Both the position numbers and the translations under genes were made by a program. Shown in pieces: positions 1 to 44,373 of a stretch of DNA of 44,373 nt. Position 1 is the stretch's first letter. Every line of letters begins with the position of its first letter. The stretch comes from Thermoleophilia bacterium. GTDB taxonomy: Bacteria > Actinomycetota > Thermoleophilia > Solirubrobacterales > 70-9. Below the pieces are notes generated by a model, which was given only the letters and a program-made list of their open reading frames with translations, was not told the DNA's origin and made no database searches. Location: assembly GCA_016649905.1 (NCBI GenBank), contig JAENWU010000007.1, forward strand, positions 1-44,373. The letters are read 5' to 3'.

Positions 1-755
1 ACCGCGGCTTCCGCGTCGTCCGCTTCGACAACCGCGACGTCGGCCGCTCGACCAAGATCGACTCCGCCGGGGTGCCCACCCGCGTCGACATGCTGACCGG
101 CCGCCGCGCGACCGCGCCCTACCTGCTCGCCGACATGGCCCGCGACAGCTTCGGCCTGATGGACCACCTCGAGCTCGACTCCGCCCACGTCGCCGGCGCC
201 TCGATGGGCGGGATGATCGCCCAGTCGATGGCGATCGCCGACCCCGCCCGCGTGCGCTCGATGGCCTCGATCATGTCGACGACCGGCAGCCGCTGGACCG
301 GACTGCCCAGCCTCAAGGCCTTCGGCGTCCTCTTCGGCGGCCCGCCCAAGGGCCGCGACCAGGTGATCGAGCGCGCCGTCAAGACCTTCCGCGTGATCGG
401 CTCGCCCGCCTACCCCTTCGAAGAGGACCGCATCCGCGAGATCGCCGCCGCCTCCTACGACCGCGGCCACTCCGCCGCCGGAGTCGCCCGCCAGCTGCAC
501 GCGATCTTCGCCTCCGGCGACCGCACCCAGGCCCTGCGCCGCATCGACGTCCCGACCACCGTCATCCACGGCAGCGCCGATGTCCTCGTGCGGCCGGCCG
601 GCGGCCGCGCCACCGCGAGAGCCACCCCCGGCGCCCGCCTGCGGATCTTCGAGGGCATGGCCCACGACCTGCCGCCGGCGCTCGGGCCGGAGATCACCGA
701 CGAGATCGCGACCAACGCCGCCCGCGCCACCGACCGCGTCGAGCAAGCCGCCTGA
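1..755 (+). CDS. alpha/beta hydrolase, 5' end outside window
   Basis: This is the C-terminal part of an alpha/beta-hydrolase fold enzyme. The frame is open from the first bases and already reads a typical early segment (GFRVVRFDNRDVGRST, the loop before the nucleophile), so the true start lies upstream of the window. The nucleophile elbow GASMGGM is intact. A later VIHGSADVLV segment fits the acid-bearing strand, and GMAHDLP carries the expected catalytic His. The usual family length is about 280 residues, so only a few dozen residues are missing. The substrate cannot be told: esterase, lactonase and haloperoxidase-like members share these motifs. The protein has no signal peptide in the visible part and is probably cytosolic. 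A GTG at position 72 could serve as an internal start but would cut into the fold. Confidence 0.85.
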   Translation, partial: RGFRVVRFDNRDVGRSTKIDSAGVPTRVDMLTGRRATAPYLLADMARDSFGLMDHLELDSAHVAGASMGGMIAQSMAIADPARVRSMASIMSTTGSRWTGLPSLKAFGVLFGGPPKGRDQVIERAVKTFRVIGSPAYPFEEDRIREIAAASYDRGHSAAGVARQLHAIFASGDRTQALRRIDVPTTVIHGSADVLVRPAGGRATARATPGARLRIFEGMAHDLPPALGPEITDEIATNAARATDRVEQAA

Positions 756-784
756 CCGAGCTCCCCACGCCCAGCGCCCGGCGA

Positions 785-868
785 TGCGGCTGAAAGGAGT
801 CGAACCTTCACGGAGTTTCCTCCACACGGACCTGAACCGTGCGCGTCTACCAGTTCCGCCACAGCCGC
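785..868 (-). tRNA. tRNA-Leu (anticodon CAG)
   Basis: Read on the minus strand this folds as a class II tRNA. The acceptor stem GCGGCTG pairs with CAGCCGC and is followed by discriminator A. The anticodon stem CACGG/CCGTG holds loop TTCAGGT (anticodon CAG). There is a long variable arm and a T loop TTCGACT. The CCA end is not encoded. It reads CUG leucine codons. Confidence 0.95.
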
Positions 869-959
869 GGGAGCAGGCAATTTACCGGTTGCGCCCCAAA
901 GGCCGGCTCCACCCCACGAAGCGAGCCCCCGCACCGGCTCGCTAAACTGCCCGTCCCTC

Positions 960-1032
960 GCCGCTATCGTCTAGGGGACTAGGACGCCGGATTCTCAGTC
1001 CGGAAACCGGGGTTCGAATCCCCGTAGCGGTA
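960..1032 (+). tRNA. tRNA-Glu (anticodon CTC), island insertion site
   Basis: A 73-nt tRNA with acceptor GCCGCTA pairing with TAGCGGT (first pair G-U), the glutamate-type D arm beginning GTCTAG, anticodon stem CCGGA/TCCGG around loop TTCTCAG (anticodon CTC), and T arm CGGGG/CCCCG around TTCGAAT. CCA is not encoded. The 3' 42 bases, from the anticodon stem to the discriminator, recur at 2987-3028. This marks the gene as the integration target of the island that follows, and the tRNA itself is left whole. Confidence 0.95.
991..1032 (+). repeat. attL-like copy of the 42-bp tRNA-Glu 3' repeat
   Basis: Left copy of a perfect 42-bp direct repeat, lying inside tRNA-Glu from the last bases of the anticodon stem 5' arm through the T arm and acceptor to discriminator A. 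The other copy starts 1996 bp downstream. tRNA 3' ends are the classical target of tyrosine integrases. Confidence 0.9.
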
Positions 1033-1092
1033 TGGCCTTAAACGGATAGAGCCGCACTGAGGGCACCTCTGAGCCGCCTAGCCCTTCGTTTG

Positions 1093-1236
1093 TTACCAGG
1101 CCGCTTTTTCGAAGCGAGTCCAGTTACGCTGGCCGCGGCGCCGCTCTGCCTTCGCATTCGCCGGCAACTTCTGCGGCTTGCAGAGCAGGCAGCCGCTGCG
1201 GCGATGCTTGGGGCGTCGGCGCTTGTGGTGGGCCAT
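1093..1236 (-). CDS. small basic CxxC protein (47 aa), unknown function
   Basis: A 47-residue frame starting at ATG (minus-strand 1236) and ending in TAA. The N-terminus is strongly basic (MAHHKRRRPKHRRSGC). A Cys-x2-Cys pair follows in RRSGCLLCKPQK, then another basic stretch and an aromatic C-terminus (NWTRFEKAAW). The RRSGCLLCKP core reminds me of small uncharacterised bacterial proteins, but I cannot confirm a family. The lone Cys pair could give half a zinc site or a redox pair, and the charge suggests nucleic acid binding. The gene lies 38 bp downstream of the toxin stop on the same strand, so it may be the third gene of the AbiE operon. No clear ribosome binding site is seen. The coherent basic composition and the island position argue that it is real. 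Confidence 0.55.
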   Translation of the reverse strand: MAHHKRRRPKHRRSGCLLCKPQKLPANAKAERRRGQRNWTRFEKAAW

Positions 1237-1274
1237 CGACACAGCTTGTCAGACAGCTATTAACTGGTCATTGG

Positions 1275-2111
1275 TCAGAGACGCTCGATCGGCATCGGAT
1301 CGTCGGGAACGTTACGAAGCAGCAGGCCGATCCGGCTGCGGACGAGATTCAGTGCACCGGGGATGTCGTAGCCAGTTGGAACTGAACGCACGAGTCCATT
1401 CAAGTCGGCGGCGAAGTCGGGGTCGACGAGCTTGGTCTTGAGATGGCCGACGAGCTGGGAGTAGCTGTAGACACGGTCCTGCATGTAGTGACCGAGCGCC
1501 GCGGTGATCTCGCCGGCGTCGATTTCGGGCAGGTTGAGGCCGATCCAGAGGTCGAAGAGGTCCCGCCCCTTGCGGCGCTGGCACAGAGCCCGGACCTTGG
1601 TGGCGAGGATCTCCTCGATGGTGAAGGTGCGTACGTCTGCGCTTCCGCTCCACCACGGCGAAGTCACCTCGAACGGAATGAAGACGTGGTCGCTGTGGGG
1701 CGTGCTCTCGGCGACGTTGGTCTCGATCTTGACCCGGATCGTCGTGGCCCCGGACTCTGCGTCTGCATCGAACCACATCGTGGCCGTGTCGGAGTCCTTG
1801 CTGGGGAAGGTGCGGCGGTGCTCACGCAGGCCAATCCGCTCGGTGACCGCGCGCAACCGGTCAAAGACCTCGCCGAGTTTCGGGCGCTGGTCGGTGCGCA
1901 CGAAGTCGAGATCCTCGGAGTAGCGCTGCGGCTCCTTGAGGTGGAGCTTGTGCAGGCAGGTGCCGCCGCGGAAGGCGAGCTCCTCGGAGAGCAGCGGATC
2001 GGCAGCGATCTCCACGAGTAGCCGCGACACGATCAGATCCTGCTCGACCTGGTCCTCGGAGGGCCATGGGGCGGTAGCGCTCCAGGCGACAATGGAGGCG
2101 CGCGGGATCAT
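1275..2111 (-). CDS. abiEii: AbiEii-type nucleotidyltransferase toxin
   Basis: Toxin of an AbiE (type IV) toxin-antitoxin and abortive phage infection pair. Members are nucleotidyltransferase-fold proteins (the AbiEii/AbiGii family, formerly DUF1814). The nucleotidyltransferase signature is visible as FRGGTCLHKL followed by RYSEDLDFV, that is GGT with the downstream acidic D-x-D-like pair. The family's second block is KVRALCQRRKGRDLFDLW. Length is 278 residues from ATG 2111, normal for the family. I chose this start because it overlaps the antitoxin stop in a TGATG arrangement. A start at 2153 would add 14 residues lying inside the antitoxin gene. The second gene of the pair is translationally coupled to abiEi. 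Known AbiEii toxins cause reversible growth arrest, some by modifying tRNA ends; the target here is unknown. Confidence 0.9.
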   Translation of the reverse strand: MIPRASIVAWSATAPWPSEDQVEQDLIVSRLLVEIAADPLLSEELAFRGGTCLHKLHLKEPQRYSEDLDFVRTDQRPKLGEVFDRLRAVTERIGLREHRRTFPSKDSDTATMWFDADAESGATTIRVKIETNVAESTPHSDHVFIPFEVTSPWWSGSADVRTFTIEEILATKVRALCQRRKGRDLFDLWIGLNLPEIDAGEITAALGHYMQDRVYSYSQLVGHLKTKLVDPDFAADLNGLVRSVPTGYDIPGALNLVRSRIGLLLRNVPDDPMPIERL

Positions 2112-2887
2112 CAGATGTCGGGTTCGACCTCGGTGTTGACGATGACGCCCCAATCCTCGTCGACGGTTCCCCGAGAGGATCCGCCTGCTGCCAGCGGTAT
2201 CGGGGCGCCTTTGCCGGGATCGGCGACGGCACGCAACGAGTTCGTCTCGACATCGCCGCGGAACTTTGTGAGCAGCCAGCCGAGTCGCCGAGCGTGGGTC
2301 CGCGGGCGCAGCGCACTCAAACGGGCGAGCTCGGCTCCGTCGAGTTCGCCTATCTCGCGCAGGATCGTCGCGACATTGCTTAGTCCGCCGCTCTTCCCGG
2401 GGCGTTCAACGAGGTCGCCCACAGTCGCCTCACGGGTCGATACGGCCATCGTTCCCGTCGGCGTGTTGACCTGTTCAACCGGGGTTTGCGCGGCAAGGGC
2501 CGAGGTTTGAAAGCGAAGCCGGATCCGGTCGAAGTTACGATTCTCGACATGGCGGTCGGTCACGACCTGAAAGATCTGAGCGGCCTGGTGGGATGCCCCA
2601 TGCTGAGCGGCAGCGGAGAGCAAGCCCACGTAGTAGTCGCGGCCGAGGTGCTGCATCATCGGGTCGATGAACCAAGCCGCCGGGACGGCGCCCCAGCTTC
2701 GGTACTCGGGCGGCACCATCACGTGGAAGCTGCGTGCCGGCGTGAAGAGGCGCCGCTGGCTTCTCAGGCGTGCCAGCCCGTGACGGGTAGCATCGGACCC
2801 AGCCCCGGTCTGCGCCGCGATTTCGCCGGTGGTCGCCCAGTAGCGCCCACGGCTTATGAGGAAATCAGGCAACTCGCGGAATGTCAT
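2111..2887 (-). CDS. abiEi: AbiEi-type antitoxin and transcriptional autoregulator
   Basis: Antitoxin partner of AbiEii. AbiEi proteins have an N-terminal winged helix that represses their own promoter and a C-terminal domain that neutralises the toxin without forming a stable complex. Here the N-terminus reads a helix-turn-helix-like segment (TTGEIAAQTGAGSDATRHGLARL). It is followed by the family stretch PAAWFIDPMMQHLGRDYYVGLLSAA and GASHQAAQIFQVV. The C-terminal half has the expected RLRPRTHARRLGWLL helix. The start is uncertain: ATG at 2887 (used here) or in-frame TTG at 2899, which falls inside the inverted repeat at 2897-2921. The 3' end overlaps the toxin start by one base. Confidence 0.88.
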   Translation of the reverse strand: MTFRELPDFLISRGRYWATTGEIAAQTGAGSDATRHGLARLRSQRRLFTPARSFHVMVPPEYRSWGAVPAAWFIDPMMQHLGRDYYVGLLSAAAQHGASHQAAQIFQVVTDRHVENRNFDRIRLRFQTSALAAQTPVEQVNTPTGTMAVSTREATVGDLVERPGKSGGLSNVATILREIGELDGAELARLSALRPRTHARRLGWLLTKFRGDVETNSLRAVADPGKGAPIPLAAGGSSRGTVDEDWGVIVNTEVEPDI

Positions 2888-2896
2888 CTGATCGGC

Positions 2897-2921
2897 CAAC
2901 GTGATGAATTACATCATGTTG
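2897..2921 (-). promoter_or_regulatory. inverted-repeat operator before abiEi
   Basis: Two 10-base arms (CAACGTGATG and CATCATGTTG, one mismatch) flank a 5-base AT-rich spacer (aatta). The site lies 10 bases upstream of the chosen abiEi ATG and overlaps the alternative TTG start. AbiEi proteins are known to bind inverted repeats at their own promoter, so this is the natural operator candidate. Confidence 0.6.
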
Positions 2922-2986
2922 GGCGAACGGAACGAAAGCAATGACCTATCCGAGCGGTATCCGATGTCCTATTCCGGCGTCTTCCT

Positions 2987-3028
2987 ATTCTCAGTCCGGA
3001 AACCGGGGTTCGAATCCCCGTAGCGGTA
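2987..3028 (+). repeat. attR-like copy of the tRNA-Glu 3' end
   Basis: Right copy of the perfect 42-bp direct repeat. It lacks the acceptor 5' strand and D arm and cannot fold as a tRNA. It ends, like the left copy, at the discriminator A and marks the right boundary of the AbiE island. Confidence 0.9.
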
Positions 3029-3075
3029 CCTCACGAAAGGCTCCGCGGCAGTCAGCGTCAAGCTCGCGGTCGCTG

Positions 3076-3190
3076 CTACCGGCGCTGGGCCAGCTTCGCT
3101 CCGATCGCGGCTCGGCCCGAGATCCCGAGCTTCCCGAAGACCTGCGAAAGATGCTTCTCGACCCTCTTCTCGCTGATGTGCCGCCTCGCC
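3076..3190 (-). pseudogene. LuxR-type helix-turn-helix C-terminal fragment
   Basis: The last 37 codons of a LuxR/NarL-family regulator, ending in TAG. The recognition-helix block is clear: ISEKRVEKHLSQVFGKLGIS, then GRAAIGAKLAQRR. Upstream of about 3190 the frame no longer resembles the family, so the rest of the regulator is missing. No start codon or ribosome binding site is present. It sits 48 bp to the right of the att repeat, which suggests that an integration, excision or deletion event at the island edge removed the rest of the gene. It could be a leftover of the chromosomal neighbour of tRNA-Glu or of an earlier island. Confidence 0.65.
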
Positions 3191-3398
3191 CGTCCCCATA
3201 CTGTTCGAGGAAGAACTCGAGGAAACATGGGGGAAATCCCTACTTTTTGGCGTGGCCTCAGCCAAGGGGCTCGGAGTTGGGCCACCTCGCGGCCATGACG
3301 ACGAAAACCATCGCAGCGATCGCCCGCCTGCCCCGCCGCCGCCACCCCTCATACGATGGAGGAATGCTCGAGATGCTCCCGCGCCCGGCGCGCCGGCC

Positions 3399-4301
3399 GT
3401 GACGTTCTGGACCAAGGGGTCGGTAGCCGGCTCGGCCGTTGCCGCGCTTGTGCTCGTCATGGCGATCGCCCCGGCGCCGGCCGACCAGGCTGCAGCGACT
3501 GCAGGGTGCAGCGGGGTGTCGTTGCGTGGTGGATCGCGGCTGATGGACGCGTATGCACGGGCCGGTGATTATCCGACAGTGCAAACCAACACGGCTGACG
3601 GCGTCCCCGCCCGCGTGTCGGTCGAGATCCCGCCGATCCGGTTTACCGGCCCAGGCGGCTCGGCGACGCTACCCGTTGGACCGTGTCAGCACATCTATCG
3701 CTTCCAGTTCGAGAACGTCCGGGCGCCGGGTGGCGAGGCTCCCTCGCCGTTTCGGTACCTCGAGGTCGACTGGAACACCGAGGGGCTCCCGCGGGGCCCG
3801 AACAACTCGTTCACCTCCCCACATTTCGACTTTCACTATTACCTCCGCCCACGCCACGTGGTTGACATGAAGACGATGTGCGTGTCGAGCAATGGCAAGA
3901 CGTGTGATCCGTTCAAGACCGGTTACGCCCAGATGCGTCGCTTCTTGACGATGCCCGCGCCTGCTTTCGTACCGGCGAGCTACGCGCCGGAAGTTGAGTC
4001 GTCGATTCCCATGATGGGCCTCCACCTGCTCGATCGCACATTCGACTACACGGTCCACAATGTCGACCATCACCCAACGTTGATCTACGGGACCTTCGAC
4101 GGGAAGGTTCTGTTCGCCGAGGCGTCTGTGACTCTGGCAACGCTCCAGGGTGCGATCGCGGCTCCTGGTCAGGTCGTCTCGTTCCCGTTTCACCAGCCGC
4201 GGGCGGTGCAAGGTGGGGTCCCGTGGCCAAAGCGGTTCACAATCCAGTACCTGCCTAACGGGACGTTCCGCGCCGGGTTCGAGCTATTCCGCACGCGATA
4301 G
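3399..4301 (+). CDS. secreted TTHB210/DUF5602-like protein
   Basis: A 300-residue exported protein. From the GTG at 3399 it begins with a short charged stretch and a hydrophobic core (VAALVLVMAIAPAPA), a typical signal peptide ending near residue 35. The mature part carries HFDFHYYLRP around the middle, MMGLHLLDRTFD later, and a C-terminal IYGTFDGKVLFAEASVTL. This set recalls the TTHB210-like domain (DUF5602), where histidines and an FxDGKxxFxE strand are typical; the assignment is from memory and moderate. Function is unknown. A 12-codon frame (3364-3402) ends in a TGA overlapping the GTG start. The ATG at 3364 directly follows GGAGGA, so it has no proper spacing. Composition looks less GC-rich than the operons to the right, consistent with the gene being acquired together with the island. 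Confidence 0.7.
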   Translation: MTFWTKGSVAGSAVAALVLVMAIAPAPADQAAATAGCSGVSLRGGSRLMDAYARAGDYPTVQTNTADGVPARVSVEIPPIRFTGPGGSATLPVGPCQHIYRFQFENVRAPGGEAPSPFRYLEVDWNTEGLPRGPNNSFTSPHFDFHYYLRPRHVVDMKTMCVSSNGKTCDPFKTGYAQMRRFLTMPAPAFVPASYAPEVESSIPMMGLHLLDRTFDYTVHNVDHHPTLIYGTFDGKVLFAEASVTLATLQGAIAAPGQVVSFPFHQPRAVQGGVPWPKRFTIQYLPNGTFRAGFELFRTR

Positions 4302-4444
4302 CCGCCGTGGCGCCGCCGAGCTGATGGCCGACCCCGACCATCCAGGCCATTTCTCTTGCGCCTGCTTCTAGGCTACCTGCCCTTTTCCGCTCGGGGCCAA
4401 ATCCAGGGTGCATTCGATCGGCACGACTATCTCTCCACTAAGGA

Positions 4445-4463
4445 CGAATCGTTGTAGCGGTAC
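4445..4463 (+). repeat. degenerate third copy of the tRNA-Glu att core
   Basis: Nineteen bases matching 16 of 19 positions of the end of the att repeat at 3011-3029. Both read CGAATC, three differing bases, then GTAGCGGTAC. With the copies at tRNA-Glu and 2987-3028 it would delimit a second, older unit containing the LuxR fragment and the DUF5602-like gene. Confidence 0.45.
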
Positions 4464-4529
4464 TCCCCGACCTCGGCCGTTCCAGTGGCTCGGACTCCAC
4501 GGTTCTCCCGAACCGAGGCGGGGCGTTTC

Positions 4530-6026
4530 TCAGCTGATCGCCCTGCCAATCGTCGAGGCGATCGCCGCCGTGGCGAAGAGCGCGAAGAAGGCGGTCAGGA
4601 TCATGCGCGAGTAGCGGAGGGCGGGGGAGGCTTGCTGCCAATGGCCCGGTGGGCCGATCGAGCGCTCGGCGCGGATCTGCCCGCGCGGCACGCCCGCAGC
4701 GTTGAGCTGCTCGGCGAAGCTGGAGATCATCCCCTCAGGGCCCGAGATCATCACCGCTCGCTCGCGCAGCTCGCCATCGACCAACTCGGCCACCGCTTCG
4801 ATCGTCGGCCGTCCCCTCTCCTCGGCGACCCAGAGATGGACGTCGAGGCCGGGGAAACGTTCTGCGCACGCTTCGAGCTGCTCCAGCTTGAAGGCCTGCT
4901 CGCGGGAATCGACGGCCAGGACCAGGGTGACCTCGTAGCCCTCGTAGCGCCGCGGGTTCTCGGCCAGGTCGGCCGCCATCGCCAGGAACGGGGTCACCCC
5001 GATCCCGCCGGCGAGCCAGAGCTGCTTGCGCAGTCGCGGCCGCTCGGTCACGAGTCGGCCGAAGGTGCCGTGCAACAGCGCCCGCGGGTCGTCGCTGGCG
5101 GCGATCCGCTGGATCTGCTCGGTATGGGCGCCGGCGGCCTCGATCACGATCGAGATCCGCTCCTGGCCCGGGGGAGAGGCGATGCTGAACGGGTGGGCGG
5201 CGAAATCACGGTGCACGTGCATCGGATCGTCGACCAGATCGGCGTAGGCGAACTGGCCGGCGGAGAAGTTGATCGGCCGCCCGACCGGCTCGGCGACGAT
5301 CTCCGTGGCGCTGGCGTGGGGATGATGCTCGACGCTGACGATCCGGTACTCGTGTTTGGGCTCGACGTAGCGGCGCACGAGGGCGACCCAGACGAAGGAG
5401 GCGAGGCCGGCGCCGAAGAGGACGAACAGGTAGATCCGCAGGGCCGGGATCGCGGCGGTGTCGAAGATCGCGTTGTCGATCAGGATGCTGAAGCCGGTCA
5501 GGATCATCGCCAGGCCGAGCAGCAGATGGATCCAGCGCCAGCGGTCGAAGGGCAGACGCATATAGAGCGTCGTGATCAGCGCCGTGGCGATCGCCAGGTA
5601 GGAGATCCAGTCGAGGACGACGAGGTGGAAGGGGACGATCACGTGCGCGGCGCTGTCGACGCCGGCGGGGAGGGTGCCGAAGAAGTACAGCATCGGGTGC
5701 ACGCTGACCATCACGAACATCAGCATCCCGACCACCCCATGGGCGACGTATACCTGCGTCATGTCACCGAACAGCCACTCCAATACCGCCAGCCGACCGG
5801 CCAGGATCACCGTTAGCGCGAGCAGCGTGGCACCGGCGATCCCGGTCACCTCACCGACCACGAACCAGGTTCCGCGGGAGCTGAGGCCGGGAGCCGCGAC
5901 GAAGTAGATGAAAAGCGGGATCGCGACCGCCAGGGCCACGAGTCCGTAGCCGATCAGCCCAGACCCGCCGCCGATCTTCCGCGCCTCGCGCTCCAGCGCG
6001 ATCGACGGTGATATTTCCGGCGCCAC
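4530..6026 (-). CDS. membrane ferric-reductase-like flavoprotein (FAD/NAD(P)H)
   Basis: A 498-residue flavocytochrome-like oxidoreductase that would pass electrons from NAD(P)H through FAD to membrane heme. Residues about 25-220 hold six or so membrane spans of the ferric-reductase type. Candidate heme ligands are His in VYVAHGVVG, SVHPMLYF and RWIHLLLG. An FR-type FAD domain follows, with HPFSIASPP as the FAD site. Then comes an NAD domain with GGIGVTPF and, near the end, MISGPEGMI. Unusually there is a further hydrophobic segment at the extreme C-terminus (YSRMILTAFFALFATAAIAS), which would anchor the dehydrogenase end. It starts with GTG 3 bp after the lyase stop and is the last gene of the MFS-lyase-reductase operon. 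The true electron acceptor (iron, oxygen or a lyase-derived aromatic) is not revealed. Confidence 0.8.
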   Translation of the reverse strand: MAPEISPSIALEREARKIGGGSGLIGYGLVALAVAIPLFIYFVAAPGLSSRGTWFVVGEVTGIAGATLLALTVILAGRLAVLEWLFGDMTQVYVAHGVVGMLMFVMVSVHPMLYFFGTLPAGVDSAAHVIVPFHLVVLDWISYLAIATALITTLYMRLPFDRWRWIHLLLGLAMILTGFSILIDNAIFDTAAIPALRIYLFVLFGAGLASFVWVALVRRYVEPKHEYRIVSVEHHPHASATEIVAEPVGRPINFSAGQFAYADLVDDPMHVHRDFAAHPFSIASPPGQERISIVIEAAGAHTEQIQRIAASDDPRALLHGTFGRLVTERPRLRKQLWLAGGIGVTPFLAMAADLAENPRRYEGYEVTLVLAVDSREQAFKLEQLEACAERFPGLDVHLWVAEERGRPTIEAVAELVDGELRERAVMISGPEGMISSFAEQLNAAGVPRGQIRAERSIGPPGHWQQASPALRYSRMILTAFFALFATAAIASTIGRAIS

Positions 6027-6029
6027 GAG

Positions 6030-8096
6030 CTAGGACCCGCCGGGGCGCACAGAGGTCCCAAGGGGGATCGAGATCGCCTCACTGGCGGCACGCAGGATCG
6101 CGCCGCAGTCGAGCAGGCCGCGAACCTCGGCGATGTCGTGCGCGACGAGGCGGTCCGTCTCCATCAGCGCGACCCGCTCGCGCAGCTGCCCGTAGGCGGC
6201 CCGCGTACCGATGCCCAGCGTGACCCCCTCGCGCAGGTCGATCGCCTGGGCGGCGACCAGCATCTCGATCGCGAAGATGTCCAGCGCGGCGTCGACGGCG
6301 CGGCCGGCCTTGGCGACGCCCTCGACCGCCATCGTCGCGTGATCCTCGATGCTGCCGGCGACGGGCACGTAGTCGAGCGAGGCCGGGTTCGCCGCCATGC
6401 GAACCTCGGCGTTGAGCGCGGTCGCCGTCTTCTGGATCACGCCGAGGCCGACGTTCTGGTCGGGATTGGGCGCCAGGTACGGCGGCAGGTGGGTGAACTT
6501 GGGATCCATCAGCCGCACGATGCGGTTGGTGGCCATGCTGGTCAGCTGGGCCAGGGCGATCGCCAGCGTGTCGAAGGCGATCGAGAGGCCGGCCGGATGG
6601 AAGTTCCCGTCGGAGATGATCTCGCCGCGGTCGGCGAGCACCATCGGGTTGTCGCCGGTCGAGTTGAGCTCGGTCTCCAGGGTGCTGCGCACGAGGGCGA
6701 GGGAGTCGAGCACGGCGCCGTGGACCTGGATCGCGGAGCGAAAGCTGATCGGGTCCTGGACGCCGAGGGTCGGCGGCGCCGTCCAGAGGCTGCTCTCCTC
6801 CAGCAGCATGCGCATGTGCTGGGCGGAAGTGAGCTGACCCGAGAACCGCCGCGCCGTGTCCACTCCCTGGTCGAGCATCGTCGTGTGGCCGCCGAGCGCC
6901 TCCAGGCTGAGGGCCGCGGCGACGTCGGCGATCGCGAGCAGGTCGATCGCGCGCGTTATTACCAGGGCTCCGTGGCCGACCGAGGCGGAGTTGGCGCTGA
7001 CCAGTGCCAGGCCGTCCTTGGGGCCGAGCGGTGGCGCTGAGATCCCGGCGGCGGCGAGGCCCTCGGCGCCGGACAGGCGCTGGCCCTTGAAGAAGACCTC
7101 GCCGTGCCCGACCAGGGGCAGCGCCATGTGGGCCAGCGGCGCCAGGTCGGACATCCCGATCGAGCCCCGGCTGGGAACCGCTGGGTGGACGCCCGCGTTG
7201 AGCATCGCCAACAGCGCCTCGAAGACCGCTGGCTGCACACCGGCCCCGCCGCGCGCCATGCCGTTCAGTCGCGCGAGCATGATCGCCCGGACGACGTCCT
7301 CGGGATGCTCGACCCCGACGCCGACCGAGTGGCTGAGCAGCACGTGCTTCTGGAACAGCGGCTGCTGCTCGTCGGAGAGCCGCTGGTCCTTGAGCGCGCC
7401 GAGGTTCGTCGTCAGGCCGTAGACCGGCTCCTCCCCGCCGGCGAGGCGATCGACGACCGCTCGGGAGAGGTGCAGGCGCTCCGCGGCGCTCTCGGTGATG
7501 CTGACGGGAGCATGCGTCCACGCCACCCGCGCGACCTGCTCGACCGTCAGCTCGCCGCCGCTCAGCACGATCTCCTCACGCGGGTCGGCGCGGCGCAGAA
7601 GGCGGTGCATGCGATCGTCCGCCAGGTAGGTGTTGATGCCGTGCGCGATCGGGGCCGCGGTGTCGCCGCCACCGCTGTCGCCGAAGCGCTCCTCCCGATA
7701 GCGCTCACCCGCCATCACCGCCATCGCGCGGTAGAAGCGAGCCGCGAAGCCGCCATCGGACTCGAGTTGCGCCGTCAGCTGGGCGAACGGGAGCTCGAGG
7801 ACGGTGCTCGCGCCATCGGCCTCGATCGTGACCGGGGCGGGCCCTCCGTCGAGCAGCCCGATCTCGCCGACCACATCGCCCTGGCTCATCCGCTCCTGCG
7901 GCTGGGCTGGGTCGGAGCCCGACAGCGTCAACGCCCCCTCGAGCACGAAGAAGAGCGCCGTCGCCGGGGTTCCCTCGCGGATGATGCGCTCGCCGGGCGC
8001 CAGCGAGCGACGCACACCGGTCGTCACCAACCAGTCGATGTCCTCGTCGGTGAGCGTTCCGAGGATGTAGGCGACCCCAGCCACGGACGCCATCAT
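6030..8096 (-). CDS. cNMP-binding-like domain fused to aromatic amino acid lyase
   Basis: A 688-residue two-domain protein. Residues about 10-130 form a CAP-type cyclic nucleotide-binding fold (PGERIIREGTPATALFFVLEG, then GDVVGEIGLLDGG). The phosphate cassette reads GEIGLLDGGPAPVTIEA and lacks the usual Arg. From about residue 185 the histidine/phenylalanine ammonia-lyase fold follows: YGLTTNLGALKD (catalytic Tyr kept), ELNSTGDNPMV, SDGNFHPAGLS, SIEDHATM and the long helical C-terminus. The MIO cofactor normally forms from Ala-Ser-Gly in GSVGASGDLAPL. Here the site reads GSIGMSDLAPLAH: Ala becomes Met and the Gly is missing. QDPISFRS has Ile where a catalytic Tyr is expected. It may therefore be an altered-chemistry or non-catalytic homologue. 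The start ATG at 8096 overlaps the MFS stop by four bases, so the two are coupled. Confidence 0.85.
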   Translation of the reverse strand: MMASVAGVAYILGTLTDEDIDWLVTTGVRRSLAPGERIIREGTPATALFFVLEGALTLSGSDPAQPQERMSQGDVVGEIGLLDGGPAPVTIEADGASTVLELPFAQLTAQLESDGGFAARFYRAMAVMAGERYREERFGDSGGGDTAAPIAHGINTYLADDRMHRLLRRADPREEIVLSGGELTVEQVARVAWTHAPVSITESAAERLHLSRAVVDRLAGGEEPVYGLTTNLGALKDQRLSDEQQPLFQKHVLLSHSVGVGVEHPEDVVRAIMLARLNGMARGGAGVQPAVFEALLAMLNAGVHPAVPSRGSIGMSDLAPLAHMALPLVGHGEVFFKGQRLSGAEGLAAAGISAPPLGPKDGLALVSANSASVGHGALVITRAIDLLAIADVAAALSLEALGGHTTMLDQGVDTARRFSGQLTSAQHMRMLLEESSLWTAPPTLGVQDPISFRSAIQVHGAVLDSLALVRSTLETELNSTGDNPMVLADRGEIISDGNFHPAGLSIAFDTLAIALAQLTSMATNRIVRLMDPKFTHLPPYLAPNPDQNVGLGVIQKTATALNAEVRMAANPASLDYVPVAGSIEDHATMAVEGVAKAGRAVDAALDIFAIEMLVAAQAIDLREGVTLGIGTRAAYGQLRERVALMETDRLVAHDIAEVRGLLDCGAILRAASEAISIPLGTSVRPGGS

Positions 8097-9502
8097 GCCA
8101 GCGGCGCAGGCGGATCCGGCCGGCGTCGCTCGGCGTCGCCGGACTCGCGCAGGAGGAAAAGGCAGGCAAGCGCGCCGATCGCGACGACCGCGGTCGCCAC
8201 CCAGAAGGCAGCCGCATAGCCCGCGGTCGCGGTCTCGCCTCCGGGGGCGCTGCGAATGACGACGCCGAGCACCGCCGTCCCCGCCGCGGCGCCGATCCAG
8301 CGGATGGTCAGCACCAGGGCGTTGGCGTCGCCGCGCTCCGCCGCCGGCACCGCGTTGCTGAGCGCGGTCAGCAGGGCGGTGAACATCGGCGCCATCGCGA
8401 CTCCTGCCGCGATCAGTCCCGGCAGCAGCAGCCAGTAGTCGCTGTCCCCGGCGAAGATCGCGAGCCAGGCGAAGGCGGCGACGCCGAGCAGGAAGCCGAA
8501 GGTCGCCGGGCCCCGGGCGCCGAGCCGGTCGGTGACCCTGCCGGCGATCAGGGCGAAGCAGGGCGCGCCGATCATCGCCGGGACCATCGCCGCCGCGGCG
8601 AACAGCGCGCTGAAGCCGAGCACGTGCTGGAAGTAGGTGGCGATGTAGATGACGAGTCCGTTGAGGATGAACTGGGCCGCGAACATCGCCACCGCCACGC
8701 CGAGGAAGACCCGGCCGGCAAGGAAGGTGGTTCGCAGCAAGGGGTCGACCTTGCGAGCCTCGAAGCGACCGAAGAAGGCGAGGACCGCGAGCCCCACGAA
8801 GAGCAGCGCCAGGGTGGCCGGCGAGTCCCAGCCCCAGGCGAGCGCCTGCATCAGCGCGACCAGCACCGCGCCGAGGCCGAGCACGAGAATCACGAGGCCA
8901 CCGGTGTCGAACGGCCGCGGTGTCCCGGCAGGCTGCTCGTGCACGCGACGCCAGCCCAGCAGCGCCAGGCCGACGGCGAGGACGAGCTGCAGGGCGAAGA
9001 CCAGGCGCCAACTGGCCGCGTCGGTGAGGAGGCCGGCCGTCACCGGGCCGAGCGCGAACACGCTGACCCCGATCGCCGAGTACTTGCCGAGGACGTGGCC
9101 GCGGGTCTCCGGCTGGGTGCTGTTGGCGACCAGCGCCGCGCTGGACGGATAGAGGGTGGAGGCACCCATGCCGGCGACCGCGAGGCTAACGACGAGCCAG
9201 GCGAAGCCATCGGCGAAGGCGGCCGAGAGCGAGCCGAGCGAGAAGACGGCGAGCGCGACGAGCAGGACGTTGCGGTGCCCGTAGTAGTCGCCGAGCCTGC
9301 CGCCGGGGGCGGCGCAGAGTGCCAGGGCCAGAAAGAAGGAGTTGATGACCCACTGTCCCTCGGAGGGGGAGAGACCGAGATCCGCCTGCACCGCCGGCTC
9401 GATCACACCCAGCACCGTCTGCCCCAGATAGCAGACGAAGAACGCCCCTCCGCAGAAGAAGAGCACGACCGGGTCGATGCGGGAGGAGACGGCCGCCGGC
9501 AC
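8093..9502 (-). CDS. MFS exporter, DHA2 (14-TM) type
   Basis: A proton-driven major facilitator transporter. From GTG 9502 the protein has 469 residues and about 14 hydrophobic spans, typical of drug:H+ antiporters of the DHA2 family. Motif A is visible between spans 2 and 3 as GGRLGDYYGHRNVLLV. The GPVTAGLLTDAASWRLVF block matches the motif C region and the loop after it. The frame stays open far upstream, but those extra residues are charged, non-membrane and overlap the divergent gene, so GTG 9502 is preferred. It is the first gene of a three-gene operon with the lyase fusion and the flavoprotein, which suggests it exports a product or takes up a substrate of that pathway. No specificity can be read from the sequence. 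Confidence 0.85.
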   Translation of the reverse strand: MPAAVSSRIDPVVLFFCGGAFFVCYLGQTVLGVIEPAVQADLGLSPSEGQWVINSFFLALALCAAPGGRLGDYYGHRNVLLVALAVFSLGSLSAAFADGFAWLVVSLAVAGMGASTLYPSSAALVANSTQPETRGHVLGKYSAIGVSVFALGPVTAGLLTDAASWRLVFALQLVLAVGLALLGWRRVHEQPAGTPRPFDTGGLVILVLGLGAVLVALMQALAWGWDSPATLALLFVGLAVLAFFGRFEARKVDPLLRTTFLAGRVFLGVAVAMFAAQFILNGLVIYIATYFQHVLGFSALFAAAAMVPAMIGAPCFALIAGRVTDRLGARGPATFGFLLGVAAFAWLAIFAGDSDYWLLLPGLIAAGVAMAPMFTALLTALSNAVPAAERGDANALVLTIRWIGAAAGTAVLGVVIRSAPGGETATAGYAAAFWVATAVVAIGALACLFLLRESGDAERRRPDPPAPLA

Positions 9503-9595
9503 CGCACGACCGTATTGCGGCTGCCGGTCGACGTCGCCCTGGCTCGATTTGGGGTTCTTGAAGAACTCGGCGACTTCCCGAGTAAGGTCGGCTAC

Positions 9596-10012
9596 GTGTC
9601 CGAACCCGTGCGAGCCGGGAGTCGAGAGGTGGTCCGGGTCGCGCGCGCGGCCACTCCGACGCACGAGCATCTGCGCTCCCGGCTCGCCTTCGTGTTCGTG
9701 GCGACCGTGATCCTGGACCTCGTCGCCAGCGTCTTCATCCTTGGGTTCGAGCGACATGCGCACGGCACCCAGATCACGAGCTTCGGGGACTCGTTGTTCT
9801 GGACCAGCACCCAGCTTCTGACCGTCTCCTCGCAGCTTCCGAATCCGATATCGACGCCGGCGCGCGTACTCGACGTCTTCCTGCAGGCGTACGCGATCTC
9901 GATAGTCGCGATCCTCGCCGGCTCCTTCGGCGCGTTCTTTCATCGCCGCGGCATGGAACGCGATCCGCCCGAGTCGATCGCGCCAGCGGCCCAGGAAAGG
10001 TCCCAACCGTGA
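9596..10012 (+). CDS. small two-TM potassium-channel-like protein, atypical filter
   Basis: A 138-residue membrane protein from GTG 9596. TM1 is at about 28-52 (RLAFVFVATVILDLVASVFILGF). A re-entrant-like segment (SFGDSLFWTSTQLLTVSSQLPNP) follows, then TM2 at about 90-115 (VFLQAYAISIVAILAGSFGAFF) and a polar tail. The layout is TM-pore-TM, as in Ion_trans_2 channels, but the TVGYGD filter is replaced by TVSSQLPNP. It could be a channel homologue with altered selectivity or a non-conducting relative. Its start lies 93 bp from the divergent MFS operon start, so the two may share control. The frame extends upstream only as a shadow of the MFS gene. Confidence 0.65.
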   Translation: MSEPVRAGSREVVRVARAATPTHEHLRSRLAFVFVATVILDLVASVFILGFERHAHGTQITSFGDSLFWTSTQLLTVSSQLPNPISTPARVLDVFLQAYAISIVAILAGSFGAFFHRRGMERDPPESIAPAAQERSQP

Positions 10013-10185
10013 GATCTGTCGCTACCGTTCCCAACCTCTTAACCTCGGCTCCACGAGAGGGCGGGAAGCTGAGGGATGCGCATGCGGCCATCCTTCGTAC
10101 CGCCTCCGCTTGCCATCCGGCGCCGACTCCCCCTGGTGGATCGGTGTCCACTCGACGACCACGGGCATTCCGGGCGGCGCCCGGA

Positions 10186-10412
10186 ATGCGGGTCGGCGAG
10201 GTGCTGATCGCCCGGGTGGTGTCGAAGCTGGAACTCGGCGGCGCGCAGCTCTCGCTCCTGCGGGTGGCGCGCACCCTCGCCGGGCGTGGCCACCAGACTC
10301 GCCTGCGGCGATGGCCGACGTTGCCGGGCGTGTCGATCGTTTCTATGCGCACGGCCCGGGCGCCAGCTTTCGGTCGGGCTACCGGACAGCCATGCGATCA
10401 GCTTCGGAGTGA
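10186..10412 (+). pseudogene. glycosyltransferase N-terminal remnant
   Basis: From ATG 10186 the frame reads MRVGEVLIARVVSKLELGG and then AQLSLLRVARTLAGRGHQTRL, which is the opening of a GT-B glycosyltransferase (family 4-like). After about 10307 the similarity stops. A second piece in another frame reads VAGRVDRFYAHGPGASF, resembling a later segment of such enzymes, and soon ends in TGA (10410-10412). This is best read as one gene that lost its middle and its catalytic C-terminal domain. No glycan gene cluster is nearby. Confidence 0.45.
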
Positions 10413-10690
10413 GGTGACGGGACCGACCGCGAACTGGCCTTGGGAGTGCCAACTGGAGGTGTGAGCGGCGCGTTGGCGCTCCTCGACTTCGACAAAGTGC
10501 GTCGGTGGCGGCGAACCAGACCGGGCGATGACCACGGGCGTGGCTGTCTCACGGGCGTCAGCCCTCAAGGTCGTTAGCAAAAGGGTCACGCGATCTACAC
10601 AGGCGCTCAACATCGCTCCGCGGAGCCCGGCGTAGAAGTTGTGGCATCGGATCCCCAATCCGATCTCGCCCACTCCCGGAAGGAGACTTC
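10413..10690 (+). other. intergenic region before the PhoX-like gene
   Basis: No convincing gene. It holds the upstream region of the phosphatase gene, ending in the ribosome binding site GGAAGGAG five bases before its GTG. I see no clear Pho box or other operator. Confidence 0.4.
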
Positions 10691-12259
10691 GTGATCACCC
10701 GACGACTTAGGATCTTCGCCGTTTTGGGTCTTGCCGCGCTCGCGGCAGCCTCGACCGCGCTGGCCGCACCAGGCGGCACCAGCACCGGTCCCAGTACCTC
10801 CACCAAACCGTACGTACTGCCTGTCGGCGACGGCGTCAGCATCAAATCGCTGCTCACCGTCGGTGACGCCGCCGCCGCCAACGGCTACGAGATGGTCGGC
10901 ATCCCCGACGGCCTCGGCCTCGTCCGCTCCGACGAGGACAGCCGCGACTTCCAGCTGCTGATGAACCACGAGCTGCGCCTCGACCAGGGCAAAGTCCGGC
11001 GTCACGGGAAAAAAGGCGCGTTCGTCGCCCAGCTTGACATCGACTCCGACACCTACGCGGTCGAGGAGGGGCGCGACCTGATCGACTCGGACGTGCGCTA
11101 CTGGAACTACCTGACCCAGAGCTACGGCGCGACCCCGTCGCCGGCTGGCGTCAACCCGCGCGATCCGAGCGACACCTTCGTCGCTCAGCCGGCGGAGTTC
11201 GCCCGCCTCTGCTCCAGCTACATCACCGAGTGGAAGCAGTTGTTCAACAAGAAGTCCAGGAAGGGCTACACCGGCCAGATCTATTTCGCCAACGAGGAGA
11301 ACGGTGACGAGGGCCGGCTGTTCGGGATCACCACCGACGGCCAAGCGCAGCAGCTGCCCCGCCTCGGTCTCTTCTCCTGGGAGAACACCCTCGCCGCGTT
11401 CAACCAGAGCGACAAGACCGTCGTGATGGGCAACGAGGACGGGGGCGCCGGCCAGATGTGGGTCTACGTCGGCACCAAGCAGAGCTCCGGCAACGCCTTC
11501 GACGAGGCCGGCCTCACCAACGGGACCAACTACGTCCTCGACCTCAAAGACGAGACGGTCTCGACCGACGCCGCCTTCCGTGCCAAATACGGCAAGGAGG
11601 ACCCGGTTCCGTTCACCCTCGGCGGCGACGAGGTCGTCGATTGGGACAGCTCCGGCGCCCGCCAGAACGCGGAGGGCACCGCGAAAGGCCTGACCCTGAA
11701 CCGGATCGAGGACGGCGTCTTCGATCCCAGGCACCCCAACGACTTCTACTTCCTCACCACCGAGGGAGCCCCGGGAGTCGTGCCGTCGGAGCCGAGCGTC
11801 ACCCGTGATGGCGGCGGCCTCTGGCGGATCCAGTTCAAGGACGTCGACCGGCCGGAGAAAGGCGGGACGATCGAGCTCCTGCTGGACGGCTCCGAGGCCC
11901 CGTATCTGAACAAGCCGGACAACCTGGGCATCGACAAGAGCGGCAACCTCCTGATCCAGGAGGACCCGGGCAACAACGCCCAGCTCGCCCGCATCGTCGC
12001 CTACGACGTCGACAGCGGGAATCGCGGCGTGCTCGCCGAGTTCGACCCGGCGCAGTTCCGCACCGGCGCCCCCGGCTTCCTGACCCAGGACGAGGAGTCG
12101 AGCGGCATCATCGATGCGAGCAAGGTGCTCGGCAAGGGCTGGTTCCTGTTCGACGCCCAGGTCCACAAAGCATTCGCGGACCCGGCGAAGGTCGAGTACG
12201 GCCAGCTGCTGGCAATGCAGGTTCGCAAGTTCAACGACGTCTACACGATCGACGGATAG
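10691..12259 (+). CDS. secreted PhoX/DUF839-type phosphatase-like protein
   Basis: A 522-residue exported protein of the PhoX (DUF839) beta-propeller family, whose studied members are calcium- and iron-dependent alkaline phosphatases. It starts at GTG 10691 behind GGAAGGAG. The signal peptide is RRLRIFAVLGLAALAAASTALAAP-like, with cleavage near residue 25. Family segments include LLMNHELRLDQG, IYFANEENGDEGRLFGI, FSWENTLAAF, VVMGNEDGGAGQMWVYVG, and the late KPDNLGIDKSGNLLIQEDPG. Glu/Asp-rich loops are consistent with metal binding. It stands alone, followed by a strong terminator. Phosphate regulation is plausible from the family only. Some DUF839 proteins lack phosphatase activity, so the substrate remains open. 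Confidence 0.82.
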   Translation: MITRRLRIFAVLGLAALAAASTALAAPGGTSTGPSTSTKPYVLPVGDGVSIKSLLTVGDAAAANGYEMVGIPDGLGLVRSDEDSRDFQLLMNHELRLDQGKVRRHGKKGAFVAQLDIDSDTYAVEEGRDLIDSDVRYWNYLTQSYGATPSPAGVNPRDPSDTFVAQPAEFARLCSSYITEWKQLFNKKSRKGYTGQIYFANEENGDEGRLFGITTDGQAQQLPRLGLFSWENTLAAFNQSDKTVVMGNEDGGAGQMWVYVGTKQSSGNAFDEAGLTNGTNYVLDLKDETVSTDAAFRAKYGKEDPVPFTLGGDEVVDWDSSGARQNAEGTAKGLTLNRIEDGVFDPRHPNDFYFLTTEGAPGVVPSEPSVTRDGGGLWRIQFKDVDRPEKGGTIELLLDGSEAPYLNKPDNLGIDKSGNLLIQEDPGNNAQLARIVAYDVDSGNRGVLAEFDPAQFRTGAPGFLTQDEESSGIIDASKVLGKGWFLFDAQVHKAFADPAKVEYGQLLAMQVRKFNDVYTIDG

Positions 12260-12283
12260 CGCGGGCAGCAGGTAGGTAGTCGT

Positions 12284-12315
12284 TTCGAGGGCCCCGCTCT
12301 GGCGGGGCCCTCGAA
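12284..12315. terminator. bidirectional terminator hairpin
   Basis: A perfect 14-bp stem (TTCGAGGGCCCCGC with its complement) around the tetraloop TCTG, located between the convergent PhoX-like gene and the heme/flavin operon. Paired T and A at its base give short U tracts on both strands. Confidence 0.85.
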
Positions 12316-12347
12316 CTATGCACCCCGGCTAGGGATCTAAGGTGCGG

Positions 12348-12920
12348 CTAGGGACTAAGAGGAGCGGCGGCCGGCCGTCCGGCCGGATTGCCCGGCCGGG
12401 CACGATCGAGCCAACGCGCCGCGATCAGGAGTGCGGCAGGGGCGATGCAGACCCCGGCAAGGACCAGGAACCAAGCCTGCCCGGCATCGCTGCCCGCGCC
12501 GATCGTGTGGACGATCGCCAGCAGCCAGAAGGCCGCCGTCAGGCGGTGCAGCCGACGCCAGCGGGCAGGGCCGATCCGCTCCCGCAGGTAGTAGGAGAGT
12601 CCGAGGATCGCCAGGCCGTAGCCGGCGACGATTCCGAGGCCGGTCCAGAGCGGCCGGTAGGAGCTGGCGAAGGGGATGGTGATACCGGCGACTCCCGGGT
12701 TCAGCCAACTGTCGGCGAGCAGGGCGAGGCCGTGCAGCCCGACGAAGAAGAGGGTGGCCAGGGAGAGGATCTCGTGTGCGGTGCGGAAGTCGGTGCGATT
12801 GAGAGAGCGGCGCTTGGAGCCGATCATCAGGCCGCAGACGACGCTCGAGCTGGCCAGGAGCAGGGCGGCCATCCCGGCGGCGCGACTGCTGATCCAGAAG
12901 AGGTGCGTGCCGACGTTCAT
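12348..12920 (-). CDS. ferric-reductase-like transmembrane heme protein
   Basis: A 190-residue membrane protein with about five or six hydrophobic spans of the ferric-reductase/MsrQ/YedZ type. Candidate heme b ligands are the His in RTAHEILSLATLFFVGLHGLALL and in RWRRLHRLTAAFWLLAIVHTIGAG. These are His pairs on two helices, the pattern for a b heme. It lacks FAD and NAD domains, so it needs a partner for electrons. Its ATG overlaps the ApbE stop by four bases (ATGA), and it closes the six-gene operon before the terminator at 12284-12315. The likely role is passing electrons across the membrane to or from the flavinylated or heme proteins of the same operon. Confidence 0.8.
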   Translation of the reverse strand: MNVGTHLFWISSRAAGMAALLLASSSVVCGLMIGSKRRSLNRTDFRTAHEILSLATLFFVGLHGLALLADSWLNPGVAGITIPFASSYRPLWTGLGIVAGYGLAILGLSYYLRERIGPARWRRLHRLTAAFWLLAIVHTIGAGSDAGQAWFLVLAGVCIAPAALLIAARWLDRARPGNPAGRPAAAPLSP

Positions 12921-13867
12921 GCCGCCACAGCGGTGTCGGGGCGCCTACCCGCGACGTGCTCGACGCGTCCGTCGTCGAGCACGAGGACGCCGCCGTAGGG
13001 CATTCGCGAGGGAGCCGCCTCTGGCCCCGACAGCAGCGCCCACTTCGAGTGCACCTCGGCCAGCAGCGCGGTTGGCGCCAGGGCAGTGGCCTGGACCACG
13101 CCCGTGAAGGCGGGGCGGCCGGTCGCGGGATCGAGGAGATGGTGGGCCGCCTTGCCCTCGTGCGACCAGCGACGCCGGGTGATCCCGCTCGTGGCCACGC
13201 CGCCCGCGACGATGGCGATCGAGTGAATCGGCGCCCCGCCGCCGGGATCATCGACCAGAACCGGCCGGGGACGCCGGCCCGATCCCCCGATCCGGACGTC
13301 GCCGCCGCAATCGATGGCGAATGCGGTGAACCGGCCGAGTTGGGCCGCGACCAGGTCGGCAAGCAGTCCCTTGGCGATGCCGCCGCTGTCGATCTCGACT
13401 CCCGGCGGTCGGGTGATGGAGCCGGTCGCCCGATCGACGGAGATCTCGCTCCAAGCCCGGTCCGGATTCGGGGCCGCCGGATGCCGGCCTGAGCGCGTTC
13501 GCCGCGGCTCCGGCTCCGCGGCCCGGTGCTTGCCGACCATGCGCTCGGCCAGCGAGTCGCGGTAGCCGACTGCCTCGATCGCTCGCAGCATCGTCGCGTC
13601 GACGATGCCCCCGCTGAGCCTCCCCGCTTCGCGGGCGGCGACGGCGAGATCGAGCAGGAGCGGGCTGGCCGGGACGGTCGCGCGGTGGTCGCGGTTGAGT
13701 CGGCTGAGCTCGCTCTCGGGCAGGAACCGGGATAGGCGACTGTGGGCGTCGAGCAGTTGCGCTTCGGCTGCCGCTGCCGCTCGCTCGGGCTCCTGGGAGG
13801 GGACGCCGGCGATCCGTACCTCCGCCCAGCCGCCGAAGCACTCGAATGATCGCCTGGCCTCGCTCAT
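12917..13867 (-). CDS. apbE: ApbE-family FAD:protein FMN transferase
   Basis: ApbE proteins cleave FAD and attach FMN covalently to a Thr or Ser of extracytoplasmic redox proteins, using Mg2+. The 316-residue sequence shows the family blocks: LSRFLPESELSRLN near the N-terminus, IDSGGIAKGLLAD, AIDCGGDVRIGG, GVATSGITRRRW and HHLLDPATGRPA with the metal-binding Asp. There is a short charged insertion around residues 110-135. No clear lipoprotein signal is present at this start, so export is uncertain, though many family members are lipoproteins. It overlaps the upstream small gene and the downstream heme protein gene by four bases each. No FMN-bind domain protein is encoded in the window, so its target is unknown. 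Confidence 0.88.
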   Translation of the reverse strand: MSEARRSFECFGGWAEVRIAGVPSQEPERAAAAAEAQLLDAHSRLSRFLPESELSRLNRDHRATVPASPLLLDLAVAAREAGRLSGGIVDATMLRAIEAVGYRDSLAERMVGKHRAAEPEPRRTRSGRHPAAPNPDRAWSEISVDRATGSITRPPGVEIDSGGIAKGLLADLVAAQLGRFTAFAIDCGGDVRIGGSGRRPRPVLVDDPGGGAPIHSIAIVAGGVATSGITRRRWSHEGKAAHHLLDPATGRPAFTGVVQATALAPTALLAEVHSKWALLSGPEAAPSRMPYGGVLVLDDGRVEHVAGRRPDTAVAA

Positions 13868-14244
13868 GACTGGCTCGTCGTCACCGCTTCGAGTTCCAGT
13901 TCTTCGGCCTCGATCTGTTCGGCTTCCAGCAGTACTTCTTCCGCCTGGGCCGCCGTTTCGAGTTCTGACCTCTTCGCGGGCGACGGCACCGCAGCCGATC
14001 GAGTGCGCCGTTCGGGGTCGCTCGCGACACTTTCCTTGGCTGCTGCCGAGACGTTCGCGGCCGATTGCGAGAGCACCGGGTCATTCCCGGTTGCCATCTG
14101 CACCGAAAGCACGATCCACAGCACCGCGAAGCCGATCGCCGCCACCGCCATGACGCGGTGACGGAGACGCGCCGCGCGTCGCTTCAAAGCTCCGAGTCGC
14201 GCCTGGGCGCGACGCCGCGCCTCTTCTCGCCGCAGCGGTCCCAT
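13864..14244 (-). CDS. small single-TM protein of the flavin/heme operon
   Basis: A 126-residue protein I do not recognise. It has an Arg-rich N-terminus (RREEARRRAQARLGALKRR), one membrane span (VMAVAAIGFAVLWIVLSVQM) at about residues 31-50, and an extracytoplasmic-looking tail. The tail is low in complexity and ends very acidic (EEVLLEAEQIEAEELELEAV). By the positive-inside rule the tail lies outside. It lies between the b-type cytochrome-like gene and apbE, overlapping both by one to four bases, so it is co-translated. No ApbE acceptor motif is visible. It may be an assembly or scaffold subunit. Confidence 0.7.
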   Translation of the reverse strand: MGPLRREEARRRAQARLGALKRRAARLRHRVMAVAAIGFAVLWIVLSVQMATGNDPVLSQSAANVSAAAKESVASDPERRTRSAAVPSPAKRSELETAAQAEEVLLEAEQIEAEELELEAVTTSQS

Positions 14245-14837
14245 CAGCCCCAGGACCCCGTGGCGGAGAAGGTGACGATGGCGAGCCCGGCGCCGAGGGC
14301 GATCGCGCCGAGGACGGCGGAGATTCGCAGGCCGGCGCCGGCCAGGCGCAGCTCGCGCGGACCCGCGCGGCGCCAGTCGGCAAGCGCGAGGCGCGGCAAC
14401 TCGAGGACGTGGCCGAGCACATGGATCGCCATGAAGCCGAGCCAGGCGAAGAAGCTGAGCTTGTGGAGGAAGACGAGCTCGCCGCTCGGCTCGCCGACCA
14501 GCAGCAGCGCGACGCCCGTGCCGAAGAGGGCGACGGTGGTAAAGACGACAGCGGGCGCCAGCAGCCTCAGGGCCGTCGGCGGGGGGCCGTTGCGAACGTA
14601 GGAGGCGCTGCCCAGGTAGTAACGGCCGAACCGGTACCCGGTGCTGGCGAGCTTCATCGCCACCGGTCCCAGCAGCAGGACCCCGATCAGGATGTGCTCC
14701 TCGCGCAGTTCGCCGATGAAGGGGATCGTCGCTCCCTCGGCCGCGAGCAGGACCAGGAGGACCGCTCCGAGAGCCGCGGTGAGCCGGCTGTTCCCGGCGA
14801 CCCCGTCGTGAATCTCTACCTGGGCTGAGTCGAACAC
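14244..14837 (-). CDS. b-type cytochrome-like membrane protein
   Basis: A 197-residue protein with about five hydrophobic spans, resembling the DUF4405/cytochrome b561-like group. Potential heme ligands are His in QVEIHDGVAGN, REEHILIGVLLLGP, VFLHKLSFFAW and MAIHVLGHVLEL. The HILIG and MAIHVLGH helices form the likely pair. The N-terminal HDGVAGNSRLTAALG is typical of these small cytochromes. It starts at ATG 14837, 34 bp after the histidine kinase stop, and its stop overlaps the next start by one base. Together with ApbE and the ferric-reductase-like protein it outlines a membrane electron-transfer unit. Confidence 0.72.
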   Translation of the reverse strand: MFDSAQVEIHDGVAGNSRLTAALGAVLLVLLAAEGATIPFIGELREEHILIGVLLLGPVAMKLASTGYRFGRYYLGSASYVRNGPPPTALRLLAPAVVFTTVALFGTGVALLLVGEPSGELVFLHKLSFFAWLGFMAIHVLGHVLELPRLALADWRRAGPRELRLAGAGLRISAVLGAIALGAGLAIVTFSATGSWG

Positions 14838-14871
14838 GCTGCCGATCTTCGACGCGGCCGCTGGGTGCTTC

Positions 14872-16020
14872 CTAAGGGCCGGGTGAGAGTTCTCTCATGC
14901 TCGGTTCGAACCCCGGCAGCTCGAAGGTGACCCGAGCGCCCCCGCGCGGTGAGGTCTCGACTCCGATCGCGCCCCCGTGGGCCTCGACTATCTCTCGCGA
15001 GATCGCCAGGCCGAGCCCGCTGCCCCCGGAATCCCGCCCGCGTGAGGACTCGAGCCGGTGGAAGCGATCGAAGACGCGACCCCGCTCCGCCGCCGGGATC
15101 CCCGGGCCGTCGTCGTCGACTCGCACGAGTAGGCGACCGCCGCTCGCGACCGCGCTCAGCCCCACCCGCCCCGAGTCGCCGGCGGCACGGCGGGCGTTGG
15201 CAAGGAGGTTGCGAACGACCTGGGCGATCTGGTCGGCGTCGAGGTTTATCGTGCCCGCCGCGAGCTCGCCCAGCTCGGCTTTCGAGGGGTCGGCGTTGGC
15301 GAGATCACGGAGGAAGGTCGATATCTCGATCGCCTTGTACCGAAACTCGGTCCGCTCTTCGAGGCGGGCCAGGGCCAAGAGGTCATCGACCAGGCGTTCG
15401 ACCCGGCGCATCTCGGCCAGAGCCAGGGCCTCGACCCGGCGCACGTTCTCCGGGCTCGGATCGTCTTCGCGCCCCAGCACTTCGAGCTGGCCGCGGATCG
15501 CGGCCAGCGGCGTCCGCAGCTCATGCGAGGCGTCGGAAACGAATTGCCGCTGCTGCGAGAAGGCGAGGTCGAGCCGATCCAGCATCTGGTTGAAGGCGGT
15601 TGTCAGCGTGCGCAGCTCCGGTGGTGCGCCCGCTTCTGGCGCCAGCCGCGGCGACAGGTCTCCGCCGCGGACTTCTGCGGCCGTCGTCGCCATGCGGCGC
15701 AGGGGAGAGGCGGTTCGCGCGGCCAGGAGGTAGCCGCCCCCCAGCGCCGCCACGAGGGCGATTGCGCCGACGAGGACGAAGGTGCGCTCGACCTCGGACT
15801 GGGCGTCGGCGATCGGCGAGATTCGCGATCCCCGCTCGCCGTTCTCGGCGCCGCCCTGCAGAGTCCGGTGCTCCCGGGCCTCCTCACGGTCGATCACCCG
15901 CGCCTCGTGGGTCATCTCGGCGCGGACGGCGACGAAGACGACAGCGAACGCCACCAGCACAATGGCCCCGATCGAGAGCGCCAGCCTGCTCCGCAGGCCA
16001 AGCCGTGACCAGGCGCTCAC
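14872..16020 (-). CDS. sensor histidine kinase (HAMP, HisKA, HATPase)
   Basis: A 382-residue membrane sensor kinase. The GTG start at 16020 overlaps the regulator stop in a GTGA, so the longer upstream frame is not used. TM1 is at about 14-33 and TM2 at about 80-100, enclosing a short 45-residue sensor loop. HAMP follows (ASPLRRMATTAAEVRGGDLS). The phosphorylated His is residue 166 in SDASHELRTPLAAI. ATP-binding boxes are N (VVRNLLANARRAA), G1 (DDDGPGIP), F (VFDRFHRL) and G2 (GGSGLGLAIS). It pairs with the OmpR regulator just upstream and lies 34 bp before the heme/flavin genes, so it probably controls that unit. The signal cannot be inferred from the short loop. Confidence 0.9.
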   Translation of the reverse strand: MSAWSRLGLRSRLALSIGAIVLVAFAVVFVAVRAEMTHEARVIDREEAREHRTLQGGAENGERGSRISPIADAQSEVERTFVLVGAIALVAALGGGYLLAARTASPLRRMATTAAEVRGGDLSPRLAPEAGAPPELRTLTTAFNQMLDRLDLAFSQQRQFVSDASHELRTPLAAIRGQLEVLGREDDPSPENVRRVEALALAEMRRVERLVDDLLALARLEERTEFRYKAIEISTFLRDLANADPSKAELGELAAGTINLDADQIAQVVRNLLANARRAAGDSGRVGLSAVASGGRLLVRVDDDGPGIPAAERGRVFDRFHRLESSRGRDSGGSGLGLAISREIVEAHGGAIGVETSPRGGARVTFELPGFEPSMRELSPGP

Positions 16021-16691
16021 TCGCGCTCCCGTAGCCGGTAGCCGGCGGAGCGCACGGTCTCGATCGGCGCCGGTGAGCCAGGCAGACCCAGTTTGCGGCG
16101 GAGATAGCCGATGTAGACGGAGACCAGGTTGGTCCCGGGATCGTGATCGGTCTCCCATACCGCGGCAAGTAGCTCGCGCTGTGAGCAGACGGCTCCGGGA
16201 TGGCGCATCAGGTAGGCGAGCAGGTCGGCTTCCCGCCCCGAGAGCGCCACCCTGTGTCCTTCGCGCTCGGCGCGCCGGGCGATCGGGTCGAGTCGGATCC
16301 CGGCGACCTCGAGGGCGGTTCCCGTTTCAGCGCCCGCCTGTCGCAGGTGCGCCCGTACCCTCGCCGCGAGCTCCTCGAAGGCGAAGGGCTTCGCAATGTA
16401 GTCGGTCGCGCCGGCATCGAGTCCCTCGATTCGGTCCTCGAGCTCGCCGCGAGCGGTGAGGACGATGACCGGCAGCGCCGGCCGCTCGCGGCGGATTGCC
16501 GCCAGCACGTCCATCCCGTTGCGGCCGGGCAACATCCAGTCGAGTACGACGAGGTCAACCGCGGCGCCAAGCGCCAACCGCTCGCCTTCGATCCCGTCCG
16601 CAGCGGTGCGGACCTCGAAGCCCTCGGCCATTAGTCCGCGCCGAACGAAGTCGGCGATCGCCGGCTCATCCTCGACGACAAGTATTTCCAC
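16017..16691 (-). CDS. OmpR/PhoB-family response regulator
   Basis: A 224-residue two-domain regulator. The receiver domain (1-115) has acidic residues VVEDE, the phosphorylated Asp51 in VVLDWMLPG, Thr in VLTARG and Lys in IAKPF. The C-terminal winged helix (about 128-222) reads VALSGREADLLAYLMRHPG and ends TVRSAGYRLRE, typical of the family. It begins at ATG 16691 and is the first gene of the operon RR-HK-cytochrome-small protein-ApbE-ferric reductase. It is therefore likely to be autoregulated together with its targets. The gap to the neighbouring MFS pseudogene stop is only 26 bp, so its promoter may lie inside that broken gene. Confidence 0.9.
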   Translation of the reverse strand: MEILVVEDEPAIADFVRRGLMAEGFEVRTAADGIEGERLALGAAVDLVVLDWMLPGRNGMDVLAAIRRERPALPVIVLTARGELEDRIEGLDAGATDYIAKPFAFEELAARVRAHLRQAGAETGTALEVAGIRLDPIARRAEREGHRVALSGREADLLAYLMRHPGAVCSQRELLAAVWETDHDPGTNLVSVYIGYLRRKLGLPGSPAPIETVRSAGYRLRERE

Positions 16692-16717
16692 GACACGATG
16701 CTAGTCCGCCCCTGACG

Positions 16718-18031
16718 TCAGTCGACTTCGACCAAGTGCGTGACGGGCGGCTGTCCGCCGCCCGCCCCCAGCTCCCGGACCTCGCGCTCCAGGGACAAGT
16801 CCGCCTGGGTCAGCCGTTCGTGCTGGCGCAGGTGCTCCTGCCAGGAGCGCACGTGAAAGGTCTCGACGAAGCGGTCGGGATCGGCGAGGTCGCTCTCGAG
16901 CACCCAGTCCACCGCCCCGTCGCGGAGGCGGACCTGGCGCAGCTCGCCCATCCGTGCGATGAAGGCCGCCGCATCGGCATGGGGCACTCGGTAGGGGACC
17001 GAGACCCGCACCCGCCCTGATGGGCTTGGCGAGGGGCCGGCGACGCGCGGCTCCGGCCAGAGCTTGACAGGGCCGCGGTCGGCCGCCTCCACCCGAGCGA
17101 GCGGCCAGCGTAGTCCCGCCAGCGGCACGAGGGCGAGGCCGGCCGCCGCGATGGTCAGCGTGGCGGACAGGCCGAGCCCCAGGGCGACGCCTCCCCAGAG
17201 CGCGCTGGAGATCGCCAGGCCGCCCTGGAAGACCAGCGTGTAGAGCGCGGTGGCCCGGCCGCGCACCCATTCGGGCACCGCCCGCTGCGCGGCGGTGTTC
17301 GTCATAGCCATCTGGGTGGTCCAGGCGGCGCCACCTAAAGCAAGTCCAAGGCAGACGATCAGGGGGTTGTGGACCTGGGCGAGTACGAGCGTTGCGACCG
17401 CGTAGCCGAGGGCAGCGACGACCAGCAGTCGATCCGAGGAGAGCTGAGCGCGGGCCCTGGCGATGCCGAAACCGGCCGCCACTGCGCCGGCGCCCATGCA
17501 GGCGAACAACGCCCCGTAGCCGCCGGCGCCCAGTCCGAGTTCAAGGCGAGCGACCTGGGGGAGGAGCGCCCAGAGCGCCCCGGCGAAAGCGACGAACGCG
17601 GCCGAGCGGGCCATCACTGCGCGCAGGTCAGGCGAATGGCGCGCGTAACGGAGCGCCGCCGCGGCGGCGGGCAGGACCCGCTCCGGGGGTGAGGTCCGCG
17701 GGGCGGGCTGCCGCCGCCAGCGTGTCAAGGCCACCAGCGCCATCGCCGCCGGCAGCTCTTTGGGCGGCACGAGCTCGGGAACGCTCGACTGCCAGGTGGG
17801 CAGGTAGCTCGCCAGGCCCATGCCGATCAGGAAGGTGAAGCCGAGCAGCACGGCCGGACCCGACCATCCCCGCCGCGGTCAAGGCCGCCAGGGCAGCGGC
17901 GACCGGGTCAGCTCCGTCATCAGCCAGGCGGCGCCAACGCTCTGCATCCAGGTGCCGGTATTGGCCGAGACGCTGCTCAGCCAGAGCAGGCGGAAGCCCG
18001 CGCGGTGCAGTGGATTAGCCGGCCGAGCCAT
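16718..18031 (-). pseudogene. MFS_3 (EntS-like) exporter with two internal deletions
   Basis: Parts of one transporter in two frames. The N-terminal 50 codons start at ATG 18031 (GFRLLWLSSVSANTGTWMQS, then VGAAWLMTELTRSPL) and run into TGA at 17879-17881. The remainder resumes in another frame with VLLGFTFLIGMGLASYLPTW. A second, in-frame loss fuses ELPAAMALVAL directly to TRWRRQPAP, where about 45-50 residues of membrane region are expected. The C-terminal half is well preserved, including the family's extra C-terminal ferredoxin-like domain (VPYRVPHADAAAFIARM and FVETFHVRSWQEHLRQHERL). It cannot make a full 12-span transporter. The start overlaps the neighbouring truncated dehydrogenase by 17 bases. 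Confidence 0.8.
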
Positions 18032-18782
18032 CGCGACGGTTTGCCTCGATGATGATCGCCGCCAGGTCCTCTTCGCCGTGGCCGCGGGAGATCGCGCCGC
18101 GCCAGCGGCTCTCGAGTGCCTCCGTCAACGGCAGCTCCACTCCCAGCTCGCGGGCGGCGTCCAGCGCCAGGGCGGTGTCCTTGAACGCGTGCCGCAGGGG
18201 GAAGCCGGGCGCGAAGTCGCCCGCGGTCATCGCCCGACCCTTGGCGACGGCGTAGGGCGAGGCCAGCGGACCGTCGGCGAAGACGTCGATGAACTCGTCC
18301 GGATCAAGGCCCAGCGCATCGCTCAGAGCTAGCGTCTCGGCCAACGCCTCGGTACTGGCCGCGAGCCAGTTGTTGAGCGTCACCTTCATCCGGGTGCCGT
18401 TGCCCGCCCGGCCGAGCCAGAACGTATGGCGACCGATCGCGTCGAAGATCGGCTGCACGCGCGAGCGGACGTTCTCAGGCCCTGAGGCGAGGACCACCAG
18501 CTCACCCACCTGGGCCGGGCCGGTGCTGCCGGAAACGGGCGCATCGACGAAGGCGATCTCGTCACCGGCGGCGCGCTCGGCCAGCCGTTCGATCCAGGTG
18601 ACCCCCACCGTGCCCATCTGGATCCAGATCGATCCGGGCACCAGTCCGCTCGCCGCACCGTCGGCGCCGTCGATCGTTTCGGCCGTCGCGGCGCCGTCGG
18701 CCAGCATCGTCAATACCACCCCCGCGTTCGAGGCGGCGGCGAGCGGGGACGGGGCGAGGGTGGCGCCGTCCTCGAATCGCTG
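18015..18782 (-). pseudogene. 6-phosphogluconate/3-hydroxyisobutyrate dehydrogenase-like, 5' truncated
   Basis: About 250 codons of an NAD(P)-dependent beta-hydroxyacid dehydrogenase. Visible family features are VVLTMLADGAAT, the substrate block FVDAPVSGSTGPAQVGELVVLASG, the catalytic Lys region NGTRMKVTLNNWLA, and the C-terminal FPLRHAFKDTALALDAA. The whole first nucleotide-binding segment with GxGxMG is missing. Similarity begins at FEDGATLAPSP near 18780, exactly where a plus-strand LysR fragment begins. The frame stays open further upstream, but those residues are Arg-rich antisense of the LysR gene. Without the Rossmann glycine motif it should not bind its cofactor. Confidence 0.82.
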
Positions 18783-19373
18783 ATTGCGGTCCGGCTGCCC
18801 GCGCTGCTGGCGCGTTTTCACTCCCTTCATCCCGCCATCGACATCAGGCTGCGGCAGGCGGGAACGACGGTGCTGTTGCGTGAGGTTCGTGAGGGAAGGT
18901 TGGAGCTGGCGTTCGCTTCGTTTCCCGCGACGCCGCCGGCGGGACTTGTCGGCCACGAGCTGCTCAACGAGACGATGATGCTGGCCTGCGGGCCCGACGA
19001 TCCCTTGGCCGAGCGCAATTCGGTCAGCCTTTCAAGCCTGCGGGATCAGGACTTCATCGACGGTTATCCGGAGTGGGGGATACGGATCGCCAACGACCGG
19101 GCGTTTGCGTCGGCGGGGGTCGAGCGCCACGTCGCCTTCGAGGTCAACGACATGCAGACCATGCTCGAGCTGGTCGCCCATGGACTCGGGGTCGCGATCG
19201 TCCCGCGATCGCTCGCGCCCCTCCGCACGCCGCTGCGTTTCGTCCGCCTACGCGGCAAGCCGCCCCGCTGGAATGTGACCCTTGCGGCGCCGGCGCACAT
19301 GGAACTCAGCGCGGCCAGCCGCGCATTCTTCGAGATGGTCGTCGGCGCTCGTCAGAGCGAGACCGCCGCGTGA
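18780..19373 (+). pseudogene. LysR-family regulator, DNA-binding domain lost
   Basis: The frame carries only the effector-binding domain of a LysR-type regulator: VRLPALLARFHSLHPAIDIR, LLREVREGRLELAFASFP, LNETMMLACGPDDPLAE, TMLELVAHGLGVAIVPRSLA and the end. The roughly 85-residue N-terminal winged helix is absent and no start codon or ribosome binding site precedes the homologous part. The fragment abuts the truncated dehydrogenase on the opposite strand. LysR genes are commonly divergent from their target, so one deletion probably removed both 5' ends and the shared promoter. Confidence 0.82.
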
Positions 19374-19412
19374 TCTGTGGACCCGGCTAACAGGTCGCTG
19401 CCCGTTGCGGGG

Positions 19413-20279
19413 CTAAGCGAGCCGCGGCACGGGCGTCCGCCACTTCGGCGTTCCCGGCATCAGGAGCGCCGAGAGGCAGACCATCGCGAAGGCGGTGATC
19501 TGCAGCGTGATCCCCAGCGGGCTGGGGGAGAGCGGGTCGCCGAAGACGAGCACGCCGCCGACGATCTGGGCGGCGTTTGCGACCAGGCCCATCAGGCCGA
19601 TCGTCTCGATCGCGCCGCCGAGCTGGAGCGCGGCGACCGCGACGTACTGGGCGAGCAGGCCGCAGACGATCGTCATTGCGACAAGCGGAGCGATCAGCAT
19701 GATCGAGTCCGCGCCAGCGCCGGTCAACGCCTTGATCGCGACCCCGGCGAGGGCGAAGAGCAGCCCGGCGAGCGAGGCGAGCAGGACTCCGCGCCGCTGC
19801 GCCAGTCGTTCGGCACGATGGCCCAGAGCCAGGCCAATAGCCAGCAGTACGAGGCCGCCCTCGAAGCTGAGAATGGCCGCGAGCGAGAACTCGGAATGGC
19901 TGCCGCTGAAGTTGGGGATCGTCAGGACGAGGAGGATGAGGCCGATACCGCCGATGAGCAGCGCCAGCCACTGGCGCCGCTCGACCCGGTGCCCGAAGAT
20001 TCGCTGCGACATCACCGCCAGCGTTACGGCGCCGCCGGCCAGGACCGCCTGTACGAGTGAGATCGGCGCCATCGAGAGCGCCGCGATATGGACCAGCCAG
20101 GCGAGTGCCGCCAGCCCCCAGCCCGCCGCAAACCAAGGCGAGGACGCGAGGCCGCGGATGCTCTGCAGCGGGCGTGCGAGGCGGACCGGTGTGGCGGCCT
20201 GGCAGCCCCGGTGCTTTAGCAGCGAGGCGAGGTTGGTCATCAGGGCGACCGCAACGGCGAGGGCGATTCCGAGCTCCAC
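19413..20279 (-). CDS. EamA/DMT-superfamily transporter
   Basis: A 288-residue membrane protein from GTG 20279, chosen because GAAGGAG lies five bases upstream. Longer starts would add a polar stretch. Eight to ten hydrophobic spans in two repeats are visible, for example ELGIALAVAVALMTNLASLL, SLVQAVLAGGAVTLAVM, the second-half AGVAIKALTGAGADSIM, and IGLMGLVANAAQIVGGVLVFG. The layout is that of small drug/metabolite transporters (EamA- or NIPA-like). The substrate is unknown. It is a single gene between the LysR remnant and a hairpin-rich intergenic region. Confidence 0.75.
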   Translation of the reverse strand: MELGIALAVAVALMTNLASLLKHRGCQAATPVRLARPLQSIRGLASSPWFAAGWGLAALAWLVHIAALSMAPISLVQAVLAGGAVTLAVMSQRIFGHRVERRQWLALLIGGIGLILLVLTIPNFSGSHSEFSLAAILSFEGGLVLLAIGLALGHRAERLAQRRGVLLASLAGLLFALAGVAIKALTGAGADSIMLIAPLVAMTIVCGLLAQYVAVAALQLGGAIETIGLMGLVANAAQIVGGVLVFGDPLSPSPLGITLQITAFAMVCLSALLMPGTPKWRTPVPRLA

Positions 20280-20515
20280 TGTGCTCCTTCTCGTGGGTGT
20301 GGGGAGATCCAGCGGCCCCACGCGACACACGAAGGAACGGAACCTCTCGGCTGGCTGCGAGCCAGGCCGGTCAGATCACGGTAGCAGCACGACTTAAAGC
20401 TCCGGACCGTTAAGCGAGGGGCGCCAGCAGTGCGCCGGCGCGAGCCCGGGGAGAAGAGGCGGTAGAGCCAGACCTGCTCCTGGCCCTCGGGTCGCGTGCC
20501 TCTTCGTAAGCGATT

Positions 20516-20544
20516 GGCGATCCGACTCCAACGTCCGGATCGCC
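20516..20544. repeat. perfect inverted repeat with 11-nt loop
   Basis: Nine-base perfect arms GGCGATCCG and CGGATCGCC with 11 bases between them. It could be an operator or an RNA hairpin in the 5' region of the STAS gene. There is no T tract to suggest a terminator. Confidence 0.5.
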
Positions 20545-20580
20545 TGGGCTCTAGCGCGTTGGGATCCTCGGCCGAAATCC

Positions 20581-20599
20581 CCAAAACGGGCTGTTTTGG
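20581..20599. repeat. inverted repeat CCAAAAC/GTTTTGG
   Basis: Seven-base perfect arms around the 5-base loop GGGCT, 37 bases after the previous repeat. A T run inside the right arm gives some terminator character on the plus strand, but the position upstream of STAS argues more for a regulatory site. Confidence 0.45.
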
Positions 20600-20747
20600 C
20601 CGCTCTCGCCCAGAGCGTTACTATCTTGGCAAGACACTTTGGGGTGAAACGCCGAGGTGTTTTGGCTGTACCGAGAGGCACGTGATCCGGCAGACGACTG
20701 GCGGATTTCGACGGGCTTTGACCACGAAGGGTTCTTTGGAGGCGCTG

Positions 20748-20774
20748 ATGACTCAGCTCGAATGGTTTGCATGA
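20748..20774 (+). CDS. 8-aa leader peptide coupled to the STAS gene
   Basis: ATG 20748 follows a GGAGG (20738-20742) with five-base spacing and encodes MTQLEWFA then TGA. The stop overlaps the STAS ATG at 20771 (ATGA). The STAS start itself has no ribosome binding site, so translation is probably coupled through this minigene. It could also be a relic of a shortened upstream gene. Confidence 0.45.
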   Translation: MTQLEWFA

Positions 20775-21118
20775 AGGTCTTCACGCTCACCGAGCTGGAT
20801 CTCGACGGCGGTCACCGCGAGATCGCCGTAGAAGGCGAGCTCGACCTGGCGGTTGCCGAGCAGTTGCAGGAAGCGCTAGCCCGCTCTGAAGCGGAACAGA
20901 CGCTGCTCGACTTCGAGGCTCTTGAGTTCATCGATTCGACCGGGATCGCGGTGATCGTTCAAGCCCACCAGCGCGCGGCCAAAGAGGGCCGCCGGGTCGT
21001 AGTGCATAGCCCTCGGGCCCAGGTCCTGCGGGTTCTTACGATCGCCGGCTTGACGGAGAACGGCCTGGTGATGCAGACCCGCGAGCAGGCGCTCTCGGCC
21101 ACCGCGCCGGCCAGCTAG
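20771..21118 (+). CDS. STAS-domain anti-anti-sigma factor-like protein
   Basis: A 115-residue single STAS domain of the SpoIIAA/RsbV type. Such proteins bind a serine-kinase anti-sigma factor and release an alternative sigma factor when unphosphorylated. The phosphorylation loop is intact: FEALEFIDSTGIAVIV, with Ser56 following the conserved Asp. The beta-strand block REIAVEGELDLAVAEQLQEAL and the C-terminal VLRVLTIAGLTENGLVMQ are typical. ATG 20771 is used; an in-frame ATG at 20762 is the alternative. No anti-sigma kinase or sigma factor lies nearby, so its partners are elsewhere. Confidence 0.88.
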   Translation: MKVFTLTELDLDGGHREIAVEGELDLAVAEQLQEALARSEAEQTLLDFEALEFIDSTGIAVIVQAHQRAAKEGRRVVVHSPRAQVLRVLTIAGLTENGLVMQTREQALSATAPAS

Positions 21119-21176
21119 CGAGCCGCAGCTCCCCTTGCGCGCGGGCCGACCCCAGAGGAGGGGTTAAGAGCCCAGC

Positions 21177-21471
21177 ATGATCGACCCCCAAGTCTCGGCA
21201 GTCGAGGGGCGAGCGGATTCGAAGTCCTCGTCCACATGTGCCGAGATCTCGCGCCAGATGGTCCGCCACGCCGGCCGAGCGAAAGCTCGTCACGCATGGC
21301 GAGCACCAGCGCCTACGCGACCTCCGCCTCTATTTCCAGCACGTCACTGAGAAGGAGTTCTGCGCGGTGATCGAAAATCTGCTGGACCGAGAGGTGAGGG
21401 CCTTCATCAGCGGGTTGGATACGACCCAGGACGTTTCGGCCGAGATCTTCTACCTCAAAAGCTCCAACTAG
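21177..21471 (+). pseudogene. DUF2294 gene with out-of-frame internal deletion
   Basis: ATG 21177 behind AGGAGGGG opens a frame reading MIDPQVSAVEGRAD and then CAEISRQMVRH, the start of a DUF2294 protein. The frame then turns into nonsense. From about 21268, one frame over, the C-terminal half resumes: TPAERKLVTHGEHQRLRDLR, then AVIENLLDREVRAFISGLDT and VSAEIFYLKS. The centre, about 35-40 codons including the GRGP segment, is missing. Function of the family is unknown. Confidence 0.7.
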
Positions 21472-21594
21472 GAACCCCCCTGTTAATCTCTGAGCGAGCA
21501 ACGAACATTCCGGTATTTGCGAATAGTGGCACCAGTCGGTGCCTTCGTTGTTATCGGAGCACAACGGGCTCGTACGCACGGGGTGCCAGTGAAC

Positions 21595-23043
21595 ATGACC
21601 TCGCAGAATGAGACCCCGGCCGCATCCTCCCCTTCGAACGGCGATGGTGGTGAGGAGCGCTCCCGGATCCTGGTCACCGACGACCGGCCCGAGATCCTGG
21701 GCACGATGCGCACGGCGCTGGGCGGCCAGTACGAGTGCGAGTTCGCCGGCAACGTCGAGGAGGCCCGGTCGAGACTCGCCGAGAGGCCGTTTCAGCTCGC
21801 CCTCTGCGACGTGCACGCCGCCGGCGAGCAGGCCTTGGCGCTGGCCGAGGAGATCCTCGTCGAGTATCCCGGCACGGCAGTGATCCTGGCAACCAACGAG
21901 GACAACCCCGAGGTCGCCGACAGGGCCTTTGAACTCGGCGTTCACGGCTACCTGGTGGAGCCGTTCTGGCCCGGGCAGCTGCTGATCACGGTGGTGAATG
22001 CTCTGCGCTGGCGCCGCCTCGAGATCGCCAAGTCGGCACACAACCGCAACCTGCGCGAGTCGTTTCAGACGATCATCGACAAGGCACCGTTCCCGATCTA
22101 CGCGAAGGACTCCACGCATCATTACGTCGTCTCGAACGCCAAGGCCGACGAGCTGGCGAGGCTGCAGCGCGGCAGTGTGGTCGGCGAGACCGACGGAGCG
22201 TTCATGGATGACGTCGCCGCCGAGAGCACCCGACGGGTGGACCGGCGCATCTTCGAGGGGGGGCCTTCCTTCAACTCGGAGGAACGCATCTCGATCGACG
22301 GGGTCGAGAAGATCTTCAAGACGATCAAGTTCCCGCTGGTCGACGAGCAGGCTGAGATCTCGGCGGTGGGCGGCATCTCGATCGACATCACCGCCGAGAA
22401 GGAGGAAGTCCATCTGCGCGACGAGCTGGCGGTCTCCCAGCGGCAGGCGATCGACGAGCTGCGGCTCTCGCGAGAGGAGACCGTCGACCGCCTGGCCCGG
22501 GCGATTGACCTCCACGATGCTTCGACCGGCGAGCACGTCAACCGGATCGGGGTGATCGCCGCTTTCCTGGCCGAGAGGATGGAGCTTGATCTGGACGAGG
22601 TCGAGCTGCTGCGGGTCGCGGCGCCCATGCACGACGTCGGCAAGATCGGCATCGCCGACGAGATCCTCCGCAAGCCCGGCCCCCTGAGCGCCGACGAGCG
22701 CACCTCGATGCAGCGGCATACCCTGATCGGCCACGAAATCCTCTCCGGATCCGAGAGCCGGCTGCTGCAGATGGCCGCGACGATCGCGCTGACCCACCAC
22801 GAGCGCTTCGACGGCAGCGGGTATCCGCACGGGAAGAGCGGCGAGGAGATCCCGCTCGAGGGTCGGATTACCGCGGTCGCTGACGTCTTCGACGCTGTCC
22901 TCAGCGACCGCTGCTACCGACCGGCGATGAGCGTGATAGCCGCGGTGGAGCTGCTCGAACAGGGGCAGGGGACCCAGTTCGATCCGCGGATCGTCGATGC
23001 GCTCGTCCGCAACCTCGACGAGGCCCTCTCGAAGCGTGATTGA
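21595..23043 (+). CDS. REC-PAS-HD-GYP protein, putative c-di-GMP phosphodiesterase
   Basis: A 482-residue regulator from ATG 21595. An N-terminal receiver domain (about 22-140) has VTDDRPEI and the acceptor Asp in LALCDVHA. The usual Lys position reads LVEPF, so that Lys is replaced by Glu and phospho-signalling may be altered. A PAS domain (about 155-265) follows (FQTIIDKAPFPIYAKDS and GGISIDITAEKEE), then a helical linker. The HD-GYP domain (about 295-475) is complete: IDLHDASTGEHVNRIG, the HD pair in MHDVGKIGIADEIL, QRHTLIGHEIL, and HHERFDGSGYPHG. HD-GYP domains hydrolyse c-di-GMP at a metal centre. The gene is monocistronic and likely cytosolic. Confidence 0.9.
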   Translation: MTSQNETPAASSPSNGDGGEERSRILVTDDRPEILGTMRTALGGQYECEFAGNVEEARSRLAERPFQLALCDVHAAGEQALALAEEILVEYPGTAVILATNEDNPEVADRAFELGVHGYLVEPFWPGQLLITVVNALRWRRLEIAKSAHNRNLRESFQTIIDKAPFPIYAKDSTHHYVVSNAKADELARLQRGSVVGETDGAFMDDVAAESTRRVDRRIFEGGPSFNSEERISIDGVEKIFKTIKFPLVDEQAEISAVGGISIDITAEKEEVHLRDELAVSQRQAIDELRLSREETVDRLARAIDLHDASTGEHVNRIGVIAAFLAERMELDLDEVELLRVAAPMHDVGKIGIADEILRKPGPLSADERTSMQRHTLIGHEILSGSESRLLQMAATIALTHHERFDGSGYPHGKSGEEIPLEGRITAVADVFDAVLSDRCYRPAMSVIAAVELLEQGQGTQFDPRIVDALVRNLDEALSKRD

Positions 23044-23095
23044 GCTGCCGCAGTAGGCGGGCACGACAGGTCACTGGTATCCCTAGCCTGGAGCG

Positions 23096-23842
23096 ATGAG
23101 TGGTGCGCAGCTCAGTCTTTTCGCCTCGGTCTTCCTCGCCTGCGCGGTCGAGGCGGTCGAGGCGTTCACGATCGTCCTCGCAGTCGGCAGCACCCGCAAG
23201 TGGTCCTCGACCCTTCTTGGCGTTGCCTGCGCGACGGTCGCCCTTGCGGTCCTGATTGCGGCGCTTGGACCGGCGCTCACGGTCCTCCCGCTCGAGGTCC
23301 TGCGCGTCGTCGTCGGTGGTCTGCTCCTGGTCTTTGGTCTGCAGTGGCTCCGCAAGGCGATCCTGCGCGCCGGTGGGGCGAAGGCACTTCATGACGAGAC
23401 CGCGGCCTTCGAGCACGAGACCGATGCCGCTCGGCGCACCGCCCTGGAGAAGGGGCTCGACTCTTACTCGTTCGCGATCTCCTTCAAAGCGGTTCTGTTG
23501 GAGGGACTGGAGGTCGCCTTTATCGTGCTCACCTTCGGCGCCAACCAGGACGACGTTCCGTTGGCGGCGCTCGCGGCCGCGCTCGCCGTGGTCGCGGTGC
23601 TGGCGGTCGGACTGGTCGCTCGGGCGCCGTTGGCGCGGGTGCCCGAGAACGCGATGAAGTTCGTCGTCGGCGTCCTGCTGACGACCTTCGGGCTCTTCTG
23701 GGGGGCAGAGGGCGCCGGTGCCGCCTGGCCCGGGGGAGACGCCGCCCTGCCGGTGCTGGCGCTGGTGATCTTCGCTGCCTCCTGGCTGATCGTCCGCGAC
23801 CTGCGCGGCGGGCGTTCGCAGCTGACGCCGGAGCCAAGCTGA
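23096..23842 (+). CDS. COG4280-like membrane protein
   Basis: A 248-residue protein with about six or seven membrane spans. The N-terminal VEAVEAFTIVLAVGSTRKWSS and mid-protein SFKAVLLEGLEVAFIVLTFG are internally similar, suggesting a two-repeat transporter fold like COG4280 or, more distantly, FTR1/GDT1-type carriers. The Glu residues inside the membrane segments (EAVEAF, EGLEVAF) could bind cations. A charged cytosolic loop (about 95-120) separates the halves. The start is ATG 23096. The next small gene starts 3 bp after its stop, so the two form an operon. The substrate is unknown. Confidence 0.7.
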   Translation: MSGAQLSLFASVFLACAVEAVEAFTIVLAVGSTRKWSSTLLGVACATVALAVLIAALGPALTVLPLEVLRVVVGGLLLVFGLQWLRKAILRAGGAKALHDETAAFEHETDAARRTALEKGLDSYSFAISFKAVLLEGLEVAFIVLTFGANQDDVPLAALAAALAVVAVLAVGLVARAPLARVPENAMKFVVGVLLTTFGLFWGAEGAGAAWPGGDAALPVLALVIFAASWLIVRDLRGGRSQLTPEPS

Positions 23843-23844
23843 CG

Positions 23845-24042
23845 ATGCGAGGCTTTTGGCTCGGCATCTGGGAATTCGTCGTCGGCGATGACTGGCGGGT
23901 TGCCCTCGGCATCGTCGCGATGCTCGCGGCGACCGCCCTCATCGCCGCTCTGGATCTGCCGGCGTGGTGGCTGAGCCCGATCGCGACGCTGGCGATCCTG
24001 CACCGCGCGGTTAGGCGCGGGGCCCCGCGGACTTCAAGCTAG
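23845..24042 (+). CDS. small two-TM membrane protein
   Basis: A 65-residue protein with two hydrophobic segments (WRVALGIVAMLAATALIAAL and WWLSPIATLAILHRAV). It lies 3 bp behind the COG4280-like gene and is probably its companion subunit. The N-terminal MRGFWLGIWEFVVGDDW is shared, as far as I recall, by similar small partners in related genomes, but I cannot verify this. No function is assigned. Confidence 0.6.
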   Translation: MRGFWLGIWEFVVGDDWRVALGIVAMLAATALIAALDLPAWWLSPIATLAILHRAVRRGAPRTSS

Positions 24043-24136
24043 GGCGCGGCGGCGGCGACGGAGGCGAGGTCCGCGAGGTGTCAGAGTTATTTCAGGATCG
24101 AGCCCCGCATCTCGACTCGCAGGTTGCTCGCCATCA

Positions 24137-24382
24137 ACCGTCTACGAAGGCGCCCTGCCCGAAGAGCACGGCAAGGACTCCGCTGCGGCCGAGGGCATCC
24201 CGGCGCTGCCTGAAATCGAAAAGGAGATCGTCAGGGTCGAAAAGCACGCCGACCTGAGCGGCGCGGTTCCCTCCGACGTGGCGGGGCAGCCGACCTACAC
24301 GCTGCGGGTCGCGCCGAAGCACGACGGTGGTCTGCTCGGCGGAGCCGAGGTCGCCTGGGACGCGAACCACGGCACGCCGCGG
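24137..24382 (+). pseudogene. LolA/DUF2092-like secreted protein fragment
   Basis: About 80 codons from the middle of a LolA-like protein: TVYEGALPEEHGKDSAAAEG, PALPEIEKEIVRVEKHADL, VAGQPTYTLRVAPKHDGGLL and GGAEVAWDANHG. There is no start or signal peptide, and the C-terminal third is replaced by an ABC ATPase fragment in the next frame. It is the first of four abutting fragments. Confidence 0.6.
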
Positions 24383-24675
24383 CGACCGGGCTGGACCCGG
24401 GCGGGATGCGCGACATGCGCGACCTGATTCGGGACCTCTCCGCCCAGGGGATGACGGTCCTGCTCTCCAGTCATCTGCTCACCGAGGTCGAAGAACTCTG
24501 CAACCGGGTCGCGATCGTTCGCGAAGGCCGCGTCGCCTACCAGGGCTCGCTGGCAGAGTTGCGGCGCCAGGCCGGCAGCGGCTACCTGCTGCGAACCACC
24601 GACGACGAGCGCGCCCGCGCCGTCGCCGAAGCCCAGCCCGGCATCGGCGAGGTGCGACCGGCGCCGGAATCCGGC
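24383..24675 (+). pseudogene. ABC transporter ATPase C-terminal fragment
   Basis: Starts inside the ATPase just after Walker B, with TGLDPGGMRDMRDLIRDL, then the H-loop TVLLSSHLLTEVEELCNRVA and the tail AIVREGRVAYQGSLAELRR. The Walker A, signature and Walker B motifs are missing, as is the partner permease. The family is the DrrA/CcmA-like export ATPases. Confidence 0.7.
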
Positions 24676-24870
24676 TTGAATTGCTGCTCGCCCTCTGCGC
24701 GGTGGTGCACGGTCCCCCCGGCGGCCGGATCGAGATCTCGATGAGAGTGGGCGAGGGCCGGGTGGAGGTCGCCGTCAGCGACGAAGGCGCAGGCTTTGCG
24801 CCCGGTAGTGAGGAGGCCGCCTTCGACCGGTTCTGGCGCGCCGACGAGGCCCGCGAGCGGTCGGGCTCGG
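24676..24870 (+). pseudogene. histidine kinase ATP-binding domain fragment
   Basis: About 65 codons of a HATPase_c domain: VVHGPPGGRIEISMRVGEG, VAVSDEGAGFAPG (G1 box) and AAFDRFWRADEARERSGSG (F box and start of G2). Sensor and dimerisation domains are absent, and the end is fused to a membrane-protein fragment. Confidence 0.65.
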
Positions 24871-25362
24871 GCATCCCGGGGGTCTACTGGCTGGCGGTCG
24901 TCCTGATCAGCGTCGTCGGCACCCTGATCACCGACAACCTGGTCGACAACGCCGGGGTCGAACTACAGACGACCACGATCCTCTTCAGCGCTGCCCTCGC
25001 CCTCGTATTCGCGGTTTGGTACCGGAGCGAGAGGACGCTGTCGGTCCACACCATCGTCACCACCCGGCGCGATCGCTCACTTCCGTTTCAAGCTGAACGC
25101 GATCCTCGCCTTCTGGATCGCCTACATCCTCACCCGGCCGCTGGGTGCCTCGATCGGCGACTACCTGTCCCAGCCAGTCGAAGAAACCGGCCTCGGTCTC
25201 GGCACGATCCTGACCAGCGTCATCTTCCTGGTCACGATCCTCGTCCTGGTCGTCTACCTCTCGGTGACGAAGAAGGACCTCGGGGTCGTCACTGCCGAGG
25301 AAGCCCATCTCAAACGCCAGGCCGACCTGCGGGAGGCGCGGCTGTTGGAGGAATCCGCCTAG
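24871..25362 (+). pseudogene. COG4705-type membrane protein, N-terminus and middle lost
   Basis: The frame enters at PGVYWLAVVLISVVGTLITD and continues LQTTTILFSAALALVFAVWY to TIVTTRRD. It then needs a frame change near 25063 to resume with FRFKLNAILAFWIAYILTRP, SIGDYLSQPVEETGLGLG and the polar C-terminus ending at TAG 25362. At least two spans between the pieces and the first third of the protein are missing. It ends 5 bp from the convergent ABC ATPase stop. Confidence 0.7.
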
Positions 25363-25367
25363 ATCAT

Positions 25368-26474
25368 CTAGCCGACCAGGGCCGCGCGGGCGGTCCGGGG
25401 GAGGCCAGCGGGCGCCGGCGCTCCTGTGGCCGCGAAGGCGAGCGCCGAGCCCTCGACGACGATCGACACCTGGTCGCCGACCTCGGGGAGGCGGTGCCCG
25501 GCGCAGCGCGCGGTGATCGTGATCGGTCCGCCGCGGTCGCCGACGGCGATCCGGGCCGAGGCGTCGTGGCCGAAGAACTCGGCAGCGGTGACGCGGCCGC
25601 GCGGAGATCCATCGAGCAGGCGCTCGTGGCAGGAGATCTGCTCAGGGCGCAGCATCACGACCGCTTGGCGCTGGTCGGCGAGCGCCCCCCGGACCGGGAT
25701 CTGACCGAGCGCGGTATCGGCGTTGCCGTCGGCAAGCTCGGCGTCGAGCAGGACCGCCTCGCCGACGAAGAGGGCGACCGCGGCGTCGACCGGGTCCCGG
25801 TAGACCGCTTGCGGCTCCGCCGACTGGATGATTCGGCCATCGCGCATGACGGCGACGCGGTCGGCGAGGGAGAGCGCCTCCTCCTGGTCGTGGGTAACGA
25901 GCAGCGCGGTGGCGCCGGCCTCGCGGAGGACGGATCGCACCTCGCCGCGGACCTGGGCGCGCAGGCCGGCGTCGAGCGCATCGAAGGGCTCGTCGAGCAG
26001 CACCACCGCGGGGGACGGGGCCAACGCCCGCGCCAGGGCGACCCGCTGCTGCTGGCCACCGGAGAGCTGGTGGGGCAGGCGCTTGGCCATCGCGCCGAGG
26101 CCGACCAGCTCCAGCAGCTCGTCGACCCGTCCGCCGCGCCGCTGCGCGCGGGAGAGGCCGAAGCCGACGTTGGCGGCGACGTCGAGATGCGGGAAGAGCG
26201 CTCCCTCCTGGGGGACGAAGCCGATCGCCCGGCGCTCGGGGGCGAGGTGGGTGCGCTCGTCGCAGAGCACCCGCTCGCCGAGCCGGATCGAGCCGGCGTC
26301 GGCGTGCTCGAACCCGCCCAGCAGGCGCAGCAGCGTCGTCTTGCCGCAGCCGGAGGGGCCGAGGACCGCGGTCAAGCTGCCGGCCGGAACCTCGAGGTCG
26401 AGGCCGGTGAGGACGGACGAGTCGCCGAAGGACTTGCTGAGGCCGGCGACCGAGAGCGACGCCGCGCCGCTCAT
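25368..26474 (-). CDS. fbpC: Fe(III)-type ABC importer ATP-binding protein
   Basis: A 368-residue ATPase of the FbpC/PotA-like group that powers periplasmic-binding-protein-dependent uptake. Walker A is GPSGCGKTT, the Q-loop lies in FVPQEGALFP, the signature is LSGGQQQR, Walker B is VVLLDEPFDALD, and the H-loop is LLVTHDQEEALSLADR. A C-terminal TOBE-like regulatory region (from about 250) follows, with VMLRPEQISC. It begins at ATG 26474, overlapping the permease stop by four bases, and is the third gene of the operon. The substrate (ferric iron) is inferred from the binding protein and the iron box upstream. Confidence 0.87.
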   Translation of the reverse strand: MSGAASLSVAGLSKSFGDSSVLTGLDLEVPAGSLTAVLGPSGCGKTTLLRLLGGFEHADAGSIRLGERVLCDERTHLAPERRAIGFVPQEGALFPHLDVAANVGFGLSRAQRRGGRVDELLELVGLGAMAKRLPHQLSGGQQQRVALARALAPSPAVVLLDEPFDALDAGLRAQVRGEVRSVLREAGATALLVTHDQEEALSLADRVAVMRDGRIIQSAEPQAVYRDPVDAAVALFVGEAVLLDAELADGNADTALGQIPVRGALADQRQAVVMLRPEQISCHERLLDGSPRGRVTAAEFFGHDASARIAVGDRGGPITITARCAGHRLPEVGDQVSIVVEGSALAFAATGAPAPAGLPRTARAALVG

Positions 26475-28075
26475 CGTTCGCCCGCCGGTCGGACGACGCC
26501 GCCGAGGCGGCGCGTCAGCAGGTAGGTGGGGAGCGCCGAGATCGCGACCATCAGGGCAGCGTAGGGGGCCGCCGCGCCGTAGGAGAGGGACGAGGCTTTC
26601 GCCCAGAACTCCGTCGCCAGAGTCTCGGTCCCGATTGGCGCCAGCAGCAGGGTCGCGGTCAGCTCGGTGACGGTGGCGAGGAAGACGAGCGCGGCGGCGG
26701 CCCCGAGCCCGGGCAGGATGCGCGGCAGGGTGACCCGGAACATCGCCTGGATCGGCCGGCAGCCGAGCGAGCGGGCGACCTCCTCGTGCAGCGGCGGCGC
26801 CTGCGCCAGCGCCGCCCTGGTGGCGACGACGGCGAGCGGCAGGGAGAGGATCGAGTAGGCGAGGATCAGCAGCGGCGTCGTCCCGTAGAGGGCCGGGAGG
26901 TAGTGCAGCGAGAGGACGATCAAAGACAGCGCGATCACGATTCCCGGCAGCGCGAAGGGGATGTAGGTGGCGCGCTCGATCAGCGTCGCGGCGCGGCTCG
27001 GGTGGCGCACCGAGAGGACCGAGATCGGCAGCGCCAGCAGGGTGGTCAGGGCGGCGGCGCCGAGGCCCAGCTTCAGCGAGGTGCCGGTCGCGGCCAGGAC
27101 CGCGCCGAGGTCGAACTCAGCCGCGCTGCTGCCGGTCGCGACCCAGTAGACGAGGGTGACCAGGGGCAGGCCGAGGGCGAGCCCGATCAGCGCCAGGAAG
27201 CCACCGCCCACCGCCCACCGGGCCCGTCCCAGTCTGGCGGTCGTCGGCGGCCGCGCCGAGCCGGAGTCGACCCGCGCGTAGCGCCCGCGCCCGCGAGCCC
27301 CCAGCTCGGCGACGAGCAGGACCAGGCAGAGCAGGACCAGGACCGAGGCCAGCATCGAGGCGGCGGCGCCGTCGAAGCTGAGCTTGTACTGGTCGTAGAT
27401 CGCGGTCGTGAAGGTCTGGAAGCGCAGCATCGCGAAGGCGCCGAACTCGGCCAGCATGTGGACCGAGACGAGCAGCATGCCGCCGAGCAGGGCGACCCGC
27501 GTCTGCGGCAGGGTGACCCGGAAGAAGGTCCGCCACGGCCCCATCCCGAGCGAGCGGGCGCTCTCCTCCAACGCCGGGTCGGTGCCGCGCAGGACCGCCG
27601 CCACCGGCAGGTAGACCAGCGGGTAGTAGGCGAGGGTGATGATCCCGGCTGCCCCCCAGAAGCCCTGCACGGCGGGCGTGATCGAGACCCAGCTGTAGCT
27701 GGTCACGAAGGCGGGAACGGTGATCGGCAGCGCCGCCAGCACCGCCCAGACGCGGCGGCCGGGAAGGTCGGTGCGCTCGACGAACCAGGCGACGGCGACG
27801 CCGAGGATCGTGCAGGCCAGCGTGCCGACCGCGACCAGGGTCGTCGTGTTGACGAGCAGATCGCCGACGTAGGAGCGGAACAGCAGCCGCTGGACCTCAT
27901 CCCAACCGATCGAAAGCGTCTGGTCGAAGAGGAAGCCGACCGGCGCCAGAGCCAGCAGCGCGACGACGGTGGAGACGACGAGCAGGGCCGCGGGCGCCCG
28001 CCCGCGGCCCTGTCGCGCCCAGCGCAAAGGCGCCGGCCATGCGGCTCCGCTGCGCTGTGCGCTCGCCGCCTCCAT
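26471..28075 (-). CDS. fbpB: Fe(III) ABC importer permease (two fused permease domains)
   Basis: A 534-residue inner-membrane permease with about twelve spans. It is a tandem fusion of two BPD-type permease domains, as usual for FbpB. Each half has the EAA-type coupling loop: ALEESARSLGMGPWRTFFRVTLP in the first and LHEEVARSLGCRPIQAM in the second (each shown only in part). It starts at ATG 28075, 3 bp behind the binding-protein stop, and overlaps the ATPase start. It forms the channel of the importer. Confidence 0.87.
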   Translation of the reverse strand: MEAASAQRSGAAWPAPLRWARQGRGRAPAALLVVSTVVALLALAPVGFLFDQTLSIGWDEVQRLLFRSYVGDLLVNTTTLVAVGTLACTILGVAVAWFVERTDLPGRRVWAVLAALPITVPAFVTSYSWVSITPAVQGFWGAAGIITLAYYPLVYLPVAAVLRGTDPALEESARSLGMGPWRTFFRVTLPQTRVALLGGMLLVSVHMLAEFGAFAMLRFQTFTTAIYDQYKLSFDGAAASMLASVLVLLCLVLLVAELGARGRGRYARVDSGSARPPTTARLGRARWAVGGGFLALIGLALGLPLVTLVYWVATGSSAAEFDLGAVLAATGTSLKLGLGAAALTTLLALPISVLSVRHPSRAATLIERATYIPFALPGIVIALSLIVLSLHYLPALYGTTPLLILAYSILSLPLAVVATRAALAQAPPLHEEVARSLGCRPIQAMFRVTLPRILPGLGAAAALVFLATVTELTATLLLAPIGTETLATEFWAKASSLSYGAAAPYAALMVAISALPTYLLTRRLGGVVRPAGER

Positions 28076-28078
28076 CGC

Positions 28079-29122
28079 CTAGAGCAGGCCCACCTGTTGC
28101 ATCAGTTCGACCGGGGCGCTGCCGTCGCCGAGATCGGACGGGCTGACCTGGGGCGGTTCGAGGCTGTCGAACGGCTTCAGCCCCGGCGGCGGCGGCACGG
28201 CGCTGTTCAGCGGGTACTCCCAGTCGCCACTCTCGGTGAGCGCGGTCTGGCCTTCCTCGCCGACCATGTAGGCGAGGAATTCCTGGGCGAGCTCGGGCTC
28301 GCCGCTGGACTCGAGCGCGCCGGCGCCGGAGACGTTGACCAGCGCTCCCGGGTCTTCGTTGCCGAAGTAGTGGAGCTTGGAGGGGATCTTGTCCGTGCCT
28401 TCCTCGGCGGCGGCCTCGAACCAGTAGTAGTGGTTGATGATCCCGGCGGCGACCTGGCCGCCGTTGACGGCGGCGATGATCCCCTCGTTGTCGTTGTAGC
28501 GCTTGGCGTTCGCGGCGAAGCCACCGAGCCAGGACTTCGCGGCCGCTTCGCCGTCGAGCTTCTCGATTGCGCTGACGATCGGCACGAAGTCGGGCTCCGA
28601 CGGTGCGATCGCCAGCTTGCCCTGCCATTCGGGCTTGGCGAGGTCGAGGATCGAGGCCGGCAGTTCGTCGGCGGCGATCAGCTCCGGGTTGTAGACCATC
28701 ACGGTCTCACGCGCGGCGACTCCGACCCAGTGGCCGGACGGCGAGTTGTACCGCGAGGGCACTTCGCCGAGGGTCGAGGGTTCGACCTCGGCCAGCAGTT
28801 CCTTACCGGCCAGCAGTTCCAGCGGCGGCGTGTTCTCGGTCAGGATCAGGTCGGCGGGGGAGGCGTCGCCCTCCTGCTCGATCTGGCTGGCGAGCCCCTC
28901 GTCCTCTCCGTAGCGGACCTCGACCTTGGCTCCGCTCTGCGCTTCGAAGCCCGCGACCAGCGCTTCGGTCATCGGTTCGTGCTGGGAGCTGTAGAGGGTC
29001 AGCGAACCGCCCGAGCCCGAGGAGGACGACGAGTCCGATCCGCCGCATCCGGCGACCAGCAAACAGGTAGCGCCGGCGAGGGCGAGGACGCTGAGCCGGT
29101 GCCGGGTGATCCGAGAACTCAC
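28079..29122 (-). CDS. fbpA: Fe(III)-binding lipoprotein of the ABC importer
   Basis: A 347-residue solute-binding protein. The N-terminus is a lipoprotein signal (LSVLALAGATCLLVAGC, lipobox VAGC) followed by a Ser/Gly linker, so the protein is tethered outside the membrane. The mature part follows the FbpA/FutA plan: LTLYSSQHEPMTEALVAGFE, VRYGEDEGLASQIEQEG, DLILTEN, ETVMVYNPELI, and the tyrosine pair in IINHYYWF that binds ferric iron in characterised relatives. It starts at GTG 29122 behind AGGAGG (four-base spacing). It is the first gene of the importer operon, and an iron-box-like double palindrome lies immediately upstream. Confidence 0.88.
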   Translation of the reverse strand: MSSRITRHRLSVLALAGATCLLVAGCGGSDSSSSSGSGGSLTLYSSQHEPMTEALVAGFEAQSGAKVEVRYGEDEGLASQIEQEGDASPADLILTENTPPLELLAGKELLAEVEPSTLGEVPSRYNSPSGHWVGVAARETVMVYNPELIAADELPASILDLAKPEWQGKLAIAPSEPDFVPIVSAIEKLDGEAAAKSWLGGFAANAKRYNDNEGIIAAVNGGQVAAGIINHYYWFEAAAEEGTDKIPSKLHYFGNEDPGALVNVSGAGALESSGEPELAQEFLAYMVGEEGQTALTESGDWEYPLNSAVPPPPGLKPFDSLEPPQVSPSDLGDGSAPVELMQQVGLL

Positions 29123-29140
29123 AGAACCTCCTAGAAGTCA

Positions 29141-29170
29141 TTTAGGGAAACCTAATTTGGTAACCCTAAT
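29141..29170 (-). promoter_or_regulatory. DtxR/IdeR-type iron box (double)
   Basis: Two adjacent palindromes: TTTAGG-N4-CCTAAT and ATTTGG-N4-CCCTAAT-like. Together they form an imperfect inverted repeat with outer arms TTAGGG and CCCTAA. The core resembles the TTAGGTTAG-N-CTAACCTAA iron box of DtxR/IdeR. It lies 19-48 bases upstream of the binding-protein start, where a repressor would block transcription when iron is plentiful. Confidence 0.65.
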
Positions 29171-29203
29171 GAAGAGGAAGCTCGGGGAGGTCTTCTGTGA
29201 GAA

Positions 29204-29233
29204 GCCTCCCCCGGCAAGATTGCCGGGGGAGGC
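29204..29233 (-). terminator. terminator hairpin behind the DUF5666-like gene
   Basis: A 13-bp perfect stem (GCCTCCCCCGGCA with its complement) around the 4-base loop AGAT. It lies 30 bases after the DUF5666-like stop and upstream of the iron box, isolating the importer operon. The following T tract is weak. Confidence 0.75.
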
Positions 29234-29262
29234 GGGCCTACCGGGGGATCTTCCAGCTCGGC

Positions 29263-29667
29263 TCAGTCGTCGGAGCCGTGGCCGCCGCTGCCGTGATCGT
29301 CACCGGGTGGGTCGTCGGCGCCGTGACCGCCGCCGCTGCCACCGGGGTTGGCCTCGATCTTGGTCGCGATCCATTTGCCGTTGGACGCGACGGCCTTGAC
29401 CTCGACCGGCGTGCCCTTGGAGAGCTGCGAGAGACCGGAGATGTGCTCGTAGGTGGTCGAGGCGCGGACCACGAAACGGACCTGCGAGCCGCCCGTCCGG
29501 TTGATCGTCAGGGCGCCGCCGTTTTTGGCGATGCTGGCGACGGTGCCGTGGAAGCTGTGTCTGCCGTCGTTGCGCGACTTCGCCGCGGCGGGACCGCCGA
29601 CCAGGGCCAGGGCGAGGATCGCCACGGCTCCAGCCGCCAGTATGGGGGTGAACCATTTTCTCTTCAT
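29263..29667 (-). CDS. secreted DUF5666-like protein
   Basis: A 134-residue exported protein. The signal peptide is MKRKWFTPILAAGAVAILAL-like with an AAA site near residue 29. A single small beta-barrel-like domain (about 35-105) follows: FHGTVASIAKNGGALTINRT and LSKGTPVEVKAVASNGKWIA. This is the pattern of DUF5666, an OB-like fold. The C-terminus is a Gly/His/Asp-rich tail (GGGHGADDPPGDDHGSGGHG) that could bind metal ions. It is divergent from a two-component pair and shares its control region, so it may be a target of that regulator. Function is unknown. Confidence 0.7.
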   Translation of the reverse strand: MKRKWFTPILAAGAVAILALALVGGPAAAKSRNDGRHSFHGTVASIAKNGGALTINRTGGSQVRFVVRASTTYEHISGLSQLSKGTPVEVKAVASNGKWIATKIEANPGGSGGGHGADDPPGDDHGSGGHGSDD

Positions 29668-29756
29668 CGGACTATCGACTCCTATTCGTCTCGGTTTCGT
29701 TCTCGGCTTTCGTTGTCACATCTTCCCCGGATTTGGTCCTCCACCAACTGGGAAAT

Positions 29757-29770
29757 AGGTCCTAGGACCT
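29757..29770. promoter_or_regulatory. 14-bp perfect palindrome in the divergent control region
   Basis: AGGTCCTAGGACCT is fully self-complementary. It lies 30 bases upstream of the histidine kinase start and 90 bases upstream of the DUF5666-like start on the other strand. Paired GGNCC-like half-sites are typical of NarL/LuxR-family operators, so the adjacent regulator is the prime candidate to bind it. Confidence 0.55.
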
Positions 29771-29799
29771 CGTAAAACGGCTCGATCAAGGGGAATCTG

Positions 29800-31092
29800 G
29801 TGTTGATGAGAGGCAGGTTCACGGTGCTGGAGTTCGCTCTTTCGGGGCTGCTCAGCGTGCTCGTCATCGGCGTGATCGCCGTCCTTGCCTTTCGTGCCAT
29901 CGCCCATGACGAGGCCCTGGACGAGGCCAAGCAACTGACCCAGGTGACCGCCGCGGCCCTGGTCGAACCGGCGTTGACCCCGGCTCTGGTGCGCGGCGAC
30001 CCGGCGGCGATCGCCCAGTTCCGCCGGCGCCTGAACCAGCGCACCCTGGAAAGCGCCGGCATCGAGAGGATCAAGCTCTGGACCCCCGGCGGCCGGATCG
30101 TCTACTCCGACGAGCCGCGCCTGATCGGCAAGCGCTTCCCGCTGGAGGAGGACAAGCGCGAAATCCTTCGCGGCGACGGCATCGAGGCCCACGTCAGCAG
30201 TCTCGAAGCGCCGGAGAACCGCTTCGAGCGGGGCCGCGGTGAGCTGCTGGAGGTGTACATGGGGGTCGCTCTGCCCGACGGCCGGCCGCTGGTCTTCGAG
30301 TCCTACCGGCCGAGTGCCGCGATCAGCGAGACCAGCCACGAACTGACGGTTGCCTTCATCCCGGCGCTGCTCGGCGGCCTGCTGATTCTCTGGCTCGTCA
30401 ACCTGCCGCTCGCACGCGCCCTCGCTGGGAACGTGCGTCGGGCTCGCCAGGAGCGGGAGGAGTACCTGCAGGCGGCGGTCGACGCTTCCGACCGCGAGCG
30501 GCGACGGATCGCCGCCGACCTCCACGACGGCGTCGTCCAGGACATCAACGGCCTGGCCCTCTCGGTTGCTGCCGAGGCGCGCGGCGCCGAGGCGCGCGGC
30601 GAAGGCGACGCGGCGCGCCGGCTGCGGCGGATCTCCGACTCGGGGCGACAGCTCACCCGCAGCCTGCGCAACGTCCTCGTCGACATCTACCCGCCGACCT
30701 TGCACCGCGAGGGATTGGGTCCGGCCCTGGCCGACCTCGCCGAGGGCGTCGGCAGGCGCGGCATCGCCGTCGACCTCGAGCTCGACGACTCGCTGGGGCT
30801 GGCCCCGGAGGTCGAGTCGCTGTTCTTCCGGATCGCCCAGGAGGGGATGCGGAACGTGGTCAGCCACTCCGGGGCGGCGCGGGTGACGCTGACGGTGGAG
30901 CGTGGCGAGAACCGGGCGATGATCGTCCTGCGCGACGACGGTCGCGGCTTCGATCCCGACTCGCTGGCCCCACAGGGACACTTCGGGCTGCGGGCGCTGG
31001 AGTCGTTGACCGAAGATGCCGGTGGAAACTTCGAAGTGCGGTCGCAGCCAGGCGACGGCACCGAGATCCGAGCGGAGGTACCGATCGAGTGA
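29800..31092 (+). CDS. NarL-type sensor histidine kinase (HisKA_3)
   Basis: A 430-residue membrane kinase. TM1 is at about 9-32 and TM2 at about 185-208, enclosing an extracytoplasmic sensor domain of about 150 residues (AGIERIKLWTPGGRIVYSDE, a double-PAS/CHASE-like strand pattern). The dimerisation and phosphoacceptor domain is HisKA_3: ERRRIAADLHDGVVQDINGL, with the His before Asp-Gly. A short HATPase_c follows, with DDGRGFDPDS and GHFGLRALES. The start is GTG 29800, or ATG 29806 three codons in. It overlaps the regulator by four bases. The sensed signal is unknown. Confidence 0.9.
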   Translation: MLMRGRFTVLEFALSGLLSVLVIGVIAVLAFRAIAHDEALDEAKQLTQVTAAALVEPALTPALVRGDPAAIAQFRRRLNQRTLESAGIERIKLWTPGGRIVYSDEPRLIGKRFPLEEDKREILRGDGIEAHVSSLEAPENRFERGRGELLEVYMGVALPDGRPLVFESYRPSAAISETSHELTVAFIPALLGGLLILWLVNLPLARALAGNVRRARQEREEYLQAAVDASDRERRRIAADLHDGVVQDINGLALSVAAEARGAEARGEGDAARRLRRISDSGRQLTRSLRNVLVDIYPPTLHREGLGPALADLAEGVGRRGIAVDLELDDSLGLAPEVESLFFRIAQEGMRNVVSHSGAARVTLTVERGENRAMIVLRDDGRGFDPDSLAPQGHFGLRALESLTEDAGGNFEVRSQPGDGTEIRAEVPIE

Positions 31093-31721
31093 TTCGCGTC
31101 TGTCTGGTCGATGACCATCCCACCTTCAGGGCTGGGTTGCGAGCGCTGCTCGAGGCCTCCGGCATCGAGGTCGCGGGGGAAGCCTCGAACGGCGCCGATG
31201 CGGTCGAGTGCGCCCGCGAGACCGAACCCGACGTGGTCCTGATGGACCTCTCGATGCCCGGGGTGGACGGTGTCGAGGCGACCCGCCGGATCAGCCGCGA
31301 GCTGCCGGAGATACCAGTCGTCGTCCTCACCTCGTTCTCCGACCGGGCCCGCATCGTCGACGCGCTCGACTCGGGGGCGGTCGGCTACCTGCTCAAGGAC
31401 GCGGACCCGGACGAGCTGATCCGCGGCGTCCAGGCCGCCGCCGCAGGTCAGTCGCCGCTGGACCCGCGCGCCGCGCGCGAGGTGCTCGCCAGCCGCCAGA
31501 GCGCCGGCGACGGCGCCGCGCTCTCACCGCGCGAGGCCGAGGTGCTGCGGCTGCTGGCCTCCGGTCACGCCAACAAGGTGATCGCCCTGCGCCTCGGGAT
31601 CAGCGAGAAGACCGTCAAGAACCACCTCTCCGCCGTCTTCCAGAAGATCGGCGTCACCGATCGGACCCAGGCGGCACTCTGGGCACAGCGCCACGAGGAC
31701 GAGCTCGGCCGCAAGCGCTAG
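31089..31721 (+). CDS. NarL/LuxR-family response regulator
   Basis: A 210-residue regulator partnered with the kinase immediately upstream (GTG start inside its last codons). The receiver domain has VDDH, the acceptor Asp53 in VVLMDLSMPG, Thr/Ser in VVLTSF and Lys in GYLLKDA. A LuxR-type helix-turn-helix (about 145-205) reads LSPREAEVLRLLASGHANKV, then LGISEKTVKNHLSAVFQKIG. The likely DNA site is the palindrome at 29757-29770. Confidence 0.92.
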   Translation: MIRVCLVDDHPTFRAGLRALLEASGIEVAGEASNGADAVECARETEPDVVLMDLSMPGVDGVEATRRISRELPEIPVVVLTSFSDRARIVDALDSGAVGYLLKDADPDELIRGVQAAAAGQSPLDPRAAREVLASRQSAGDGAALSPREAEVLRLLASGHANKVIALRLGISEKTVKNHLSAVFQKIGVTDRTQAALWAQRHEDELGRKR

Positions 31722-31761
31722 TGGTCGTGATGACAGCGGGCGGCTCCTGGATACTCCGAGC

Positions 31762-32730
31762 GTGATCGTCAACTGTGCCGTCTATGAGGGTGGGCAGCGT
31801 CGCGAGGGAGAGCTGCCCCTCGACGAGGCCGGCAGGGCTGCCCGGGACACCGACGCCTTCGTCTGGCTCGGGGTCGTCGAACCCTCGGCCGAGGAGTTCC
31901 AGGCGATCGCCGACGAGTTCGACCTGCACGAGCTCGCCGTCGAGGACGCGATCAACGCCCACCAGCGGCCGAAGGTCGAGCTCTACGGCGACACCCTGCT
32001 GGTCGTCGTCAAGACCGCTCGCTACGTCGACACCGACGAGGTGATCGACGTCGGTGAGCTGCTCCTCTTCGTCCACCCGACCTTCATCATCACTGTGCGT
32101 CACGGTGCCGGCGAGCTGAGCGCGGTGCGGGAAAGGATCGATCGGCGCCCCGATCTCCTCCGCCACGGGGTCGGGATGGTGCTCTACGCGATCCTCGACC
32201 ACGTCGTCGACGGCTACGAGGAAGCCGCCCAGGGAGTTGACCTCGACATCCAGGAAGTCGAGCGCCAGGTCTTCTCCGGCGACGGGCACAACCCGGCCGA
32301 GCGGATCTACAAGCTGGAGCGCGAGGTGCTCGACTTCCACACGGCGGTGGCGCCGCTGTCGGGGGTGGTCGACGAGATCGCCCGCGGCCACTTCGAGGTC
32401 GTGCCCGACGGCCTCGCCGAGTACTTCCGCGACGTCCACGACCACCTGCGACGGGTCGAGTCCCGGATCGGGGGCTTCCGCGACCTGCTCGGGAGTGCCC
32501 TGCACGCCAACCTGACCCAGGTCTCCGTGCGCCAGAACGAAGACATGCGGAAGATCTCCGCCTGGGTCGCGATCCTCGCCGTGCCGACCTCGATCGCCGG
32601 CATCTACGGGATGAACTTCGACAACATGCCGGAGCTGCACTGGCGCTACGGCTACCCGCTGGTGATCGCCGTGATCCTGATCATCTGCTCGCTGCTCTAC
32701 GTGCGCTTCAAACGTTCGGGCTGGCTCTAG
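31762..32730 (+). CDS. corA: CorA-family Mg2+/Co2+ channel
   Basis: A 322-residue divalent cation transporter. A long cytosolic N-terminal domain (VEDAINAHQRPKVELYGDTL, then the helical stretch with ERIYKLEREVLDFHTAVAPL) leads to two C-terminal spans. The first ends in the ion-selecting GMN motif within YGMNFDNMPEL. The second is LVIAVILIICSLLYVRF, followed by the short basic tail KRSG. The start is GTG 31762. It precedes the Kdp genes and may serve general cation homeostasis; no Mg2+ riboswitch is visible in the 40-base gap before it. Confidence 0.93.
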   Translation: MIVNCAVYEGGQRREGELPLDEAGRAARDTDAFVWLGVVEPSAEEFQAIADEFDLHELAVEDAINAHQRPKVELYGDTLLVVVKTARYVDTDEVIDVGELLLFVHPTFIITVRHGAGELSAVRERIDRRPDLLRHGVGMVLYAILDHVVDGYEEAAQGVDLDIQEVERQVFSGDGHNPAERIYKLEREVLDFHTAVAPLSGVVDEIARGHFEVVPDGLAEYFRDVHDHLRRVESRIGGFRDLLGSALHANLTQVSVRQNEDMRKISAWVAILAVPTSIAGIYGMNFDNMPELHWRYGYPLVIAVILIICSLLYVRFKRSGWL

Positions 32731-32764
32731 CGGGCGGCGGCTCGTCCTGGCATACGCTGGGTCG

Positions 32765-33916
32765 ATGCAACGGCTGAGCCCGTCACTCGGTCTCCGCACC
32801 GAGCCGCCGCCATTCGGCTGGGGGGTCCTGGCGACGGTCGCCGTGGTGGCGGCGGGCACCCTCGTTGTCTACCCGCTGAAGGACGTGGCGCCGGTCGTCT
32901 CGCTCGGTGTCGTCTACTTGCCCGGGGTGCTGCTGATCTCGACCGCCTGGGGCTGGCGCCTCGGGCTGCTGACGGCGGTCCTCAGCGCGCTCGCCTTCAA
33001 CTTCTTCCACATCCCGCCGACCGGGCGGCTGGAAATCGCCGCCGACCGCGACGGGGTGGCGCTGGTCGTCTTCGCGATCGTCGCCGTGGCCAGCAGCGCC
33101 CTGGCCGAGATGGCCCGGGCTCGCACCGCCGAAGCCGAGCGCCGTCGCGAGCAGGCCGACCAACTGCTGGGGGAGCTGCGGGAGACGGCGGCCGAGCGTG
33201 ACCGGATGCAGGCCGAGGCGATCGAGGCGGGCGCGCTGCGCCGCAGCGACGAGCTGAAGACGGCGCTGCTGCGCTCGGTCTCCCACGACCTGCGCACGCC
33301 GCTGACCTCGATCATCGCCGCCGGCGCCGCGCTGGACTCGCCGAGCGTGACCAGCGAGGAGCGCCACGAGCTGAGCGAGGCGGTGGTCGAGGAAGGTCAG
33401 CGGCTCTCGCGGCTGGTCGAGAACCTGCTCGACGTCTCGCGGCTGGAGTCCGGCAACGCCGAGCCGCGGCGCGAGCCGGTCGACCTCGCCGGGGTGCTGG
33501 AGGCCGCGCGCGCGTCGGTCGGCGCCGGCCCCGACGAGGTGAAGCTGGCGCTCGAAGCCGAGCTGCCGGCACTCGAAGGCGACGCCGCCCAGCTCGAGCG
33601 CGCCTTCGCCAACCTGCTCGAGAACGCGGTCCGCCACGGCGGCGGCCGGCCGGTGCTGGTCCGCTCGCGGACGACCGGTGGACGGCTCGTCGTGCGGGTG
33701 GTCGACCAGGGGCCGGGCATCCCCGAGCCCGAGCGGGCGCGGGTCTTCGAGCCCTTCTACCGGCGCGCCGACGGGCCCGGCCGCGGCTTCGGGCTCGGAC
33801 TGGCGATCGCCAAGGGCTTCGTCGAGGCCAACGGCGGCGAGATCGCGGTCGAGTCGGTGCCGGGACAGGGCAGCACCTTCGTCGTCAGCTTCGCGGCGGA
33901 GGGGAACGGCGGATGA
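32765..33916 (+). CDS. kdpD: KdpD C-terminal half as a separate sensor kinase
   Basis: A 383-residue histidine kinase matching only the membrane and kinase half of KdpD. It has a compact four-span DUF4118 region (about 20-115, with LISTAWGWRLGLLTAVLSAL and FNFFHIPP). A coiled linker follows (RARTAEAERRREQADQLLGE), then HisKA with the acceptor His in LRSVSHDLRTPLTSI, then HATPase (LLENAVRHGG, DQGPGIPEPE, GFGLGLAIAKGF). The N-terminal KdpD domain and the USP domain that precede this in E. coli KdpD are instead encoded at 39492-40619. It overlaps kdpE by four bases and most likely senses low potassium or c-di-AMP-linked cues together with that second protein. Confidence 0.9.
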   Translation: MQRLSPSLGLRTEPPPFGWGVLATVAVVAAGTLVVYPLKDVAPVVSLGVVYLPGVLLISTAWGWRLGLLTAVLSALAFNFFHIPPTGRLEIAADRDGVALVVFAIVAVASSALAEMARARTAEAERRREQADQLLGELRETAAERDRMQAEAIEAGALRRSDELKTALLRSVSHDLRTPLTSIIAAGAALDSPSVTSEERHELSEAVVEEGQRLSRLVENLLDVSRLESGNAEPRREPVDLAGVLEAARASVGAGPDEVKLALEAELPALEGDAAQLERAFANLLENAVRHGGGRPVLVRSRTTGGRLVVRVVDQGPGIPEPERARVFEPFYRRADGPGRGFGLGLAIAKGFVEANGGEIAVESVPGQGSTFVVSFAAEGNGG

Positions 33917-34593
33917 GCGCCTTGCCGCGGATCCTCGTCTGCGACGACGAGCCGCAGATCCTGCGGGCGCTGCGAGTGATCCTGCGCGACGCCGGTTTCG
34001 AGGCGGTGACGGCGAGCACGGGGGAGGAGGCGCTCGACCGCGCCGCGGTGAAACCGCCGGAGGCGGCGATCCTCGACCTGATGCTCCCCGACATCGACGG
34101 CGTCGAGCTGACCCGGCGGCTGCGCGAGTGGAGCGAGATGCCGATCCTCGTCCTCTCCGCGGTGGGGGAGGAGGACCGCAAGGTCGAGGCGCTCGCGGCC
34201 GGCGCCGACGATTACGTGACCAAGCCGTTCGGCCCGCGCGAGCTCGTCGCCCGGTTGCAGGCGCTGCTGCGGCGGGCGCAGCCCGAGGGGGCGGAGCCGC
34301 AGATCGTCGCCGAGGGCCTCGAGATCGACCTCGCCGGACGCACCGTTCGACGCGACGGCGAGCCGGTCCACCTGACTCCGACCGAGTTCGGTCTGCTGCG
34401 GGTGCTGGCCCGCAACCGCGGCCGGCTGATGACCCACCGGGCGCTCCTGGTCGAGGTTTGGGGCGTCGAGTACGAAGACGACTTCCAGGTCCTGCGCGCC
34501 CACATCGCCAACCTGCGCCGCAAGATCGAGCCCCCCGACGGCCCCCGCTACATCAAGACGGATCCGGGGATCGGCTACCGCTTCGCCGCCTGA
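33913..34593 (+). CDS. kdpE: KdpE response regulator
   Basis: A 226-residue OmpR-family regulator. The receiver has CDDEPQ, acceptor Asp55 in AILDLMLPD, and Lys in YVTKPF. The winged helix reads LTPTEFGLLRVLARNRGRLM, and the C-terminus is IKTDPGIGYRF, close to KdpE. It sits directly behind the KdpD kinase half and about 170 bases upstream of the potassium pump genes it should activate. Confidence 0.92.
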   Translation: MSALPRILVCDDEPQILRALRVILRDAGFEAVTASTGEEALDRAAVKPPEAAILDLMLPDIDGVELTRRLREWSEMPILVLSAVGEEDRKVEALAAGADDYVTKPFGPRELVARLQALLRRAQPEGAEPQIVAEGLEIDLAGRTVRRDGEPVHLTPTEFGLLRVLARNRGRLMTHRALLVEVWGVEYEDDFQVLRAHIANLRRKIEPPDGPRYIKTDPGIGYRFAA

Positions 34594-34597
34594 CGGT

Positions 34598-34682
34598 CTC
34601 CGGCGCGGTCATGCTGCGTCCTCGGTCGCTCGCGTGCTGCAGCACACGTCGCTCCCTGCGTCCTTGCCTGACCGCGCCGGAG
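34598..34682. promoter_or_regulatory. long-range hairpin between kdpE and the kdp pump operon
   Basis: Perfect 14-base arms (CTCCGGCGCGGTCA at 34598-34611 and its complement at 34669-34682) enclose 57 bases that include the smaller palindrome GTGCTGCAGCAC. It starts four bases after the kdpE stop. It may be a terminator-like or attenuating structure, or a cruciform regulatory site separating the kdpDE pair from the pump genes. Confidence 0.5.
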
Positions 34683-34765
34683 CCTCGTCAGGTCTTCACA
34701 CGATCTGTATACCGGGGCGGCGGAACTTCATGCGGCCTTGACGAGGCGGGGCCGATGATCGACCC

Positions 34766-34900
34766 GTGCTCTCGCTCCTTCCTCTGGCGGACATCTTTCC
34801 CGGTGGTGGCAGTCCCGTCGCCGACGCCTTCGCGATCGCGATCGCGATCGGACTCTTCGCCCTCCTCTATTGGGCGATCGACCTGATCGACCGGATATGA
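34766..34900 (+). CDS. 44-aa single-TM peptide preceding kdpF
   Basis: GTG 34766 opens a 44-residue frame (VLSLLPLADIFPGGGSPVAD, then AFAIAIAIGLFALLYWAIDL and IDRI) with one clear membrane span. Its TGA overlaps the kdpF ATG (ATGA), so it is co-translated with the pump. It is not KdpF, which follows. The hydrophobic composition and tight overlap argue for a real protein, perhaps an additional small Kdp subunit. A competing frame from ATG 34755 is Arg/Ser-rich and looks non-coding. Confidence 0.6.
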   Translation: MLSLLPLADIFPGGGSPVADAFAIAIAIGLFALLYWAIDLIDRI

Positions 34901-35007
34901 CCCTGCCGCTCGCCAGCCTCTCCGGCGCCGACCTTTTCGGCCTGATCGTCGCTGCCCTGGTCTGCGTCTACCTGGTCTACGCGCTGCTGCGCGGGGAGAA
35001 ACTCTGA
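34897..35007 (+). CDS. kdpF: KdpF small subunit
   Basis: A 36-residue peptide, one span (ADLFGLIVAALVCVYLVYAL), ending LLRGEKL. This is the typical KdpF length and ending; KdpF stabilises the KdpABC complex in the membrane. It overlaps the 44-aa gene before it and the kdpA start (TGATG). Confidence 0.85.
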   Translation: MTLPLASLSGADLFGLIVAALVCVYLVYALLRGEKL

Positions 35008-36767
35008 TGGCGCAAGGGTGGCTGCAGATTGCGGTCTTCTTCGCCGTCCTCCTCGCCCTGGTCAAGCCGGTCGGCATCTACCTCGCCGGCGTCCTCTCCA
35101 ACCAGCGCGTCTTCCTGACCCCAATCGTCGGGCCAATCGAGCGCCTCGCCTACAAGGCCCTGCGCGTGCGGCCCGACGAGCAGGGCCAGGACTGGAAGGC
35201 GTACGCGCGCAGCCTGATCGTCTTCTCGCTGTTCTCCTGGGTCTTCCTCTACGCGATCCTGCGCACCCAGGGGGTACAGCCGTTCAACCCCGGCGGCTTC
35301 GACTCCGGCCCCTGGGATGTCAGCTTCAACACCGCCTCCTCCTTCGTCACCAACACCAACTGGCAGTACTACGGGGGTGAGACGACCCTCACCTACTTCG
35401 CCCAGATGGCTGGGCTGGCGGTGCAGAACTTCGTCTCTGCCGCGGTCGGGATCGCGGTCCTGGCGGCGCTGATCCGCGGCATCGCCGCCCGCTCCGCGGC
35501 GACCCTGGGGAACTTCTGGCAGGACCTGGTGCGGATCCTGCTCTACGTGCTGCTGCCGATCTCGATCCTCGGCGCCCTGTTCCTTGCCTCCCAGGGCGTG
35601 GTCCAGAACCTCGCCGACTCAACGGTCGTCCACACCCTGACCGGCGGCACCCAGATCCTCGCCCAGGGCCCGGTCGCCTCGCAGGAGGTGATCAAGGAGC
35701 TCGGCACCAACGGCGGCGGCTTCTTCAACGTCAACTCCTCCTATCCGTTCGAGAACTCCAGCGGCCTGACCAACTTCGTCGAGATGCTGCTGATCCTGAT
35801 CATCCCCGCCGCTCTCACCTACACCTACGGCCGCATGGTCGGCAGCCAGCGGCAGGGTTGGGCGATCTTCGGGGCGATGGCAGCGCTGTTCGTCGTCGCC
35901 GTCGCGGTCGTCTACTTCGCCGAGCAGCACGGCACCGTCGCCCAGCACGCCGCCGGGCTCCACACCCACGCCTTCGACGGCTCCACCGGCGGCAACATGG
36001 AGGGCAAGGAGCAGCGCTTCGGGATCGCCAACTCCTCGCTGTGGACGGCGGTCACCACGGTCACCTCCTGTGGCGCCGTCAACTCCGCCTTCGAGTCGCT
36101 GACCGGGCTCGGCGGCGCCGTCCCATTCGCCAACCTCGGCTTCGGCGAGGTGATCTTCGGCGGCGTCGGCACCGGCCTCTACTCGATGCTCATGTACGTC
36201 ATCCTCGCGGTCTTCATCGGCGGCCTGATGGTCGGTCGCACCCCCGAGTACCTCGGCAAGAAGATCCAGGCGCGGGAGATCAAGCTCGTCACCATGGCCG
36301 TACTGGTGACGCCACTGGCAGTCCTGCTCTCGGCCGGCCTCGCCTCGGCGACCGACGCGGGCAAACGCTCGCTCTACGCGGGCGTCAATCCGCAGGGCTT
36401 CTCGGAGACCCTCTACGCCTATCTCTCGCAGGCCAACAACAATGGCTCCGCCTTCGCCGGCTACACCGGCTTCATCCAGCCCAACGCACCCGGCAACGTC
36501 GGCGCCTACGGGATCACCTTCGCCGACCTGCTCGGCGGTGCGGTGATGGTCGGCGCCCGCTTCCTGCCGATCGTCCTCGTCCTCGCCGTCGCCGGCGCCC
36601 TCGCCGGCAAGCGGGTCTCGCCGGCCGGCCTGGGGACGATGCGCACCGACAACCCGACCTTCGTCGTCCTCCTCGTCGGCATCGTGATCCTCGTCGGCGC
36701 CCTCACCTTCTTCCCCGCCCTCCTACTCGGACCGGTGGTCCAGAGCCTGACCACGAGGTTGTTCTGA
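35007..36767 (+). CDS. kdpA: KdpA, potassium-binding subunit of the K+-ATPase
   Basis: A 586-residue channel-like subunit of the high-affinity potassium pump, related to Trk/Ktr channels with four M1-pore-M2 repeats. The characteristic filter segments are present: SFVTNTNWQYYGGE, LGTNGGGFFNVNSSYPFENS, TSCGAVNSAFESLTGLGG and the last repeat with NNNGSAFAGYTGF. About ten spans are visible, including LYSMLMYVILAVFIGGLMVG. It is translationally coupled to kdpF before it and kdpC after it. Length is slightly above the E. coli protein (557). Confidence 0.96.
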   Translation: MAQGWLQIAVFFAVLLALVKPVGIYLAGVLSNQRVFLTPIVGPIERLAYKALRVRPDEQGQDWKAYARSLIVFSLFSWVFLYAILRTQGVQPFNPGGFDSGPWDVSFNTASSFVTNTNWQYYGGETTLTYFAQMAGLAVQNFVSAAVGIAVLAALIRGIAARSAATLGNFWQDLVRILLYVLLPISILGALFLASQGVVQNLADSTVVHTLTGGTQILAQGPVASQEVIKELGTNGGGFFNVNSSYPFENSSGLTNFVEMLLILIIPAALTYTYGRMVGSQRQGWAIFGAMAALFVVAVAVVYFAEQHGTVAQHAAGLHTHAFDGSTGGNMEGKEQRFGIANSSLWTAVTTVTSCGAVNSAFESLTGLGGAVPFANLGFGEVIFGGVGTGLYSMLMYVILAVFIGGLMVGRTPEYLGKKIQAREIKLVTMAVLVTPLAVLLSAGLASATDAGKRSLYAGVNPQGFSETLYAYLSQANNNGSAFAGYTGFIQPNAPGNVGAYGITFADLLGGAVMVGARFLPIVLVLAVAGALAGKRVSPAGLGTMRTDNPTFVVLLVGIVILVGALTFFPALLLGPVVQSLTTRLF

Positions 36768-37420
36768 TGCGGAAGGACCTGCTGACTGGCCTGCTGGCGA
36801 TGGTCCTCGCGACCGTCGCCCTCGGGCTCGCATACCCACTGGCGATCACCGGGATCTCCCAGGTCGCCTTCCCAGGCAAGTCCGATGGCTCCCTGGTCAG
36901 CGTCGACGGGCAGGTGGTCGGCTCCAGCCTGATCGGCCAGTCCTTCTCCAGGCCGGTGCTCGACAAAAACGGCGACCCCGTGCTCGACGAAGAAGGCGAA
37001 GAAGTGCTGGCTCCTGACAAGGCCTACTTCCAGCCCCGGCCCTCGGCCACCGGCTACTCCGGCAACGTCACCTTCTTCGCCAACCAGGGCCCCAACAGCG
37101 TCGAAGCGCGCGAAACCGTGCGCGAAAGCCTCGCCGCATACGTCGCTCTGGAGAAGCCCTACGACCAGAGCCTCACCAAGGACCGGGTCCCCGTCGACGC
37201 GGTCACCCAGTCGGCCTCCGGAGTGGACCCGCACATCTCCGAGGCCAACGCCCGAATCCAGGCGCATCGGATCGCCGCCGTCCGCGATCTCCCGCTCAGC
37301 CAGGTCGAAGAGCTGATTTCCGGCCATACCGACGGCCGCGCCCTCGGCCTGTTCGGCGAGCCCGGAGTCAACGTCCTCGAGCTCAACATCGCCCTCGACA
37401 AGGAAGCCCCGATCAGATGA
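36767..37420 (+). CDS. kdpC: KdpC subunit
   Basis: A 217-residue subunit with one N-terminal span ([20 protein letters not shown]) and the family blocks [59 protein letters not shown], and [20 protein letters not shown] ending in NVLELN. It stabilises KdpAB and aids nucleotide handling. It lies between kdpA and kdpB, whereas the textbook order is A-B-C. It is somewhat longer than E. coli KdpC (190), with an acidic insertion [16 protein letters not shown]. Confidence 0.95.
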
Positions 37421-39483
37421 CCACCGAAACGCAGGCCCGTTCGCTGCTCGACCCCGAGATCGTCCGTCCCGCCCTGCTCGAGTCGGTCCGCAAGCTGGAC
37501 CCGCGGGTCCAGCTTCGCAACCCGGTCATGTTCGTGGTCGAGGTCGGCGCCCTGATCACCACGGTCGCCTGGCTGATCCGGGTCTTCGGCGGTGGTCCGC
37601 TCGGCGGCGGCAGCGAGCCGGCCTGGTTCAGCTTCACGATCGCCGTCTGGCTCTGGCTGACCGTCGTCTTCGCCAACCTCGCCGAGGCGCTGGCCGAGGG
37701 CCGCGGCCGCGCCCAGGCGGCGAGCCTGCGGGCGATGCGGACGGAGACGACCGCGCGACTGCGCGACGGCGGCGAGAAATCGGCGGCCGAGCTGACCCGC
37801 GGCGACATCGTTGTGGTCGAGGCGGGGGAGACGATCCCCGGCGACGGCACCGTGATCGAGGGCATCGCCTCGGTCGACGAGTCGGCGATCACCGGCGAGT
37901 CGGCTCCCGTCATCCGCGAGGCCGGCGGCGACCGCTCCGCCGTCACCGGCGGCACCAAGGTCCTCTCCGACCGGATCGTCGTCGAGATCACCCAGGAGCC
38001 GGGCAAGTCCTTTCTCGATCGGATGATCGCCCTGGTCGAGGGCGCCGAGCGGCGCAAGACGCCGAACGAGATCGCCCTGGGGATCCTGCTCGCGGCCCTG
38101 ACCCTGATCTTCGTCGTGGTCGTCGTCTCGTTGCGGCCGTTCGCGCTCTTCGCCGGCACCGAACTCTCGGAGACGACCCTGATCGCGCTGCTCGTCGCGC
38201 TGATCCCGACCACGATCGGCGCCCTGCTCTCGGCGATCGGGATCGCCGGCATGGATCGCCTCGTCCGCCGCAACGTGCTGGCCCTCTCCGGCCGAGCGGT
38301 CGAGGCCTCCGGTGACTGCGACGTGCTGCTACTCGACAAGACCGGGACGATCACGCTCGGCAACCGCGAGGCCACCGAGTTCATCCCGATGCCGGGCGTC
38401 GCCGAGGCCGAGCTGGCCGAGGCGGCGCAGATGGCCTCGCTGGCCGACGAGACCCCCGAGGGCCGCTCGATCGTCGTCCTCGCCAAGGGGTTCGGCATCC
38501 GCGAGCACGACTTCGCCGGCCACGAGCCGACCTTCGTCCCCTTCACCGCGCAGACGCGGATGAGTGGCGTCGACTACGACGGCACCCGCCTGCGCAAGGG
38601 CGCCGGCGATGCGATCGAAGCCTGGATCGCCACCGAAGGCGGCCGGGCGCCGGCGGAGCTGAGGGCGGGGCTCGACCGGGTCGGCCGCGAGGGCGGCACC
38701 CCACTCGCGGTCGCCCGCAACGAGCGTGTGCTCGGCGTGGTCTACCTCAAGGACGTCGTCAAGGAAGGCATGAAAGCCCGCTTCGACCAGCTGCGGGCGA
38801 TGGGCATCCGCACGATCATGGTCACCGGCGACAACAAACTGACCGCGGCCAAAATCGCCGAGGAGGCCGGCGTCGACGACTTCCTCGCCGAAGCGACCCC
38901 GGAGCGAAAGCTGGAGCTGATCAAGGAGCAGCAGGCCGACGGGCGCCTGATCGCGATGACCGGCGACGGCACCAACGACGCTCCCGCCCTTGCGCAGGCG
39001 GATGTCGGGGTGGCGATGAACACCGGCACCCAGGCGGCCCGTGAGGCGGGAAACATGGTCGACCTCGACTCCAACCCGACCAAGCTGATCGAGATCGTCG
39101 AGGTCGGCAAGCAGCTGCTGATCACCCGCGGCGCCCTCACCACCTTCTCGATCGCCAACGACGTCGCCAAGTACTTCGCGATCCTGCCGGCGATGTTCGC
39201 CGCCACCTACGCGCTGGCCGGCGAAGGCAGCGGGCCGCTCGACGCCCTCAACGTGATGTCGCTGGGCACGCCGGAATCGGCGATCCTCTCAGCGGTGATC
39301 TTCAACGCCCTGATCATCCCGCTGCTGATCCCGCTCTCCCTGCGCGGCGTCCGCTACCGGCCGATCGGAGCGACCGGGTTGTTGCGCCGCAACATGCTGA
39401 TCTACGGCCTCGGTGGGCTGATCGTCCCCTTCATCGGGATCAAAGCGATCGACCTGGTCGTCCACAACCTGCTGGGGGCTTAG
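37417..39483 (+). CDS. kdpB: KdpB, P-type ATPase subunit
   Basis: A 688-residue P-type ATPase that energises potassium import. The phosphorylated Asp is residue 307 in LLLDKTGTI. The dephosphorylation loop ITGES places Ser162 where the E. coli inhibitory phosphoserine lies. The hinge is [20 protein letters not shown], with [16 protein letters not shown] after it. Membrane helices include [20 protein letters not shown]. Both key positions match E. coli numbering exactly, so the N-terminal half has no net insertions. It starts at ATG 37417, overlapping the kdpC stop. Confidence 0.97.
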
Positions 39484-39491
39484 GAGATGAG

Positions 39492-40619
39492 GTGAACCGC
39501 GGCCACTACAAGATCTTTCTCGGCATGGCGGCGGGGGTGGGGAAGACCTACCGGATGCTGCAGGAGGGCCAGACCGAGGCCGAGGCGGGCCGCGACGTCG
39601 TGATCGGCTACCTGGAGCCCCACAAACGGGAGGAAACCAGCGCCCAGGCGCGCGGGCTGGAGGTGGTGCCTCGGCACCACGTGCAGATCCGCGACGTGAC
39701 GGTCGAGGAGATGGATCTGGTCGGGCTGCTCGACCGCGACCCCGACCTGGCGCTGATCGACGAGCTGGCCCACACGAATCCTCCCGGCCTCGCCCACCAG
39801 AAGCGCTACGAGGACATCGCCGACGTGCTCGGGGCCGGGATCGACGTCTTTTCCACCGTCAACGTCCAGCACTTGGAGTCGCTGAACGATCAGGTGGCCG
39901 AGCTGACCGGGGTGCGGGTGCGGGAGACCGTGCCCGACTCCGTGCTCGGCGCCGCCGACGAGGTCGTTCTCATCGACCTCACGCCGGAGGCGCTGATCGC
40001 CCGTCTGCGGGCGGGGAAGATCTACCCGGGCGAGAACATCGACGCCGCCCTCAACAACTTCTTTCGGATCGAGAACCTCGCCGCCCTGCGCGAGGTCAGC
40101 CTGCGCCAGGTGGCCGAGGACGTCGAGTCGAAGCGACTCACCTTCAGCCAGGGCGAGTCGCTTGGCACGCGGGAGGAAGGGCAGCTTTCCGCCGACACCC
40201 CGAAGGCGGTCGGAGAGCGGCTGCTCGCCCTGGTTCGCCCGCAGCCCAGCTCCCAGCGGCTGGTGCGACGGGCCTGGCGCTCGGCGCAGCGGCTCGGGAC
40301 CGACCTCGATCTGCTCTGGGTGAAGCCGCCGGGCAAACCGATCGAGGGCGAGGAGGAGCGCCAGGTGACGGCGCTGCGCCAGCTCGCCTCGGTGCTCGGC
40401 GCGACGCTCTTGATCGAGGAGCACGATGACCTCGTCGCTGCCGTCGCCCGCCTTGTCCGCGAGCGCGGCTCCACCTACATCATGGTCGGCGAGTCGGAGC
40501 CGCCGCGGGGGCTGGCGCGGCTGCGCGAGCCGCTGCCGCAGCGGTTGATGCGAGCGACTCCACCGGGCGTCGACGTCCGGATCGTCGCCCACCGCGGCTC
40601 CAAGGAGGCGGGCCAGTGA
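39492..40619 (+). CDS. kdpD: KdpD N-terminal sensor domain plus USP-like domain, separate gene
   Basis: A 375-residue soluble protein equal to the cytosolic front half of KdpD. Residues 11-19 form Walker A (GMAAGVGKT), with Walker B in LALIDELAHTNPPG and the family block DVFSTVNVQHLESLNDQVAE. A universal-stress-like domain follows from about 240 (QRLVRRAWRSAQRLGTDLDL to YIMVGESEPP). No membrane or kinase part is present. It starts at GTG 39492 behind GGAG, 8 bp after kdpB. It presumably works with the kinase half at 32765-33916 as a two-piece KdpD. Full-length KdpD is about 890 residues, and the two halves together account for about 760. Confidence 0.9.
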   Translation: MNRGHYKIFLGMAAGVGKTYRMLQEGQTEAEAGRDVVIGYLEPHKREETSAQARGLEVVPRHHVQIRDVTVEEMDLVGLLDRDPDLALIDELAHTNPPGLAHQKRYEDIADVLGAGIDVFSTVNVQHLESLNDQVAELTGVRVRETVPDSVLGAADEVVLIDLTPEALIARLRAGKIYPGENIDAALNNFFRIENLAALREVSLRQVAEDVESKRLTFSQGESLGTREEGQLSADTPKAVGERLLALVRPQPSSQRLVRRAWRSAQRLGTDLDLLWVKPPGKPIEGEEERQVTALRQLASVLGATLLIEEHDDLVAAVARLVRERGSTYIMVGESEPPRGLARLREPLPQRLMRATPPGVDVRIVAHRGSKEAGQ

Positions 40620-41212
40620 TCGAGATCGAGCATCTGTTGATAGGAGTTGCGCTGATCGGCGGCCTTTGCGGCGGCTACCTGATCGCCCGTTCGCGGTTGC
40701 CCGGGCGCCGCTCCGACCGCCCGGAAGCAATCCACCAGATCCTCCTGCCCTTCACCGGCACCGAGGTGTCCCGGCGGGCGCTCGACGCGGCGCTGCGCCT
40801 GGCGCGGGCCGAGAACGCGACGCTGATGCCCGCCTACCTGGCCCAGGTGCCCAAGAGCCTGCCCCTGGAGTGCGCGATCCCCAACGAGGCGACCAGGGCG
40901 ATGCCGATGCTGGAGGCGATCGAACAGCGCGCCACCGCCCAGGGCGTCGCGGTCGACGCCCGGATCGAGCGTGGCCGCTCCTACCGCCACGCGCTGGAGC
41001 GTCTTCTGGAGCACGAGACCTTCGACCGGGTTGTGGTGCCGGCGAGCGCCTCGGGAGCCACCGGCTTCTCCGGCGACGATCTGGTCTGGCTCCTGCAGAA
41101 GGCCCCGGCCGAGGTGCTGATCCTGCGGCCCGGTCCAGAGGACCGGCGGGTCGTCAGCGCCAGCGGACCCGGCGCCAACGGCAACGGAAAAACCTCGGCC
41201 CGATCCAGGTAG
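40616..41212 (+). CDS. membrane-anchored universal stress protein
   Basis: A 198-residue protein with an N-terminal span (LLIGVALIGGLCGGYLIA) and a single USP domain: QILLPFTGTEVSRRALDAAL, a mid-domain RIERGRSYRHALERLL, and VVVPASASGATGFSGDDLVW ending in EVLILRPG. The usual USP nucleotide motif (G-x2-G-x9-G-S/T) is replaced by SASGATGFSGDD, so ATP binding is doubtful. Its GTG start overlaps the stop of the KdpD front half (GTGA). The coupling suggests it belongs to the same potassium-sensing apparatus. Confidence 0.8.
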   Translation: MIEIEHLLIGVALIGGLCGGYLIARSRLPGRRSDRPEAIHQILLPFTGTEVSRRALDAALRLARAENATLMPAYLAQVPKSLPLECAIPNEATRAMPMLEAIEQRATAQGVAVDARIERGRSYRHALERLLEHETFDRVVVPASASGATGFSGDDLVWLLQKAPAEVLILRPGPEDRRVVSASGPGANGNGKTSARSR

Positions 41213-41278
41213 GCGCGGGCCGGCGCCGCGCGGTGGTCGTGGCAGCGTCGCCGTGAGCCTCCGCCTCGCCCGTGTACG

Positions 41279-43240
41279 GTGCTCCCGCCCTCTGGGATTC
41301 GATACCACCTGAGCAGCGACGCCGACACCCGTAGCGCCAAAGTGCGCACCCCAGCCCAGGCGGCGCTGATCGTCGGCGCCCTGGGTGTCGTCTTCGGCGA
41401 CATCGGGACCAGCCCGCTCTACACGATCCAGACGGTCTTCAACCCGAGCGACCCGCATCCCGTCAGCGCCACCACGGAGAGCGTCTTCGGGATCATCTCG
41501 CTGATCTTCTGGGCGGTGACGATCATCGTCACGCTCAACTACGTGCTGTTGGTGATGCGCGCCGACAACGAGGACGAGGGCGGCATCATGGCCCTGATCA
41601 CCCTGATCAGGCGCCAGGCGGTGGCCGGGGGCAAGCGGACCAAGCTGGCGCTGGCGGCGCTCGGCATCTTCGGCGCCTCGCTGTTCTTCGGCGACAGCAT
41701 GATCACGCCGGCGATCTCGGTGCTGTCGGCGGTCGAGGGGCTGAAGGTGGTCCAGCCCTCGCTGGAGCACCTGATCGTGCCGATCACCGCGGTGATCATC
41801 GTCCTGCTGTTCGCGACCCAGCGCCTGGGCACCGCTGCGATCGGCCGCCTCTTCGGCCCCGTGATGATCGTCTGGTTCCTGGCGATCGGCGCCTGCGGCA
41901 TCTCCGGCATCGTGCTCGAGCCGGAAATCCTCAAGGCGCTCTCGCCGACCTACGCCCTGGACTTCATGACCGGCCATTTCGGGACCGCCTTCTTCGCGCT
42001 GGCGGCGGTCGTTCTGGCGGTCACGGGGGCGGAGGCCCTCTACGCCGACATGGGCCACTTCGGTCGCTCCCCGATCACGCGGGCCTGGCTGCTGCTCGTC
42101 TTTCCGGCCTGCATCCTCAACTACATGGGCCAGGGAGCGCTGATTCTCGGCGACCCGGCGGCGAACATCTCCAGCCCCTTCTTCCTGCTGGTCCCGGATT
42201 GGGGGCGAGTGCCGATGGTGCTGCTCGCCACGGCGGCGACGGTGATCGCCTCGCAGGCGGTGATCACGGGGGCCTTCTCGGTCGCCCGCCAGGCGGTTCA
42301 GCTCGGCTACCTGCCGCGTTTGCGGATCGCCCAGACCTCGGAGGAGACGGTCGGCCAGATCTACGTGCCCTGGATCAACTGGGTGCTGATGGTCTCGGTG
42401 CTGACCCTGGTCTTCGCCTTCCAGACCTCCTCGGCGCTGGCGTTCGCGTTCGGGATGGCGGTCACCGGCACGATCACGATCACGACGCTGCTGTTCTTCT
42501 ACATCGTCCGCCATCAGTGGGGGAAACCGCTCTGGCTCGTGGTGATCGGCGGCGGTGCCTTCCTCGTCGTCGACTTCTTCTTCCTGGCCGCGAACCTGAC
42601 CAAGATCACGCATGGGGCCTGGCTGCCGCTGCTGATCGGGATCGCCGTGTTCACGGTGATGACCACCTGGCAGCGCGGCCGCGAGCTGGTCACCGCGCGG
42701 CGCGAGGGTGTCGAGGGCTCGCTGCGCGAGTTCGTCGACCAGCTGCACGAGCGGCGGCCCTCGTTGCAGCGCGTCCCCGGCACCGCCGTGTTCCTCAACC
42801 GCAACAAGTCGACGACGCCGCTGGCGATGCGCGCCAACGTCGAGCACAACCAGATCCTCCACCGGCACGTGGTCATCCTCTCGATCGAGACCCTGCCCGT
42901 TCCCCACATCGCCCCGGCCGACCGGCTCGAGATCGACGAGCTCGGCTACGCCGACGACGGGATCGCTCACGTCGGCGCCCGCTTCGGCTATATGGACGAG
43001 CCCAACGTCCCGAGCCTTCTGCGGCTGGCCGCGGAATCGGGTCTCGAGTGCCCGCTCGAGGTTGACGAAGCCTCCTACTTCCTCTCCACGATCGAGCTGC
43101 GGGTCGGCGACGCGCCCGGCATGACTCGCTGGCGCAAGCGCCTCTTCGTCGCGACCTCGCGTATCACCGCCGACGCTGCCGAGTACTTCGGCCTGCCGCG
43201 CGATCGCACCGTGATCATGGGTTCGCGGATCGAGGTCTAG
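41279..43240 (+). CDS. kup: Kup-type potassium transporter
   Basis: A 653-residue K+/H+ symporter of the Kup/HAK/KT family. The hallmark N-terminal block LGVVFGDIGTSPLYTIQTVF is present. It is followed by NEDEGGIMALITLIRR, LFFGDSMITPAISVLSAVEG, GAEALYADMGHFGRSPI and the C-terminal cytosolic domain (RVPGTAVFLNRNKSTTPLAM). Twelve spans are expected and roughly that many hydrophobic segments are seen. GTG 41279 is taken as start; it lies 66 bp after the USP gene, too short a gap for a c-di-AMP riboswitch. It complements the high-affinity Kdp pump as a constitutive, lower-affinity system. Confidence 0.95.
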   Translation: MLPPSGIRYHLSSDADTRSAKVRTPAQAALIVGALGVVFGDIGTSPLYTIQTVFNPSDPHPVSATTESVFGIISLIFWAVTIIVTLNYVLLVMRADNEDEGGIMALITLIRRQAVAGGKRTKLALAALGIFGASLFFGDSMITPAISVLSAVEGLKVVQPSLEHLIVPITAVIIVLLFATQRLGTAAIGRLFGPVMIVWFLAIGACGISGIVLEPEILKALSPTYALDFMTGHFGTAFFALAAVVLAVTGAEALYADMGHFGRSPITRAWLLLVFPACILNYMGQGALILGDPAANISSPFFLLVPDWGRVPMVLLATAATVIASQAVITGAFSVARQAVQLGYLPRLRIAQTSEETVGQIYVPWINWVLMVSVLTLVFAFQTSSALAFAFGMAVTGTITITTLLFFYIVRHQWGKPLWLVVIGGGAFLVVDFFFLAANLTKITHGAWLPLLIGIAVFTVMTTWQRGRELVTARREGVEGSLREFVDQLHERRPSLQRVPGTAVFLNRNKSTTPLAMRANVEHNQILHRHVVILSIETLPVPHIAPADRLEIDELGYADDGIAHVGARFGYMDEPNVPSLLRLAAESGLECPLEVDEASYFLSTIELRVGDAPGMTRWRKRLFVATSRITADAAEYFGLPRDRTVIMGSRIEV

Positions 43241-43274
43241 CGCCGCACCCTGGGGGGTGAAGTGGGGGCCGATT

Positions 43275-43283
43275 ATCGGGGCT
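43275..43283 (+). repeat. left 9-bp target-site duplication (ATCGGGGCT)
   Basis: Directly repeated at 43475-43483 and abutting both ends of the 191-bp inverted-repeat element. Confidence 0.75.
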
Positions 43284-43474
43284 CGTGAGTATCCGGTCCA
43301 CTCAGGCCGGGTCCCGAGCCCGTCGAGGACTGACGCCTCTGGGGCTGGCGAGGTCGGCGCAGCCGACTTTCGCCCCACCACAGTGGGGTCCAAGTCGGAT
43401 TCGCTACCGGGCCGGCGATCCGGCGAGCTCTCGACAGGCCCACAGTGCGAACCGGAGTCAACCGGATACTCATG
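43284..43474. mobile_element. 191-bp MITE-like element with terminal inverted repeats
   Basis: The left end reads CGTGAGTATCCGGTCCACTC and the inward-reading right end CATGAGTATCCGGTTGACTC, 17 of 20 identical. Weaker similarity continues to about 45 bases, both arms ending in a GTCGAG. A 9-bp direct repeat (ATCGGGGCT) abuts both ends, as a transposase leaves. The interior has no gene but two tight hairpins: GTCGGC-GCA-GCCGAC (43353-43367) and CCCCAC-CACA-GTGGGG (43373-43388). It lies 34 bp past the kup stop. A non-autonomous element moved by an unlinked transposase is the simplest reading; the 9-bp duplication fits several IS families and does not identify one. Confidence 0.75.
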
Positions 43475-43715
43475 ATCGGGGCTGTTCTTCGTCGATGGGC
43501 AGGGGAGGGAAAGCGGCGCCGGCCACCGCCTTGATCCCACGCACGTCGATCTCGGCCGGGGAGCGGTTGATCAGCTGCAGCTCGTAGGCGAGGTGCTGGC
43601 GCCCGTCGCTGGCGAGGACCGGTTCCGGGGTGGCGATTACGTTGGCGATGACCGGGGTCAGCACATCCTCGGCGCCCGCGCTCGCGACCGGTGCCGCCAG
43701 CAGGACGACGGCCAC
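43471..43715 (-). CDS. small exported protein, 3' end altered by MITE insertion
   Basis: An 80- to 81-residue frame from GTG 43715 with a hydrophobic start (VAVVLLAAPVASAGA) that is the end of a signal peptide. The frame is open further upstream (TARRFLCPAAALA), so the true start may lie a little earlier. The mature part reads ANVIATPEPVLASDGRQHLA, then YELQLINRSPAEIDVRGIKA. This resembles the beta-sandwich-like front domain seen before M23 peptidases in actinobacteria, but no peptidase follows. The last codons enter the right end of the MITE and stop there. Removing the element and one target duplication would give a TAA right after Gln-Pro-Arg, so the protein gained only one residue. Confidence 0.55.
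43475..43483 (+). repeat. right 9-bp target-site duplication (ATCGGGGCT)
   Basis: The identical partner of 43275-43283, falling inside the last codons of the minus-strand gene that ends here. Confidence 0.75.
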
Positions 43716-43776
43716 CGCGAGGGCGGCGGCCGGGCAGAGGAAGCGGCGCGCGGTGGGGGGACGTTTGGAATTCTCG

Positions 43777-44373
43777 TCAGGGCGCTTTGCCGGCAGCCGC
43801 CGCGGGAGTCGCCTTTTTGGCGCTGGCCGGCGTTTCGCCGTTGGCGGCGGGCTTCCCGGCCGCCTTTTCCGACCCCTTCGTCACGATGGGCTTCGAAGGC
43901 GCTGCCGCTTTGCTCGGCGGCGCCGGGTGCGTGTCTTTCGCGGGCTTTGACGGCTCCGCGGGCTTCGCAGGGTGAGTGGGGTGGGCCGGATGCTCAGACT
44001 TGGCGGCGCTGTGGGCGGCATTTTTGTGAGCTGCGGCGGTCTGCTGTCCCTTGTTCGATGCGGCTGGTAGCGAGGGCCCCTGCCCGCGGCCGTGAATGGA
44101 ATCCGTTGCCGTCGCCTCGGTGGGAACCGCGCCCGGAGCCCTCGCCATGGGGACCCGCGCGTGAGCCCGCAGGGCGCCGCTCCCGGCGCGCGATCGGGCT
44201 GGCCTGGCGCCGTGCAGGTAGCCGGCGCCTGTCGCGCCAGCGCCAGCGGATCGCTCCGCTCCGCTTACCGACTCCGTAGCGCTCCCGGCCTCGATCGTTG
44301 GCGGCGCCGTGCGAGTCGCCTGCGAGCCGCCACCGGGCAGGCCGAGGTCGACGAGGTCGGCGCGCTGCGCCGC
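43777..44373 (-). CDS. Ala/Pro/Lys/His-rich protein, 5' end outside window
   Basis: The minus-strand frame is open from the right window edge to TGA at 43777-43779, about 198 codons, so the start lies outside. The visible part is low in complexity: Gly/Ala/Thr-rich first (LVDLGLPGGGSQATRTAPP), then repeats of His-Pro/Ala-Lys (HPAHPTHPAKPAEPSKPAK) and an Ala/Lys tail (ASAKKATPAAAAGKAP). Such tails resemble histone-H1-like or cell-wall-spanning linkers. No domain is recognisable. Long open frames are common at this GC content, so confidence is limited. It overlaps the upstream part of the small exported gene's frame, suggesting the same transcript. Confidence 0.4.
   Translation of the reverse strand, partial: AAQRADLVDLGLPGGGSQATRTAPPTIEAGSATESVSGAERSAGAGATGAGYLHGARPARSRAGSGALRAHARVPMARAPGAVPTEATATDSIHGRGQGPSLPAASNKGQQTAAAHKNAAHSAAKSEHPAHPTHPAKPAEPSKPAKDTHPAPPSKAAAPSKPIVTKGSEKAAGKPAANGETPASAKKATPAAAAGKAP

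Follow-up and report, generated by a model that had tools for sequence, protein, structure and literature searches.

MITEs derived from insertion sequences (ISs) are well known in bacteria and archaea (PMC2229807, PMC3852290), and a match to the parent IS that is confined to the borders is usual for them (PMC3852290). The pneumococcal RUP, which is derived from IS630-Spn1, is frequently found inserted in ISs (PMC2229807). Several ISs (IS1397, IS621, ISPpu9, ISPpu10, ISPsy8, and ISRm22) insert into REP palindromes; they belong to the IS3, IS110, IS4, IS256, and IS5 families, and their specificity has been ascribed to the transposase (PMC1525189). The target repeats are 8 bp long for ISApl4, a member of the IS1595 family, and 7–9 bp for IS1016 elements (PMC12561309). 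Our literature search turned up no earlier description of an IS1595-type MITE that sits at the centre of a different bacterial MITE, which is weak evidence of novelty, since most subscription papers fell outside its scope.

The window analyzed here is a stretch of 44,373 nucleotides from a Thermoleophilia bacterium. A reading made from the sequence only had proposed that it carries an intact 191-bp element with inverted ends matching in 17 of 20 bases and a perfect 9-bp target duplication, and this was borne out (Table 1). The ends, CGTGAGTATCCGGTCCACTC and CATGAGTATCCGGTTGACTC, match in inverted orientation at 17/20 bases and, over 23 bp, at 19/23. We examined the identical 9-mer pairs of the window at a spacing of 60–600 bp (n = 777), and only the ATCGGGGCT pair had inverted ends that match at 17/20; the runner-up had 13/20. 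When the window was randomised 100 times by a first-order Markov model, the best inverted ends reached 15/20, and no randomised window equalled the real one. The element has no transposase gene and contains short chance ORFs only.

Table 1. The window element, its neighbouring genes, and its relatives in the same genome (positions refer to the window; C numbers are contigs)
Feature	Position	Length	Strand	Remarks
MITE	43284..43474	191 bp	.	Inverted ends and exact 9-bp duplication; about ten related copies in the genome
Target duplication, left copy, ATCGGGGCT	43275..43283	9 bp	.	Exact repeat
Target duplication, right copy, ATCGGGGCT	43475..43483	9 bp	.	Exact repeat
Left terminal inverted repeat, CGTGAGTATCCGGTCCACTCAGG	43284..43306		+	Matches the end of the 998-bp G009 IS (IS1595 family) locally over 22 bp (86%)
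Right terminal inverted repeat, inward reading, CATGAGTATCCGGTTGACTCCGG	43452..43474		-	Matches of 82–88% to three IS1595-family IS ends
Central palindrome, CCGACTTTCGCCCCACCACAGTGGGGTCCAAGTCGG	43363..43398		.	Common to other copies and stand-alone extragenic palindromes
kup-like gene, upstream	41279..43240		+	Stop 34 bp before the insertion; G004 orthologue 88% identical
Convergent ORF	43470..43715	81 aa	-	Stop codon TGA now from the MITE end
Copy C133		195 bp		Both ends present, exact 9-bp duplication
Copy C170		206 bp		Duplication differs at 2/9 bases
Copy C185		203 bp		At contig end
Copies C173, C159, and C160				Cut by contig ends
Copies C175, C129, and C188				One end missing

The window copy lies between two convergent genes, in the off-consensus target GATT-ATCGGGGCT-GTTC. 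From a reading of its protein, we take the upstream gene to be kup-like, which would encode a K+ transporter; the Pfam search of the 81-aa ORF on the other side gave no match. The empty form of the site is expected to run from the kup stop to GATTATCGGGGCTGTTC. With the element in place the ORF ends in ..EEQPRS* (TGA), and in the reconstructed empty site in ..EEQPR* (TAA), one codon earlier; the insertion would therefore be nearly harmless to proteins. The closest orthologous locus is G004:C114, which holds the kup orthologue of Table 1. It is unusable as a syntenic empty site because the DNA past its kup stop is unrelated.

The search of the element's own genome (G000; 2.9 Mb in 212 contigs) for further copies, a check that the sequence-only reading had called for, revealed about ten related copies with an intact end. 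The ten with at least one end are the window copy and those on C133, C170, C185, C173, C159, C160, C175, C129, and C188, of which C173 is without a target duplication. The exact paired-end pattern with a gap of 100–130 bp gave no match; the copies have longer interiors. Single end-like matches in other genomes (L028–L030, L032–L035) were taken as chance, the second end being absent. A scan of wider genome contigs for the end pattern yielded two isolated matches (Clostridia and Mycobacterium), a number within the estimated chance.

Full ISs with the same ends were found, two of them (998 and 1003 bp) within the genus and one (996 bp) elsewhere in the order, and not in the own assembly. In G009, which belongs to the same genus, the MITE end pattern (≤2 mismatches) occurs at both ends of segments of about 1 kb. 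These segments are the ISs of 998 and 1003 bp, and both are complete. Their inverted ends are CATGACTATCCGGTTC and CATGACTATCCGGTTA, with the terminal sequence CATGACTATCCGGTT, and they are flanked by exact 9-bp duplications (TGGGTACCT and AGGCGGCCT). Their ORFs encode 311 aa and, if an internal start is taken for the second, 294 aa; both match DDE_Tnp_IS1595 (PF12762; E 5e-32 and 2e-33). The Zn_ribbon_IS1595 domain (PF12760) was matched in the first IS (E 7e-16) and came just below the cut-off in the second.

Relatives of the transposase are present in 35 of the 232 genomes of the order. One in another genus (G128) is 71% identical and lies within the 996-bp IS, which has the ends GATGAC/CATGACTATCCGGTT and the 9-bp duplication AGCCCTGCT inside AAAGC-CCT-GCTTT. 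The related ISs of G055, G195, and G001 have inverted ends too, and their duplications are 8 bp long. The duplication lengths of these parent-type ISs, 9 bp in three and 8 bp in the related ones, fit the range of the IS1595 family. When the C133 copy was compared with a G009 IS, the left and right ends matched in order (22/24 and 25/27). The MITE and IS interiors had no convincing similarity beyond the ends, and the ends themselves differ in reading CATGAC in the ISs versus CATGAG in the MITE. No IS1595 transposase (PF12762) was detected in the own assembly, which is 92% complete and has collapsed repeats. The classification as a MITE thus gains support both from the further copies in the genome and from the full ISs of the same genus, which share the ends and the length of the duplication.

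Most of the other copies have the flanks CCGAATAGC-NNN-GCT|CATGAG. Of the 10 copies that retain an intact end, eight occupy the exact middle of a palindromic target; the window copy and C173 are the exceptions. The search of the own genome with CCGAATAGCNNNGCTATTCGG (≤3 mismatches) gave 19 places, one of them weak, which leaves about 18 empty sites; the control search with the reversed pattern gave 0 matches. The empty central sites have the form AATAGC-NNN-GCTATT and are the centres of a second, unrelated family of palindromic repeats. The common form of this family is about 168 bp long (CTAGTGGTGTGACC...GGTCACACCACTAG) and also occurs in G004 and G009. An end of the second family also precedes broken transposase frames in G001 that match HTH_23/HTH_29 and DDE_3. 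By the DDE_3 domain and its CTAG ends, the family is presumably IS630-like.

The hosts of the nested MITEs have the same core as the second family and different outer ends. The C133 host reads AAT-AGCAGCGCT-MITE-AGCAGCGCT-ATT, that is, the empty site plus the element and its 9-bp duplication. The setting of the G128 IS is GAAAGC-CCT-GCTTTTC, which suggests that the preference for an AGC-N3-GCT dyad is a trait of the transposase clade; the fit of the two G009 ISs to this dyad is partial. The preference is probably a property of the transposase.

Some further features of the second family and of the nested repeats were observed. The CTAG-ended repeat of about 168 bp was found at the ends of contigs C32, C54, C65, C86, C87, C93, C98, C112, C122, C174, C179, C197, and C205 of G000. 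With at least 13 contigs ending in it, the repeat breaks the assembly. One CTAG-ended MITE copy in G009 (L135, C140) is without the central palindrome, apparently through a deletion. Three loci of G000 (L052, L059, and L066, on C212, C129, and C41) have a AATAGCAGCGCTATT-type core with very different outer ends, as if MITE families had swapped cores and ends. The sequence CCAGTGCTGAGCGCGAA is common to the right flank of L014 (C133) and the left flank of L018 (C175) in G000, on opposite outer sides of the nested repeats, a hint of a duplicated or rearranged segment.

The sequence-only reading had also described the interior as folding into two tight hairpins, and one of these stood. The whole element folded better than shuffled DNA (z = -5.0), and this significance stems from the single central hairpin at 43363–43398, which has a DNA fold with z = -5.3 versus shuffles. 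The proposed second hairpin was indistinguishable from shuffles, the remaining candidate segments having z = -0.85 and +0.94. The palindrome (CCGACTTTGACCCCACC..GGTGGGGTCAAAGTCGG) is the best-conserved part of the interior among the MITE copies. In the covariation analysis of the hairpin, one pair had changed at both positions, a count below that of the shuffles; the Rfam search gave no match within the element, and the search for a terminator-like site at the window copy found none. The central palindrome is kept as a sequence, and the pair counts lend no support to selection on an RNA structure. It is found 21 times in the own genome, and five other genomes of the family have one or two occurrences each. 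Its form CCGACTTTGACC..GGTCAAAGTCGG stands alone at L179 (G000:C110:176-211), L181, L182, and L184, in the own and sister genomes; these stand-alone palindromes are apparently intergenic and often lie inside GCGCAT..ATGCGC. The palindrome core is thus wider than the MITE, because several occurrences stand alone without MITE ends. Inside the MITE it may carry a function.

The ends, the duplications, the copies, the empty sites, the nesting, and the parent-type ISs, which agree with the MITE in their ends and in the length of the duplication, are all read from the sequences. They are best explained, with a probability of about 0.9, by a non-autonomous MITE that keeps only the ends (about 23–27 bp) of an IS1595-family IS and would move as follows. 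A DDE transposase of the IS1595 type, acting in trans, would bind the CATGASTATCCGGTT ends and mobilise the element. It would join the element to a dyad-symmetric target, preferably AGC-N3-GCT, through staggered cuts 9 bp apart, and their repair would leave the 9-bp duplication. Of these steps, we infer the mobilisation in trans and the origin of the target preference in the transposase. Most copies would be nested because the own genome offers the preferred target chiefly in the middle of the second palindromic family, and the window copy would be an off-consensus insertion between convergent genes.

The nested copies could instead have spread as composites, the host repeat and the MITE together. 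The left host arms of C133 and C175, which are 87% identical, agree with this, but the MITE bodies of the same two copies are only 59% alike; with C160 included, the host arms are 79–87% similar and the bodies 59–63% alike. The converse was found for C159, C160, and C170, whose bodies are 97–100% alike, and for C170 and C185 (96%): the host arms of these four copies are 57–63% alike, near background. Near-identical bodies in dissimilar hosts, together with the converse, indicate that the same central site was struck repeatedly in separate insertions, and spread as a composite is unlikely. Even less probable is mobilisation by a transposase of another family (e.g., DDE_Tnp_1, IS4-like) that has similar ends by chance. 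The own genome does contain DDE_Tnp_1 (PF01609) transposases while an IS1595 transposase was undetected, but none of the seven PF01609 loci (0/7) has a MITE end at ≤2 mismatches, and IS1595-family ISs in several genomes have these or closely related ends with 8–9-bp duplications. A parent among the PF01609 transposases of the own genome was ruled out, as none had matching ends.

The last alternative takes the repeat for a functional extragenic palindrome or a structured RNA, such as a terminator or an mRNA-stability hairpin, with an incidental duplication. The conservation of the central palindrome above the rest of the interior, its occurrence alone elsewhere in the own genome and in five other genomes of the family, and the location of the element between convergent genes would all suit such a role. 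The exact duplication and the paired ends are, however, far above chance, the reading is contradicted by a target that is found both filled and empty, and the hairpin has neither favourable covariation nor an Rfam family or a terminator-like site. We consider this the least credible of the alternatives, with hardly any weight.

The genome of the element offers a natural, countable system for target choice in the IS1595 family, with about 18 empty and eight occupied sites in one genome. It also shows a mini-transposon for which another repeat family serves as the landing pad, a habit that would keep insertions out of genes. For annotation, the results help to explain many of the contig breaks at small palindromic repeats in the own assembly. 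A broader proposal, to which we give even odds, is that the IS1595-type clade recognises AGC-N3-GCT in a longer dyad and that its MITEs colonised the centre of the IS630-like MITE family. Both families look modular, having palindromic cores with different ends or none, so palindromic repeats would act as gene-sparing landing pads.

The closest relatives of the element are the IS1595-family ISs (Zn_ribbon_IS1595 plus DDE_Tnp_IS1595) of the same genus and order, which are 996–1003 bp long, have nearly identical ends and likewise make a 9-bp duplication; unlike them, the MITE has no transposase gene and its interior is unrelated. Like other IS-derived MITEs, it is shorter than 250 bp and gene-free, has inverted ends and a target duplication, matches an IS at the borders only, and is present in several copies. 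It differs from them in being G+C-rich, in its duplication of 9 bp rather than TA, and in how strongly it favours the middle of another repeat family. Like the REP-targeting ISs, it is highly selective for an abundant extragenic palindrome as its insertion site, most copies being at one position. What inserts here, unlike in those systems, is a MITE bearing IS1595-type ends, and the palindrome that receives it forms the core of another mini-transposon-like repeat. RUP, too, is small and non-autonomous and favours other mobile DNA for its insertions, but it has a TA target, IS630 ends, and no single central palindromic site. The element thus represents a new MITE family of an already known kind, and its targeting of a nested palindrome is the interesting, not revolutionary, part.
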